This document shows positions 1 to 43,053 of a stretch of DNA of 43,053 nt, piece by piece. The notes beneath the pieces are model-generated. The model did not search any database and had not been told where the DNA came from. It saw only the letters and a list, made by a program, of their open reading frames with translations. Positions within the stretch are counted from its first letter, which is position 1. Each line of letters starts with the position of its first letter. The stretch comes from Halioglobus sp. (GTDB lineage Bacteria; Pseudomonadota; Gammaproteobacteria; Pseudomonadales; Halieaceae), in the NCBI GenBank assembly GCA_020443425.1, contig JAGRIE010000035.1, positions 1-43,053 on the forward strand, read 5' to 3'. The position numbers and the translations under genes were made by a program.

Positions 1-822
1 TTATTGCAGGCGTATCCGTCGCGACCATCCCGTGATGGTGATGGTGTCAAAATCAACCGCATTGCCGGCACATCAATGCACGGGATATTGGACCCGTTTC
101 TGATGGTCGATGAAATCAACTCGGATACTGCTACGGACTACAGGGGTGGCTTTCCAGAGCATCCCCACCGGGGCTTTGAAACCATCACCTACATGAAGGC
201 CGGTCGCATGCGCCATCGCGATCACATGGGTAACGAGGGCGTGATCGGCCCCGGTGATGTGCAGTGGATGACGGCAGGGCACGGGGTCATTCACTCGGAG
301 ATGCCTGAGCAGGAGCAGGGCCTGATGCATGGCTTTCAAATCTGGTTGAACTTACCCGCCAGGGACAAATTGAAGCCGGCTGCCTATCGCGATATTCGCA
401 GTGCGGAAGTCGCCTACTACCGGGATGATGTTGGCAATCAAGTACGGCTTATCGCCGGTGAGATGAATGTGGGAAATACGACGCTTAACGGTTGCTTACC
501 GGCCATGGCCACCCGGCCGTTACTGGCAGACGTGTCAGTAGCAAGCGGCGCGGAATTTATTCTGGATGTCGGAGACTACGAACGGGTCCTGGTGTTTGTT
601 TATGCTGGAAACAGCACAGCGTTAAAGACCAGACACCTGGGTGTTTACGGCACTGGTGACAAGCTGACACTGCGGGCAGGCGAGCAGGGTTTCGAGGCGC
701 TGGTCCTGGCGGGTGAGGCCTTGCGTGAACCCATCGCCCAGCATGGCCCCTTTGTGATGAACCAGCCTGAGGAAATCGAACAGGCGATTCGTGATTTCCA
801 GCAAGGCAGGCTAGTGGCGTAG
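1..822 (+). CDS. Pirin family protein, 5'-truncated by the window edge
   Basis: The reading frame is open from the first base to a TAG at 820-822. Pirins are bicupin proteins; some bind iron and act as quercetinases or as redox or transcription cofactors. The N-terminal cupin carries the family's metal-site pattern, HPHRGFET near residues 53-60 followed by GVIHSE near 95-100, and the C-terminal half matches the pirin C domain (HGPFVMN near 247-253). About 272 codons are visible, close to full length for the long pirin subfamily, so only a short N-terminus is probably missing. A TTG at position 4 could serve as a start, but no ribosome-binding site can be seen upstream. The substrate cannot be inferred. 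Confidence 0.9.
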   Translation, partial: LLQAYPSRPSRDGDGVKINRIAGTSMHGILDPFLMVDEINSDTATDYRGGFPEHPHRGFETITYMKAGRMRHRDHMGNEGVIGPGDVQWMTAGHGVIHSEMPEQEQGLMHGFQIWLNLPARDKLKPAAYRDIRSAEVAYYRDDVGNQVRLIAGEMNVGNTTLNGCLPAMATRPLLADVSVASGAEFILDVGDYERVLVFVYAGNSTALKTRHLGVYGTGDKLTLRAGEQGFEALVLAGEALREPIAQHGPFVMNQPEEIEQAIRDFQQGRLVA

Positions 823-1245
823 CGCGCACCAATGCGCGATATCAAACCGATGCGGCTGCTACAGTAGCATCGCGAATTCCAGCGGGCAGGCGGATGAGCT
901 GGTCAAGGTCCGCGTACCTTCCACTGCACTGCTTGTCCTGGCCGGTTGTCTGGGGCTGTGCCTGCCGATGACAGCGAACTGGCGGCAGTCCGGCCGGAGG
1001 CGATTGGCTAGTACATGAGTTGCCGATACGCATCGCCATCTATCGGGCGGTGTTGCTACCGTAGTATTTTGTAATGAAAATAGTCTTGCCCCAATGATGA
1101 TCTGCAGGTAAATTTTTGCAACGTCTACAGTGAAAGACAAAGATGAGCACGCCTGGCCCTGTGATCTTGTCACGCTTGCTTGCCAGTCGACCCTCATCCC
1201 CGGTTCACTGACAACTGTTTGCTTTCATTTCTGAGGATACATCTG
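823..1245. other. Intergenic stretch without a convincing gene
   Basis: These 423 bases separate the pirin gene from the lipoprotein gene. The part from about 1050 is locally AT-rich and probably carries the lipoprotein promoter, but I could not assign -35 and -10 boxes with confidence. Frame +2 around 914-1018 encodes a short lipobox-like stretch (LLVLAGC) with no usable start codon, possibly a decayed lipoprotein fragment. No RNA gene was recognised. Confidence 0.4.
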
Positions 1246-2124
1246 ATGAGCAGGATACTTCTCGTTACGGCGCTCGCTGTGGGCCTGGCGGTGAGCGGCT
1301 GTGGTGGTGGCGATGACACTGCGACAAGTGAGGAGCGCGCAGCCAATAGTGGTGCGGAAGCAACGCAGGGAATGTCGTCGCCCTCCCAACCCACGGCGGC
1401 CCCGCCGGCGGCCCCCTCGGTTGAAAAGCCCGTTGCCGCTTTCAGCGGGCCTGATATTGCCGGGCTGTATCTGGGTATGACGCCGGAGCAGGCCAAGGCG
1501 GTACTGGAAGCTTATGATGAGAACATGCGTCTCCAGGACACCCTCCGCCATTTTGAATACAACGCCCTTGGCAAGCGCTATAAAACGGACAACTTCATCG
1601 CCGCCACACACGGGCAGATGCCGGGAGGCAGCATCGCCCTGTCCGTAGGTTATTCCTACCCTCCCGCTGAGCCGCGCGTCGTCTCCATCACGCGGCTGCA
1701 CCGCCAGACCACGGAACCTTTGACCCAGGCCGATTATGCCCAGGCACTGATCGACAAGTACGGCCAGCCAGTGGAGGATATCAACAACGGTAGAACCGAT
1801 GCCCGCGCCGAACGGACTCTGAAATGGAAACTGGCCGACACCGGGGAGCTCAGTTGTGTGTCTGGCGCCTCGATAGGCAACAGCGTGCTTGACCGTTTTA
1901 TCAGGGACGGCAGGAGAATGGCCGAGGTCGACGTGACGCCTGAATACGCCGCCCAGTGCGCCGGATTGTTTGAATACACCCTGCGTGGCGAACCTGTCAC
2001 CAATGCCAGTGGTACCCTTTTTGATGTCTGGGCGCAGGCCGGTTCTGAGTTTGCCGCACAGGCGTGGGTGCAACAGCAGGTAGAGGACAAGTCCAGGACG
2101 GGGACGGCAGCGCCGAAACTGTGA
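1246..2124 (+). CDS. Lipoprotein of unknown function
   Basis: The protein has 292 residues. The ATG at 1246 is chosen because GAGGA at 1233-1237 sits 8 bases upstream and because this start gives a clean lipoprotein signal: a hydrophobic stretch at residues 4-16 and the lipobox AVSGC with Cys19. Gly and Asp follow the Cys, then a Ser/Thr/Ala/Pro-rich linker to about residue 70. A globular domain begins with a DIAGLYLGMTPEQA segment; LGMT-type motifs of this kind occur in small periplasmic lipoproteins. It is probably lipid-anchored and faces the periplasm. I do not recognise the family. It stands alone between pirin and the convergent MFS gene. Confidence 0.75.
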   Translation: MSRILLVTALAVGLAVSGCGGGDDTATSEERAANSGAEATQGMSSPSQPTAAPPAAPSVEKPVAAFSGPDIAGLYLGMTPEQAKAVLEAYDENMRLQDTLRHFEYNALGKRYKTDNFIAATHGQMPGGSIALSVGYSYPPAEPRVVSITRLHRQTTEPLTQADYAQALIDKYGQPVEDINNGRTDARAERTLKWKLADTGELSCVSGASIGNSVLDRFIRDGRRMAEVDVTPEYAAQCAGLFEYTLRGEPVTNASGTLFDVWAQAGSEFAAQAWVQQQVEDKSRTGTAAPKL

Positions 2125-2204
2125 TGGCCGGGGCGGGCGCCTCCTTGGCACCCGCACGAACTGCCAGCGCACAGCGGCCTGTTTTACCAGCTGCGCGATG
2201 TCAC

Positions 2205-3398
2205 CTACGACGGCTCGGCCCTTCTTGCTGCGATCGCAAGGACAAATAGCACCGGTACCAGAATCGCCAGTGCCAGCAGCAGTTGCACGGCTCCGTCGGG
2301 TGTACCCGTATGTGTCCAGTACGCGGCGATTCCCCAGGGCGCAGCCGCCCGCGCCAGTGACATCGGCACCAGCATAGTGCCGCTGATGGTGCCGTAGTGG
2401 TGACGCGACAGCAGCTCCGGGATGGCCAGGCCGCGCACAACAGTGAAGATACCGTTGGCGCCGCCGTACAGAATACACAGGCTCGCCAGCGTGAGTGCGG
2501 AGGGGGGCATCATGAGCAACAGGATGGCCGCTGGGAAGGTGGCACTGGTGAGCACGCCAAGACGGCTTATCGTCACCTCATCGAACAGCAGGACCAGCAT
2601 GCGGGCTCCGACCTGGGCCGGCCCGATCAGCGCGATGGCGAATACCACCGACTGGGTGTCGGCCGACAGGGCGATGAGGAGCGGGTAGATGTGGTAGGTG
2701 AAGCCGGAGAACAGCGCCATGTACGCACAGAATGAGGCCGTGAGCAGATAGAATCTCGGGCTGCGCAGAACCGGTCGTAGGGATGGCCGCAGTGCGGTAT
2801 TGCCGGGGGCTGTGTCGCCTGTCACGCCGGCCGGGCGGATGGCCCACAAGTACAGCGGCAGTGCGGTGGTGGTATTGACGAGCGCCAGCCCCAGCAGTGC
2901 GCCACGCCATCCCACGGTGTCCAGCATGAGTTGCACAAGGGGTACAAACACGGTGCTGGAAAAGCCGGCCCAAAGGGTTATCGCTGTGATGGCGCCACGC
3001 GCCTGGCGGGCGCCCAGCCGGTGTACGGCAATTGCGAACGCCGGTTCATACAGCAGTGCCGCCTGCAGTGCCCCCAGCACAATGACAGCCGTGTACAACG
3101 CAGGGAGCGTCGACACTGCAGACCAGCCCACAAGTACCAGCGAGGCCGCAAGCGTCGCCCCCACCATCACCCGGCGACCGTGGCCGCGGTCCAGTAGTAC
3201 GCCCACCGGGTAAGCGGTTACCGCGGCCGCGAGCAGGCCGAGTGTGGCGGCGCCGTAGATGTCGTCACGGCTCCAGCCGGTGTCACTGGCCATCGCTGCC
3301 GCGATCAGTGGAAAGCTGTAATACAGCGCCCCCCACGACACTAACTGGGCCGCGCCCAGCGCGGCGGTGAAACCGCGGTAGCCGGGCGCTGGGCTCAT
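2205..3398 (-). CDS. MFS transporter
   Basis: The protein has 397 residues with about twelve hydrophobic segments and no signal peptide, typical of a major facilitator superfamily permease. The loop after the second segment has the MFS motif A-like LLDRGHGRRVMV (residues 67-78). Its ATG (3396-3398) overlaps the TGA of the upstream flavoprotein gene in an ATGA junction, so the two are very probably translationally coupled. It is the last gene of the marR-flavoprotein-MFS operon and may export the product or substrate of the flavoprotein. Direction and substrate are inference; nothing in the sequence names the solute. Confidence 0.85.
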   Translation of the reverse strand: MSPAPGYRGFTAALGAAQLVSWGALYYSFPLIAAAMASDTGWSRDDIYGAATLGLLAAAVTAYPVGVLLDRGHGRRVMVGATLAASLVLVGWSAVSTLPALYTAVIVLGALQAALLYEPAFAIAVHRLGARQARGAITAITLWAGFSSTVFVPLVQLMLDTVGWRGALLGLALVNTTTALPLYLWAIRPAGVTGDTAPGNTALRPSLRPVLRSPRFYLLTASFCAYMALFSGFTYHIYPLLIALSADTQSVVFAIALIGPAQVGARMLVLLFDEVTISRLGVLTSATFPAAILLLMMPPSALTLASLCILYGGANGIFTVVRGLAIPELLSRHHYGTISGTMLVPMSLARAAAPWGIAAYWTHTGTPDGAVQLLLALAILVPVLFVLAIAARRAEPS

Positions 3399-4630
3399 CC
3401 CTGGCAGGCCGATACAGGCGCGGAACAGGGCGGCGCGGTGGCGGCGGCCGTGCCGAGCGCGCCGACTACCGAGCGCACCTGCTGGTAGCCGGTGCGCAGC
3501 AGGAAGGTGGGTGCCCGGCCATAGCTTTTAATGCCCAGGGTGTACACGCCGCGCTCCGGATGGGACAGTTCTGTGATGCCGTGTTCGGGCACCGAACCGC
3601 AGCTGTGCAGGTTCGGGTCGATCAGGGGGGCGAGTCGGGTCGGGCTCTGTGTCGTCGGGTCCAGCGACAGGCGCAGCTCAGCCAGCAGGCTGAGGTCGGG
3701 ACGGAAGCCGGTGGCGGCAATGATACGGTCCACCGGCAGCAGTTGGCCCGCGCTGCCGCGCACTATCAGTTTGTCATCCTGGCGTTCGATGGCCTCAATC
3801 TCAAGGCCGGTGAAGGTCTGGACCTGCTCCAGTGCCAGCAGTTCCTGGATGCGCTCTTCGAGGCGCCTGCGCTCCTGCAGCGCATCGTTGGCCGGTGAGC
3901 GGACTATCCTCGACAGCGCGGTGCATCGCACACCCCATAACACGTTGGTGCCATGGGCTTCCCCGGCCAGTGCCGCCAGGTCCTGTAGCGCGTTATAGGC
4001 GGAGTGCCCGGCACCCACGACCAGGACGGATTTGCCGGCATAGTGCGCCCGCGCCGACCCGAGGATATCGGGGACACCGTAGGCGATGGCGTCTGCTGCA
4101 GCGCATTCACCCAGGGCGGGTAGGCCGTGAGCCCCCAGCCAGTTGGGGGTCTGGTAGGTGCCGGAGGCGTCGATCACGGCCTGTGCGATCACATCCCGTT
4201 CTCCGTCGGGATCCGCCACTCGCAGTACGAAAGGGGCGTCATCGCGCCCCGGGGTGCGCAGCACATCGTGATGCAATCGGCTGACGGACCTGACGTTCGT
4301 CTCCAGGTGCAAATGAGGGGCGATCTCCGGGTGCGCTGCCAGTGGCAGCAGGTAGTGCTGCAGGAGTTCCCGACCGGTGGGAAACGCATCCGCTGCGGGC
4401 TCGCGCCAGCCCTGCTGCCTGAGCAGTGCGGTGGCAGCGGGGTCGAGGTTGTACGACCACGGCGAAAACATCCGCACATGGCCCCAGCGGGCCAGGTTTG
4501 CCGCCGCTTGCGCGCCGGCCTCAAAGAGTATGGGCCGGTAACCGCAGTTGCGCAGGTGCACGGCGGCACTCAGCCCGATGGGACCGGCGCCGATGACGGC
4601 GACGGGCAGCGTGTCCAGGGTGTTTTGCAT
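3395..4630 (-). CDS. FAD/NAD(P)-binding flavoprotein monooxygenase-like
   Basis: The protein has 411 residues. It carries two Rossmann dinucleotide motifs, GAGPIG at residues 14-19 for FAD and GAGHSA at 206-211 for NAD(P), plus the ATG motif (AATGFRPD) near residue 300 that is typical of flavin-containing monooxygenases and related reductases. AAGGAG lies just upstream of the ATG. Related proteins next to arsR- or marR-type regulators and MFS transporters are often annotated as flavoproteins, some as ArsO-like, but I see no residue proving an arsenic role. The gene follows marR with a 53-bp gap that contains a predicted operator, and it overlaps the MFS gene by 4 bases. It probably oxidises or reduces a small molecule in the cytoplasm. 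Confidence 0.8.
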   Translation of the reverse strand: MQNTLDTLPVAVIGAGPIGLSAAVHLRNCGYRPILFEAGAQAAANLARWGHVRMFSPWSYNLDPAATALLRQQGWREPAADAFPTGRELLQHYLLPLAAHPEIAPHLHLETNVRSVSRLHHDVLRTPGRDDAPFVLRVADPDGERDVIAQAVIDASGTYQTPNWLGAHGLPALGECAAADAIAYGVPDILGSARAHYAGKSVLVVGAGHSAYNALQDLAALAGEAHGTNVLWGVRCTALSRIVRSPANDALQERRRLEERIQELLALEQVQTFTGLEIEAIERQDDKLIVRGSAGQLLPVDRIIAATGFRPDLSLLAELRLSLDPTTQSPTRLAPLIDPNLHSCGSVPEHGITELSHPERGVYTLGIKSYGRAPTFLLRTGYQQVRSVVGALGTAAATAPPCSAPVSACQG

Positions 4631-4651
4631 GGGAGCTCCTTCACAATAAAG

Positions 4652-4666
4652 GTTGGTAGTGACAAC
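4652..4666. promoter_or_regulatory. Predicted MarR operator upstream of the flavoprotein gene
   Basis: GTTGGTAGTGACAAC is an imperfect 15-bp palindrome with GTTG and CAAC arms and a central base. Its reverse complement matches the site at 5154-5168 upstream of marR at 13 of 15 positions. Both sites lie in the operon's only two noncoding gaps, which supports autoregulation by the adjacent MarR protein. Confidence 0.6.
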
Positions 4667-4683
4667 TAAATAGGCAAAAAAAG

Positions 4684-5130
4684 CTAGGGGCCCAGCCGCG
4701 CCCGGGCCGCAGCGGTGAGCTGCCGGATCAGCGTCAGTGCCCCGTCGACCACCTCGGGCGCCAGCTTGCTGATCATGGCGGCTTCTTCCGTCACCAGGTC
4801 CTGTCGGATGGTCCGGTACAGGGCCTTGCCCGCCGGGGTCAGCGACAGCTGGACAGCGCGTTGGTCCGCGGGGTCAGGCACCTTGAGCACATAGTTTTTA
4901 CGCAGCAGTGCGTCCACCACGCGACTGGTGGTGCTCTTGTCCAGGTACATCTCGTCGGCCAGGGCCTGCAGCCTCAGCGGACCGCGTTTGACCAGGGTTT
5001 CAAGCGCGTAGCACTGCGCTACCGATACATCGTGGCAGCAGATGCAGTCGCGGTCGCGAAACTGGTGCACGCGGATCAGCTGGTTGATCGCTTCGTACAG
5101 TTCGTCGGCGCGCTCCTGGTGGGAGGGCAT
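4684..5130 (-). CDS. MarR family winged-helix regulator with a Cys cluster
   Basis: The protein has 148 residues. The winged helix-turn-helix is plain: LQALADEMYLDKSTTSRVVD at about residues 54-73, then a wing with DPADQRAV. N-terminal to it lies an unusual cluster, CICCH at residues 29-33 followed by Cys40, close to the usual MarR effector/dimer region, so sensing of a thiol-reactive compound, an oxidant or a soft metal is plausible. The gene is first in a leftward operon with the flavoprotein and the MFS transporter. Its own promoter holds a palindrome matching one before the flavoprotein gene, suggesting repression of both. The effector is not identifiable from sequence. Confidence 0.88.
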   Translation of the reverse strand: MPSHQERADELYEAINQLIRVHQFRDRDCICCHDVSVAQCYALETLVKRGPLRLQALADEMYLDKSTTSRVVDALLRKNYVLKVPDPADQRAVQLSLTPAGKALYRTIRQDLVTEEAAMISKLAPEVVDGALTLIRQLTAAARARLGP

Positions 5131-5153
5131 AGCGTGTTACCTGTTGTCATTCC

Positions 5154-5168
5154 GTTGTCAGTAGCAAC
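5154..5168. promoter_or_regulatory. Predicted MarR operator in the marR promoter
   Basis: GTTGTCAGTAGCAAC is a 15-bp near-palindrome lying just downstream of the predicted -10 box of marR, where a bound repressor would block initiation. A further GTTGTCA half site occurs in direct orientation at 5143-5149. It pairs with the site at 4652-4666. Confidence 0.6.
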
Positions 5169-5195
5169 TATAAGTGCAGTTGCAGGTACCTGCAA
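5167..5195 (-). promoter_or_regulatory. Predicted sigma-70 promoter of the marR operon
   Basis: On the minus strand, TTGCAG (5195-5190) is followed after 17 bases by TATAGT (5172-5167), a 5/6 match to the -10 consensus. The -35 lies inside a perfect 16-bp palindrome, TTGCAGGTACCTGCAA (5180-5195), which could be a second regulator site. The marR ATG is 36 bases past the -10. Confidence 0.45.
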
Positions 5196-5296
5196 GTGCG
5201 GATCGCGTCATCGCCGCTCTCCAGCGAATGTCGCAAGCGTGTGCTGGTGTGACAACGCAGGGTCCGGTGCCGGCGCCGGCGCGTCGGGCGGTAGGG

Positions 5297-6919
5297 TTAT
5301 GCTGTGGTGCCCAGCGTCGGGCCCGCGCTGACCAGGGCCGCGCCAGCGTCGGTATCAGTGAAGCGTTCGAAGTTGGCGATGAACTTTTCAGCCAATGCCG
5401 TCGCTTTCTGCTGCCACTCCCCCGGAGTGTCGTAAGTATTGCCCGGATCGAGCAGGGTGCTGTCCACCCCTGCAATGGCCGTGGGGATGGCCAGGTTGAA
5501 CAGCGGCAGCTGGGTGAAATCGGCCGTTTCAATGGAGCCGTCCAGAATCGCATCGATAATACTGCGAGTCGCCTTGATGGAAATACGCTTGCCGGTGCCG
5601 TTCCAGCCCGTGTTGACCAGGTACGCCTGGGCGCCGGATTGCTCCATACGCTGTTTCAGCACCTGGGCGTACCGGGTGGGGTGCAGGCTCAGGAAGGCGG
5701 CACCGAAACAGGCGGAAAATGTCGGCGTGGGCTCGGTGATACCGCGCTCCGTACCCGCCAGTTTGGAGGTGTAGCCCGAAAGGAAATAATACTCTGCCTG
5801 TGCCTCGGTGAGGCGCGCGACGGGCGGGAGTACACCGAAGGCATCGGCGGTGAGAAAAATCACCTTGGTGGCGTGGCCTCCCACAGAGGTGGGTTTGACG
5901 ATATTCTTGATGTGGTACAGTGGGTAGGAGACACGGGTGTTCTCCGTTTTCGAGGTGTCGGCATAGTCAATATTACCCTGCTCATCCACCACCACATTCT
6001 CCAGTAGTGCATCGCGTTTGATAGCGGCGTAGATATCCGGTTCCTGTTCCTGGCTGAGGTTGATGGTTTTGGCGTAACAGCCACCCTCGAAATTGAAAAT
6101 GCCATCGTCATCCCAGCCGTGCTCATCGTCGCCGATCAGCGCGCGCTTCGGATCGGTGGACAATGTGGTTTTACCGGTGCCGGACAGGCCGAAAAAGATT
6201 GCGGTGTCACCGTCGCTGCCGACATTGGCGGAACAGTGCATGGACGCAATGCCTTTTTGCGGCAGCAGGTAGTTCATCACCGAGAAAATGCCTTTTTTCA
6301 TCTCGCCGCCGTACCAGGTGCCGCCGATCAGTTGCATGCCCTCGGTCATATTGAACGCGACGAAATTCTCGGAGTTCAATCCCTGTTCCTGCCAGTGGGC
6401 GTTGTTGGTCCTGGCCCCGTTGAGTACCACGAAGTCCGGCTCAAAACCCTCCAGTTCCGCATCGGTGGGACGGATGAACATATTTTTAACGAAGTGGGAT
6501 TGCCAGGCGACCTCGGTGACGAAGCGGACTTTCAGCCGGGTCGCCGGCGCCGCGCCGCAGAACAGGTCGTTCACAAACAGCCGCTTGCCGCTGAGCTCTT
6601 CCCCGACCTGGGCTTTCAGGGACTGCCAGACCGCAGGTGTAATGGGCTTGTTGTCGTTGGCCCCCTGGTCCGACCACCACAATGTATCGCGGGTGGTGTC
6701 GTCCTTGACGAAGTATTTATCCTTCGGCGAGCGGCCGGTAAAGATGCCGGTGTCGACAGCGACCGCGCCACAGCAGGTTTCGCGGCCGACATCATAGCCC
6801 TCGAGGTCGGGCCGGGTCTCTTCACGAAAGAGGGTCTCGTAATCGGGGTTGTAGAGAATTTCCAGCGGGTTGTCTATGCCGTATTGGCACAGCTGCTGTC
6901 TCAGTGCGGAGTGGGTCAT
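5297..6919 (-). CDS. pckA: Phosphoenolpyruvate carboxykinase (ATP)
   Basis: The protein has 540 residues, the same length as E. coli PckA and collinear with it throughout. It converts oxaloacetate and ATP to phosphoenolpyruvate, CO2 and ADP, the first committed step of gluconeogenesis. The signature GLSGTGKT P-loop is at residues 244-251, followed by the DDEHGWDD metal site, and [10 protein letters not shown] lies near residue 60. The ATG at 6919 is preferred over the TTG 33 bases upstream because it fits family length and has GAGG upstream. It reads away from yjdM across an AT-rich promoter region. The enzyme suits growth on organic acids, acetate or amino acids. Confidence 0.97.
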
Positions 6920-6952
6920 CGGTGGGCGCCTCAGGCTGAATGCGAGAGGCAA

Positions 6953-6980
6953 TTTATAATATTTGTATTATTCAATGCAA
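6953..6980 (-). promoter_or_regulatory. Candidate pckA promoter
   Basis: On the minus strand, TTGCAT (6980-6975) and TATAAA (6958-6953) are separated by 16 bases, inside a markedly AT-rich stretch between pckA and yjdM. The -10 is 34 bases upstream of the pckA ATG. Confidence 0.4.
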
Positions 6981-6990
6981 ACTGTATTAT
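6963..6990 (+). promoter_or_regulatory. Candidate yjdM promoter
   Basis: TTGTAT (6963-6968) and TATTAT (6985-6990) are separated by 16 bases on the plus strand. The predicted transcript would start near 6997 and carry the hairpin at 7009-7047 in its leader. The boxes overlap those proposed for pckA on the other strand. Confidence 0.35.
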
Positions 6991-7008
6991 CATAAAATAT
7001 GTATGTTT

Positions 7009-7047
7009 GTCGTCGCTCCAGGTCAGTCATGCCTGGGAGGCGACGAC
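7009..7047. repeat. Long interrupted inverted repeat (hairpin) in the pckA-yjdM gap
   Basis: GTCGTCGC (7009-7016) pairs perfectly with GCGACGAC (7040-7047). Inside, CCAGG (7018-7022) pairs with CCTGG (7032-7036) across a small asymmetric bulge, leaving a 9-base loop. It has no T-tract, so it is not an intrinsic terminator. It may be a structured yjdM leader or a dyad operator. Confidence 0.55.
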
Positions 7048-7099
7048 ATGGACGTGTCATAATCATCGTTTTTCCAGGTTCTGTTTGAGGATGCCTTTG

Positions 7100-7447
7100 A
7101 TGTCTGAGTTACCACCATGCCCACAATGCCAGTCCCGGTTCACTTACGAGGACCGTGACCTGCTGGTTTGCCCCGAGTGTGCCCACGAGTGGGCGCCGGG
7201 GGATGTGCAGGCGCACAGTGAGGATGTCGCGATGGTGAAGGATGCCAACGGCAATGACCTGTACGAAGGCGACAGCGGCACCCTGATCAAGGATTTGAAG
7301 GTAAAAGGCAGTTCAAGCGTGTTGAAAGTGGGCACCAAGGTCAAGGTCAACCGCATTGTCGAGGGCGACCACAATATCGATTGTCGCGTGGATAAGGTTG
7401 GCGAAATGATGCTGAAGTCCGAGTTTGTGAAAAAGGTGAATGCCTGA
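7100..7447 (+). CDS. yjdM: YjdM/PhnA family zinc-ribbon protein
   Basis: The protein has 115 residues. The N-terminal zinc ribbon has two Cys pairs, CPQC at residues 7-10 and CPEC near 25-28, followed by the highly conserved PhnA C-terminal domain ([25 protein letters not shown]). The family was named from the E. coli phn region, but a direct role in phosphonate use is not established. The ATG at 7100 is chosen over one at 7091 because GAGG (7087-7090) abuts the earlier ATG and gives a normal 9-base spacing to this one. It is divergent from pckA. Confidence 0.93.
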
Positions 7448-7527
7448 TTGCAGCAGACACGGTCCCCCAGGTTGCCACGCTGTGATGCGCGATGGGGTGA
7501 CAGCTCCTGCAGGGCGGGGACAGCGCA

Positions 7528-8289
7528 ATGAGCGCTGACTGGGGCAGGCAGACGGTACACACGTCCCGCGATGACTACGGGCCTATCCTGGTCATCAATG
7601 AGGGCGCACAGCGGATCCTGAATTTTGATTCGCAGTTCGAACAGAGCTGTATGCAGGTTTCCCACCCCTGCCAGCTGGTCTATAAATACACACGCTTCAT
7701 GGCGCTGGCCACTGCCTTTGTCGACCCCGCCCATATCAGCCTGTTCGGCCTCGGGGGCGGCAGCCTGTTGCGCACGCTGCACTCCGTCCTGCCAGAGTGC
7801 ACCTTCGAGGTGGTGGAACTGCGGCAGGCCGTCATCGACGTTGCCGATGAGTTTTTCCTGTTGCCGGGCGATCACCGGGTCAGGATCACTGCCGGCGATG
7901 CCTTTGACTACGTCAGGCGTATGGACAGTGCCAGCAGCGATATCATTTTCTCTGACATGTTTGACGCCCACTGTGTGGCGCCCGGACAGCTGCACGGGGA
8001 TTTTCTGCGTCAGTGTGCACGCGTGCTGGGCCCCCGGGGGTTCCTGGTGATCAATTTGCACGCGCTGCCAAAGGATCGCCGTGCGTTTTTTGCGATGCTG
8101 GGGGAGATATTCCCCGCCATTGCACTCAGCGAGACGGTCGAGAATACGATTCTTTACGCCTCCAGGGTTGATCCGGCGCGGGTGGAAATCAACTACCAGC
8201 GCATCGAAGATCTCGAGACACAGTTGCGGCAGCGCCTGATGCATTTACTGGCCAGGGTGAAGCCTGTCGAGCCCGGGGGTCGGGGGTAA
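7528..8289 (+). CDS. Spermidine-synthase-like (PABS/SAM-dependent) protein
   Basis: The protein has 253 residues. It shows a class I Rossmann fold of the polyamine-synthase type: GLGGGS at 74-79 (nucleotide loop), VVEL at 95-98 with the ribose-binding Glu, GDAFDYV around 123-129, and SDMFDAHCV where spermidine synthases have their catalytic DxxD-like segment. The N-terminal beta domain is short. True SpeE enzymes transfer aminopropyl groups from decarboxylated SAM; no speD is in the window and the catalytic segment is not canonical, so a methyltransferase or other SAM-dependent role is possible. GGGGA at 7516-7520 supports the ATG. The gap to yjdM is 80 bases. Confidence 0.8.
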   Translation: MSADWGRQTVHTSRDDYGPILVINEGAQRILNFDSQFEQSCMQVSHPCQLVYKYTRFMALATAFVDPAHISLFGLGGGSLLRTLHSVLPECTFEVVELRQAVIDVADEFFLLPGDHRVRITAGDAFDYVRRMDSASSDIIFSDMFDAHCVAPGQLHGDFLRQCARVLGPRGFLVINLHALPKDRRAFFAMLGEIFPAIALSETVENTILYASRVDPARVEINYQRIEDLETQLRQRLMHLLARVKPVEPGGRG

Positions 8290-8481
8290 GCGCGTCCCGT
8301 AGTGGTCCGGTGTCGTATGCCATCGTCATCCAGTTGCCTGGTTGTCAATGGCGAAATTGTGCTCAGTTGTTCAAATACGCAGACTTGGGTTGCAGGAACC
8401 TGGAGGGCTTACCCAGTATGATGCTGGCATCGCCCGCAGTCCGGTACTGTGGCGTCCGCTAACAACTAGATAATTCACGGA

Positions 8482-8496
8482 CTTCCCCGCGGGAAG
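8482..8496. repeat. Short perfect hairpin upstream of the TonB receptor gene
   Basis: CTTCCC and GGGAAG are perfectly complementary around a CGC loop, 32 bases before the receptor ATG. It lacks a T-tract. A leader structure is possible; function is unknown. Confidence 0.35.
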
Positions 8497-8527
8497 ACTT
8501 CCGACCACTGCATTCAAGGTGCCGCAA

Positions 8528-10858
8528 ATGATGCTCTATGATAAACACATGTTGTCACTTCGAAAGTCCGCTCTCGCCAGTGCACTTGCAATCCTGGCCG
8601 CACCTGTCGTCGCCGATGACCTGGTGCTGGAGGAGGTGATCGTCACCGCGCAGAAACGTGCGGAAAGCGTGCAGGACATCGCCGCTACGGTAAACGTGGT
8701 CACGGGTCAGTCACTCGAGAAATTTGCCGCCTTCGACTTCACCTCGCTGCAGCAGCAGACAGCGGGACTGACCCTGTCCCAGCCCAACGCCCGTAACAAC
8801 ACCATCTCCATGCGCGGTGTCAGCGTGGATCCTGAAGCCGGCGTCTCTGCGGCGGTGGATGTGTACTGGAATGATGCCGCAGTGCGCTCCGATATCGCCT
8901 TTAACCAGATGTACGATCTGGAGCGTATCGAAATCCTGCGCGGACCGCAGGGAACCCTGCAGGGGCGCACCTCGCCGGGCGGCGCGATCAATATCATCAC
9001 CCGGCGGCCCAATATTGAGGAGGCCGAGGGCTTTGTGCAGGGGTCTGTCTCCGATAACAACGGCTTCAACGGCCAGGCTGCCTACAGTTACGCACTGCTG
9101 CCCAATGAACTCGCGGTGCGGGCTGCAGCTGTCTACGATATCAATAATGGCGCCAACGTGGACAATATCACCACCGGCATGGACGATCAGGAGGTCAGGG
9201 CCTACTCCGGTCGCCTGACGACACTGTGGCAGCCCACGGACACGCTGGAGACACAGTTGACCTACCAGTACCTGAAGCGCACCGCTGATGATCCCAAGGC
9301 CATGAGTGGCACCGATGCCCTGGGCGGCAGGCCGACCCTGGATCCGCAGGACCGCAAGGCGCTGGCCAACAGTAATGACGACGGCGATATCCACTTCAAC
9401 CTCGTCAACCTGAATATTGAGTGGGAGGTGATGGATCACCAGGTCTCCGGCATTGTCTCCTATCTGGATTCCAACAAGCCTGCCCAGACCGAGATCGACC
9501 GCGCCTACTCGCTCCAGTACACGGACACCGAGGCCGACAGCTACCAGTTTGCCGAGACCAAGGTCGACACGATTTCCTACGAGCTGCGGGTCGCGTCTAT
9601 CGACCGGGATTTCTGGAACTATATGGTGGGCCTCTACTACCAGGACCAGAATACCACGACCTATTTCCTGCAAAACGGTGTGCGCCTGGATGTCTCCGGG
9701 CTGGGGTTCCAGACCGAGGGCAACCTTCCGGTAAACGCGAACAACTTCGCTGTATTTACGTTCAATACGTTCAACCTGACCGACACACTGCAACTGGAAA
9801 TGGGCCTGCGCTGGACCGATTATGAGGGCTACCGCACCGCGAATATCGAGTTTGGCGGCCTGACCTGGGTACCCCCGGCGCTGCGCCCGATAGAGGATGT
9901 CATCTATGACGGGTTCGCCGAGAATTTCCCCATTGTGGGGATTCCGCCCGACCAGCAGGACTCCTCCGAGGACGCTGTCACGGGCTCGCTCGCACTGCGA
10001 TGGGACTGGCGGGATGACACCAATCTCTACGTATCCTACAACCGCGGCTACAGGCCTTCCGGTATCTCCATCGTACCCAGCCCTGATGTCGTGTTCCTGC
10101 CCAATGGGGTCAATGACCTGCTGTACAACGAGGAGACCAGCGATGCCTTCGAAATCGGCTCCAAGAGCCGCCTGTGGGATGATCGCGCAACACTGAATAC
10201 GGCGCTGTACTACCAGTCTTTCGACGGCTACCTGGGCTTCGTGCGCGGGGTCCAGGTGCTGAATGACCAGGGCCAGCCGGTGGATCTGCCCGGCGGCATC
10301 GTTTTCAATGGCGATGCCAATATCTGGGGCGTGGAAATCGAAGGGCAGGTGCTGTTGGCCGAGACCTGGAACGCCGGCGGTACGCTGAGCTTCAGCAAAG
10401 GGGAGTGGGACGGTGCCTCGCAGCCGTGCAACGAAAGACAGCCCGGCCAGGTGCTTGGCAGCTGTGACATTGACGGCGAGCCGCTGGGCGGAGAGCCGGA
10501 GTGGTCCTTCTCGCTGAACTCCGAGTACTACATCCCGATGGGTGATGCCACCGAGATCTATTTCCGCGGACTGTTCAAGTACACCGATGACCGCATCAAC
10601 ACCGAGGCGTCCGCGGGTTCCTATAACGTCCGCACCCATTTTGAATCCTACGAGGTGTTGGACCTGTTCGTGGGCTGGCGCAGCAGCGACTACAGCTGGG
10701 ATGTCTCTGTCTGGGGCAAGAATGTGTTCGATGAGGACGCCGTGGTGTTCCAGCAGGGACCGGATCAGTACGATATTGCGATCAGCAATGGCTCCTACAC
10801 GCAGACTGACATCCTCGCCGAGCGCGTGATCGGGATGACGGCTCGCTACGCGTTCTGA
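8528..10858 (+). CDS. TonB-dependent outer-membrane receptor
   Basis: The protein has 776 residues. A signal peptide ends near residue 29 (APVVA-DD) and is followed by a TonB box, LEEVIVTAQKR at 34-44, then a plug domain (VNVVTGQSL, RIEILRGPQGTLQGR) and a 22-stranded-type barrel ending in an aromatic residue (ARYAF), as expected for BAM-dependent insertion. The ATG at 8528 is chosen because AAGG lies 8 bases upstream; an ATG at 8549 is the alternative. The EEVIVTAQKR pattern is typical of sphingomonad and marine gammaproteobacterial receptors with uncertain substrates. No sigma/anti-sigma pair, Fur box or degradative gene lies next to it, so the ligand is unknown. Confidence 0.95.
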   Translation: MMLYDKHMLSLRKSALASALAILAAPVVADDLVLEEVIVTAQKRAESVQDIAATVNVVTGQSLEKFAAFDFTSLQQQTAGLTLSQPNARNNTISMRGVSVDPEAGVSAAVDVYWNDAAVRSDIAFNQMYDLERIEILRGPQGTLQGRTSPGGAINIITRRPNIEEAEGFVQGSVSDNNGFNGQAAYSYALLPNELAVRAAAVYDINNGANVDNITTGMDDQEVRAYSGRLTTLWQPTDTLETQLTYQYLKRTADDPKAMSGTDALGGRPTLDPQDRKALANSNDDGDIHFNLVNLNIEWEVMDHQVSGIVSYLDSNKPAQTEIDRAYSLQYTDTEADSYQFAETKVDTISYELRVASIDRDFWNYMVGLYYQDQNTTTYFLQNGVRLDVSGLGFQTEGNLPVNANNFAVFTFNTFNLTDTLQLEMGLRWTDYEGYRTANIEFGGLTWVPPALRPIEDVIYDGFAENFPIVGIPPDQQDSSEDAVTGSLALRWDWRDDTNLYVSYNRGYRPSGISIVPSPDVVFLPNGVNDLLYNEETSDAFEIGSKSRLWDDRATLNTALYYQSFDGYLGFVRGVQVLNDQGQPVDLPGGIVFNGDANIWGVEIEGQVLLAETWNAGGTLSFSKGEWDGASQPCNERQPGQVLGSCDIDGEPLGGEPEWSFSLNSEYYIPMGDATEIYFRGLFKYTDDRINTEASAGSYNVRTHFESYEVLDLFVGWRSSDYSWDVSVWGKNVFDEDAVVFQQGPDQYDIAISNGSYTQTDILAERVIGMTARYAF

Positions 10859-10999
10859 CAGCCGCGGGTCACCGGCAACCACCAGCAGCAGGTCGGCAGG
10901 CGCTATTGCCACTGCCCGGAATCCCTTCTGCAGAGGCACCGGTGCCGGTGTGGTGGGACAGGGAAACACAGCCCACCGTCACCGGTGAGCCCCCTGTGA

Positions 11000-11509
11000 T
11001 CACTCTGGAATCAGTTGGGATGGCGGCTCAATTCCCTCCACACTGACGTCCGGGTCCAGTCGGCGGATTATTGCCTCATAGTGTGCAACGTCCTTCTTCG
11101 GTACATCGGCCATGATGAGTATCTGGCCCTGTTCGATAGCCGACTCGAACGCTTTCAGCCGCGAGCTGGGAAAAGAGGCACCTGCCATCCCTGTCAGCAA
11201 ACCGCCTACACCTGCGCCCCACAGGCCCATGAGGAGGGCGAGACCGCCACCGACAACGATGCCGCTGGGCGGGAAAGCCATCGCCGCCAGCCCAAGCAGC
11301 AGGCCGGCGCTGCCACCCAGCTCCAATCCGCGTTTATAGGCGGGCATGAAGTCATCTGCCTCCGGGCCTGCGTCGGGTAGATCCTCCATCTCTGTCCCGT
11401 ACTTGGCCAGAGCATAGATATGCTCTTCGGCGATGCCGGCATTCTTGAGGTCATTCACCACCTGCAGCGCATGCGGGTGGTCTGGGGAAAGAAAACATAA
11501 TCTTTTCAT
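11000..11509 (-). CDS. DUF1269 family membrane-associated protein
   Basis: The protein has 169 residues. It has an N-terminal alpha/beta segment (MKRLCFLSPD, then HALQVVNDLKNAGI), a long Gly/Ala-rich hydrophobic double segment at about 64-110 and a C-terminal acidic tail. This layout matches DUF1269 proteins, whose function is unknown and which often sit among general-stress genes. It follows a 33-codon membrane peptide by 18 bases and a ferritin-like gene on the same strand, so a small stress operon is likely. GGAG lies shortly upstream of the ATG. Confidence 0.8.
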   Translation of the reverse strand: MKRLCFLSPDHPHALQVVNDLKNAGIAEEHIYALAKYGTEMEDLPDAGPEADDFMPAYKRGLELGGSAGLLLGLAAMAFPPSGIVVGGGLALLMGLWGAGVGGLLTGMAGASFPSSRLKAFESAIEQGQILIMADVPKKDVAHYEAIIRRLDPDVSVEGIEPPSQLIPE

Positions 11510-11527
11510 TGGGTCTGCTCCGATAAA

Positions 11528-11629
11528 TTAGGCAACGTAGTTAACGATAGCTGCACCGACAATCACCAGCACGACGATTGTCCCAACAATTGTTAATACA
11601 TTGCGCATTGCTGCACCGTCTTTCCTCAT
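11528..11629 (-). CDS. 33-residue single-span membrane peptide
   Basis: This small ORF encodes a 33-residue peptide with a short charged N-terminus (MRKDGAAMRN) and one strongly hydrophobic helix, VLTIVGTIVVLVIVGAAIV, ending NYVA. GAGG lies about 8 bases upstream of the ATG. Its stop is 18 bases before the DUF1269 gene, which also has a hydrophobic core, so co-expression and possibly interaction in the inner membrane are plausible. The combination of start, Shine-Dalgarno, transmembrane span and spacing makes it more than a chance ORF. I do not know a named family for it. Confidence 0.6.
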   Translation of the reverse strand: MRKDGAAMRNVLTIVGTIVVLVIVGAAIVNYVA

Positions 11630-11664
11630 TGCTATATCCTCTTCAGGTAGTGAATGTTAAAAAC

Positions 11665-12141
11665 TCAGGCTCCACGCTGGCGGTGCCTCCTGCTCGCACC
11701 GCCGCAGTGTCGTTCCTGCCGCTGCCTGCCGCTCCCCGCTCCGCGCTCGGCACAGCGCTGGAATGCGGGGAGGTGGCGTGTCTGCGAGGCATCCTGCAAG
11801 TTTGTGAGTACCGCGATGGTGTCGGGCTTGTGCGCCCTTTGCAGCAGCCGCTCATACATTGCACCATTGGCAATTTCGGCCTGGACACCGGCTTGACAGG
11901 CAGCCGTTACGGAGGCGTAGCGATCGACCCGGCCCGGCCAGGGATTGTCAGGAACGGCCAGAGAGTAGCGATCAAACAGGCTCAGCAACGCATTGATATG
12001 TCGACTCTCTGCATTGCGTTCTATCAAGTCTACGCACATTAACTCGGGGTTGGCGTGCGGGTGCATGCTGACAAAGAGTGCGCGATGCTTGTGAGCCGGT
12101 GAGAGTGCGCTATATTTAGCGGACGGGCCGCGGCTGCACAA
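11665..12141 (-). CDS. Ferritin-like DUF2202-type protein, start uncertain, possibly degenerate
   Basis: The middle of this frame resembles ferritin-like DUF2202 proteins: LIERNAESRHINALLSLF with an ExxH iron motif, a PDNPWPGRV linker, AEIANGAMYERLL, and a last helix DASQTRHLPAFQRC in which the expected ExxH is QTRH. Only a TTG at 12141, an ATG at 12064-12066 and a later ATG are available, and none has a clear Shine-Dalgarno; a TGA lies two codons before the TTG. The C-terminal tail is Arg/Gln-rich low-complexity sequence. It is either a divergent ferritin-like protein or a decaying gene. It lies 35 bases before the small membrane peptide on the same strand. Confidence 0.45.
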   Translation of the reverse strand: MCSRGPSAKYSALSPAHKHRALFVSMHPHANPELMCVDLIERNAESRHINALLSLFDRYSLAVPDNPWPGRVDRYASVTAACQAGVQAEIANGAMYERLLQRAHKPDTIAVLTNLQDASQTRHLPAFQRCAERGAGSGRQRQERHCGGASRRHRQRGA

Positions 12142-12170
12142 TTGAAATCATGGCGCGGGCACACTATATT
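12142..12170 (+). promoter_or_regulatory. Strong sigma-70 promoter for the cupin-ackA-xfp-cfa operon
   Basis: TTGAAA (12142-12147) and TATATT (12165-12170) each match consensus at 5 of 6 bases with an ideal 17-bp spacer. The predicted start near 12177 is only about 4 bases before the cupin ATG, implying a nearly leaderless mRNA. Confidence 0.6.
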
Positions 12171-12180
12171 TTTTGGGGGT

Positions 12181-12513
12181 ATGCCGGTGGCAACACACCA
12201 TGCGAGACCGAATGAAATCGTTGATTTGAAGACCTGGTCGCAGGATCTGGCGGTCGAGAAAAGTAAAGCTGTCCTGCGCACGAAAGAGTTGGAGATTGCC
12301 CGCCTGGTGCTCCCGGCAGGTAAATCCCTGAAGGAGCACCAGGTCACGGGGCCGATTGTACTGCAGTGTATCGAGGGGAGTACGGACGTCACCGCAATGG
12401 GTGTGTCACAGAGATTGCATCCTGGCCAGCTGCTGTACCTCGCCCCCGCTGAGCCTCATGCGCTCACCGCGATTACGGATTCGATCATATTGCTCACCAT
12501 CATTTTCAAATGA
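12181..12513 (+). CDS. Small cupin domain protein
   Basis: The protein has 110 residues. A single cupin barrel spans about residues 30-105: LEIARLVLPAGKSLKEHQV, with a His near residue 53, then GPIVLQCIEGSTDV, the HPGQLLYLAPAEPHAL turn, and a hydrophobic last strand. The ATG at 12181 is preceded by GGGGGT; no other in-frame ATG lies nearby. The stop TGA is followed at once by the ackA ATG (TGAATG), so the two are translationally coupled. Its role is unknown; small cupins of this type often bind metals or ligands. A regulatory or metabolite-binding role for the phosphoketolase pathway is only inference. Confidence 0.75.
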   Translation: MPVATHHARPNEIVDLKTWSQDLAVEKSKAVLRTKELEIARLVLPAGKSLKEHQVTGPIVLQCIEGSTDVTAMGVSQRLHPGQLLYLAPAEPHALTAITDSIILLTIIFK

Positions 12514-13737
12514 ATGACTGACATCATCCTGATCATCAATGCCGGGTCCTCCAGTATCAAGTTTGCGCTGTACAGTCCGGGCGGCCAGCGGGATACACTG
12601 GTGTGTCTCTTCCGTGGGGCGATTCAGGATATCGGTGCCCGCGCGTGCCTGCGGGTCAGTGAAAACGCTCTGCGGCACGGCGGCAGTGCTGCGATAGCGG
12701 GGGAGGCCCACACCCACGAGGCTGCTCTGCAGCAGATCCTTGAATGGATGGCGACCCTTGCGCCGCACTATCGCCTGGTAGCGGCCGGCCATCGCGTGGT
12801 GCACGGTGGTATGGCCTTCAAGGCGCCGATACGGCTGGACAGGGAGAGCCTGTCACGGCTGCAGGACCTGATACCGCTGGCGCCGATGCATCAGCCCCAT
12901 TCCCTGCTGGCCGTTGAGCACCTGTTGTCCGCGGCGCCCGAATTACCGCAGATCGCCTGTTTCGACACCGCCTTCCACTCGACTATGCCACCGGTAGAAC
13001 AGTATTTTGCCCTGCCGCGCGCATTCGCCGAGCGTGGAATTCGCCGCTACGGTTTCCACGGTCTGTCGTATGAGTATATTGCCAGTGTGCTCCCGGGTTG
13101 TATGGGTGCCGGGGCCAGCGGCAGGGTCGTGGTGGCCCATCTCGGTCACGGGGTCAGTCTCTGTGCCATGCAGGCTTTGCGGAGTATCGCTACCACAATG
13201 AGTTTCACGCCACTCGATGGACTGCCGATGGCGACCCGCTGTGGCGCCATTGATGCGGCGGCGGTTCTCTACCTTTTGAGCGAGCCGGGGATGACGATAG
13301 AGGCGCTCACGGATCTACTGTACCGGCAGTCGGGCTTGCTCGGCCTGTCGGGTGTCAGTGATGATATACGCACACTGCTGGACAGTGATTCCGCTGCTGC
13401 CGCCGAGGCCATTGCGATATTCGTGCAGCGCATCCAGCGCGAAATCGGCTCGCTGGCAGCGGCGTTGGGCGGTCTGGATGCGCTGGTGTTCACCGGCGGG
13501 ATCGGAGAGCATTCGGCGCCGGTGCGTCGGGCGATCTGCAGCGCGGCGGCGTGGCTGGGGCTGTCGCTGGATGAAACGGCCAATGCAGCGGGAGCGATCT
13601 GTATTTCAACGGCGGACAGCCGGGTCTCCGTGTGGATCATACCGACGGATGAGGAGCAGGTGGTTGCCCAGCATACCGCGGCGGTGCTGGCTGCCGGTAG
13701 CGGGGGCGGCGCGCAAAACACAGGCAGGGATGGTTAA
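12514..13737 (+). CDS. ackA: Acetate kinase
   Basis: The protein has 407 residues, the usual length. It interconverts acetyl phosphate plus ADP with acetate plus ATP. The ASKHA-fold signature NAGSSSIKF is at residues 8-16, followed by GHRVVHGG, CFDTAFHSTMP, RYGFHGLSYEYI and GGIGEHSAPVRR. The usual HLGNG segment reads HLGHG and the usual GTR motif reads ATRCG, deviations that may typify phosphoketolase-linked acetate kinases. The gene starts directly after the cupin stop and lies 21 bases before xfp, so it most probably consumes the acetyl phosphate made by the phosphoketolase. No pta is visible. Confidence 0.93.
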   Translation: MTDIILIINAGSSSIKFALYSPGGQRDTLVCLFRGAIQDIGARACLRVSENALRHGGSAAIAGEAHTHEAALQQILEWMATLAPHYRLVAAGHRVVHGGMAFKAPIRLDRESLSRLQDLIPLAPMHQPHSLLAVEHLLSAAPELPQIACFDTAFHSTMPPVEQYFALPRAFAERGIRRYGFHGLSYEYIASVLPGCMGAGASGRVVVAHLGHGVSLCAMQALRSIATTMSFTPLDGLPMATRCGAIDAAAVLYLLSEPGMTIEALTDLLYRQSGLLGLSGVSDDIRTLLDSDSAAAAEAIAIFVQRIQREIGSLAAALGGLDALVFTGGIGEHSAPVRRAICSAAAWLGLSLDETANAAGAICISTADSRVSVWIIPTDEEQVVAQHTAAVLAAGSGGGAQNTGRDG

Positions 13738-13758
13738 GGTTGCAGGAGGAAACGTATC

Positions 13759-16155
13759 GTGGCTGCCGGAATTGAACTCACCGCGGACAGTGCGAAGCCG
13801 CTGACCGTTGAACAACTGCGGAAGATAGACGCCTGGTGGCGGGCCGCCAACTACCTGTCGGTTGGCCAGATATACCTGCTCGATAATCCACTGTTGCGGC
13901 AGCCGCTGGTGCGCGAGCACATCAAACCGCGCCTGCTGGGGCACTGGGGAACCACACCGGGGCTGAATTTCATCTACGCGCACTTGAATCGGGTTATCAA
14001 GGCCCGGGATCTCAATATGCTCTACGTTGCGGGGCCCGGCCACGGTGGTCCCGGGCTGGTCGCCAACACCTATCTGGAGGGCAGCTACAGCGAGTTTTAC
14101 CCGGATGTGACGCAGGATATCGCGGGGCTGAAAAAGCTGTTCAGGCAGTTCTCCTTCCCGGGAGGCGTGGGCAGTCATGTCACGCCGGAAACTCCCGGTT
14201 CCATTCATGAGGGCGGTGAGTTGGGTTATTCGCTGGCGCATGCCTACGGGGCGGCGTTTGATAACCCGGACCTGATCGTTGCCTGTGTGATCGGTGATGG
14301 TGAGGCGGAAACAGGGCCGCTGGCCACGGCCTGGCATTCCAACAAGTTCCTGAACCCGACGCGCGACGGGGCGGTGTTGCCGATCCTGCACCTCAACGGC
14401 TACAAGATTGCGAACCCGACGTTGCTGGCCCGTATCGGTCGCAGTGATCTGGAGCACCTGTTTTTGGGCTATGGTTATCAGCCGTACTTCGTTGAGGGCA
14501 GCGAGCCGGAAGTGATGCACCAGCAGATGGCTGCAACCCTCGATGCTGCGGTGGTGCACATCAAGGCCATCCAGCATGCCGCGCGCAATGAGGGGGAGGT
14601 GTGCCGCCCACGCTGGCCGTTGATCATCTTGAACTCGCCCAAGGGGTGGACCGGCCCCAGAGAAGTCGACGGCAAGAAAACCGAGGGATTCTGGCGCTCT
14701 CACCAGGTGCCGTTTTCGGATATGAGTGAGCAGTCGGGCCATCTGGAATTGCTAGCCCGTTGGCTGACCAGTTACCAGCCTGAAGAGCTGTTTGATCGCA
14801 GCGGGGCGCTGCGCCCGGAGCTGGCTGAACTGGCCCCGCGCGGCGAGCGGCGCATGGGTGCGAACCCCCATGCCAATGGCGGTATGTTGCGGCGGAACCT
14901 GAGCCTGCCGGACGTCGACCAGTATGCCGTGACGGTGAAACAGCCGGGCCAGGTACAGGCTGAATCGACGCGGGTCATGGGCAATTATTTGCGGGACGTA
15001 ATGCGCCTGAACGAGAAGTGGCAGAACTTCCGCGTTGTCGGCCCCGATGAAACTGCCTCCAATCGGCTGGGGGCGCTGTTCGAGGTCACGGATCGCGCCT
15101 GGATGGCCGAGCAGTATCCGGAGGATGAACACCTGGCCCCGGACGGGCGGGTGATGGAGATATTGAGTGAGCATACCTGCCAGGGTTGGTTGGAGGGCTA
15201 TCTGCTGACCGGCAGGCACGGGCTGTTTTCCTGTTACGAGGCCTTTACCCACATAGTCGATTCCATGGTCAACCAGCATGCGAAATGGCTGAAGGTCAGC
15301 AAGGAGATCCCCTGGCGCCGTCCCATATCGTCACTGAACTATCTGTTGACGTCCCATGTCTGGCGCCAGGATCACAATGGCTTTTCGCACCAGGATCCCG
15401 GTTTTGTCGATCACGTCCTGAACAAGAAGGCCGATATTATTCGCGTCTACCTGCCCCCCGATGCCAACACCCTGCTGGTGATCACGGACAAGTGCCTGCG
15501 CTCGCAGAATTTTATCAATGTGATTGTCGCTGGCAAGCAGCCGGAGTTGCAGTGGCTGGACATGGATGCCGCTATCAAACACAGCACGGCAGGCATCGGT
15601 ATCTGGGAGTGGGCCAGCAATGACAAGGGGAGTGAACCGGATGTGGTGATGGCCTGTGCCGGAGATGTGCCGACGCTGGAGACACTGGCGGCGGTGAGCC
15701 TGCTGCGCGAGCAGGCGCCGGGGTTGAAGATCCGAGTCATCAATGTGGTCGACCTGATGACTTTGCAGCCCAGCGAGGAACATCCCCACGGTCTCTCAAA
15801 CCGCGATTTTGACGCGCTTTTCACTACGGACAAGCCGATCATTTTTGCCTATCACGGTTACCCCTGGCTGATTCACAGGCTCTGCTATCGACGCACCAAC
15901 CACAAGAACCTGCATGTGCGGGGATACAAGGAGGAGGGCAGTACGACGACACCTTTTGATATGGCGGTACTGAATGATATTGATCGCTTTCACCTTGTCA
16001 GCGATGTCGCAGATCGGGTCCCCGGGCTCGATCATGTCGGCGCCTACCTCAAACAGTTTGTGCGCGATAAACTGCTTGAACACCAGCAGTACATCCGCCA
16101 ACACGGCCAGGATATGCCGGAGATCCGGGAGTGGAAGTGGCGCGCCGAGGGGTGA
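13759..16155 (+). CDS. xfp: Xylulose-5-phosphate/fructose-6-phosphate phosphoketolase
   Basis: The protein has 798 residues, full length for the family. This thiamine-diphosphate enzyme cleaves xylulose 5-phosphate (and often fructose 6-phosphate) with phosphate to acetyl phosphate and an aldose phosphate. Visible motifs are GPGHGGP (92-98), [10 protein letters not shown], the TPP-binding GDGEAETG at 179-186 and [17 protein letters not shown] in the pyrimidine domain. The start is GTG at 13759, supported by AGGAGGA 8 bases upstream. ackA lies just before it and completes an ATP-yielding shunt to acetate. Substrate preference cannot be read from the sequence. Confidence 0.96.
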
Positions 16156-17285
16156 ACGCACCACCTGCGGTGCTGCGCGATCTCGCGGCCAAAGCTGGCA
16201 TAGCGTTCAATGGGCCCGCGCCCTGGGATATCCAGGTTCATGACCGCCATGTCTATCGCCGTATCCTGACCCAGGGCTCGCTGGGTTTCGGCGAGGCCTA
16301 TATGGACGGCCTGTGGGACTGTGAGGCGCTGGATGAATTGTTTACCCGCCTGCTGGCGGCGGAAGTCGATACCCGCCTTCCAGGTTTGGCCAGGCTGCGG
16401 GTGCTGGCAGAGATGGCGCGCCAGCAACTGTTCAACTTGCAAAACCTGCGCCGCGCGTTTCAGGTCGCCGAAGAGCACTACGACCTCGGTAACGACATAT
16501 TTGAGGTCATGCTGGATGCGAGCATGACCTACTCCTGCGGCTATTGGGCTGAGGCTGACGATCTGCACCAGGCGCAACTGGCCAAGCTCGATATGATTTG
16601 TCGCAAGCTGGAACTGCAACCCGGAGAGACCCTGCTGGATATCGGCTGTGGCTGGGGCGGGATGGCGCAACATGCGGCGCGCCATTACGGCGTCGAGGTG
16701 GTCGGCATTACTGTCTCACGCGAACAGCAGGCGCTGGCCCGGCAGCGTTGCCAGGGTCTGCCTGTCCAGATCGAGCTGACCGATTACCGGACGCTACAGG
16801 GGCGGTTCGACAAGATTGTTTCGGTGGGAATGTTTGAACATGTCGGTGCTAAAAACTACCCGGTATACTTCGACAGCGTACTGCGCCTGCTGAAAGACGA
16901 CGGCCTGTTCCTGTTGCATACCATTGGCAACCACCGGACATTGCGATACGCCGACCCCTGGATTGACAAGTACATCTTTCCCAACGGCAAGCTGCCCTCG
17001 GCACAGACTTTGTGCAATGTGCTCAACGGCCGTTTGCTGATCGAGGACTGGCATAATTTCGGGCAGGATTACGATCGCACGCTGATGGCCTGGTGGCACA
17101 ATTTTCACCGGGGTTGGGACGAGTTGAAAACCGGTTTGCAGGATCGCTACCCCCGGCGGTTCTACCGTATGTGGAAGTACTACCTGTTGAGCTGCGCCGG
17201 ATTTTTCCGCTCCCGCCAGGGGCAGCTTTGGCAGCTGGTGCTGAGCAAGCGGCAGCGCACCCGGGTCTATCGTTCGGTGCGCTGA
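16131..17285 (+). CDS. cfa: Cyclopropane-fatty-acyl-phospholipid synthase
   Basis: The protein has 384 residues, close to E. coli Cfa at 382. It transfers a methylene group from SAM to unsaturated acyl chains of membrane phospholipids. The SAM motif [10 protein letters not shown] is at 168-177; also present are the family segments [22 protein letters not shown] and FPNGKLPS. The GTG at 16131 has GGAG 8 bases upstream and overlaps xfp by 25 bases; a GTG at 16152 is the alternative. It is the last gene of the cupin-ackA-xfp-cfa operon, suggesting membrane modification alongside acetate-producing metabolism, perhaps in stationary or acid stress. Confidence 0.94.
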
Positions 17286-17307
17286 TTCACCCGGGTAATC
17301 CGGCCCC

Positions 17308-18375
17308 TCAGGCGGTCGGGTTTACCAGTTCGCAGCGGGAGTCATCAAACAGTACCACGTGTTGCAGATTGAAGCGCACGGGCAATTGCTGGCCGGGATT
17401 TATACCGACATGGCTGGGTGTCAGGCAGGGCACCCGCTGGCCATCGGGCAGCGCCAGTTCGTAGAAGTAGTGGGCCCCTCGAAACGATTTGCTCACCACC
17501 GGCAGGCGCAGTGAGCTGTGTTCGTCGTACTCGATGTCGTCTGGGCGAACCAGCAGGCGCAACGACGCCCCCGCCCGCCAGTGACGGTGCCCTTTGTCCA
17601 GCGTACCGAGGCCGTCGTTCAACACGCCGGCTTCGTTCACCGTCACCGTAATGATATTGCCCTGGCCGATGAACTCTGCGACAAACTCACTGTGCGGGTT
17701 GTGGTACAGGTTGTAGGGTGTGTCGAGCTGCATCACATGGCCCTGGCGCAACAGCGCGATCTGGTCGGCCATGGCGAATGCCTCGTGCTGGTCGTGGGTC
17801 ACCAGGATTGCGGTGACGCCATTGCGCTTGAGCAGGCCGCGGACTTCTGCAGCCAACTGCTCGCGCAGTTCGCTGTCCAGGCTGGAAAAAGGCTCGTCCA
17901 GCAGCAGTATTTCCGGGTTGGGCGCCAGTGCCCGCGCGAGGGCGACGCGCTGTTGCTGGCCCCCCGACAGCTCATGTGGATAGGCACCGGCGTAAGCGTC
18001 GAGCTCCACCAGCGCGAGCATTTCACGCACGCGCTGCGCACGCGCGCTGCGGTTCATCGCGTCGAGGCCAAACGCGATATTGCGCTGTACGTCCAGGTGC
18101 GGGAACAGGGCGAAGTCCTGGAACACCATGCCGACCTTGCGTCGCTCAGGTGGCAGTTGTGCACCGGGGCGGCTGATGGTCTGTCCGCGCAGGGTAATGC
18201 TGCCGGCCACTATCGGTTCAAAGCCCGCAATGGCGCGCAGCAGGGTGGTTTTGCCACAGCCCGAGGGGCCCAACAGGCAGCCGATCTGCCCCTGTTCAAG
18301 ACTGAATGAGACGTCGACCGCAGCGGGAAATCCCCCGTAACTGACGGCCACCTGTTGCAGTGCCAGCTGGCTCAT
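17308..18375 (-). CDS. fbpC: Ferric iron ABC transporter, ATP-binding protein
   Basis: The protein has 355 residues. The ABC domain has Walker A GPSGCGKTT at 36-44, signature LSGGQ at 136-140, Walker B ILLLDE at 156-161 and the His switch VTHDQHEA. A C-terminal regulatory TOBE-like domain of about 100 residues follows, as in FbpC/PotA-type ATPases. Its ATG overlaps the permease stop by 4 bases. It is the third gene of the Fur-box-preceded fbpABC operon and energises ferric iron import. It converges with cfa, with 22 bases between the stops. Confidence 0.92.
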   Translation of the reverse strand: MSQLALQQVAVSYGGFPAAVDVSFSLEQGQIGCLLGPSGCGKTTLLRAIAGFEPIVAGSITLRGQTISRPGAQLPPERRKVGMVFQDFALFPHLDVQRNIAFGLDAMNRSARAQRVREMLALVELDAYAGAYPHELSGGQQQRVALARALAPNPEILLLDEPFSSLDSELREQLAAEVRGLLKRNGVTAILVTHDQHEAFAMADQIALLRQGHVMQLDTPYNLYHNPHSEFVAEFIGQGNIITVTVNEAGVLNDGLGTLDKGHRHWRAGASLRLLVRPDDIEYDEHSSLRLPVVSKSFRGAHYFYELALPDGQRVPCLTPSHVGINPGQQLPVRFNLQHVVLFDDSRCELVNPTA

Positions 18376-20039
18376 GCGCGTCCCTGTGAATGTGTGCGTG
18401 TCATGAGGATAACAGGCAGCAGGCCGATCAGCACAATCGCCAGCGCCGGCAGTGCTGCATCGGCCAGCCGTTCGTCGGAGGCGAGCTCATAGGTGCGCAC
18501 GGCCAGCGTGTTGAAATTGAACGGGCGCAGGATCAGCGTGGTGGGCAGCTCCTTCAACACATCGACAAACACCAGCAGCAGGGCGGTGATCAGCGAACCG
18601 CGCAGCATCGGCAAATGAATGCGCTGCAATACCTGCAGCGGACGCTTGCCCAGCGAGCGGGCGGATTCGTCAATGCTAGGGCGAATACGCGCCAGCCCGG
18701 ATTCCACCGATTGCAGTGATACCGCGAGAAATCGCACGACATACGCAAAAACCAGTGCGACCAGCGTGCCACTGAGCAAGAGGCCGGTTGAGATATCAAA
18801 ATGCTCCCGCATCAGCGCATCCACCCGGTTGTCCATCCATGCGAAGGGAATCAGTACGCCCACGGCAATGACGGTGCCGGGGACCGCGTAACCCATGGAC
18901 GAGACGCGAGCTGCCTGTTGCTCCAGCGGTCCGGGATGCAGGCGTTTGCCGTAGCCGAGCAGCAGGGCGATCAGCAGGCAGCAGGCCGAGGCGATGGCTG
19001 CCAGGGTGAAACTGCTGCCGACCAGGCCCAGGAACACCGTCGGGTCAGTGGCGCCGAATCGGTCGCTGGCCCAGCTGGCCAGCTGCGTGGCAGGCAGCAG
19101 GAAGCCGGCGCTGACAATTGCCAGCGCCAGCGCCGCTGCACACCAGCCGCGCCAACCCTGCAGCACAATGCGGCCGGGCCGCTGCCGGGCGCCGCTGTGG
19201 TGAAAGCGCAGGCGCCGCCGCGAGTACTGTTCCAGCGTGAACAGCACAAATACGAACAGCAGCAGGAAGGCGGCCAGCTGGGCCGCGGTTTGCAGTTCCC
19301 CGAGCCCGTACCAGGTGCGGAATATCCCCGTAGTGAATACGCTGACGCCGAAGTAGTCGACGGTGCCGAAATCGGCCAGCGTCTCCATCAGGGCCAGGCT
19401 GATACCGGCGACAATCGCCGGCCGCGCCATCGGCAGCGCGACCAGGAACAGGGTTTGCCAGGGGCCTTTGCCAAGGCTGCGGCTGGCCTCAAGTACCGCG
19501 GTAGACTGCTCCGTAAACGCCACCCTCACCAACAGGTAGACGTAGGGATACAGCACCAGCGACAACATGCACACAGCGCCGCCCAGCGAGCGGATCTCCG
19601 GGAAGTAATAGTCACCATAGCCCCAGCCGAATTGCGCCCGCAACGCGCTCTGCAGCGGGCCGGAGAAATCAAGCATGCCAGTGTAGGTGTAGGCGATGAT
19701 ATAGGCTGGCATCGCCATCGGTAGCAGCAGCGCCCAGTTGAACACCCTGCGGCCGGGAAACTCGCACATCGCGGTGAGCCAGGCCGCGCTGACACCCAGC
19801 AGCAGGGTGCCGACGCCGACTCCCAGCATCATCAGCAGCGAATTGACGACGTAGTCCTGCAGCACCGTATCCAGCAGGTGTTGCCAGACCGGGCTGAAAC
19901 CCAGGAACAGGCTGGCAATGATGACCAGCACCGGCACGGCAATCAGGCCGGCCGTCACCAGCAGCAGGGCGCGCCAGCCGAAACTGCCGCGCCCGCGATG
20001 CAGTGCCTGGGTGGGGAGTGTCGCTGAGCCTATTTCCAA
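18372..20039 (-). CDS. fbpB: Ferric iron ABC transporter, fused permease
   Basis: The protein has 555 residues with about twelve membrane spans in two homologous halves, each carrying a binding-protein-dependent permease EAA-type loop (ASRSLGKGPW near 188-197 and SARSLGKRPL in the second half). This is the usual single-chain layout of FbpB/SfuB-type iron permeases. It overlaps the substrate-binding gene by 10 bases upstream and the ATPase gene by 4 bases downstream, so the three are tightly coupled. It forms the inner-membrane channel for periplasmic iron delivered by FbpA. Confidence 0.93.
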   Translation of the reverse strand: MEIGSATLPTQALHRGRGSFGWRALLLVTAGLIAVPVLVIIASLFLGFSPVWQHLLDTVLQDYVVNSLLMMLGVGVGTLLLGVSAAWLTAMCEFPGRRVFNWALLLPMAMPAYIIAYTYTGMLDFSGPLQSALRAQFGWGYGDYYFPEIRSLGGAVCMLSLVLYPYVYLLVRVAFTEQSTAVLEASRSLGKGPWQTLFLVALPMARPAIVAGISLALMETLADFGTVDYFGVSVFTTGIFRTWYGLGELQTAAQLAAFLLLFVFVLFTLEQYSRRRLRFHHSGARQRPGRIVLQGWRGWCAAALALAIVSAGFLLPATQLASWASDRFGATDPTVFLGLVGSSFTLAAIASACCLLIALLLGYGKRLHPGPLEQQAARVSSMGYAVPGTVIAVGVLIPFAWMDNRVDALMREHFDISTGLLLSGTLVALVFAYVVRFLAVSLQSVESGLARIRPSIDESARSLGKRPLQVLQRIHLPMLRGSLITALLLVFVDVLKELPTTLILRPFNFNTLAVRTYELASDERLADAALPALAIVLIGLLPVILMTRTHSQGRA

Positions 20040-21073
20040 TGCGCCCGATCCATTGCCATGACTGCCTGCGCATTCAAGCGCCCGAGTTCGGTCACGTCAA
20101 CTGAATCGGCTTTGAAATTGCCCCAGGATTCGAGCAGCGCGCTGGGTGCAACACCGGTAATGGCCGGGTATTCATTGTTGGCTTCCGCGTACCAGCGCTG
20201 TGCCTCGGCGCCCGCCAGGAACTCGATAAGTGCCCGGGCCTCCTCCACGTTCTTCGCCGACTGGGTGACGCCGGCGCCACTCACATTGATATGGGTACCG
20301 CGCCCGTCCTGGTTGGGAAAGAATACCGACACCTCAGCGGCGGCGGCCTGTTCCTCCGGGTCGTCGCTCTGCAGCATGGCGCCGTAGTAGTAGCTGTTGA
20401 CGAGCGCGATGTCACACTGGCCCGCTGCGAGTGCCTTGATCTGGTCCCGGTCTCCGCCCTGCGGGGGGCGGGCAAAATTCGCCACCAGCCCCTGTGTCCA
20501 TGCCTGTGTGGCGGCTTCACCCTGAGTCGAGAGCATGCTGGCGACCAGTGACTGGTTGTAAATGTTGCCGGAAGAGCGCACGCAAATGCGGCCGCGCCAC
20601 TGCTCATCGGTGAGCGCCTCATAGGTACTCAATTCGGCGGGGTCGACGCGGTCTTTGGCATAGGCGATCACGCGCGCGCGCACCGACAGGCCGAACCAGT
20701 TGCCGTCACTGTCGCGCAGGTTGGCGGGAATATGCTCTTCCAGGTAGTCGGACTCGATGGGTTGCAGCACACCGGCCTCCTCGGCCCGGTACAGGCGCCC
20801 GGCATCGACCGTCAGCAGTACATCAGCCGGGGAGTTGCGGCCCTCGCTGCGCAGGCGCGTGAGCAGGGCATCGCCGTCGCCGGTGATCAGGTTGACCTCG
20901 ATGCCGGTCTCTTCGGTGAATCGATCCAGCATGGGTTTGATCAATGCTTCCTGCCGCGCGGAGTACACATTGACAGCGTCGGCGTAAGCCGTGGTTGCGG
21001 CGGTCATCGCCGCGGTGACAATAACGAAAAGGGAGGACGTAAAACGGCGCAGAGCCGGGCGGGTAAAACGCAT
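20030..21073 (-). CDS. fbpA: Ferric iron ABC transporter, periplasmic binding protein
   Basis: The protein has 347 residues. A signal peptide is cleaved near Ala31 (TTAYA-DA) and the mature protein starts with VNVYSARQ, typical of iron-binding FbpA/FutA proteins. The tyrosine cluster NSYYYG at 226-231 matches the conserved Fe3+-binding tyrosines of this family. It captures ferric iron in the periplasm and hands it to FbpB. A strong Fur box lies 39-57 bases upstream of the ATG. It is the first gene of fbpABC. Confidence 0.94.
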   Translation of the reverse strand: MRFTRPALRRFTSSLFVIVTAAMTAATTAYADAVNVYSARQEALIKPMLDRFTEETGIEVNLITGDGDALLTRLRSEGRNSPADVLLTVDAGRLYRAEEAGVLQPIESDYLEEHIPANLRDSDGNWFGLSVRARVIAYAKDRVDPAELSTYEALTDEQWRGRICVRSSGNIYNQSLVASMLSTQGEAATQAWTQGLVANFARPPQGGDRDQIKALAAGQCDIALVNSYYYGAMLQSDDPEEQAAAAEVSVFFPNQDGRGTHINVSGAGVTQSAKNVEEARALIEFLAGAEAQRWYAEANNEYPAITGVAPSALLESWGNFKADSVDVTELGRLNAQAVMAMDRAHWK

Positions 21074-21111
21074 GGATACCTCTACAGGCTGTCAGGTAAA
21101 TGGATTTTTCA

Positions 21112-21130
21112 AATGAAAACTATTCTCAAT
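21112..21130 (-). promoter_or_regulatory. Fur box upstream of fbpA
   Basis: Read on the minus strand, the 19-mer ATTGAGAATAGTTTTCATT matches the common proteobacterial Fur motif AATGAGAATAATTATCATT at 16 of 19 positions. Its place 39 bases before the fbpA ATG fits iron-dependent repression of the operon. Confidence 0.8.
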
Positions 21131-21214
21131 TAGTAGAACATAGATGGCTGTTGGATGCCATAGTTGCGCGGCCGAAAACGCCGTGGCCGTTGTGCGCGAG
21201 GCACAGCGGCGGCG

Positions 21215-21802
21215 TCAACGGAAGGCCATGGCCAGCACCAGTATTGCACTGGCTGCGCCCCAGGAAGCCGCGACCCGCACGGCTATGTGTTGCCACGGTT
21301 TGCGCAGCAACTCGACAGCCCCGGCCAGCAGTATGAGGATGATGGCATCGCCAACCCAGCAGCCGAGCAGAGCGAGCGCCGTCTCCTGGCGGGTGAAATC
21401 CGGGGTGCCGGAATCAAGGCCGACCAACATGCCGAGTGCGGCACCGCAGACGCTGTAAACCAGCACCGGCAGTTGCCGGTTCAGTGCGACCACAATTCCG
21501 AACAGGGTGGCGAGAACAAGCAGAGCGGTCTCAGCGTGGCTGTTCAGATCATAGTCAAGTCCGGCCAGCACCAACCCCACGGCCAGCAGGGAGAGAAAGG
21601 CCGGGTAGGCAAACTGCATCCCGGTTACGCCGCGTTGCCCGACAAAGAGGGCGAATGTGAATAGCGCCAGAGCGTGTGCCGGTGCCAGCGTGGAGTGCAG
21701 CATGCCGCCATAGAACTTGCCTACACCCTCTACCGTATGCCCCAGCGCAAGCTGGGGAAAGCAGTTGGCGATCACAATGAGAGGCAGGTAGAGTCGACGC
21801 AT
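21215..21802 (-). CDS. HupE/UreJ-like membrane protein, divergent variant
   Basis: The protein has 195 residues and about six membrane spans, with a signal-like N-terminus ending ALG so that the mature protein would begin with His22. HupE/UreJ proteins are nickel or cobalt permeases. The usual HPxxGxDH motif appears here as HSTLAPAH (residues 36-43): both His residues and their spacing remain, but Pro, Gly and Asp are replaced. It lies divergent from a canonical HupE homologue and after the iron transporter. It may have a changed metal specificity or no transport role. Confidence 0.65.
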   Translation of the reverse strand: MRRLYLPLIVIANCFPQLALGHTVEGVGKFYGGMLHSTLAPAHALALFTFALFVGQRGVTGMQFAYPAFLSLLAVGLVLAGLDYDLNSHAETALLVLATLFGIVVALNRQLPVLVYSVCGAALGMLVGLDSGTPDFTRQETALALLGCWVGDAIILILLAGAVELLRKPWQHIAVRVAASWGAASAILVLAMAFR

Positions 21803-21989
21803 AATCTTCAGGGTTGGAATTGTCAGGTTTTTCTGTTTGCTGTGCGTGATTGTATGGACTTAGCCGCGGCTTTACAGCGCGTATTCAATATCTTTTTACC
21901 CGGGCCTGTCCCGGGCGCACCGAACATCGAATACTCGCGCAGTTTTGAGGCACAATAGCGCATCAGCCCATTACGAGGAAAATATCATC

Positions 21990-22595
21990 ATGACGACTTC
22001 GATCAATCTGCACACGCAATGTGCGCTTTTTATCGCGTGTATCCTGTGGGTCTTTTCGGCCCCCGTCCTGGCCCACTCCGGCGCGGGGCAGGTCGGCGGC
22101 TTTGTCAGCGGCTTCATGCACCCGGTGTTAGGCTGGGATCACCTGGTGGCCATGGTCGCGGTGGGCCTTTGGGGGGCTTTCCTGGGCGCGCCTGCCATCT
22201 ACATCCTGCCAGTGGTCTTCCCCCTGGTGATGACCCTGGGCGGTGCTGCGGGTATTGTTGGTGTGCCGCTGGTCGGCGTTGAAATTGGTATCGCTGTCTC
22301 CTCCGTTGTCATTGGCCTGTTGGTCGCCTTTGCGGTCAAGGCGCCGCTTTGGATTGTCGCGCTCATTGTCGGTATCTTCGCTATTTTTCACGGTCATGCC
22401 CACGGCACAGAGTTGCCGCATGCGGTGAACGCGACGACGTTTGCGATCGGCTTTGTCGTGGCAACGGGCTTGCTGCATCTTCTGGGTATCGCGATAGGCC
22501 TGCTGGTGGCGGCCCCCGGTGGCAGTGCAGCGGTGCGGGTGCTGGGTGCTGGTATTGCCATCGTTGGCGTGAAGTTTTTCGTCGGTGCGGTGTAG
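21990..22595 (+). CDS. HupE/UreJ family nickel/cobalt transporter
   Basis: The protein has 201 residues. A signal peptide ends near Ala28 (PVLA-HSG), leaving an N-terminal His, and the HupE motif HPVLGWDHL is at 44-52. A second His cluster, HGHAHGTE, follows in a later helix. The layout of about six membrane helices fits HupE/UreJ metal permeases. The ATG at 21990 is preferred because GAGG lies 11 bases upstream and the signal peptide becomes regular; upstream codons are in frame but unsupported. No hydrogenase or urease gene is in the window, so nickel versus cobalt is undecided. Confidence 0.85.
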   Translation: MTTSINLHTQCALFIACILWVFSAPVLAHSGAGQVGGFVSGFMHPVLGWDHLVAMVAVGLWGAFLGAPAIYILPVVFPLVMTLGGAAGIVGVPLVGVEIGIAVSSVVIGLLVAFAVKAPLWIVALIVGIFAIFHGHAHGTELPHAVNATTFAIGFVVATGLLHLLGIAIGLLVAAPGGSAAVRVLGAGIAIVGVKFFVGAV

Positions 22596-22629
22596 GAGGG
22601 GAACCCGCTACTTGCGCCCCGGAGCCGCT

Positions 22630-22645
22630 GCCAGGCTGTCCTGGC
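22630..22645. terminator. Small hairpin after the HupE gene
   Basis: GCCAGG and CCTGGC pair perfectly around a CTGT loop, 34 bases past the stop. There is no T-tract, so termination is only a possibility. Confidence 0.3.
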
Positions 22646-22729
22646 GTGGTAGGGCATTCGCAGAAGCTGCGGTATCGGCGCCGGGAAATCGGTATAGTCT
22701 GGTAGCAAGTCCTGATGCCGGAGCCGGAA

Positions 22730-23770
22730 ATGACAGAGAACATGCCATCGATTGAGCTGGATACGTCGGATGAGGCGGCTACCCGTGCTGTCCTCGGCGA
22801 CAGTGAGGAGACCATTGGCGAACTGATGTCGCCAGTAACTGCGATGCTGCCAGACAGTTGCACTGTTGCCGAGGCATTGACCTTCATGGTGAAAAGCCCC
22901 GATGTGTCCGAGATCAGTTATATCTTCGTGACGCACAGTGACCGCCTGGTGGGTGTAGTGGGCATGCGGGACCTGGTGTTGGCAAAACCCTCGGAGTCGC
23001 TGTCCGCCATCATGCTGCGTGAGCCGTTCGCGTTCCAGCGGGATACGGAAGTAAAGGATGCCGTGAGTGAGGTGCTGTACCGTCACTACCGCATGTACCC
23101 GGTGGTGGATGAGCATCAGCGTGTGGTGGGCGAGGTGCGTGGTTGGCAGCTGTATGAGCGCATCGCGTCAGAACTCACCGCCCAGGCCGGCTCCCAGTAC
23201 GGTGTGGCCAGGGAGGAACAGATCAATACGCCGGTGCTGAAGGCCTTTTGTATGCGACATCCCTGGCTGCAGGTGAATTTGATCACCGCTTTCGCCGCCG
23301 CATTTGTGGTGGGTATGTTCGAGGGCACCATCGCGCAGATTGTCGCGTTGGCCGCCTTCCTGCCGGTGCTCGCCGGGCAGAGCGGCAACACCGGTTGCCA
23401 GGCGCTGGCGATAACGCTGCGGGGTATCACGCTGGGGCAGATTGATGACTATCCGATTGCAAAGTTGCTGCGCAAGGAAATACTGCTGGGCGCGCTGAAC
23501 GGTGCGGCAGTGGGCGTGATTGCCGGCGTCGCCATGTACGGGTATGCGGTGTTCACCGATTCGACCAACCCGGCCATGCTGGGTCTTGTGATTTTTATTG
23601 CAATGGTGGGTGCCTGCATGGGCAGCGGTATCATCGGGGTGGGGGTGCCGCTGCTGCTGCAGCGTGCCGGGGCAGATCCGGCCACCGCCAGCAGTATCTT
23701 CCTGACGACCTTCACCGATATTATCGGTATGGGCCTGATGCTGTTGCTGGCGACGTCCCTGGTGTTGTAA
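22730..23770 (+). CDS. MgtE-type magnesium transporter lacking the N domain
   Basis: The protein has 346 residues from the ATG at 22730, which has GGAG (22720-22723) upstream; an ATG at 22715 in the same frame has none. A short N-terminus leads into a CBS-domain pair (about residues 25-145: MSPVTAMLPDSCTVAEAL, then MYPVVDEHQRVVGEV) and a five-helix MgtE channel domain with the conserved PVLAGQSGNTGCQA segment. Classical MgtE proteins of about 450 residues carry a superhelical N domain before the CBS pair; it is absent here. Mg2+ (or Co2+) transport across the inner membrane is likely. A TATAGT box at 22693-22698 may be its -10. Confidence 0.88.
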   Translation: MTENMPSIELDTSDEAATRAVLGDSEETIGELMSPVTAMLPDSCTVAEALTFMVKSPDVSEISYIFVTHSDRLVGVVGMRDLVLAKPSESLSAIMLREPFAFQRDTEVKDAVSEVLYRHYRMYPVVDEHQRVVGEVRGWQLYERIASELTAQAGSQYGVAREEQINTPVLKAFCMRHPWLQVNLITAFAAAFVVGMFEGTIAQIVALAAFLPVLAGQSGNTGCQALAITLRGITLGQIDDYPIAKLLRKEILLGALNGAAVGVIAGVAMYGYAVFTDSTNPAMLGLVIFIAMVGACMGSGIIGVGVPLLLQRAGADPATASSIFLTTFTDIIGMGLMLLLATSLVL

Positions 23771-23795
23771 ACAGGCCGTTTGATTACCGGCCTGT
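23771..23795. terminator. Hairpin at the convergent mgtE/transglutaminase ends
   Basis: ACAGGCCG (23771-23778) and CGGCCTGT (23788-23795) are perfectly complementary with a 9-base loop. It begins directly after the mgtE stop, and the stop codon of the opposite gene (23784-23786) lies in its loop. It may act as a two-way terminator, although neither side has a T-run. Confidence 0.5.
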
Positions 23796-24479
23796 CTCAC
23801 GCGCCACATCGGCCTCCCAGTGACGGGCGTCCGGCGCGGTGTCAGTGCTGGCCGCGGCGAGCAGGGCCGGGTAGTGGGTTCGCATGGTTGCCATCAGGTC
23901 GTCAAACGGCAGGTCCAGGAACTCGCCGCGGTCGTTGAGGTATTCCATGTGGCGGTTGCCCGCCACATCGAACTCATGATAGAGGCTGTCCTCGCGTCCA
24001 TTGAACTCCAGTGGCCGCAGTCCGAACTTCTCGCACAGTTCGATATTGAAGGCCGGTGTCGCCTTGACCCAGCGCCCCTCGAGAAACAGTGAGGTGTAGC
24101 CGTGGTAGTAGAACACATCCGTTTGCATGGACTGGCGCAGGCGCTCGGTGGACAGGTGATTGCGTACATCCGCATAGCCGACTCTGGCCGGAATGCCCTG
24201 CGCGCGGCACAGGGCTGCCAGCAACAGCGCCTTGGGAACGCACCAGGCCTCGCCCTGCGCCAGGGTAGCGCTGGCGAGGTAGGCTTCAGGTGAGATGTCC
24301 ACCCGGTAGGGGTTGTAGCGCACCTGGTCCCGCACCCAGTAGTAAAGGCTGACGGCATTGGTGATTGCGCCAGCTGCGGGGTCGGTCAGTGACGTCGCAA
24401 GTGCGGTGATAGACGGGTGCTCGCTGTCGATGAAACGACTCGGTGCCAGGCACGCCTCCGGAGGGGGGGAAGTGATCAT
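23784..24479 (-). CDS. Transglutaminase-like domain protein
   Basis: The protein has 231 residues and no signal peptide. The papain-like core shows the nucleophile region GEAWCVPKA with Cys80, then PARVGYADVRNH and YYHGYTSLFLEGRWVKATP with His126. Where the catalytic Asp of the triad is usually followed by Pro (DP), this protein has Thr141-Pro. I recall the same form in related bacterial proteins, so it may define a subfamily rather than a defect. It could be a protease, amidase or inactive fold. It lies 74 bases after the monoheme DUF3365 gene on the same strand and converges with mgtE. Confidence 0.82.
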   Translation of the reverse strand: MITSPPPEACLAPSRFIDSEHPSITALATSLTDPAAGAITNAVSLYYWVRDQVRYNPYRVDISPEAYLASATLAQGEAWCVPKALLLAALCRAQGIPARVGYADVRNHLSTERLRQSMQTDVFYYHGYTSLFLEGRWVKATPAFNIELCEKFGLRPLEFNGREDSLYHEFDVAGNRHMEYLNDRGEFLDLPFDDLMATMRTHYPALLAAASTDTAPDARHWEADVARETGR

Positions 24480-24553
24480 GGTGTGGACTCTTTTTCCGGA
24501 CAGGTTTGCGGGGGGTTGCTCTGGGCCGCAGCGTACAACAGGGACAGTGCCGC

Positions 24554-25108
24554 TTACAAGTTGCGGGAGATGCTGATGGCTCCGCGCACCTCGCCCAGGC
24601 TGTAGCCTGTGGCCCAGTCGTCCGGGTAATACTCCTGCAGTGTCTCCTGCACATCGCTGCCCAGGGCCTCGCCGTGGCAGACCAGGCAGAGTGGCTCCAC
24701 TATCTGGGCTTGCATATACCGGTACTGTCCGTTGACGACTTCCTCGGCATGCAGTTCCGCTGCGGCAACCCCGGCGGCCTGTTGCCGGTCGAAATCCAAC
24801 AGCACTTCCTGCTCCCAGGCGTCCGGTATCGCCCGGCTGGCATTGCGTGACTTCAGGCTGACCCGCTTGACTGACCAGCCGGATTCATCGCTGAGTGCGT
24901 CTGCGATCGCTGGCGCGATGTCGGCGCACACGGCGATGGCATGGGTCGGCCCGCCGTCGGCGATGGCCTGCTTCAACTGTGGTTTCAACATGCCGACAAA
25001 ACGCTCGGCCAATGCGGCGGCCTGCGTCGGGTATGCGTTGCCGGTATCGGCCCCCAGGGCCAGTGCATGCCCTGCGAACCATAGCGCCGTAAAAACCAGT
25101 ATTCGCAT
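24554..25108 (-). CDS. Periplasmic monoheme DUF3365 (Tll0287-like) protein
   Basis: The protein has 184 residues. A signal peptide (MRILVFTALWFAGHALALGA) precedes a PAS-like DUF3365 domain, with CADIAPAIAD near 61-70, RVSLKSRNASRAIPDAWE, and one c-type heme site CLVCH at 141-145. Domains of this family bind heme and are found alone or as sensor inputs. Here it stands alone in the periplasm, so redox sensing, electron transfer or small-ligand binding are possible. A degenerate FNR-like site lies about 60-75 bases upstream. Confidence 0.85.
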   Translation of the reverse strand: MRILVFTALWFAGHALALGADTGNAYPTQAAALAERFVGMLKPQLKQAIADGGPTHAIAVCADIAPAIADALSDESGWSVKRVSLKSRNASRAIPDAWEQEVLLDFDRQQAAGVAAAELHAEEVVNGQYRYMQAQIVEPLCLVCHGEALGSDVQETLQEYYPDDWATGYSLGEVRGAISISRNL

Positions 25109-25169
25109 TGTCTGAGTTCAACCTTTTGCTGGATGGAATAATCGTACACTTTTTGCACACGGCCACGCC

Positions 25170-25183
25170 ATGATTTAGCTCAA
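25170..25183 (-). promoter_or_regulatory. Possible degenerate FNR/Anr site
   Basis: On the minus strand TTGAGCTAAATCAT matches TTGAT-N4-ATCAA at 8 of 10 positions. It is centred 68 bases before the DUF3365 heme-protein ATG and about 36 bases from a GATTAT -10-like box at 25138-25143. Confidence 0.3.
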
Positions 25184-25200
25184 CTGATCCGCACCTGTTC

Positions 25201-25222
25201 CGCTGCCGGCCAGCCGGCAGCG
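25201..25222. repeat. Perfect GC-rich hairpin between the DUF3365 and TauE genes
   Basis: CGCTGCCGGC and GCCGGCAGCG form a perfect inverted repeat with only two bases between them (a 9-bp stem and tetraloop when folded). It lacks a T-tract and lies between divergent genes, so a cruciform-type operator or a leader structure of the tauE-like transcript is more likely than a terminator. Confidence 0.5.
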
Positions 25223-25401
25223 ATGTCTCCACACAGCGACCCGCGCTGCCGCCGGTGCTTTAACTGCACCGTTGCGAAGTGGTAGGCTGTATGGTTGAAG
25301 CCGGGCGTTTCCCGGTGCGCGTCAGCGCCGCTGTGGCAAGCGTCGCGGCGAGTGACTTTTGCGGTGTTGCGACTGCGTGCCGCCAGGAGAAACCGTATCC
25401 C

Positions 25402-26220
25402 ATGCTGTGGATTGTAGGCATCCTCATCGGCCTCATACTCGGCCTCACCGGCGCGGGAGGATCCGTGTTTGCGGTGCCACTGCTGATCTGGGTGATCGGC
25501 CTGGCTCCCTCCCAGGCGATGGGAGTCTCACTGGGTGTCGTCGCTATCGCCGCGCTGTTTGGCGTGATTGCGCGGTTGCGCAGTGGCGAAATACAGTGGT
25601 TGCCGGCACTGGTGTACGCCACGCTTGGTTCAGCCTTCACCCCCGCTGGACAGTGGTTGAACCAGCGTATTGATGAACACTGGCTGATGACCGGGTTCGG
25701 TGGCCTGGTGCTGATCATTGCGTTGCGCCTTTGGCTGCAGGCCAGCAGGAGTCCGCAAGAGACGAAAGCCGTGCGCGCAAGTGTGAGCCCGGGCCAGGAC
25801 GAGGGCGGCGCCGTCTGCCGCATGATCAATGACCAGCCGTTCAGGATCGGCCTGCCCTGTGCTGCCGGTATGAGCGGTGGTGCAATACTCACCGGTTTGC
25901 TGTCCGGCCTGTTCGGTGTGGGGGGTGGTTTTATTATCGTGCCCACGCTGCTGTTTCTGACTGGCATTACGATCCGCCAGGCCGTGGCGACGTCGCTGGT
26001 CGTGATCAGCGCTGTTGGCATTAGCGGTTTCAGCAGTTTTTTGCTGCGCGGTGGCAGCCCCGGCAGCGATATTCTGCTGCAGGTCGGCGCTGGCGGTATT
26101 GTCGGCATGACCGCAGGGATGCTGTGCAGTCGCTTCCTGAGCGGCCCGGTATTGCAAAAACTCTTTGCCGTGATGATGTTGGCGATCGCCGCTGTCACCC
26201 TGTATACCCAGTATGCCTGA
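25402..26220 (+). CDS. TauE/SafE family sulfite/sulfur anion exporter
   Basis: The protein has 272 residues and about eight membrane spans. The family signature GLTGAGGSVFAVPLL is near the N-terminus, and its repeat GLFGVGGGFIIVPTLL occurs in the second half. The ATG at 25402 is preferred because AGGAG lies 12 bases upstream and the upstream in-frame codons encode a non-membranous, unlikely extension. These proteins move sulfite, sulfonates or related anions across the inner membrane. The persulfide dioxygenase gene follows after 13 bases, so export of the sulfite that enzyme makes is a reasonable role. Confidence 0.88.
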   Translation: MLWIVGILIGLILGLTGAGGSVFAVPLLIWVIGLAPSQAMGVSLGVVAIAALFGVIARLRSGEIQWLPALVYATLGSAFTPAGQWLNQRIDEHWLMTGFGGLVLIIALRLWLQASRSPQETKAVRASVSPGQDEGGAVCRMINDQPFRIGLPCAAGMSGGAILTGLLSGLFGVGGGFIIVPTLLFLTGITIRQAVATSLVVISAVGISGFSSFLLRGGSPGSDILLQVGAGGIVGMTAGMLCSRFLSGPVLQKLFAVMMLAIAAVTLYTQYA

Positions 26221-26233
26221 TGGAGGAACTTGT

Positions 26234-26944
26234 ATGATAATCCGGCAATTGTTTGAACGAGAGAGCTCGACCTACACCTATTTGCTCGGCGATGAGGCCA
26301 GCCGTGAGGCGGTGCTGATTGACCCGGTCGACACGGAACTGGATCTCTACCTGCGCCTGCTCAGCGAACTGGACCTGCGGCTTGTGGCGGCGCTGGATAC
26401 CCATGTGCATGCGGACCACATCACCGCGCTGGGTGCGCTGCGCGAGCGCACGGCTTGCACGACAATGGTGGGTTTTGCCGGGGAGGTCGATTGCGCTTCC
26501 GAGGGGCTGGAGGAGGGCAAGATTATCAGGGTCGGGGGAATCGCGATTGATGTGCTGTACACCCCGGGCCACACCGATGACAGTTTCTGTTTTCTCGTGC
26601 AAGACGGTGCAACGCGGTACCTGTTCAGCGGCGATACCCTGTTGATTCGCGGCACGGGGCGCACCGATTTCCAGAACGGGGACCCGGCACAATTGTACGC
26701 CAGCCTGCACCGCAAACTGCTGCTGTTGCCCGACGACACATGGGTCTATCCGGCCCACGATTACAAGGGTTGGACGGTGTCGACCATTGGCGAGGAAAAG
26801 CGCACCAACCCGCGCCTGGAGCCGGCCACCGAAGCGGCCTTTATCGAGCTGATGAACAACCTGGACCTGCCGAACCCGAAAATGATGGATGTCGCTGTGC
26901 CCGCCAACCGCGCCTGCGGCAGGCAGGCCGAGGGGCGCGGTTGA
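26234..26944 (+). CDS. ETHE1-like persulfide dioxygenase (MBL fold)
   Basis: The protein has 236 residues. The metallo-beta-lactamase fold carries THVHADH at 56-62, GHTDD with His113, GDT with Asp134, and PAHDYKGW with His175. The RGTGRTDFQNGD segment (139-150) and the short metal site are typical of ETHE1-type persulfide dioxygenases, which oxidise glutathione persulfide to sulfite with one non-haem iron. GGAGG 7 bases before the ATG supports the start. It sits 13 bases after the sulfite exporter gene, an arrangement known from sulfide-detoxification operons. Confidence 0.9.
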   Translation: MIIRQLFERESSTYTYLLGDEASREAVLIDPVDTELDLYLRLLSELDLRLVAALDTHVHADHITALGALRERTACTTMVGFAGEVDCASEGLEEGKIIRVGGIAIDVLYTPGHTDDSFCFLVQDGATRYLFSGDTLLIRGTGRTDFQNGDPAQLYASLHRKLLLLPDDTWVYPAHDYKGWTVSTIGEEKRTNPRLEPATEAAFIELMNNLDLPNPKMMDVAVPANRACGRQAEGRG

Positions 26945-26975
26945 TGCCCTGTCATCGAGCGCCCCGTCGTCAGGT

Positions 26976-27575
26976 ATGAGTGCGATACCACTGGTCGAAG
27001 TGCTGGACGAAGTGCGCAGGTGCCAGCTGTGTGCCCCCGAGCTGCCGCATTCCCCGCGGCCGGTGGTGAGCGCATCATCGACGGCCCGTTTGCTGATTAT
27101 TGGCCAGGCGCCCGGCGCCAGGGTACACGCCAGCGGGATCCCCTGGGATGATGCCAGTGGCGATCGCCTGAGAGACTGGCTCAACCTGCCAAGGGATACG
27201 TTTTACGATGTGGGCCGGGTGGCGATAGTGCCCATGGGATTCTGTTACCCGGGCCGGGGTCGCTCCGGCGACCTGCCACCGCGACCGGAGTGCGCGCCGC
27301 GCTGGCACCGGGCATTGCTGGACGGCATGCCGGAGGTTCAGTTAACGCTGCTGATCGGCCGGTATGCTCACGGCGCCTATCTGCCACAGGCCTACAGCAG
27401 CCTCACTGCCGCGGTTCGGGACTGGCGCCGGCATCCGCCGCAATATTTTGCGTTACCGCATCCATCGCCGCGGAATAATATCTGGCTGCGGAGAAACCCG
27501 TGGTTTGATACAGAGGTGTTGCCAGCGCTGAGGCACCGGGTCGGTGAATGTTTGCAGCAGTCATCCGAGAGATGA
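26976..27575 (+). CDS. Uracil-DNA glycosylase superfamily protein with Fe-S ligand pattern
   Basis: The protein has 199 residues. Motifs are GQAPG at 43-47, the water-activating loop region IPWDDASGDRLRDWL, and HPSPRNN at 162-168, which inserts into DNA in this superfamily. Four Cys residues (16, 19, 90, 106) have the CxxC...C-x15-C spacing of family-4 enzymes that bind a 4Fe-4S cluster. The start at ATG 26976 has only a weak AGG upstream and lies 31 bases after the persulfide dioxygenase. It may excise uracil or another damaged base from DNA; its preference is unknown. Confidence 0.82.
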   Translation: MSAIPLVEVLDEVRRCQLCAPELPHSPRPVVSASSTARLLIIGQAPGARVHASGIPWDDASGDRLRDWLNLPRDTFYDVGRVAIVPMGFCYPGRGRSGDLPPRPECAPRWHRALLDGMPEVQLTLLIGRYAHGAYLPQAYSSLTAAVRDWRRHPPQYFALPHPSPRNNIWLRRNPWFDTEVLPALRHRVGECLQQSSER

Positions 27576-27676
27576 ATCGCCGCTCTATCGACGATTTGTT
27601 GATCTGGATTGGCGCCGGGATCGGCACGGGTCGTTAAACTGCCACAGGTGTTTCCGGCGTGTAGCCAGAGGGGGGT

Positions 27677-30397
27677 ATGAAGGAATCAGATCACAGGCCG
27701 CCGGCGTCGCATTGGCACCAACTGAGTGCTGAAGAGACGCTTGAACTGCTGGCGAGTTCACCCGCTGGCCTGAACCGGGCTGACGTCAACGCACGCTTGG
27801 AGAAACACGGCCGCAACCGCTTGCCACAGGCTGCCCGGCGCAATCCGCTGGTGCGCTTCCTGCTCCACTTCCACAATGTCCTGATCTATGTGCTGATAGG
27901 GTCTGCGCTGGTCACCGCAGTGCTCGGTCACTGGGTGGATACCGGTGTTATCCTGGCCGTTGTGATCGCCAACGCTGTCATCGGGTTTATCCAGGAGGGC
28001 AAGGCGGAGCAGGCGATGAATGCCATTCGGCATATGCTGGCGCCGCGCGCCAATGTGATCCGCAGCCAGGAGCGCATTACCATAGACGGCGAGGAGCTCG
28101 TGCCCGGCGATATCGTGTTGCTGGAAGCCGGGGACAAAGTGCCCGCAGACCTGCGCCTGCTCACCGCTCACAGCGCGTTCCTACAGGAAGCCATCCTGAC
28201 TGGTGAGTCCGTACCGGTGGAGAAAGCAACACAGCCTGTGCCCGTGGGCTCCGCCGTGGGGGATCGTTCCTGCATGGCGTTCTCCGGCACGCTGGTCACC
28301 AGCGGCCAGTGCAAAGGCGTGGTGGTTGCAACGGGCGCAGAGACTGAAATCGGGCGTATCAGCGGGCTGTTGTCTGAGGTGCAGACGCTGACTACGCCAC
28401 TGGTGGCCCAGATGGGGGTCTTTGCCAAATGGCTGACCCTGCTGATCCTGGTGATCGCGGCTGTTCTGCTGGCGTTCGGTTACTACGTTGCCCACTATGA
28501 CTTTACCGAGATGTTTATGGCGGTGGTGGGCCTGTCGGTGGCGGCGATTCCCGAGGGGCTGCCTGCAGTTCTGACGATCACGCTGGCCATCGGTGTGCAG
28601 GCGATGGCGCGCCGCAATGCCATCGTCAGGCGCCTGCCGGCTATCGAGACACTGGGTTCGGTCTCTGTGATCTGTACCGACAAGACCGGGACGCTGACCC
28701 GCAATGAAATGATGGTCGCCTCCGTGCTCACACACAGACACCTGTTTGCGCTCGACGGCAACGGCTACGAGCCTCGAGGCGCGCTGACTTTGGGCGACGC
28801 TGATGTGATGCCGTCTGAACACGCCGTGCTCGAGGAGGTGGCCCGCGCCGCAGTGCTCTGCAACGATGCCGCCCTGCGTGAACACCAGGCGACCTGGGTG
28901 GTGGAAGGCGACCCGATGGAGGGTGCGCTGTTGGCCTTTGCCGGCAAAATGGACATGGACACTGCCCGGGAGCAGGCACTGTGGGCGCGAACCGACGCCA
29001 TTCCCTTTGATGCCAGGCATCGCTTCATGGCCACGCTGAACCACGACCATGAGGGCCACGCATTGATACTCGTGAAAGGCGCGCCGGAACAGATCCTCGC
29101 GATGTGTGCAGACCAGCGCGGGGACGGCGGGGCCACAGAAGCGCTGGACACTGCGTACTGGGAACAGCAGGCGGAGTCCATTGCCGCGCTCGGCCAGCGC
29201 ATACTGGCGTTGGCAATTAAATCGCTACCCCCTGCGCACACTGTGCTGGAACATGCGGACGTCACCGGTTCGCTGACGCTGCTAGGCATGGTCGGGATGA
29301 TCGATCCGCCCCGCAGTGAGGCGATCACAGCCGTTGCCGAATGCCACAACGCGGGTATCAAGGTGAAAATGATAACCGGCGATCACACCGCAACAGCGGC
29401 GGCGATCGGCAGGCAGATCGGCTTGCACAATACCGAAACGGTGCTGAGCGGTGCTGACCTGGATGACCTCGATGAGATCGCCCTGCAACAGGCGGTGCTC
29501 GACTGTGACATCTTTGCCCGGACCAGTCCCGAGCACAAACTGCGCCTGGTGATGGCACTGCAGGCGCAGGGCATGACCGTGGCCATGACGGGCGACGGTG
29601 TGAACGATGCGCCAGCGCTGAAGCGAGCCGACGCCGGCATCGCCATGGGTCGCAAGGGCAGTGAAGCGGCCAAGGAAGCGGCGGAACTGGTGTTGGTTGA
29701 TGATAATTTTGCGTCCATTGTCGCCGCCGTGCGCGAGGGCCGCACTGTTTATGACAATCTCAAAAAGGTCATCAGTTGGACACTGCCGACCAATGCAGGC
29801 GAGGCGATGACCATCGTTGTCGCCCTGTTGCTGGGGATGACACTGCCCATTACGCCCATCCAGATACTGTGGGTCAACCTGATTACCGCTATCACACTCG
29901 GTATCGCGCTGGCATTTGAGCCCACCGAGGACAACACCATGCGCAGGCCGCCGCGCGCCCGCAGCGAGCCGCTGCTCAGCGGTGAATTGGTCTGGCATGT
30001 GGCACTGGTATCGCTGCTGTTCCTCTGCGGTGTCTTCGGCATCTACCACTATGCGGTTGACAAGGGTTACTCCGTGGAACTGGCGCGCACGATCTCACTT
30101 AACACACTGGTGGTGATGGAGATATTCCACCTGTTCTTCATACGCAATATTTACAGCACCTCGCTGACCTGGAAAGGTGTGCGCGGCACCAAAGTGGTGT
30201 GGACCGTGGTCGTGCTGATCACCCTCGCGCAGTTTGCCATCACCTACCTGGCGCCCTTGCAGGCTGTATTCGCCACAGTGGCGATGCCGGTGTTGGACGG
30301 CCTGTTGATAGTGGGCGTTGGCATGACGCTGTTTGCGATCATAGAAATCGAGAAGCAGGTGCGACTCGCGCTACGCCGGGCTGGCGTGGCGCGATAG
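27677..30397 (+). CDS. P2-type cation-transporting ATPase
   Basis: The protein has 906 residues. It has the actuator TGES loop, phosphorylation site DKTGTLT with Asp335, and hinge TGDGVNDAP at 638-646, plus an N-terminal cation-ATPase domain and a C-terminal six-helix block. Membrane helix 4 has the Ca-pump-type IPEGLP (291-296), and helix 5 keeps NAGEA, matching the Asn and Glu ligands of SERCA. In helix 6 the segment WVNLITA keeps Asn but has Ala where SERCA has its Asp ligand. Ion specificity (Ca2+, Na+, Mn2+ or other) is therefore open. A GA-rich GAGGGGGG stretch precedes the ATG. Confidence 0.93.
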   Translation: MKESDHRPPASHWHQLSAEETLELLASSPAGLNRADVNARLEKHGRNRLPQAARRNPLVRFLLHFHNVLIYVLIGSALVTAVLGHWVDTGVILAVVIANAVIGFIQEGKAEQAMNAIRHMLAPRANVIRSQERITIDGEELVPGDIVLLEAGDKVPADLRLLTAHSAFLQEAILTGESVPVEKATQPVPVGSAVGDRSCMAFSGTLVTSGQCKGVVVATGAETEIGRISGLLSEVQTLTTPLVAQMGVFAKWLTLLILVIAAVLLAFGYYVAHYDFTEMFMAVVGLSVAAIPEGLPAVLTITLAIGVQAMARRNAIVRRLPAIETLGSVSVICTDKTGTLTRNEMMVASVLTHRHLFALDGNGYEPRGALTLGDADVMPSEHAVLEEVARAAVLCNDAALREHQATWVVEGDPMEGALLAFAGKMDMDTAREQALWARTDAIPFDARHRFMATLNHDHEGHALILVKGAPEQILAMCADQRGDGGATEALDTAYWEQQAESIAALGQRILALAIKSLPPAHTVLEHADVTGSLTLLGMVGMIDPPRSEAITAVAECHNAGIKVKMITGDHTATAAAIGRQIGLHNTETVLSGADLDDLDEIALQQAVLDCDIFARTSPEHKLRLVMALQAQGMTVAMTGDGVNDAPALKRADAGIAMGRKGSEAAKEAAELVLVDDNFASIVAAVREGRTVYDNLKKVISWTLPTNAGEAMTIVVALLLGMTLPITPIQILWVNLITAITLGIALAFEPTEDNTMRRPPRARSEPLLSGELVWHVALVSLLFLCGVFGIYHYAVDKGYSVELARTISLNTLVVMEIFHLFFIRNIYSTSLTWKGVRGTKVVWTVVVLITLAQFAITYLAPLQAVFATVAMPVLDGLLIVGVGMTLFAIIEIEKQVRLALRRAGVAR

Positions 30398-30398
30398 G

Positions 30399-30423
30399 GC
30401 GCCTGCCGAGTGCGGTCAGGCGC
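30399..30423. terminator. Hairpin between convergent P-ATPase and MgtC-like genes
   Basis: GCGCCTG and CAGGCGC form a 7-bp stem extended by CCG/CGG after a one-base bulge, with an AGTG loop. It begins two bases after the ATPase stop and ends 14 bases before the opposite gene's stop. A two-way terminator is likely, although U-runs are poor. Confidence 0.5.
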
Positions 30424-30437
30424 TCCTTGCCAGCGGC

Positions 30438-31718
30438 CTATTGCAGCCAGGCGACGAGCAGCCCGGCGGCCAGTGACAGTGCCATCGGCCCGCCCACAAG
30501 CAGTCCTGTCTGGCGATTGCCCACGACGGCAGCGAGTCCTGACTTGACGAGGTTATTGGTCGCGGCGGCGATGACAATGCCGAGCACCGCTGCATCCATT
30601 GCCAGGCCGTCGTTGGACATGCGAGTGAGCGACAGGGTGATGGCGTCGACATCGGCCACACCGGAGATTGCCGCCAGCATGTAAATGCCAGCATCACCCA
30701 GCCAGTTGCCGAGGAATTCGGCCAGCAGCAGGATGCCCGTCAGCAGGGCTCCGAAGACCAGCGCCGAGGGCAGATCCAGCGGGTTTTGGTTCAACGGCGG
30801 CTGGCTGACCTGCACCTGGTGCTGGTTCCTGTGCCAGATGACCAGTGCCGGGACGTACAGCAGCACCGCCATGACGAGGATCGGCCAGGCCAGCGACGGC
30901 AATAGATCGCGATTGATTACTGCACAGTACACCAGGATACGCGGGAACATGGTGCCGCAGGCGATCAGGATGCCGGTGGCAAACTGGGCGTTGAGCTGCG
31001 GGTTTTTTGCAGCCTGTCGCGAGAAGTGCAAGGTCAGTGCGGTAGACGAACTCAAACCGGCAAACAGGCTGGTAAACAGTATGCCCTTGCGGGTGCCGAC
31101 CACGCGGATGGCAAAATAGCCGACAAAGGAAATGGACGCGATCATCACCACCATCCACCAGATTTCCCGGGGATTCAGCACGCCGCCGGGCCCCATTTTT
31201 TCAGACGGCAGCAGCGGCAGCATCACTACTGAGATAAGCAACAGCTTGAGTCCCGCATCCAGTTCATGCGCTTTCAACGCATTGACCAGGCGGTGGACTT
31301 CCTCCTTGTTGTCCAGGATGAGTGCAGTCACAACAGACGCTGCAATGGCGATCACCGGGTCCACGGCAACCGCCAGTGCACCGAAGCAGAAGGTCAGCAC
31401 CATGCCCACCATGCTGGTAATACTGAAATTGCGGATCTGCGCCAGCCGCTCGCTGTAGCCCACGATGGCCATGGCCACGACGCTGAGGAGCAGTACCGGG
31501 AACGCCCATTCGGTGACCTCCCGAGTCAATACCACCGATATCCCGCCGAGCAGCCCCACCAGGGCAAAGGTGCGGATGCCGGCAATCCGCTCCCCGGCCT
31601 TCCGCTCGCGCGAATCCCAGCCGCGCTCAAGGCCGATGATGGCGCCGAGCAACAGCGCGACAGCGAGGTGCAGCGCAGTTTGGTTACTGGCCAGGAATTG
31701 GGAGAAAACGTCATCCAT
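30438..31718 (-). CDS. MgtC/SapB-type membrane protein with DUF4010 domain
   Basis: The protein has 426 residues and about twelve to thirteen membrane spans. The N-terminal MgtC/SapB domain has LLLGAIIGLERGW and GIRTFALVGLLGG at about residues 22-60; a DUF4010 domain follows with SVVMLPLLP, FAGLSSSTALTLHFSR and a late GVADVDAITLS motif. Such fusions are common in environmental bacteria and are suspected to be ion transporters or regulators of cation homeostasis; no substrate is proved. It is divergent from the czc operon and convergent with the P-type ATPase, in a metal-related neighbourhood. Confidence 0.87.
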   Translation of the reverse strand: MDDVFSQFLASNQTALHLAVALLLGAIIGLERGWDSRERKAGERIAGIRTFALVGLLGGISVVLTREVTEWAFPVLLLSVVAMAIVGYSERLAQIRNFSITSMVGMVLTFCFGALAVAVDPVIAIAASVVTALILDNKEEVHRLVNALKAHELDAGLKLLLISVVMLPLLPSEKMGPGGVLNPREIWWMVVMIASISFVGYFAIRVVGTRKGILFTSLFAGLSSSTALTLHFSRQAAKNPQLNAQFATGILIACGTMFPRILVYCAVINRDLLPSLAWPILVMAVLLYVPALVIWHRNQHQVQVSQPPLNQNPLDLPSALVFGALLTGILLLAEFLGNWLGDAGIYMLAAISGVADVDAITLSLTRMSNDGLAMDAAVLGIVIAAATNNLVKSGLAAVVGNRQTGLLVGGPMALSLAAGLLVAWLQ

Positions 31719-31769
31719 AGGCTTGAGAGGACACCTGTTGATCAGTGGCTGTCGGGTGCGCCGCGAGGC

Positions 31770-31800
31770 TTGACCTTCCCGCAGGTTTAGGGCTTAGTAT
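31770..31800 (+). promoter_or_regulatory. MerR-type promoter of the czc operon
   Basis: TTGACC (31770-31775) and TAGTAT (31795-31800) are separated by 19 bases, the over-long spacing typical of promoters activated by MerR-family metal sensors (CueR, ZntR, CadR). The spacer starts with TTCCC like CueR-type sites and contains ACCT-N6-AGGT dyad arms. No merR-like gene is in the window, so the activator would act in trans. Confidence 0.5.
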
Positions 31801-31864
31801 GGCGCCCTGTTCTCCTGAAGTGAATCACAATTAGTGCAATGCCAGATGCGGGCTGAAGAGACAC

Positions 31865-32236
31865 GTGCAGACTCAACGTAAGAAGCGGACAACTGTGACG
31901 GCGATCGTGCTGTTGGTGCTGTTCGCCTTCCAGTCTGTTGCGGTTGTCTCTGAAGCGGTGGCGCAGGACGCGTATGCGCCGCCGCTGGCTGATGCCACCT
32001 GCCAGCATGACAGTATCGGCGATCACTGCGACGAGGCGGTGTTTCACGATGCCGCCCCGTGCACTGAAGGCAGTGCGGATTGTGGCGATTGCGAGCATTG
32101 TATGGGTTGTCACCTGACAGCAATGGTGTGCAGCATCACAGTCTATTCCATGCCAGGGCCGGGGGTCAGCTATCCCTTCCTGGCCCGTTTTACAATCACG
32201 GCCCCCGCGCCGATAGACCGACCGCCGATAGCGTGA
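31865..32236 (+). CDS. Cys/His-rich exported peptide heading the czc operon
   Basis: The protein has 123 residues and starts at GTG 31865, with GAAGAG shortly upstream. A signal peptide or single anchor spans residues 10-33. The mature part has eight Cys (46, 55, 66, 73, 76, 79, 82, 89) and several His and Asp, with a dense CGDCEHCMGCH core at 73-83. The C-terminus is Pro-rich. Its place before czcCBA recalls CzcI, a small periplasmic protein at the head of the Cupriavidus czc operon, but I see no clear homology. Periplasmic metal binding or sensing is likely. The CMGCH could also fit a heme c motif. Confidence 0.65.
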   Translation: MQTQRKKRTTVTAIVLLVLFAFQSVAVVSEAVAQDAYAPPLADATCQHDSIGDHCDEAVFHDAAPCTEGSADCGDCEHCMGCHLTAMVCSITVYSMPGPGVSYPFLARFTITAPAPIDRPPIA

Positions 32237-32299
32237 CCTGAGCGTTAGCAGACTGCTCCCGTGGTGGAGCGAACGTCAATTAACAACAGGATTACGCAC

Positions 32300-33625
32300 G
32301 TGTGTGAACCGTTATTCCGTAGACACAGTGAATGTATTGCCGCGCGCCTGGGATATTGCCTGCTGGCCGCGTACCTACTGCTTTGGATGCAGCCGGCGAG
32401 TGCCCGGCAAGCCCTGGCGCTGGATGAGGCGAGCCGACGGGCGATAGAGTACAACCCGCAGTTGCAGGTGTTCCAGTGGCGGTTGCAGGCCGCTGAGGGT
32501 GTGCGCCAGACTGCCGCATTGCGGCCCGGGTTCGAGTTGGGGATGGAAGCTGAGAATGTGCTCGGCTCGGGGGGCTATTCCGGCACCGACCGCGCAGAGT
32601 ACACACTGTCCCTGTCCTCCATTGTCGAACTGGGCGGCAAGCGCCACTCCCGCGTCGCCGTCGCCGATTCCCGTTATGCCCTGGCTGCAGTCGAGCGTGA
32701 AGCCCAGGCACTGGACGTGCTGGGGCAGGTGACCCAGCGCTTCATCGCGGTTCTCGCCCTGCAGGAGCGACTGCGGGTGTCAGGGCTGGCCGTGGCGCTG
32801 GCGGAGTTGTCTGTGCAAAGTGTTACCCGGCGTGTGGAGCACGGTGCTGCCCCCGATGCCGAACGCCTGCGGGCGCGGGCGGCGCTGGCTCAAACCGGGC
32901 TCATGCACGCCGCGCTCGAGGCGGAATTCGCCAGTGAAAAAATGGCGCTGGCGACGCTCTGGGGCGAGGAAAATGCCGACTTCGAGACACTCAGCGGCGA
33001 CCTGTACGCCTCGCAACCTGCTGGCCATTTCGAGGACCTCTACGAACGCGTCGTCGACAGCCCGGCGGTTCAGGTGTTTGCCACCGAAGCGCGTCTGCGC
33101 GAGGCGGAGCTGGAGCTGGTGCGCAGCCAGTCCAGTAGTGATATGAGCTGGCGGGTCGGTGTCAAGCGGCTGGAGGAGGGCGGTGATTCTGCACTCGTGG
33201 CTGAGCTTTCCATGCCGCTGTTCACAGGGAGGCGCAACCAGGGAGAGGTGAAAGCAGCACTGGCAGAGCGCTCCAGCGTAAATTATCGCAAACAGTCTTC
33301 GCTGCTCGCACTGCGCGCACGCCTGTACACCGCCTGGCAGAATCACCGCCAGGCCATCGCGGCGACCGGGGAATTGAGGGAGAGCGTCCTGCCGGCGCTG
33401 GAGGCGGCGCTTGCGCAGACGCGCGAGGCCTATGAGCGCGGACGCTACCGCTATATCGACCTTGCCAGCGTGGAACAGGAACTTCTCGAAGCCCGTCTCG
33501 CCGCAATTGATGCCGCCACCAGGGCGCTGTTAAACCAGGCACTGATTGAACAGCTGACCGCTGAACCGCTGTCTGCCCCGGAGCAGGGTGTGACACACCC
33601 ACGCGACCAGCACAGCGCCAACTGA
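32300..33625 (+). CDS. czcC: CzcC-type outer-membrane efflux factor (TolC family)
   Basis: The protein has 441 residues from GTG 32300, which has AGGA 8 bases upstream; a GTG at 32261 lacks one. A signal peptide precedes ALALDEASRRAIEYNPQLQ, the typical start of the first OEP repeat, and long coiled-coil helices with a second repeat (ALAQTREAYERGRYRYIDLASVEQELLEARL region) follow. It forms the outer-membrane tunnel for the CzcBA pump. czcB follows after 17 bases. Confidence 0.88.
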   Translation: MCEPLFRRHSECIAARLGYCLLAAYLLLWMQPASARQALALDEASRRAIEYNPQLQVFQWRLQAAEGVRQTAALRPGFELGMEAENVLGSGGYSGTDRAEYTLSLSSIVELGGKRHSRVAVADSRYALAAVEREAQALDVLGQVTQRFIAVLALQERLRVSGLAVALAELSVQSVTRRVEHGAAPDAERLRARAALAQTGLMHAALEAEFASEKMALATLWGEENADFETLSGDLYASQPAGHFEDLYERVVDSPAVQVFATEARLREAELELVRSQSSSDMSWRVGVKRLEEGGDSALVAELSMPLFTGRRNQGEVKAALAERSSVNYRKQSSLLALRARLYTAWQNHRQAIAATGELRESVLPALEAALAQTREAYERGRYRYIDLASVEQELLEARLAAIDAATRALLNQALIEQLTAEPLSAPEQGVTHPRDQHSAN

Positions 33626-33642
33626 TACCGCAGGAAACCGAC

Positions 33643-34677
33643 ATGAAACAGACCAGCAACAGATACGCCATAGTCCCAACGCTGCTGTGTTGCCTCGTCA
33701 CCGCGCTGCTGGCAGGTCAGTCCTGGCGCGCCGTCGCGGCGGGTGGACACGCCGAGGCAGACGGTCACTTGAGCCACGGCAGTGGCGCAAGCCACAGCGA
33801 AGCGCAGGGCGCCTCGCATAGCGATGAAGGACATCATGACGCTGGGGATCATCACGACGAAGATTCCCATGAAGGCGCGGTGCACATAGACGCAGGTATC
33901 GCGCAGCAATCAGGTATCAGGGTCGCGACTGTGGTGCCGACGACACTGGAGATTGTGACGCAGGCCTACGGGCGACTGGTGATACCGCCGGACAGGGAAG
34001 CCCATATTCACGCGCGGTTTCCCGGCCTCGTCAAGGCGATCAGTGTCCATGTCGGTGACCAGGTTGCCAGCGGCGAAGTGCTGGCGGTGATCGAATCAAA
34101 CGACAGCCTTCGCGATTACACGGTCAAGGCACCCATGTCCGGCATTGTGACCAAACGGCAGCTGAATCTCGGTGAGGTGACGGATGATGACCCGCTGGTG
34201 GTGCTCGTTGATGACGACCTGCTGTGGGCAGAACTGAAAATCTTCCCGCACCAGCGCAGTGCCGTAAAGCAGGGTCAACAGGTGCATCTAGCGAGAGAGC
34301 AGCGGGAACTGGTCTCGACAATCACGCATATCGCCCCCTCTGATAACAACGCGCCTTACATGCTCGCCAGGGTCAATGTCGATAACGCGCAGCGACAGTT
34401 CACCCCGGGTGAGCTGGTTCGCGCCGATATCGTCACGGCAACGGTGGATGTGCCGGTGGCGGTTCAGAACCAGGCCCTGCAAACACTCGATGGCCAAACA
34501 GTGGTATTCATTGTCGAGGGCGATACCTACAAGCCGCGTGTACTCAAGTCAGGCCGCACGGATGGGTATTCCACCGAGGTCATCGCCGGGCTGGAAGCCG
34601 GCGAGCGCTACGTGGTGGAGAACAGCTATCTCATCAAGGCCGACATCGAAAAAGCCGGTGCCGGCCACCATCACTGA
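33643..34677 (+). CDS. czcB: CzcB-type periplasmic adaptor with His-rich N-terminus
   Basis: The protein has 344 residues. After a signal or anchor (residues 10-30), residues 32-82 are strikingly His/Asp-rich (repeated SHS, GHHDAGDHHDEDSH) and a His triplet ends the protein. A lipoyl/HlyD barrel-sandwich domain (RFPGLVKAISVHVGDQVASG, APMSGIVTKRQLNLGEV) and a beta-barrel and membrane-proximal domain follow, as in metal-specific membrane fusion proteins. The His-rich tail probably binds Zn2+, Co2+, Ni2+ or Cd2+ and loads the RND pump. AGGA lies before the ATG; czcA follows after 12 bases. Confidence 0.92.
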   Translation: MKQTSNRYAIVPTLLCCLVTALLAGQSWRAVAAGGHAEADGHLSHGSGASHSEAQGASHSDEGHHDAGDHHDEDSHEGAVHIDAGIAQQSGIRVATVVPTTLEIVTQAYGRLVIPPDREAHIHARFPGLVKAISVHVGDQVASGEVLAVIESNDSLRDYTVKAPMSGIVTKRQLNLGEVTDDDPLVVLVDDDLLWAELKIFPHQRSAVKQGQQVHLAREQRELVSTITHIAPSDNNAPYMLARVNVDNAQRQFTPGELVRADIVTATVDVPVAVQNQALQTLDGQTVVFIVEGDTYKPRVLKSGRTDGYSTEVIAGLEAGERYVVENSYLIKADIEKAGAGHHH

Positions 34678-34689
34678 CAGGACGAGACC

Positions 34690-37600
34690 ATGATAGACGC
34701 GATTATCCGTTTCTCTATCGAGCGACGTTTCCTGATGTTGAGCATGGTGCTGTTTGTCGTGGGTGCCGGCGTCTGGGGCTACCAGCGTCTGCCGATTGAC
34801 GCGGTGCCCGATATCACCAATGTACAGGTGCAGATCAATACCGAAGCGCCGGGGTATTCGCCGCTGGAGGTGGAGCAGCGCATCACCTTCGCTGTGGAAA
34901 CCGCCCTGTACGGCCTGCCATCGCTGGACTACAGCCGGTCGATGTCCCGTTACGGCCTGTCCCAGGTGACAGTGGTGTTCAAGGATGGCACCGATATTTA
35001 TTTCGCCCGTGACAGGATCAATGAACGGCTGGGCGCCATAAGGGCGGCGCTGCCGCCGGGTATCGAGCCGATGATGGGGCCGGTGGCCACAGGCCTGAGT
35101 GAAATATTCCAGTACACGATAGCGGCCCTGCCGGGGGCCACGCAGGCCGACGGCTCACCCCTGGACGCTACCGCGCTGCGCGAGATACAGGAGTGGATCA
35201 TCAAGCCGCAATTGGCGCAGGTTGAAGGCATTGCCGAGATCAATACCTTCGGCGGATTTAACAAGCAGTACCACGTCACCCCTGACCCGAGGCGTCTGCT
35301 GCAGCACGGCGTCACACTGCACGTGCTGGCCGAGGCACTGCGCAATAACAACGCCAATCGCGGCGCCGGTTACATTGAGCGCAACGGCCAACAGTTACTG
35401 GTGCGCTCCACAGGCCAGCTGGCCTCGATAGAGGATATCCAGCAGGTCGTCGTAGCCCGCCATGGCAGTGTGCCGGTGCTGGTGAGGGATGTGGCGGATG
35501 TCGCGATTGGCAAGGAGTTGAGGTCCGGTGCAGCCACCCACGACGGTGAAGAGTCGGTACTCGGGATGGCGATGATGCTGGTCGGGGAGAATTCCCGGAC
35601 TGTGGCCCACGCCGCGGCGAACAAGCTAGAGGAGATCCAGTCGTCACTGCCAGCTGGCGTCAGGGTGGAGGCCGTCTATGACCGCACCACACTGGTGGAC
35701 AAGACCATTGCCACAGTGCAGACCAATTTGCTGGAAGGTGCGCTGCTCGTGGTGCTGGTCCTGTTCCTGCTGTTGGGCAATGTGCGTGCGGCACTGATCA
35801 CCGCGGCCGTGATACCGCTTGCGATGATGGCCACCATTTTCGGTATGGTACAGACTGGTGTCTCAGCCAGCCTGATGAGCCTGGGGGCTCTTGATTTCGG
35901 CCTGATTGTGGACGGCGCGGTGATTATCGTCGAAAACTGTGTGCGGCGTTTGTCCCAGGCCCGGTCCGACCATAACCGTGATCAGCACAATGCGGAGTTA
36001 TCGCTCCGGGCGCGACTGGAGGTGGTCTATACCGCGACCACTGAGGTGATTCGACCGAGCTTGTTCGGTGTGGCCATTATCACCGTCGTGTATATCCCGA
36101 TATTCACGCTGACCGGCGTGGAGGGGAAGATGTTCCACCCCATGGCGGCAACAGTTGTGATGGCATTGGTCGCGGCCATGGTGTTTTCGCTCACCCTGAT
36201 CCCGGCAGCAGTGGCCATTTTTCTGCGCGGTAATGCGGGCACCGGCGAGAGCCGGGTGATTGTGGCTGGCAAATCGCTGTATCGCCCGCTGCTGGAAGTC
36301 GCCGTGCGATGGCGCTGGCTGCTGGTGTCAGCGGCGACCCTGCTGGTCGTCTGCTGCGCCTGGTTGATGACGACGCTCGGCTCTGAATTTATTCCACAGC
36401 TCGATGAGGGCGATATCACCATGCACGCCATGCGTGTGAACGGCACGGGCCTGGAGCAATCGGTGGACATGCAGAAGCTGCTGGAGAAACATGTGCTGCA
36501 GTTTCCCGAGGTGGAAAAGACCTTTGCCAAAATTGGCACTCCCGATGTCGCCACTGACCCCATGCCTCCGAACCTCGCGGACAGCTTTATCATCCTCAAA
36601 CCGCGCGACGAATGGCCGAACCCCGCCAAACCCAAAGCGCAGTTGCTACAGGAACTGCAGGTGGCGCTGCAGGAATTGCCCGGTAATAACTACGAATTCA
36701 CCCAGCCGATTCAGATGCGTTTCAACGAACTGATATCGGGTGTTCGCTCCAACCTGGGTATCAAGGTTTTCGGGGATGATATCGATCAGCTGTTGTCGAG
36801 TGCCGAACAGATAGCAACAGTGGTCCGGGCGATAGACGGGGCCGCCGATGTCAGTGTTGAGCAGGTAGAGGGCTTGCCGATGCTGGGTATCGAGCCCCGG
36901 CGCTCACTGTTGGCGCGCTACGGGCTCACCGTTGATGACCTGCAGGATACCCTGGCCATGAGCATCGGTGGTGAGGAGGTCGGCGTTATCTACGAGGGTG
37001 ACAGGCGCTTCAGCCTGGTAGTCCGCCTGCCGGAGGCATTGCGGCGCGACATCGATAAGCTGCACGCGCTGCCGGTGTCGCTCCCGGATGGCGGTTATAT
37101 CCCGCTTGCCGAGATCGCCACCGTCGCGATAAAGCCCGCGCCGGCACAAATCAGTCGCGAGAACGGCAAGCGTCGTGTGGTCGTCTCTGCCAATGTGCGC
37201 GAGCGCGATCTCGGAGGGTTTGTCGACGAGGTGAAAGCCCGTATCGCTGACGAAGTCACACTGCCGAGCGGTTACTGGCTGGCCTATGGCGGGACCTTTG
37301 AACAGATGGAGTCTGCGGGCAGGCGCCTGTTTATAGTGGTCCCTGCCACCCTCGCGATCATCATGGGGCTGCTGGTCCTCGCCTTTGGCTCAATCAAGGA
37401 TGCATTGATTGTGTTCACCGGTGTGCCGATGGCATTGACCGGGGGGGTGCTCGCACTCTGGCTGCGCGGCATGCCCCTGTCCATTCCCGCCGCAATCGGG
37501 TTTATCGCACTGTCTGGAGTTGCAGTGCTGAACGGCCTCGTACTGGTGACGTTCATCCGCGATCGCTGGCGTGACACAGCAGACCTTATGGGCGCTGTGC

Positions 37601-37818
37601 TGGACGGCGCCCTGAGCCGCCTGCGCCCGGTGCTGATGACGGCGCTGGTCGCGAGCCTGGGTTTCCTGCCCATGGCGCTGAATACCGGCACGGGCGCCGA
37701 AGTGCAGCGACCGCTGGCCACGGTGGTGATCGGTGGGATAATTTCGTCGACACTGCTGACGCTGTTGGTGCTGCCGGTGATTTACCACTGGGTGCATCGA
37801 CGTGAAGACTGCAAATAG
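34690..37818 (+). CDS. czcA: CzcA-type heavy-metal RND efflux pump
   Basis: The protein has 1042 residues with the standard RND layout: N-terminal helix, two large periplasmic loops and two groups of membrane helices. Helix 4 carries DFGLIVDGAVIIVEN with Asp402, Asp408 and Glu415, the same residues and numbers known to be needed for proton/metal antiport in Cupriavidus CzcA; this is the HME type that handles divalent cations such as Zn2+, Co2+ and Cd2+. Monovalent Cu/Ag pumps carry a different motif. With CzcC and CzcB it would expel metal from periplasm and cytoplasm to the outside. The stop is 3 bases from the opposite antiporter gene. Confidence 0.95.
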   Translation: MIDAIIRFSIERRFLMLSMVLFVVGAGVWGYQRLPIDAVPDITNVQVQINTEAPGYSPLEVEQRITFAVETALYGLPSLDYSRSMSRYGLSQVTVVFKDGTDIYFARDRINERLGAIRAALPPGIEPMMGPVATGLSEIFQYTIAALPGATQADGSPLDATALREIQEWIIKPQLAQVEGIAEINTFGGFNKQYHVTPDPRRLLQHGVTLHVLAEALRNNNANRGAGYIERNGQQLLVRSTGQLASIEDIQQVVVARHGSVPVLVRDVADVAIGKELRSGAATHDGEESVLGMAMMLVGENSRTVAHAAANKLEEIQSSLPAGVRVEAVYDRTTLVDKTIATVQTNLLEGALLVVLVLFLLLGNVRAALITAAVIPLAMMATIFGMVQTGVSASLMSLGALDFGLIVDGAVIIVENCVRRLSQARSDHNRDQHNAELSLRARLEVVYTATTEVIRPSLFGVAIITVVYIPIFTLTGVEGKMFHPMAATVVMALVAAMVFSLTLIPAAVAIFLRGNAGTGESRVIVAGKSLYRPLLEVAVRWRWLLVSAATLLVVCCAWLMTTLGSEFIPQLDEGDITMHAMRVNGTGLEQSVDMQKLLEKHVLQFPEVEKTFAKIGTPDVATDPMPPNLADSFIILKPRDEWPNPAKPKAQLLQELQVALQELPGNNYEFTQPIQMRFNELISGVRSNLGIKVFGDDIDQLLSSAEQIATVVRAIDGAADVSVEQVEGLPMLGIEPRRSLLARYGLTVDDLQDTLAMSIGGEEVGVIYEGDRRFSLVVRLPEALRRDIDKLHALPVSLPDGGYIPLAEIATVAIKPAPAQISRENGKRRVVVSANVRERDLGGFVDEVKARIADEVTLPSGYWLAYGGTFEQMESAGRRLFIVVPATLAIIMGLLVLAFGSIKDALIVFTGVPMALTGGVLALWLRGMPLSIPAAIGFIALSGVAVLNGLVLVTFIRDRWRDTADLMGAVLDGALSRLRPVLMTALVASLGFLPMALNTGTGAEVQRPLATVVIGGIISSTLLTLLVLPVIYHWVHRREDCK

Positions 37819-37821
37819 CGC

Positions 37822-39543
37822 CTATTGGGTCGACTCTTCGTCCGCAGCGATCGCCGGAATGGATGTGCGTTCCAGCTGTTCACCGCCGGTGAGGATATCG
37901 ACCGCGCGATCTGCCGCATCCTGGAAGGGTTCCAGCACAATGTCCGCACCGTGGGCGAGCAGGTCTTCCCGGTCGGGCTTGCTGTGTGATGTCACCGCGA
38001 TACGGCCTGAATACCCGGCGGCCCGTGTGAGTTGCAGCAGTGTCATGCGGGTGTCTTCCTGGCTCAGGCCGGTGGGGTGATCGTGGACCGTGGAGACTAC
38101 CCAGCGGGTGCCTGTCAGCGGCAGTGCGGCGATGAACTCGGGGTCGGTGGCGTCGCCGAATTCCGTGTCGAGTTCAAGGTCGCGCCAGCGCTTGACGGCG
38201 GCGGGGTTGAAGTCGATGCCGAGAACGCGCAAGCCCTTTTTCTCCAGGCGCAAGCCGATCGCGGTGCCGAAGCGACCCAGTCCGAACACGATGACATCGT
38301 AGGTGTTGAAGCCGTGATGGACCCCGTCATTGGGTTCGCGCGGGGTGTCCTGTCGCTCGAAGAAGCCGAGCATGGGTTCACACAGCGTGTAGAGCTGGTG
38401 CGAGTAGGTGATCATGTAGGTGGAGGCGGCGATGGTAACCAGTCCCACCATGGTCACAAGCCCGAGAGCGTCTTCGCTGACGTGTCCGAGCGCGACGCCC
38501 ATGGCGATAAAAATCAGCGAGAACTCGCTGATCTGGGCCACCGTCAGGCCGGCGAGGAATCCGGTGCGTTTGCGATAGCCCATCGCTCCCATGATCGCCA
38601 GTACAATCAGCGGGTTACCGATCAGCACAAAGAGTGAGAAGGCGATGGCGCCGGTGACATGAGCACCCAGTAGTGACAGATCCAGTGTGGCACCCAGCGC
38701 GATAAAGAAAAACAGCAGCAGGAAATCACGCAGGGGTGCGAGCCTGGCGGCAATCGTTTCCCGGTAGGGGGTGGAAGCCAGTGATACGCCTGCCAGCAGG
38801 CCGCCCACTTCTTTCCCCAGGCCCACGAAATCACAGATGGCCGCGAAGATCGCCGCCTGGGCGATTGCGAATATGACCAGCAGTTCGGGTGCCCGTGCCA
38901 GCCTTTCGGTCAGTGGGTTGGCGACATACCGCACAAACAGAATAACGAGCCCCACCAGCACAATGCCGGAGACGAGCACCAGCAGGATATTGTCCGATCC
39001 GCGGTGCTCTGCGGAGCCGATGCCGACAGCTGAGAGAACAATCATGGCCAGTACGACCACGAGATCCTGGACAATCAGGAAGCCCAGTGCGATCTGCCCG
39101 TGCAGGGAGTCGATCTCGCGTTTGTCCGATAACAGCTTGACGATGATGATGGTGCTGGAGAAGGTGAGGGCGACCGCTACATAGACGCTGGTAAGGGTAT
39201 CCAACCCGAACGCGAGGCCAATGAGAAAGCCGAAGATCGAGGTGAAGGCAACCTGGCCCAGACCTGTCATCAGGGACACTGCCCCCAGCGAGCGGATGAG
39301 CTTGATATCGAGTTTGATGCCGACCAGAAACAGCAACACGGCGATACCGAGCTGTGACAGCAGGGTAATCTGCGCGTCTGACTGTACGATATCGAGTGCG
39401 GACGGCCCCGCGATCAGGCCGACGGCGATGAAGCTGACGATCAGTGGCTGCCTGAGCAGAATGCCGATGAATCCCACGAGGGCGGCCAGCAGTAACAGCG
39501 CGGCCACCTCGGTAAAGGCGGAACCGGCAATGAGTTCAGTCAT
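37822..39543 (-). CDS. CPA2 family cation:proton antiporter with TrkA-N domain
   Basis: The protein has 573 residues from the ATG at 39541-39543, which has AAGGACC upstream. About twelve membrane helices (residues 5-390) form a Na+/H+ exchanger domain related to KefB/KefC (FSSTIIIVKLLSD, IVQDLVV). The C-terminal RCK/TrkA-N domain begins with YDVIVFGLGRFGTAIG, a nucleotide-binding Rossmann motif. It is probably a K+/H+ or Na+/H+ antiporter gated by a nucleotide or redox ligand. It converges with czcA with almost no gap, and is divergent from the prenyltransferase gene. Confidence 0.9.
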   Translation of the reverse strand: MTELIAGSAFTEVAALLLLAALVGFIGILLRQPLIVSFIAVGLIAGPSALDIVQSDAQITLLSQLGIAVLLFLVGIKLDIKLIRSLGAVSLMTGLGQVAFTSIFGFLIGLAFGLDTLTSVYVAVALTFSSTIIIVKLLSDKREIDSLHGQIALGFLIVQDLVVVLAMIVLSAVGIGSAEHRGSDNILLVLVSGIVLVGLVILFVRYVANPLTERLARAPELLVIFAIAQAAIFAAICDFVGLGKEVGGLLAGVSLASTPYRETIAARLAPLRDFLLLFFFIALGATLDLSLLGAHVTGAIAFSLFVLIGNPLIVLAIMGAMGYRKRTGFLAGLTVAQISEFSLIFIAMGVALGHVSEDALGLVTMVGLVTIAASTYMITYSHQLYTLCEPMLGFFERQDTPREPNDGVHHGFNTYDVIVFGLGRFGTAIGLRLEKKGLRVLGIDFNPAAVKRWRDLELDTEFGDATDPEFIAALPLTGTRWVVSTVHDHPTGLSQEDTRMTLLQLTRAAGYSGRIAVTSHSKPDREDLLAHGADIVLEPFQDAADRAVDILTGGEQLERTSIPAIAADEESTQ

Positions 39544-39829
39544 GTCAAGGTCCTTTGGTCGGCATTGCGGCAACGCCGAGTGTCGCCGATGTTCGCTGCA
39601 GCTGTCGTGTTTTTGTATCCCACTAGAACCGTCCAGTCAATGCGCCTGCCACTGTTGTCCGGGCAGGGCCCGCCAAGAGATGTGGGTTGCGGCGGTGTGA
39701 CCGGCGGGTTGCCGCTTTGCTTTACAAGTACATACGCAACTGCAACTATCATCCCCCTGGATGTTGTTTTTATTTTTTCCATGCTCTGCCAGAATCCGGC
39801 GCTGGACTCAACTAGGAATTGAAACGCTG

Positions 39830-40822
39830 ATGATCGACGTGAAGATGTGGGGCCGCGCGCTGGCACAGATGCCCAAACTCTCCCACAGCGAGTGGCAGGT
39901 GCTGGACCCAATAGCGAAATGGTTGATCGCCTGTCGCGCGTCCGTGCTGTTCATGACCTTCACTGCGGCGGCACTGGGTGGTGTGATGGCGTGGCGCGCC
40001 GGCCATTTCCACTGGGGGCTGTGGCTGGCGACTGTACTCGGATTGCTGTTCGCTCACGCCACCAATAACCTGCTCAATGATTACACCGATTCCCGCCGCG
40101 GCATCGACAAGGACAACTATTACCGCAACCAGTACGGTGTACATGTGCTCGAGGATGGCCTGATGAACGAGCGCCAGTTCTGGCGCTACGTGGGTGTCAC
40201 GGCCGGTCTGGCGCTGTTGCTCGGCGGCTGGCTGGTATCCCAGCGAGCCGGGCTGACCGTGGACCTGATGCTGGCCGGCGCATTTTTTGTGCTGTTCTAC
40301 ACCTGGCCGCTGAAGTATTACGGCCTCGGCGAGCCGGCGGTGCTGTTGGTATGGGGGCCGTTGATGGTGGGCGGTACATACTACGTGTTGAGCGGTAGCT
40401 GGAGCGCGGATGTCGCCTGGCTCAGCGTGGTGTTTGCCCTGGGGCCGACCACCGTGTTGTTCGGTAAGCACACGGATAAATGGCAGGCGGACAAATGCAA
40501 AGGGGTGAATACCCTGCCAGTGATTATCGGTGAACGGGCGGCGCGCCGCTCAATTGCCGCGATGGTCGCTGCGCAATACCTGCTGTGCGCAGCGCTGGTG
40601 GTAGCCGGCAGCTTTCACTGGCCGCTGCTGCTGGTGCTGGCCAACCTGGTACACCTGCCCGCACTGATGCGCATACTCGGTCAAGCCAAACCGCAGTCGC
40701 CACCGCCCGGCTACCCCGAGGGCGCCTGGCCGCTCTGGTTTTCCGCTTACGCCTTCAGCCACACCCGGCGCTTTACCTCGCTGTTTCTGCTAGGCGTCCT
40801 GCTGGATACCCTTCTATACTGA
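39830..40822 (+). CDS. UbiA superfamily prenyltransferase, MenA-like motif
   Basis: The protein has 330 residues from ATG 39830 (AGGA upstream but distant; an ATG at 39845 is possible). About eight to nine membrane helices carry the two Asp-rich motifs of the family: NDYTDSRRGID at 83-93, close to the NDYxD form seen in MenA, and DKWQADKCKGVNTLPV in the second half. UbiA-type enzymes attach isoprenoid chains to quinone or other aromatic precursors at the membrane. The CymA-like quinol dehydrogenase gene lies 133 bases downstream, so a role in making the menaquinone used there is attractive but unproved. Confidence 0.8.
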   Translation: MIDVKMWGRALAQMPKLSHSEWQVLDPIAKWLIACRASVLFMTFTAAALGGVMAWRAGHFHWGLWLATVLGLLFAHATNNLLNDYTDSRRGIDKDNYYRNQYGVHVLEDGLMNERQFWRYVGVTAGLALLLGGWLVSQRAGLTVDLMLAGAFFVLFYTWPLKYYGLGEPAVLLVWGPLMVGGTYYVLSGSWSADVAWLSVVFALGPTTVLFGKHTDKWQADKCKGVNTLPVIIGERAARRSIAAMVAAQYLLCAALVVAGSFHWPLLLVLANLVHLPALMRILGQAKPQSPPPGYPEGAWPLWFSAYAFSHTRRFTSLFLLGVLLDTLLY

Positions 40823-40955
40823 GACCTCTGGCAGGTCGGTCACGGGATGTCATTGCAAATCCTGTGGTTTAGCGTTACTGTTCGCAGCAGTAGACACAAT
40901 GTTGTCGCGGGTATTTTCAAGGGAGTAGGCGTCGCTGTGCTGGCAAGGATTACCA

Positions 40956-41516
40956 ATGAATGACAAGCCCCGCAAGCGCTGGTTCGACAGCCTGCGCCGT
41001 CCGTCCGCACGGTATTCCGTACTCACACTGGTGGCAGTGGGAATCGTGGTCGGTGTTTTCGGTATTCTCGCCTTTGACACCACCATGCACGCCACCAGCA
41101 CCGAAGAGTTCTGCGTCAGCTGCCACGAGATGGACATCCCCTACGCGCAACTGCAAACCACCGCTCATTTCAGCAACCGCAGCGGCGTGACTGCCACCTG
41201 TTCTGACTGCCACCTGCCGAAAGAGTTTGTGCCCAAGATGATCCGCAAAGTGGAAGCAGCGCGGGAAGTCTGGGGTACCATGACCGGCATCATAGACACC
41301 CCCGAGAAGTACGCTGCCCACCTGCCTGCGATGAAGGCACGTGAGATCGCGCGCCTGCAGGCGAATGATTCGCAGGAATGCCGCAATTGCCACGACATGG
41401 ATCGCATGAAGCCTGAACTGCAGGGCAAGATGGCGCAGCGTTTCCACCAGCCCGGTCGCATGAAAGAAAAAACCTGTATCGATTGCCACGACGGTATCGC
41501 TCACCCGGAGAGCTAG
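40956..41516 (+). CDS. cymA: CymA/NapC/NirT family tetraheme quinol dehydrogenase
   Basis: The protein has 186 residues, almost the length of Shewanella CymA (187). One N-terminal membrane anchor (about 19-40) is followed by four c-type heme sites, CVSCH (53-57), CSDCH (82-86), CRNCH (142-146) and CIDCH (174-178). The segment RPSARYSVLTLVAVGIVVGV and the HATST-EFC-SCH run closely follow CymA. Proteins of this kind take electrons from menaquinol in the inner membrane and pass them to periplasmic cytochromes. AAGGAT lies upstream of the ATG. The decaheme cytochrome gene follows, with a separate FNR-controlled promoter between them. Confidence 0.92.
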   Translation: MNDKPRKRWFDSLRRPSARYSVLTLVAVGIVVGVFGILAFDTTMHATSTEEFCVSCHEMDIPYAQLQTTAHFSNRSGVTATCSDCHLPKEFVPKMIRKVEAAREVWGTMTGIIDTPEKYAAHLPAMKAREIARLQANDSQECRNCHDMDRMKPELQGKMAQRFHQPGRMKEKTCIDCHDGIAHPES

Positions 41517-41541
41517 CCGGGGCGCACCGTTGGCTGGGAAA

Positions 41542-41555
41542 TTGATCTGGATCAA
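41542..41555. promoter_or_regulatory. Perfect FNR/Anr binding site upstream of the decaheme gene
   Basis: TTGATCTGGATCAA matches the FNR consensus TTGAT-N4-ATCAA at all ten defined positions and is a perfect palindrome except for the central tetranucleotide. It is centred about 91 bases before the proposed GTG of the decaheme gene. TTGGGT (41580-41585) and TATTCA (41603-41608), 17 bases apart, are possible promoter boxes placing the site near -66. Confidence 0.85.
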
Positions 41556-41639
41556 CGAGTGATGGAATGATTCCGTCGCTTGGGTGCAAGGTAGCGCCCG
41601 AATATTCAATACTAATAATGAATGCAGGTGGTCTGCTTG

Positions 41640-42536
41640 GTGCGAAATATCGTGATGACGGGTAGGGCGGTCAGGAGTGTTTTTTTTCTTTGCAGCCTGC
41701 TATTGGCGACAGTGGCGTGGGCAGAGGAGGAGCCCGGCTGTCTCGACTGTCACGCCGCAGACGATGACTCCGCAGTGCACCAGGTATTCAGAACGGTTCA
41801 TGGCTCTATCAACGGTGGCGGCGCCAATACCTGTACCGCCTGTCATGGCCCCAGCGCCAAGCACGACATGCGCGGCAGGAAGCAGCCGGTCGATATCAGC
41901 TTTGGCCCGCGCTGGACTTCAGACGTTGAGACCCGCAACGCCAGCTGCCAGGGATGTCACGACAACGAGCAACAGATTCACTGGCTGGGCAGTGCTCACC
42001 AGCAGGAGAACCTTGCCTGCAGCGATTGCCACCAGTCTCATACCGCACAGGATCCGATGCTGACCACCGAGGGGTCGGAGGCGCTGTGCCTGAACTGTCA
42101 CACCCAGGTGCGCGCTGAATTGCAGCTGCCCTCTCGCCACCCGATCATCGAGGGCAAAACCGAGTGTGTGGATTGCCACAATCCGCACGGCAGCCTCGGT
42201 GACTCGGCGCTGCGGGAGGTAACCCTGAACGATAACTGTTTCAGTTGTCACCAGGACAAGCGCGGGCCCTTCCTGTGGGAGCACCCGCCCGCCGCGGAAG
42301 ACTGTTCACTGTGTCACCGCCCGCACGGGTCCGTGCATGAAGACCTGCTGACGGCCAGGGGGCCGGCGCTCTGCCAGCAGTGCCACGCGGCGGCCTTCCA
42401 TCCGAGTGTGCCCTACGGCAGCGAGGGGCTTGCCGGCGGCAGCGCCAACCAGAATTTGCTGGGCAAGAATTGCATGAACTGTCACAGCCAGGTCCACGGT
42501 TCCAATCACCCGTCGGGAGCGCGTCTGACACGATGA
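41640..42536 (+). CDS. Decaheme c-type cytochrome, MtrA/DmsE family
   Basis: The protein has about 298 residues. A signal peptide ends at AWA-EEE and the mature chain holds exactly ten CxxCH heme sites (CLDCH, CTACH, CQGCH, CSDCH, CLNCH, CVDCH, CFSCH, CSLCH, CQQCH, CMNCH) in two groups of five, with many His residues as distal ligands. This is the MtrA/PioA/DmsE type, which threads electrons through an outer-membrane barrel. GTG 41640 is chosen because AGGTGG lies 8 bases upstream; ATG 41655 and ATG 41622 are alternatives. Its ATGA junction (42533-42536) overlaps the MtrB-like gene. An FNR site upstream suggests anaerobic induction. Confidence 0.92.
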   Translation: MRNIVMTGRAVRSVFFLCSLLLATVAWAEEEPGCLDCHAADDDSAVHQVFRTVHGSINGGGANTCTACHGPSAKHDMRGRKQPVDISFGPRWTSDVETRNASCQGCHDNEQQIHWLGSAHQQENLACSDCHQSHTAQDPMLTTEGSEALCLNCHTQVRAELQLPSRHPIIEGKTECVDCHNPHGSLGDSALREVTLNDNCFSCHQDKRGPFLWEHPPAAEDCSLCHRPHGSVHEDLLTARGPALCQQCHAAAFHPSVPYGSEGLAGGSANQNLLGKNCMNCHSQVHGSNHPSGARLTR

Positions 42537-43053
42537 AGAACAGCTGTCGCCAACTGCTCCGCATGAGCGCCGTCAGCCTGCTGGCCCTGTCGGCGAGCGC
42601 TGTGCTGTCGGAAGAGGCTGCGAACCCCGATGTCGAGGTGGATCAGTACAGCCCTCTGGGCCTGCAGGCGCGGCCGCTGCCGCGTCCCTGGGATGCCGGT
42701 GGTGCCAATGCCGTGCGTCTGGGGCTGGGCTACACCAGTGATGACAATTATATGTTCGGCGAGTACAACGGGCTCAGCCAACGCGGGCCGACGGCGATCG
42801 CCGACCTGCGCTGGCGCGACTTTCACAGCAGCGACAATTACTGGCAGGTGTCCCTGTCCGACATAGGGCTCGACACGCGCGAGGGCAAGGCGATCTGGGG
42901 GCGTGCGGATCAGCTGCGGATTACACTGGGGTTTGACTCCCAGCAACAGGTGCGCAACGACAGTGGCCAGACACCGTTTCGCGGAAACGTCACGCAGTAC
43001 CTGCCGGGCGACTGGGTCAGTGGCCAGACCACCGATGAGTTCCTGGCACTGGA
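42533..43053 (+). CDS. MtrB/PioB family outer-membrane barrel protein, 3'-truncated
   Basis: The first 173 codons are present; the gene runs off the right edge. A signal peptide (MKNSCRQLLRMSAVSLLALS) precedes a mature chain of alternating beta-strand sequence. The segments VRLGLGYTSDDNYMFGEYNG and YWQVSLSDIGLDTREGKA match the start of MtrB/PioB decaheme-associated barrels. This porin-like protein would hold the decaheme cytochrome across the outer membrane. No CxxC motif appears in the visible mature N-terminus, unlike Shewanella MtrB (CKGC). The ATG overlaps the decaheme stop by 4 bases. Confidence 0.88.
   Translation, partial: MKNSCRQLLRMSAVSLLALSASAVLSEEAANPDVEVDQYSPLGLQARPLPRPWDAGGANAVRLGLGYTSDDNYMFGEYNGLSQRGPTAIADLRWRDFHSSDNYWQVSLSDIGLDTREGKAIWGRADQLRITLGFDSQQQVRNDSGQTPFRGNVTQYLPGDWVSGQTTDEFLAL

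Follow-up and report, generated by a model that had tools for sequence, protein, structure and literature searches.

Shewanella CymA draws on menaquinol, and inward electron flow has been proposed for MtoAB and PioAB; MtoB and PioB are not known to carry a CXXC motif. MtrCAB clusters of the family Halieaceae have already been published as "Group 6" (Baker et al., 2022; PMC8805035). In the main text of that paper these clusters are described as having one mtrC immediately behind mtrAB and up to four extra cytochromes, hemH adjoins all of them but two, and a CymA homologue is reported in the cluster of at least one member in almost all MtrCAB groups. The window analysed here, 43,053 nucleotides from Halioglobus sp. 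(contig JAGRIE010000035.1 of assembly GCA_020443425.1), is the entire contig C151 of a draft genome (G000; 4.33 Mb, 222 contigs, estimated 94% complete), and its right edge is therefore an assembly break. The conduit encoded at this edge (Table 1) is the MtrCAB of the published Halieaceae group, the system itself not being new, and its reading as a Group 6 conduit equipped with its own quinol dehydrogenase is quite probable, the label being taken from family and gene order.

Table 1. Features of the conduit locus. Plain numbers are positions in the window (contig C151); L004 positions lie on contig C156 of the same genome.
Feature	Position	Strand	Remarks
PT, UbiA-family, MenA-type prenyltransferase	39761..40822	+	directly left of cymA; PF01040
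cymA, CymA/NapC-type tetraheme quinol dehydrogenase	40956..41516	+	186 aa; PF03264
mtrA, decaheme cytochrome of trans-outer-membrane conduit	41622..42536	+	304 aa; TIGR03508
mtrB, outer-membrane barrel, first 173 residues	42533..43053	+	cut by contig edge; PF11854
mtrB, C-terminal 113 residues	L004:2-391		start of G000:C156; PF11854 and alignment to G016 MtrB
mtrC, OmcA/MtrC-family decaheme protein	L004:410-2680		G000:C156; 756 aa; TIGR03507
ZnuD-like TonB receptor	L004:2780-5020	opposite to mtrC	462 bits, ZnuD cut-off 950

The first-pass annotation had read a tetraheme CymA-like gene, a decaheme MtrA/DmsE-like gene and an MtrB/PioB-like barrel in this order, and both the heme counts and the family profiles agree with it. 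The tetraheme protein, with four CXXCH motifs and, judged by eye, a single membrane anchor at its N-terminus, belongs to the NapC/NirT tetraheme family (PF03264, E 1.4e-64), while against the subfamily model TIGR02161 it scores 225.9 bits, under the cut-off of 310.6. The decaheme protein has ten CXXCH motifs and passes the DmsE-family decaheme model TIGR03508 (265.7 bits against a cut-off of 192.2, E 4.1e-79), which places it in the DmsE/MtrA family and, at the level of family models, not outside the MtrA/DmsE/PioA clade. These motif counts and the E-values of both profiles are far beyond chance, and among all frames of the window no other one holds two or more CXXCH motifs. The ATGA overlap of the last two genes, also pointed out in that annotation, is there as described, with the mtrA stop at 42534-42536 and the mtrB start at 42533-42535. 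Over the whole genome PF03264 matches two places, namely cymA and, weakly (21 bits), the inside of mtrA. Two kinds of tetraheme gene occur near mtr in the family, one scoring roughly 200-220 bits with PF03264 and the other roughly 95-107 bits, and that of the window is of the former kind. In 28 of the 34 family genomes that have mtrA at E ≤ 1e-100, a PF03264 gene is found no more than 8 kb away from it. To the left of the conduit, at 32261-37818 of the window, a heavy-metal efflux set is found, consisting of an OEP-type outer-membrane protein, an HlyD/CusB-type adaptor and a CusA/CzcA pump that passes the TIGR00914 cut-off.

The mtrB frame stays open to the contig edge for 173 codons and matches PF11854 (MtrB_PioB) over profile positions 1-95 (1.8e-9). 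It does not break soon after the edge: over the genome PF11854 matches two places, this barrel start and C156:65-385 (3.5e-24), where MtrB resumes. The relative G016 has an MtrB of 760 aa, with which the barrel start shares 80% identity over residues 1-173 of both proteins, and the C156 piece is 84% identical to residues 648-760 of the G016 protein; the middle, about 474 residues, is absent from the assembly in the PF11854 genome search. Both parts pass the PF11854 cut-off, and neither alone reaches that of TIGR03509. We infer that C151 and C156 join within mtrB, which would also link mtrB to mtrC in this genome. At the very end of C156 (L004:1-100), inside mtrB, the first 50 bases are repeated exactly in the following 50, apparently an artefact of the assembly at a contig end.

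The C156 part of mtrB is directly followed by the gene of a protein with ten CXXCH motifs that scores 505.7 bits with TIGR03507 (cut-off 209.3), and its lipoprotein-like start, with a lipobox-like LLVAC-GGGG (by eye), predicts a surface decaheme lipoprotein. Hence the partner that had been expected to the right of the window, either an OmcA/MtrC cytochrome or a DmsAB reductase, is present across the presumed join as an OmcA/MtrC-family decaheme and not as DmsAB. On unbroken contigs the order is PT-cymA-mtrA-mtrB-mtrC-hemH in G001, a congener of the genome analysed here, and PT-cymA-mtrA-mtrB-mtrC, a second mtrC and then hemH in G016; this second OmcA/MtrC-type decaheme gene lies at L025:2183-4459, where the main text of PMC8805035 describes Group 6 Halieaceae clusters with one. 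The cluster of the window is cymA-mtrA-mtrB-mtrC, its genes and families being read directly, and its order likewise except for the contig gap in mtrB. At the place of hemH in G001, the ZnuD-like receptor stands directly after mtrC here; it carries long His/Asp-rich runs (DHDDHDD). Nonaheme or octaheme genes, which several relatives have, are absent from the window and the first 20 kb of C156.

A match to mtrA at E ≤ 1e-100 was obtained in 34 of the 140 family genomes, and the window's genome holds a single mtrA match. In a tree built by a quick method and including 14 MtrC-linked family rows, with warnings on long rows and on the make-up of the Shewanella row, the window's MtrA lies within a 12-row Halieaceae clade (SH-aLRT 99), G022 and G024 fall unresolved outside that clade, and the DmsE-type copy of the relative G013 groups with the Shewanella chain, apart from the MtrA of the window. 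Within the named collection (12 loci), relatives include Halioglobus and Haliea MAGs, further Gammaproteobacteria and, more distantly, two Lysobacteraceae MAGs. A plasmid search for decaheme relatives returned three records, a Photobacterium replicon (38.7%) and the nrfB of two Salmonella records. The decaheme MtrA of PDB entry 6r2q, chain A, is labelled "Cystathionine beta-synthase" in the PDB copy, apparently a wrong label.

Since MtrC follows mtrB and no DmsA or DmsB lies beside mtrAB, the conduit is taken as cymA-mtrA-mtrB-mtrC, and an identity as DmsEF was dropped. A DmsEF-type system feeding an extracellular DMSO-type reductase could be suggested by the DmsE name of TIGR03508 and by G013, a relative with a second set of such a kind (decaheme, CKSC barrel, molybdopterin oxidoreductase), but is most improbable given the OmcA/MtrC-family gene, the separation from the G013 copy in the MtrA tree, and the position of the molybdopterin oxidoreductase of C156 (L004:17681-19834), which lies 15 kb away from mtrC on the opposite strand and stays under the cut-off for the best 25 of 27 models. 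The second set of G013 (L038:8565-14089), DmsEFA-like, is found in a genome that also has MtrCAB.

The electron donor named in the first-pass annotation was menaquinol, and this part of it finds no support. MenD over the cut-off was found in none of the 36 family genomes searched, 28 of which have a completeness of 90% or more and a contamination of 5% or less, and in one of all 57 genomes searched, which is of another family; MqnA/MqnD (PF02621) likewise matched in none of the 36 and in one of the 57. The same searches came over the cut-off in 7 (MenD) and 4 (MqnA/MqnD) of 14 control genomes. The best MenD score in the window's genome is 56 bits against a cut-off of 244.2, and the sub-cut-off matches seen in 56 of the 57 genomes (E ≤ 0.001) are tentatively taken for other thiamine-diphosphate enzymes. 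Moreover, ubiquinone Q-8 is listed for all six Halieaceae strains tabulated in Table 1 of PMC6440738. With neither route found in any of the 36 family genomes searched and Q-8 in the six tabulated isolates, it is very unlikely that self-made classical menaquinol feeds CymA as in Shewanella, despite the homology of CymA and the MenA-like gene beside it. NapC-type proteins using ubiquinol are known in other bacteria, and ubiquinol may serve a CymA/NapC-type protein here too; its potential is higher than that of menaquinol, so that the acceptor would have to be a high-potential one, or else the flow of electrons may be inward. The most likely donor would be ubiquinol (or a quinone that the adjacent prenyltransferase completes), as opposed to menaquinol of the cell's own making. 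A mismatch worth attention is that a CymA-MtrCAB chain, for which menaquinol is the usual explanation, occurs in a family in which no menaquinone route can be seen and whose tabulated isolates contain ubiquinone-8, together with a MenA-type prenyltransferase that accompanies the conduit in most cases.

The prenyltransferase (PT) beside cymA belongs to the UbiA family (PF01040, 97.2 bits against a cut-off of 34.2). Its best NCBIfam models are of MenA and PRK05951 types, all 15 listed being under cut-off, and against the MenA model TIGR00751 it scores 54.1, below the cut-off of 102.15. In a PDB search with E up to 10 it matches UBIAD1 alone (4.8e-11), which completes vitamin K2 in animals. The first Asp motif is as in E. 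coli MenA, while the second reads KH[TI]DKxxxD, kept in the 15 readable rows, and not NNLRDxxxD as in E. coli MenA; homology to most relatives sets in at about residue 20, and the gene may therefore begin further downstream. PT is a diverged MenA-type enzyme and possibly an accessory gene for quinone making. Separate UbiA and CyoE genes, each over its cut-off, are present in the genome, and a second MenA-like gene lies at L113:1429-2343 (G000:C155), between radical-SAM-like and sugar-transferase-like frames (frames by eye).

For counting over the 140 family genomes, a genome was scored as having mtr with mtrA at E ≤ 1e-100 and PT at E ≤ 1e-30, the weaker decahemes of G033 and G097 (39-41% identity) being counted as without mtr. 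PT is found in 48 genomes, together with mtrA in 31, and mtrA stands without PT in three (G002, G091, G100); PT thus occurs in 31 of the 34 mtrA genomes against 17 of the 106 without strong mtrA, the latter including G097 with its weaker decaheme and G034 with a truncated PT (Fisher p 1.4e-15, ignoring relatedness). The distance between PT and mtrA is at most 8 kb in 25 of the 31 genomes having both. A tree built on the rpoB sequences of 27 genomes (the gene turned up in all but G002, G007 and G014 of the 30 genomes examined; that of G000 is partial, and the longer piece was taken for the split one of G018) gave four independent pairs on well-supported branches and six on all branches, and PT changed in the same way as mtr in an average of 3.8 of the 4 pairs and never opposite, which is not significant (p 0.125); here the truncated PT of G034 and the weak mtrA of G033 were scored absent. 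The raw association of PT with the conduit is strong, and the small tree-aware test is not significant.

Adjacency of PT as proof of a role in the conduit was dropped, because PT also stands beside hemH without mtr. Whether PT stands outside the conduit altogether, as an old neighbour of hemH with the mtr genes inserted between the two or lost from between them, is an evenly balanced question. In G014 (L076) and G026 (L079) PT adjoins hemH and mtr is located elsewhere, and in G034 (L082), where mtr is absent, a truncated PT lies at 1.2 kb from hemH, the latter gene being Pfam-confirmed in G016 and assigned elsewhere by BLAST cluster. The same reading is favoured by the PT genomes without strong mtrA, which include six of the eight in g44 that have PT and all four such genomes in g13, by G100, a one-contig genome with mtr and no PT match, and by the outcome of the tree-aware test. 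On the other hand, within the window's genus PT is present in seven of the eight mtr genomes and in none of the 10 others, and G015 and G022 keep PT in stretches of 17-18 kb without a seen hemH or mtr neighbour. The idea that PT tracks NapC/CymA-type genes in general was also rejected, as only four (G067, G096, G097, G099) of the 17 genomes that have PT but no strong mtrA show a PF03264 match (E ≤ 1e-15). The truncated gene of G034 (L082:8715-9197) covers only the first half of PT in a genome with no mtrA match, and is perhaps the trace of a lost cluster.

Among the open-access papers listed, none ties such a prenyltransferase to an MtrCAB conduit in its text. One conceivable, if unlikely, role is that Halieaceae conduits use a dedicated quinone not made from scratch, with PT prenylating a naphthoquinone precursor scavenged from neighbours or making an unknown quinone; if true, a ubiquinone-only lineage would gain a pool of low potential reserved for MtrCAB. 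A comparable case is described in PMC10746273, where Lactiplantibacillus exports electrons by means of exogenous quinones. If PT makes the quinone of the conduit, extracellular respiration in these marine bacteria would need a special or borrowed carrier, and if it does not, what calls for an explanation is an MtrCAB fed by ubiquinol or running inward.

By analogy with MtrCAB conduits of known structure and physiology, the electron path would begin with the CymA-like tetraheme protein, which, anchored in the inner membrane, would exchange electrons with the quinone pool and pass them to the decaheme MtrA seated inside the MtrB barrel, and MtrA would hand them on to the surface decaheme MtrC and from there to an extracellular acceptor. 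The flow is most likely directed outward and would serve overflow or anaerobic respiration. Which acceptor would serve is touched by the CXXC motif of MtrB, which is found in none of the 13 full-length MtrC-linked Halieaceae rows nor in the N-terminal part from the window; it is also absent from the G033 barrel, which has no mtrC nearby, and present, as CKSC, in the DmsF-type barrel of G013. According to the text of PMC12175506, the C42A change in the CXXC motif of S. oneidensis MtrB abolished ferric iron reduction. Metal reduction hence cannot be assumed for the Halieaceae conduits, and the missing motif weakens the metal-reduction reading.

The lack of this motif, linked to ferric iron reduction in the text cited above, together with a quinone pool without a visible menaquinone route, would also suit a conduit that runs inward, in which electrons would enter through MtrC and MtrA from Fe(II), Mn(II) or some other reduced surface and reach the ubiquinone pool by way of CymA. 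We regard this direction as unlikely, though the presence of MtrC is a weak argument against it: the main text of PMC8805035 raises the idea of reductive capacity gained via MtrC on an MtrAB core and then qualifies it, so that the presence of MtrC does not settle the direction.

Compared with known systems, the outward-running conduit preferred here shares MtrA and MtrB homologues with DmsEF-DmsAB, and differs from it in having MtrC in place of the DMSO reductase. MtoAB and PioAB, compared by description, are likewise homologous to MtrAB, whereas the present cluster has MtrC and a CymA/NapC-type partner. With the Shewanella MtrCAB and CymA (6r2q), it has in common the three-part trans-outer-membrane conduit, its MtrA being 43.9% identical to the MtrA chain (part) of that structure over 269 columns; in contrast, Shewanella cymA lies away from mtr according to the main text of PMC8805035, while here cymA is in the cluster, S. 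oneidensis MtrB has the CXXC motif and MtrB here is without it, and the MtrA of the window falls in another clade of the quick tree. From Group 6 MtrCAB, as described in the main text of PMC8805035, the locus differs in the ZnuD-like receptor that replaces hemH directly after mtrC, in having no nonaheme or octaheme gene over the stretch covered, and in the prenyltransferase beside the conduit, a gene unnamed in that main text. It agrees with this group in its Halieaceae origin, in mtrC directly after mtrAB and in the CymA homologue within the cluster.
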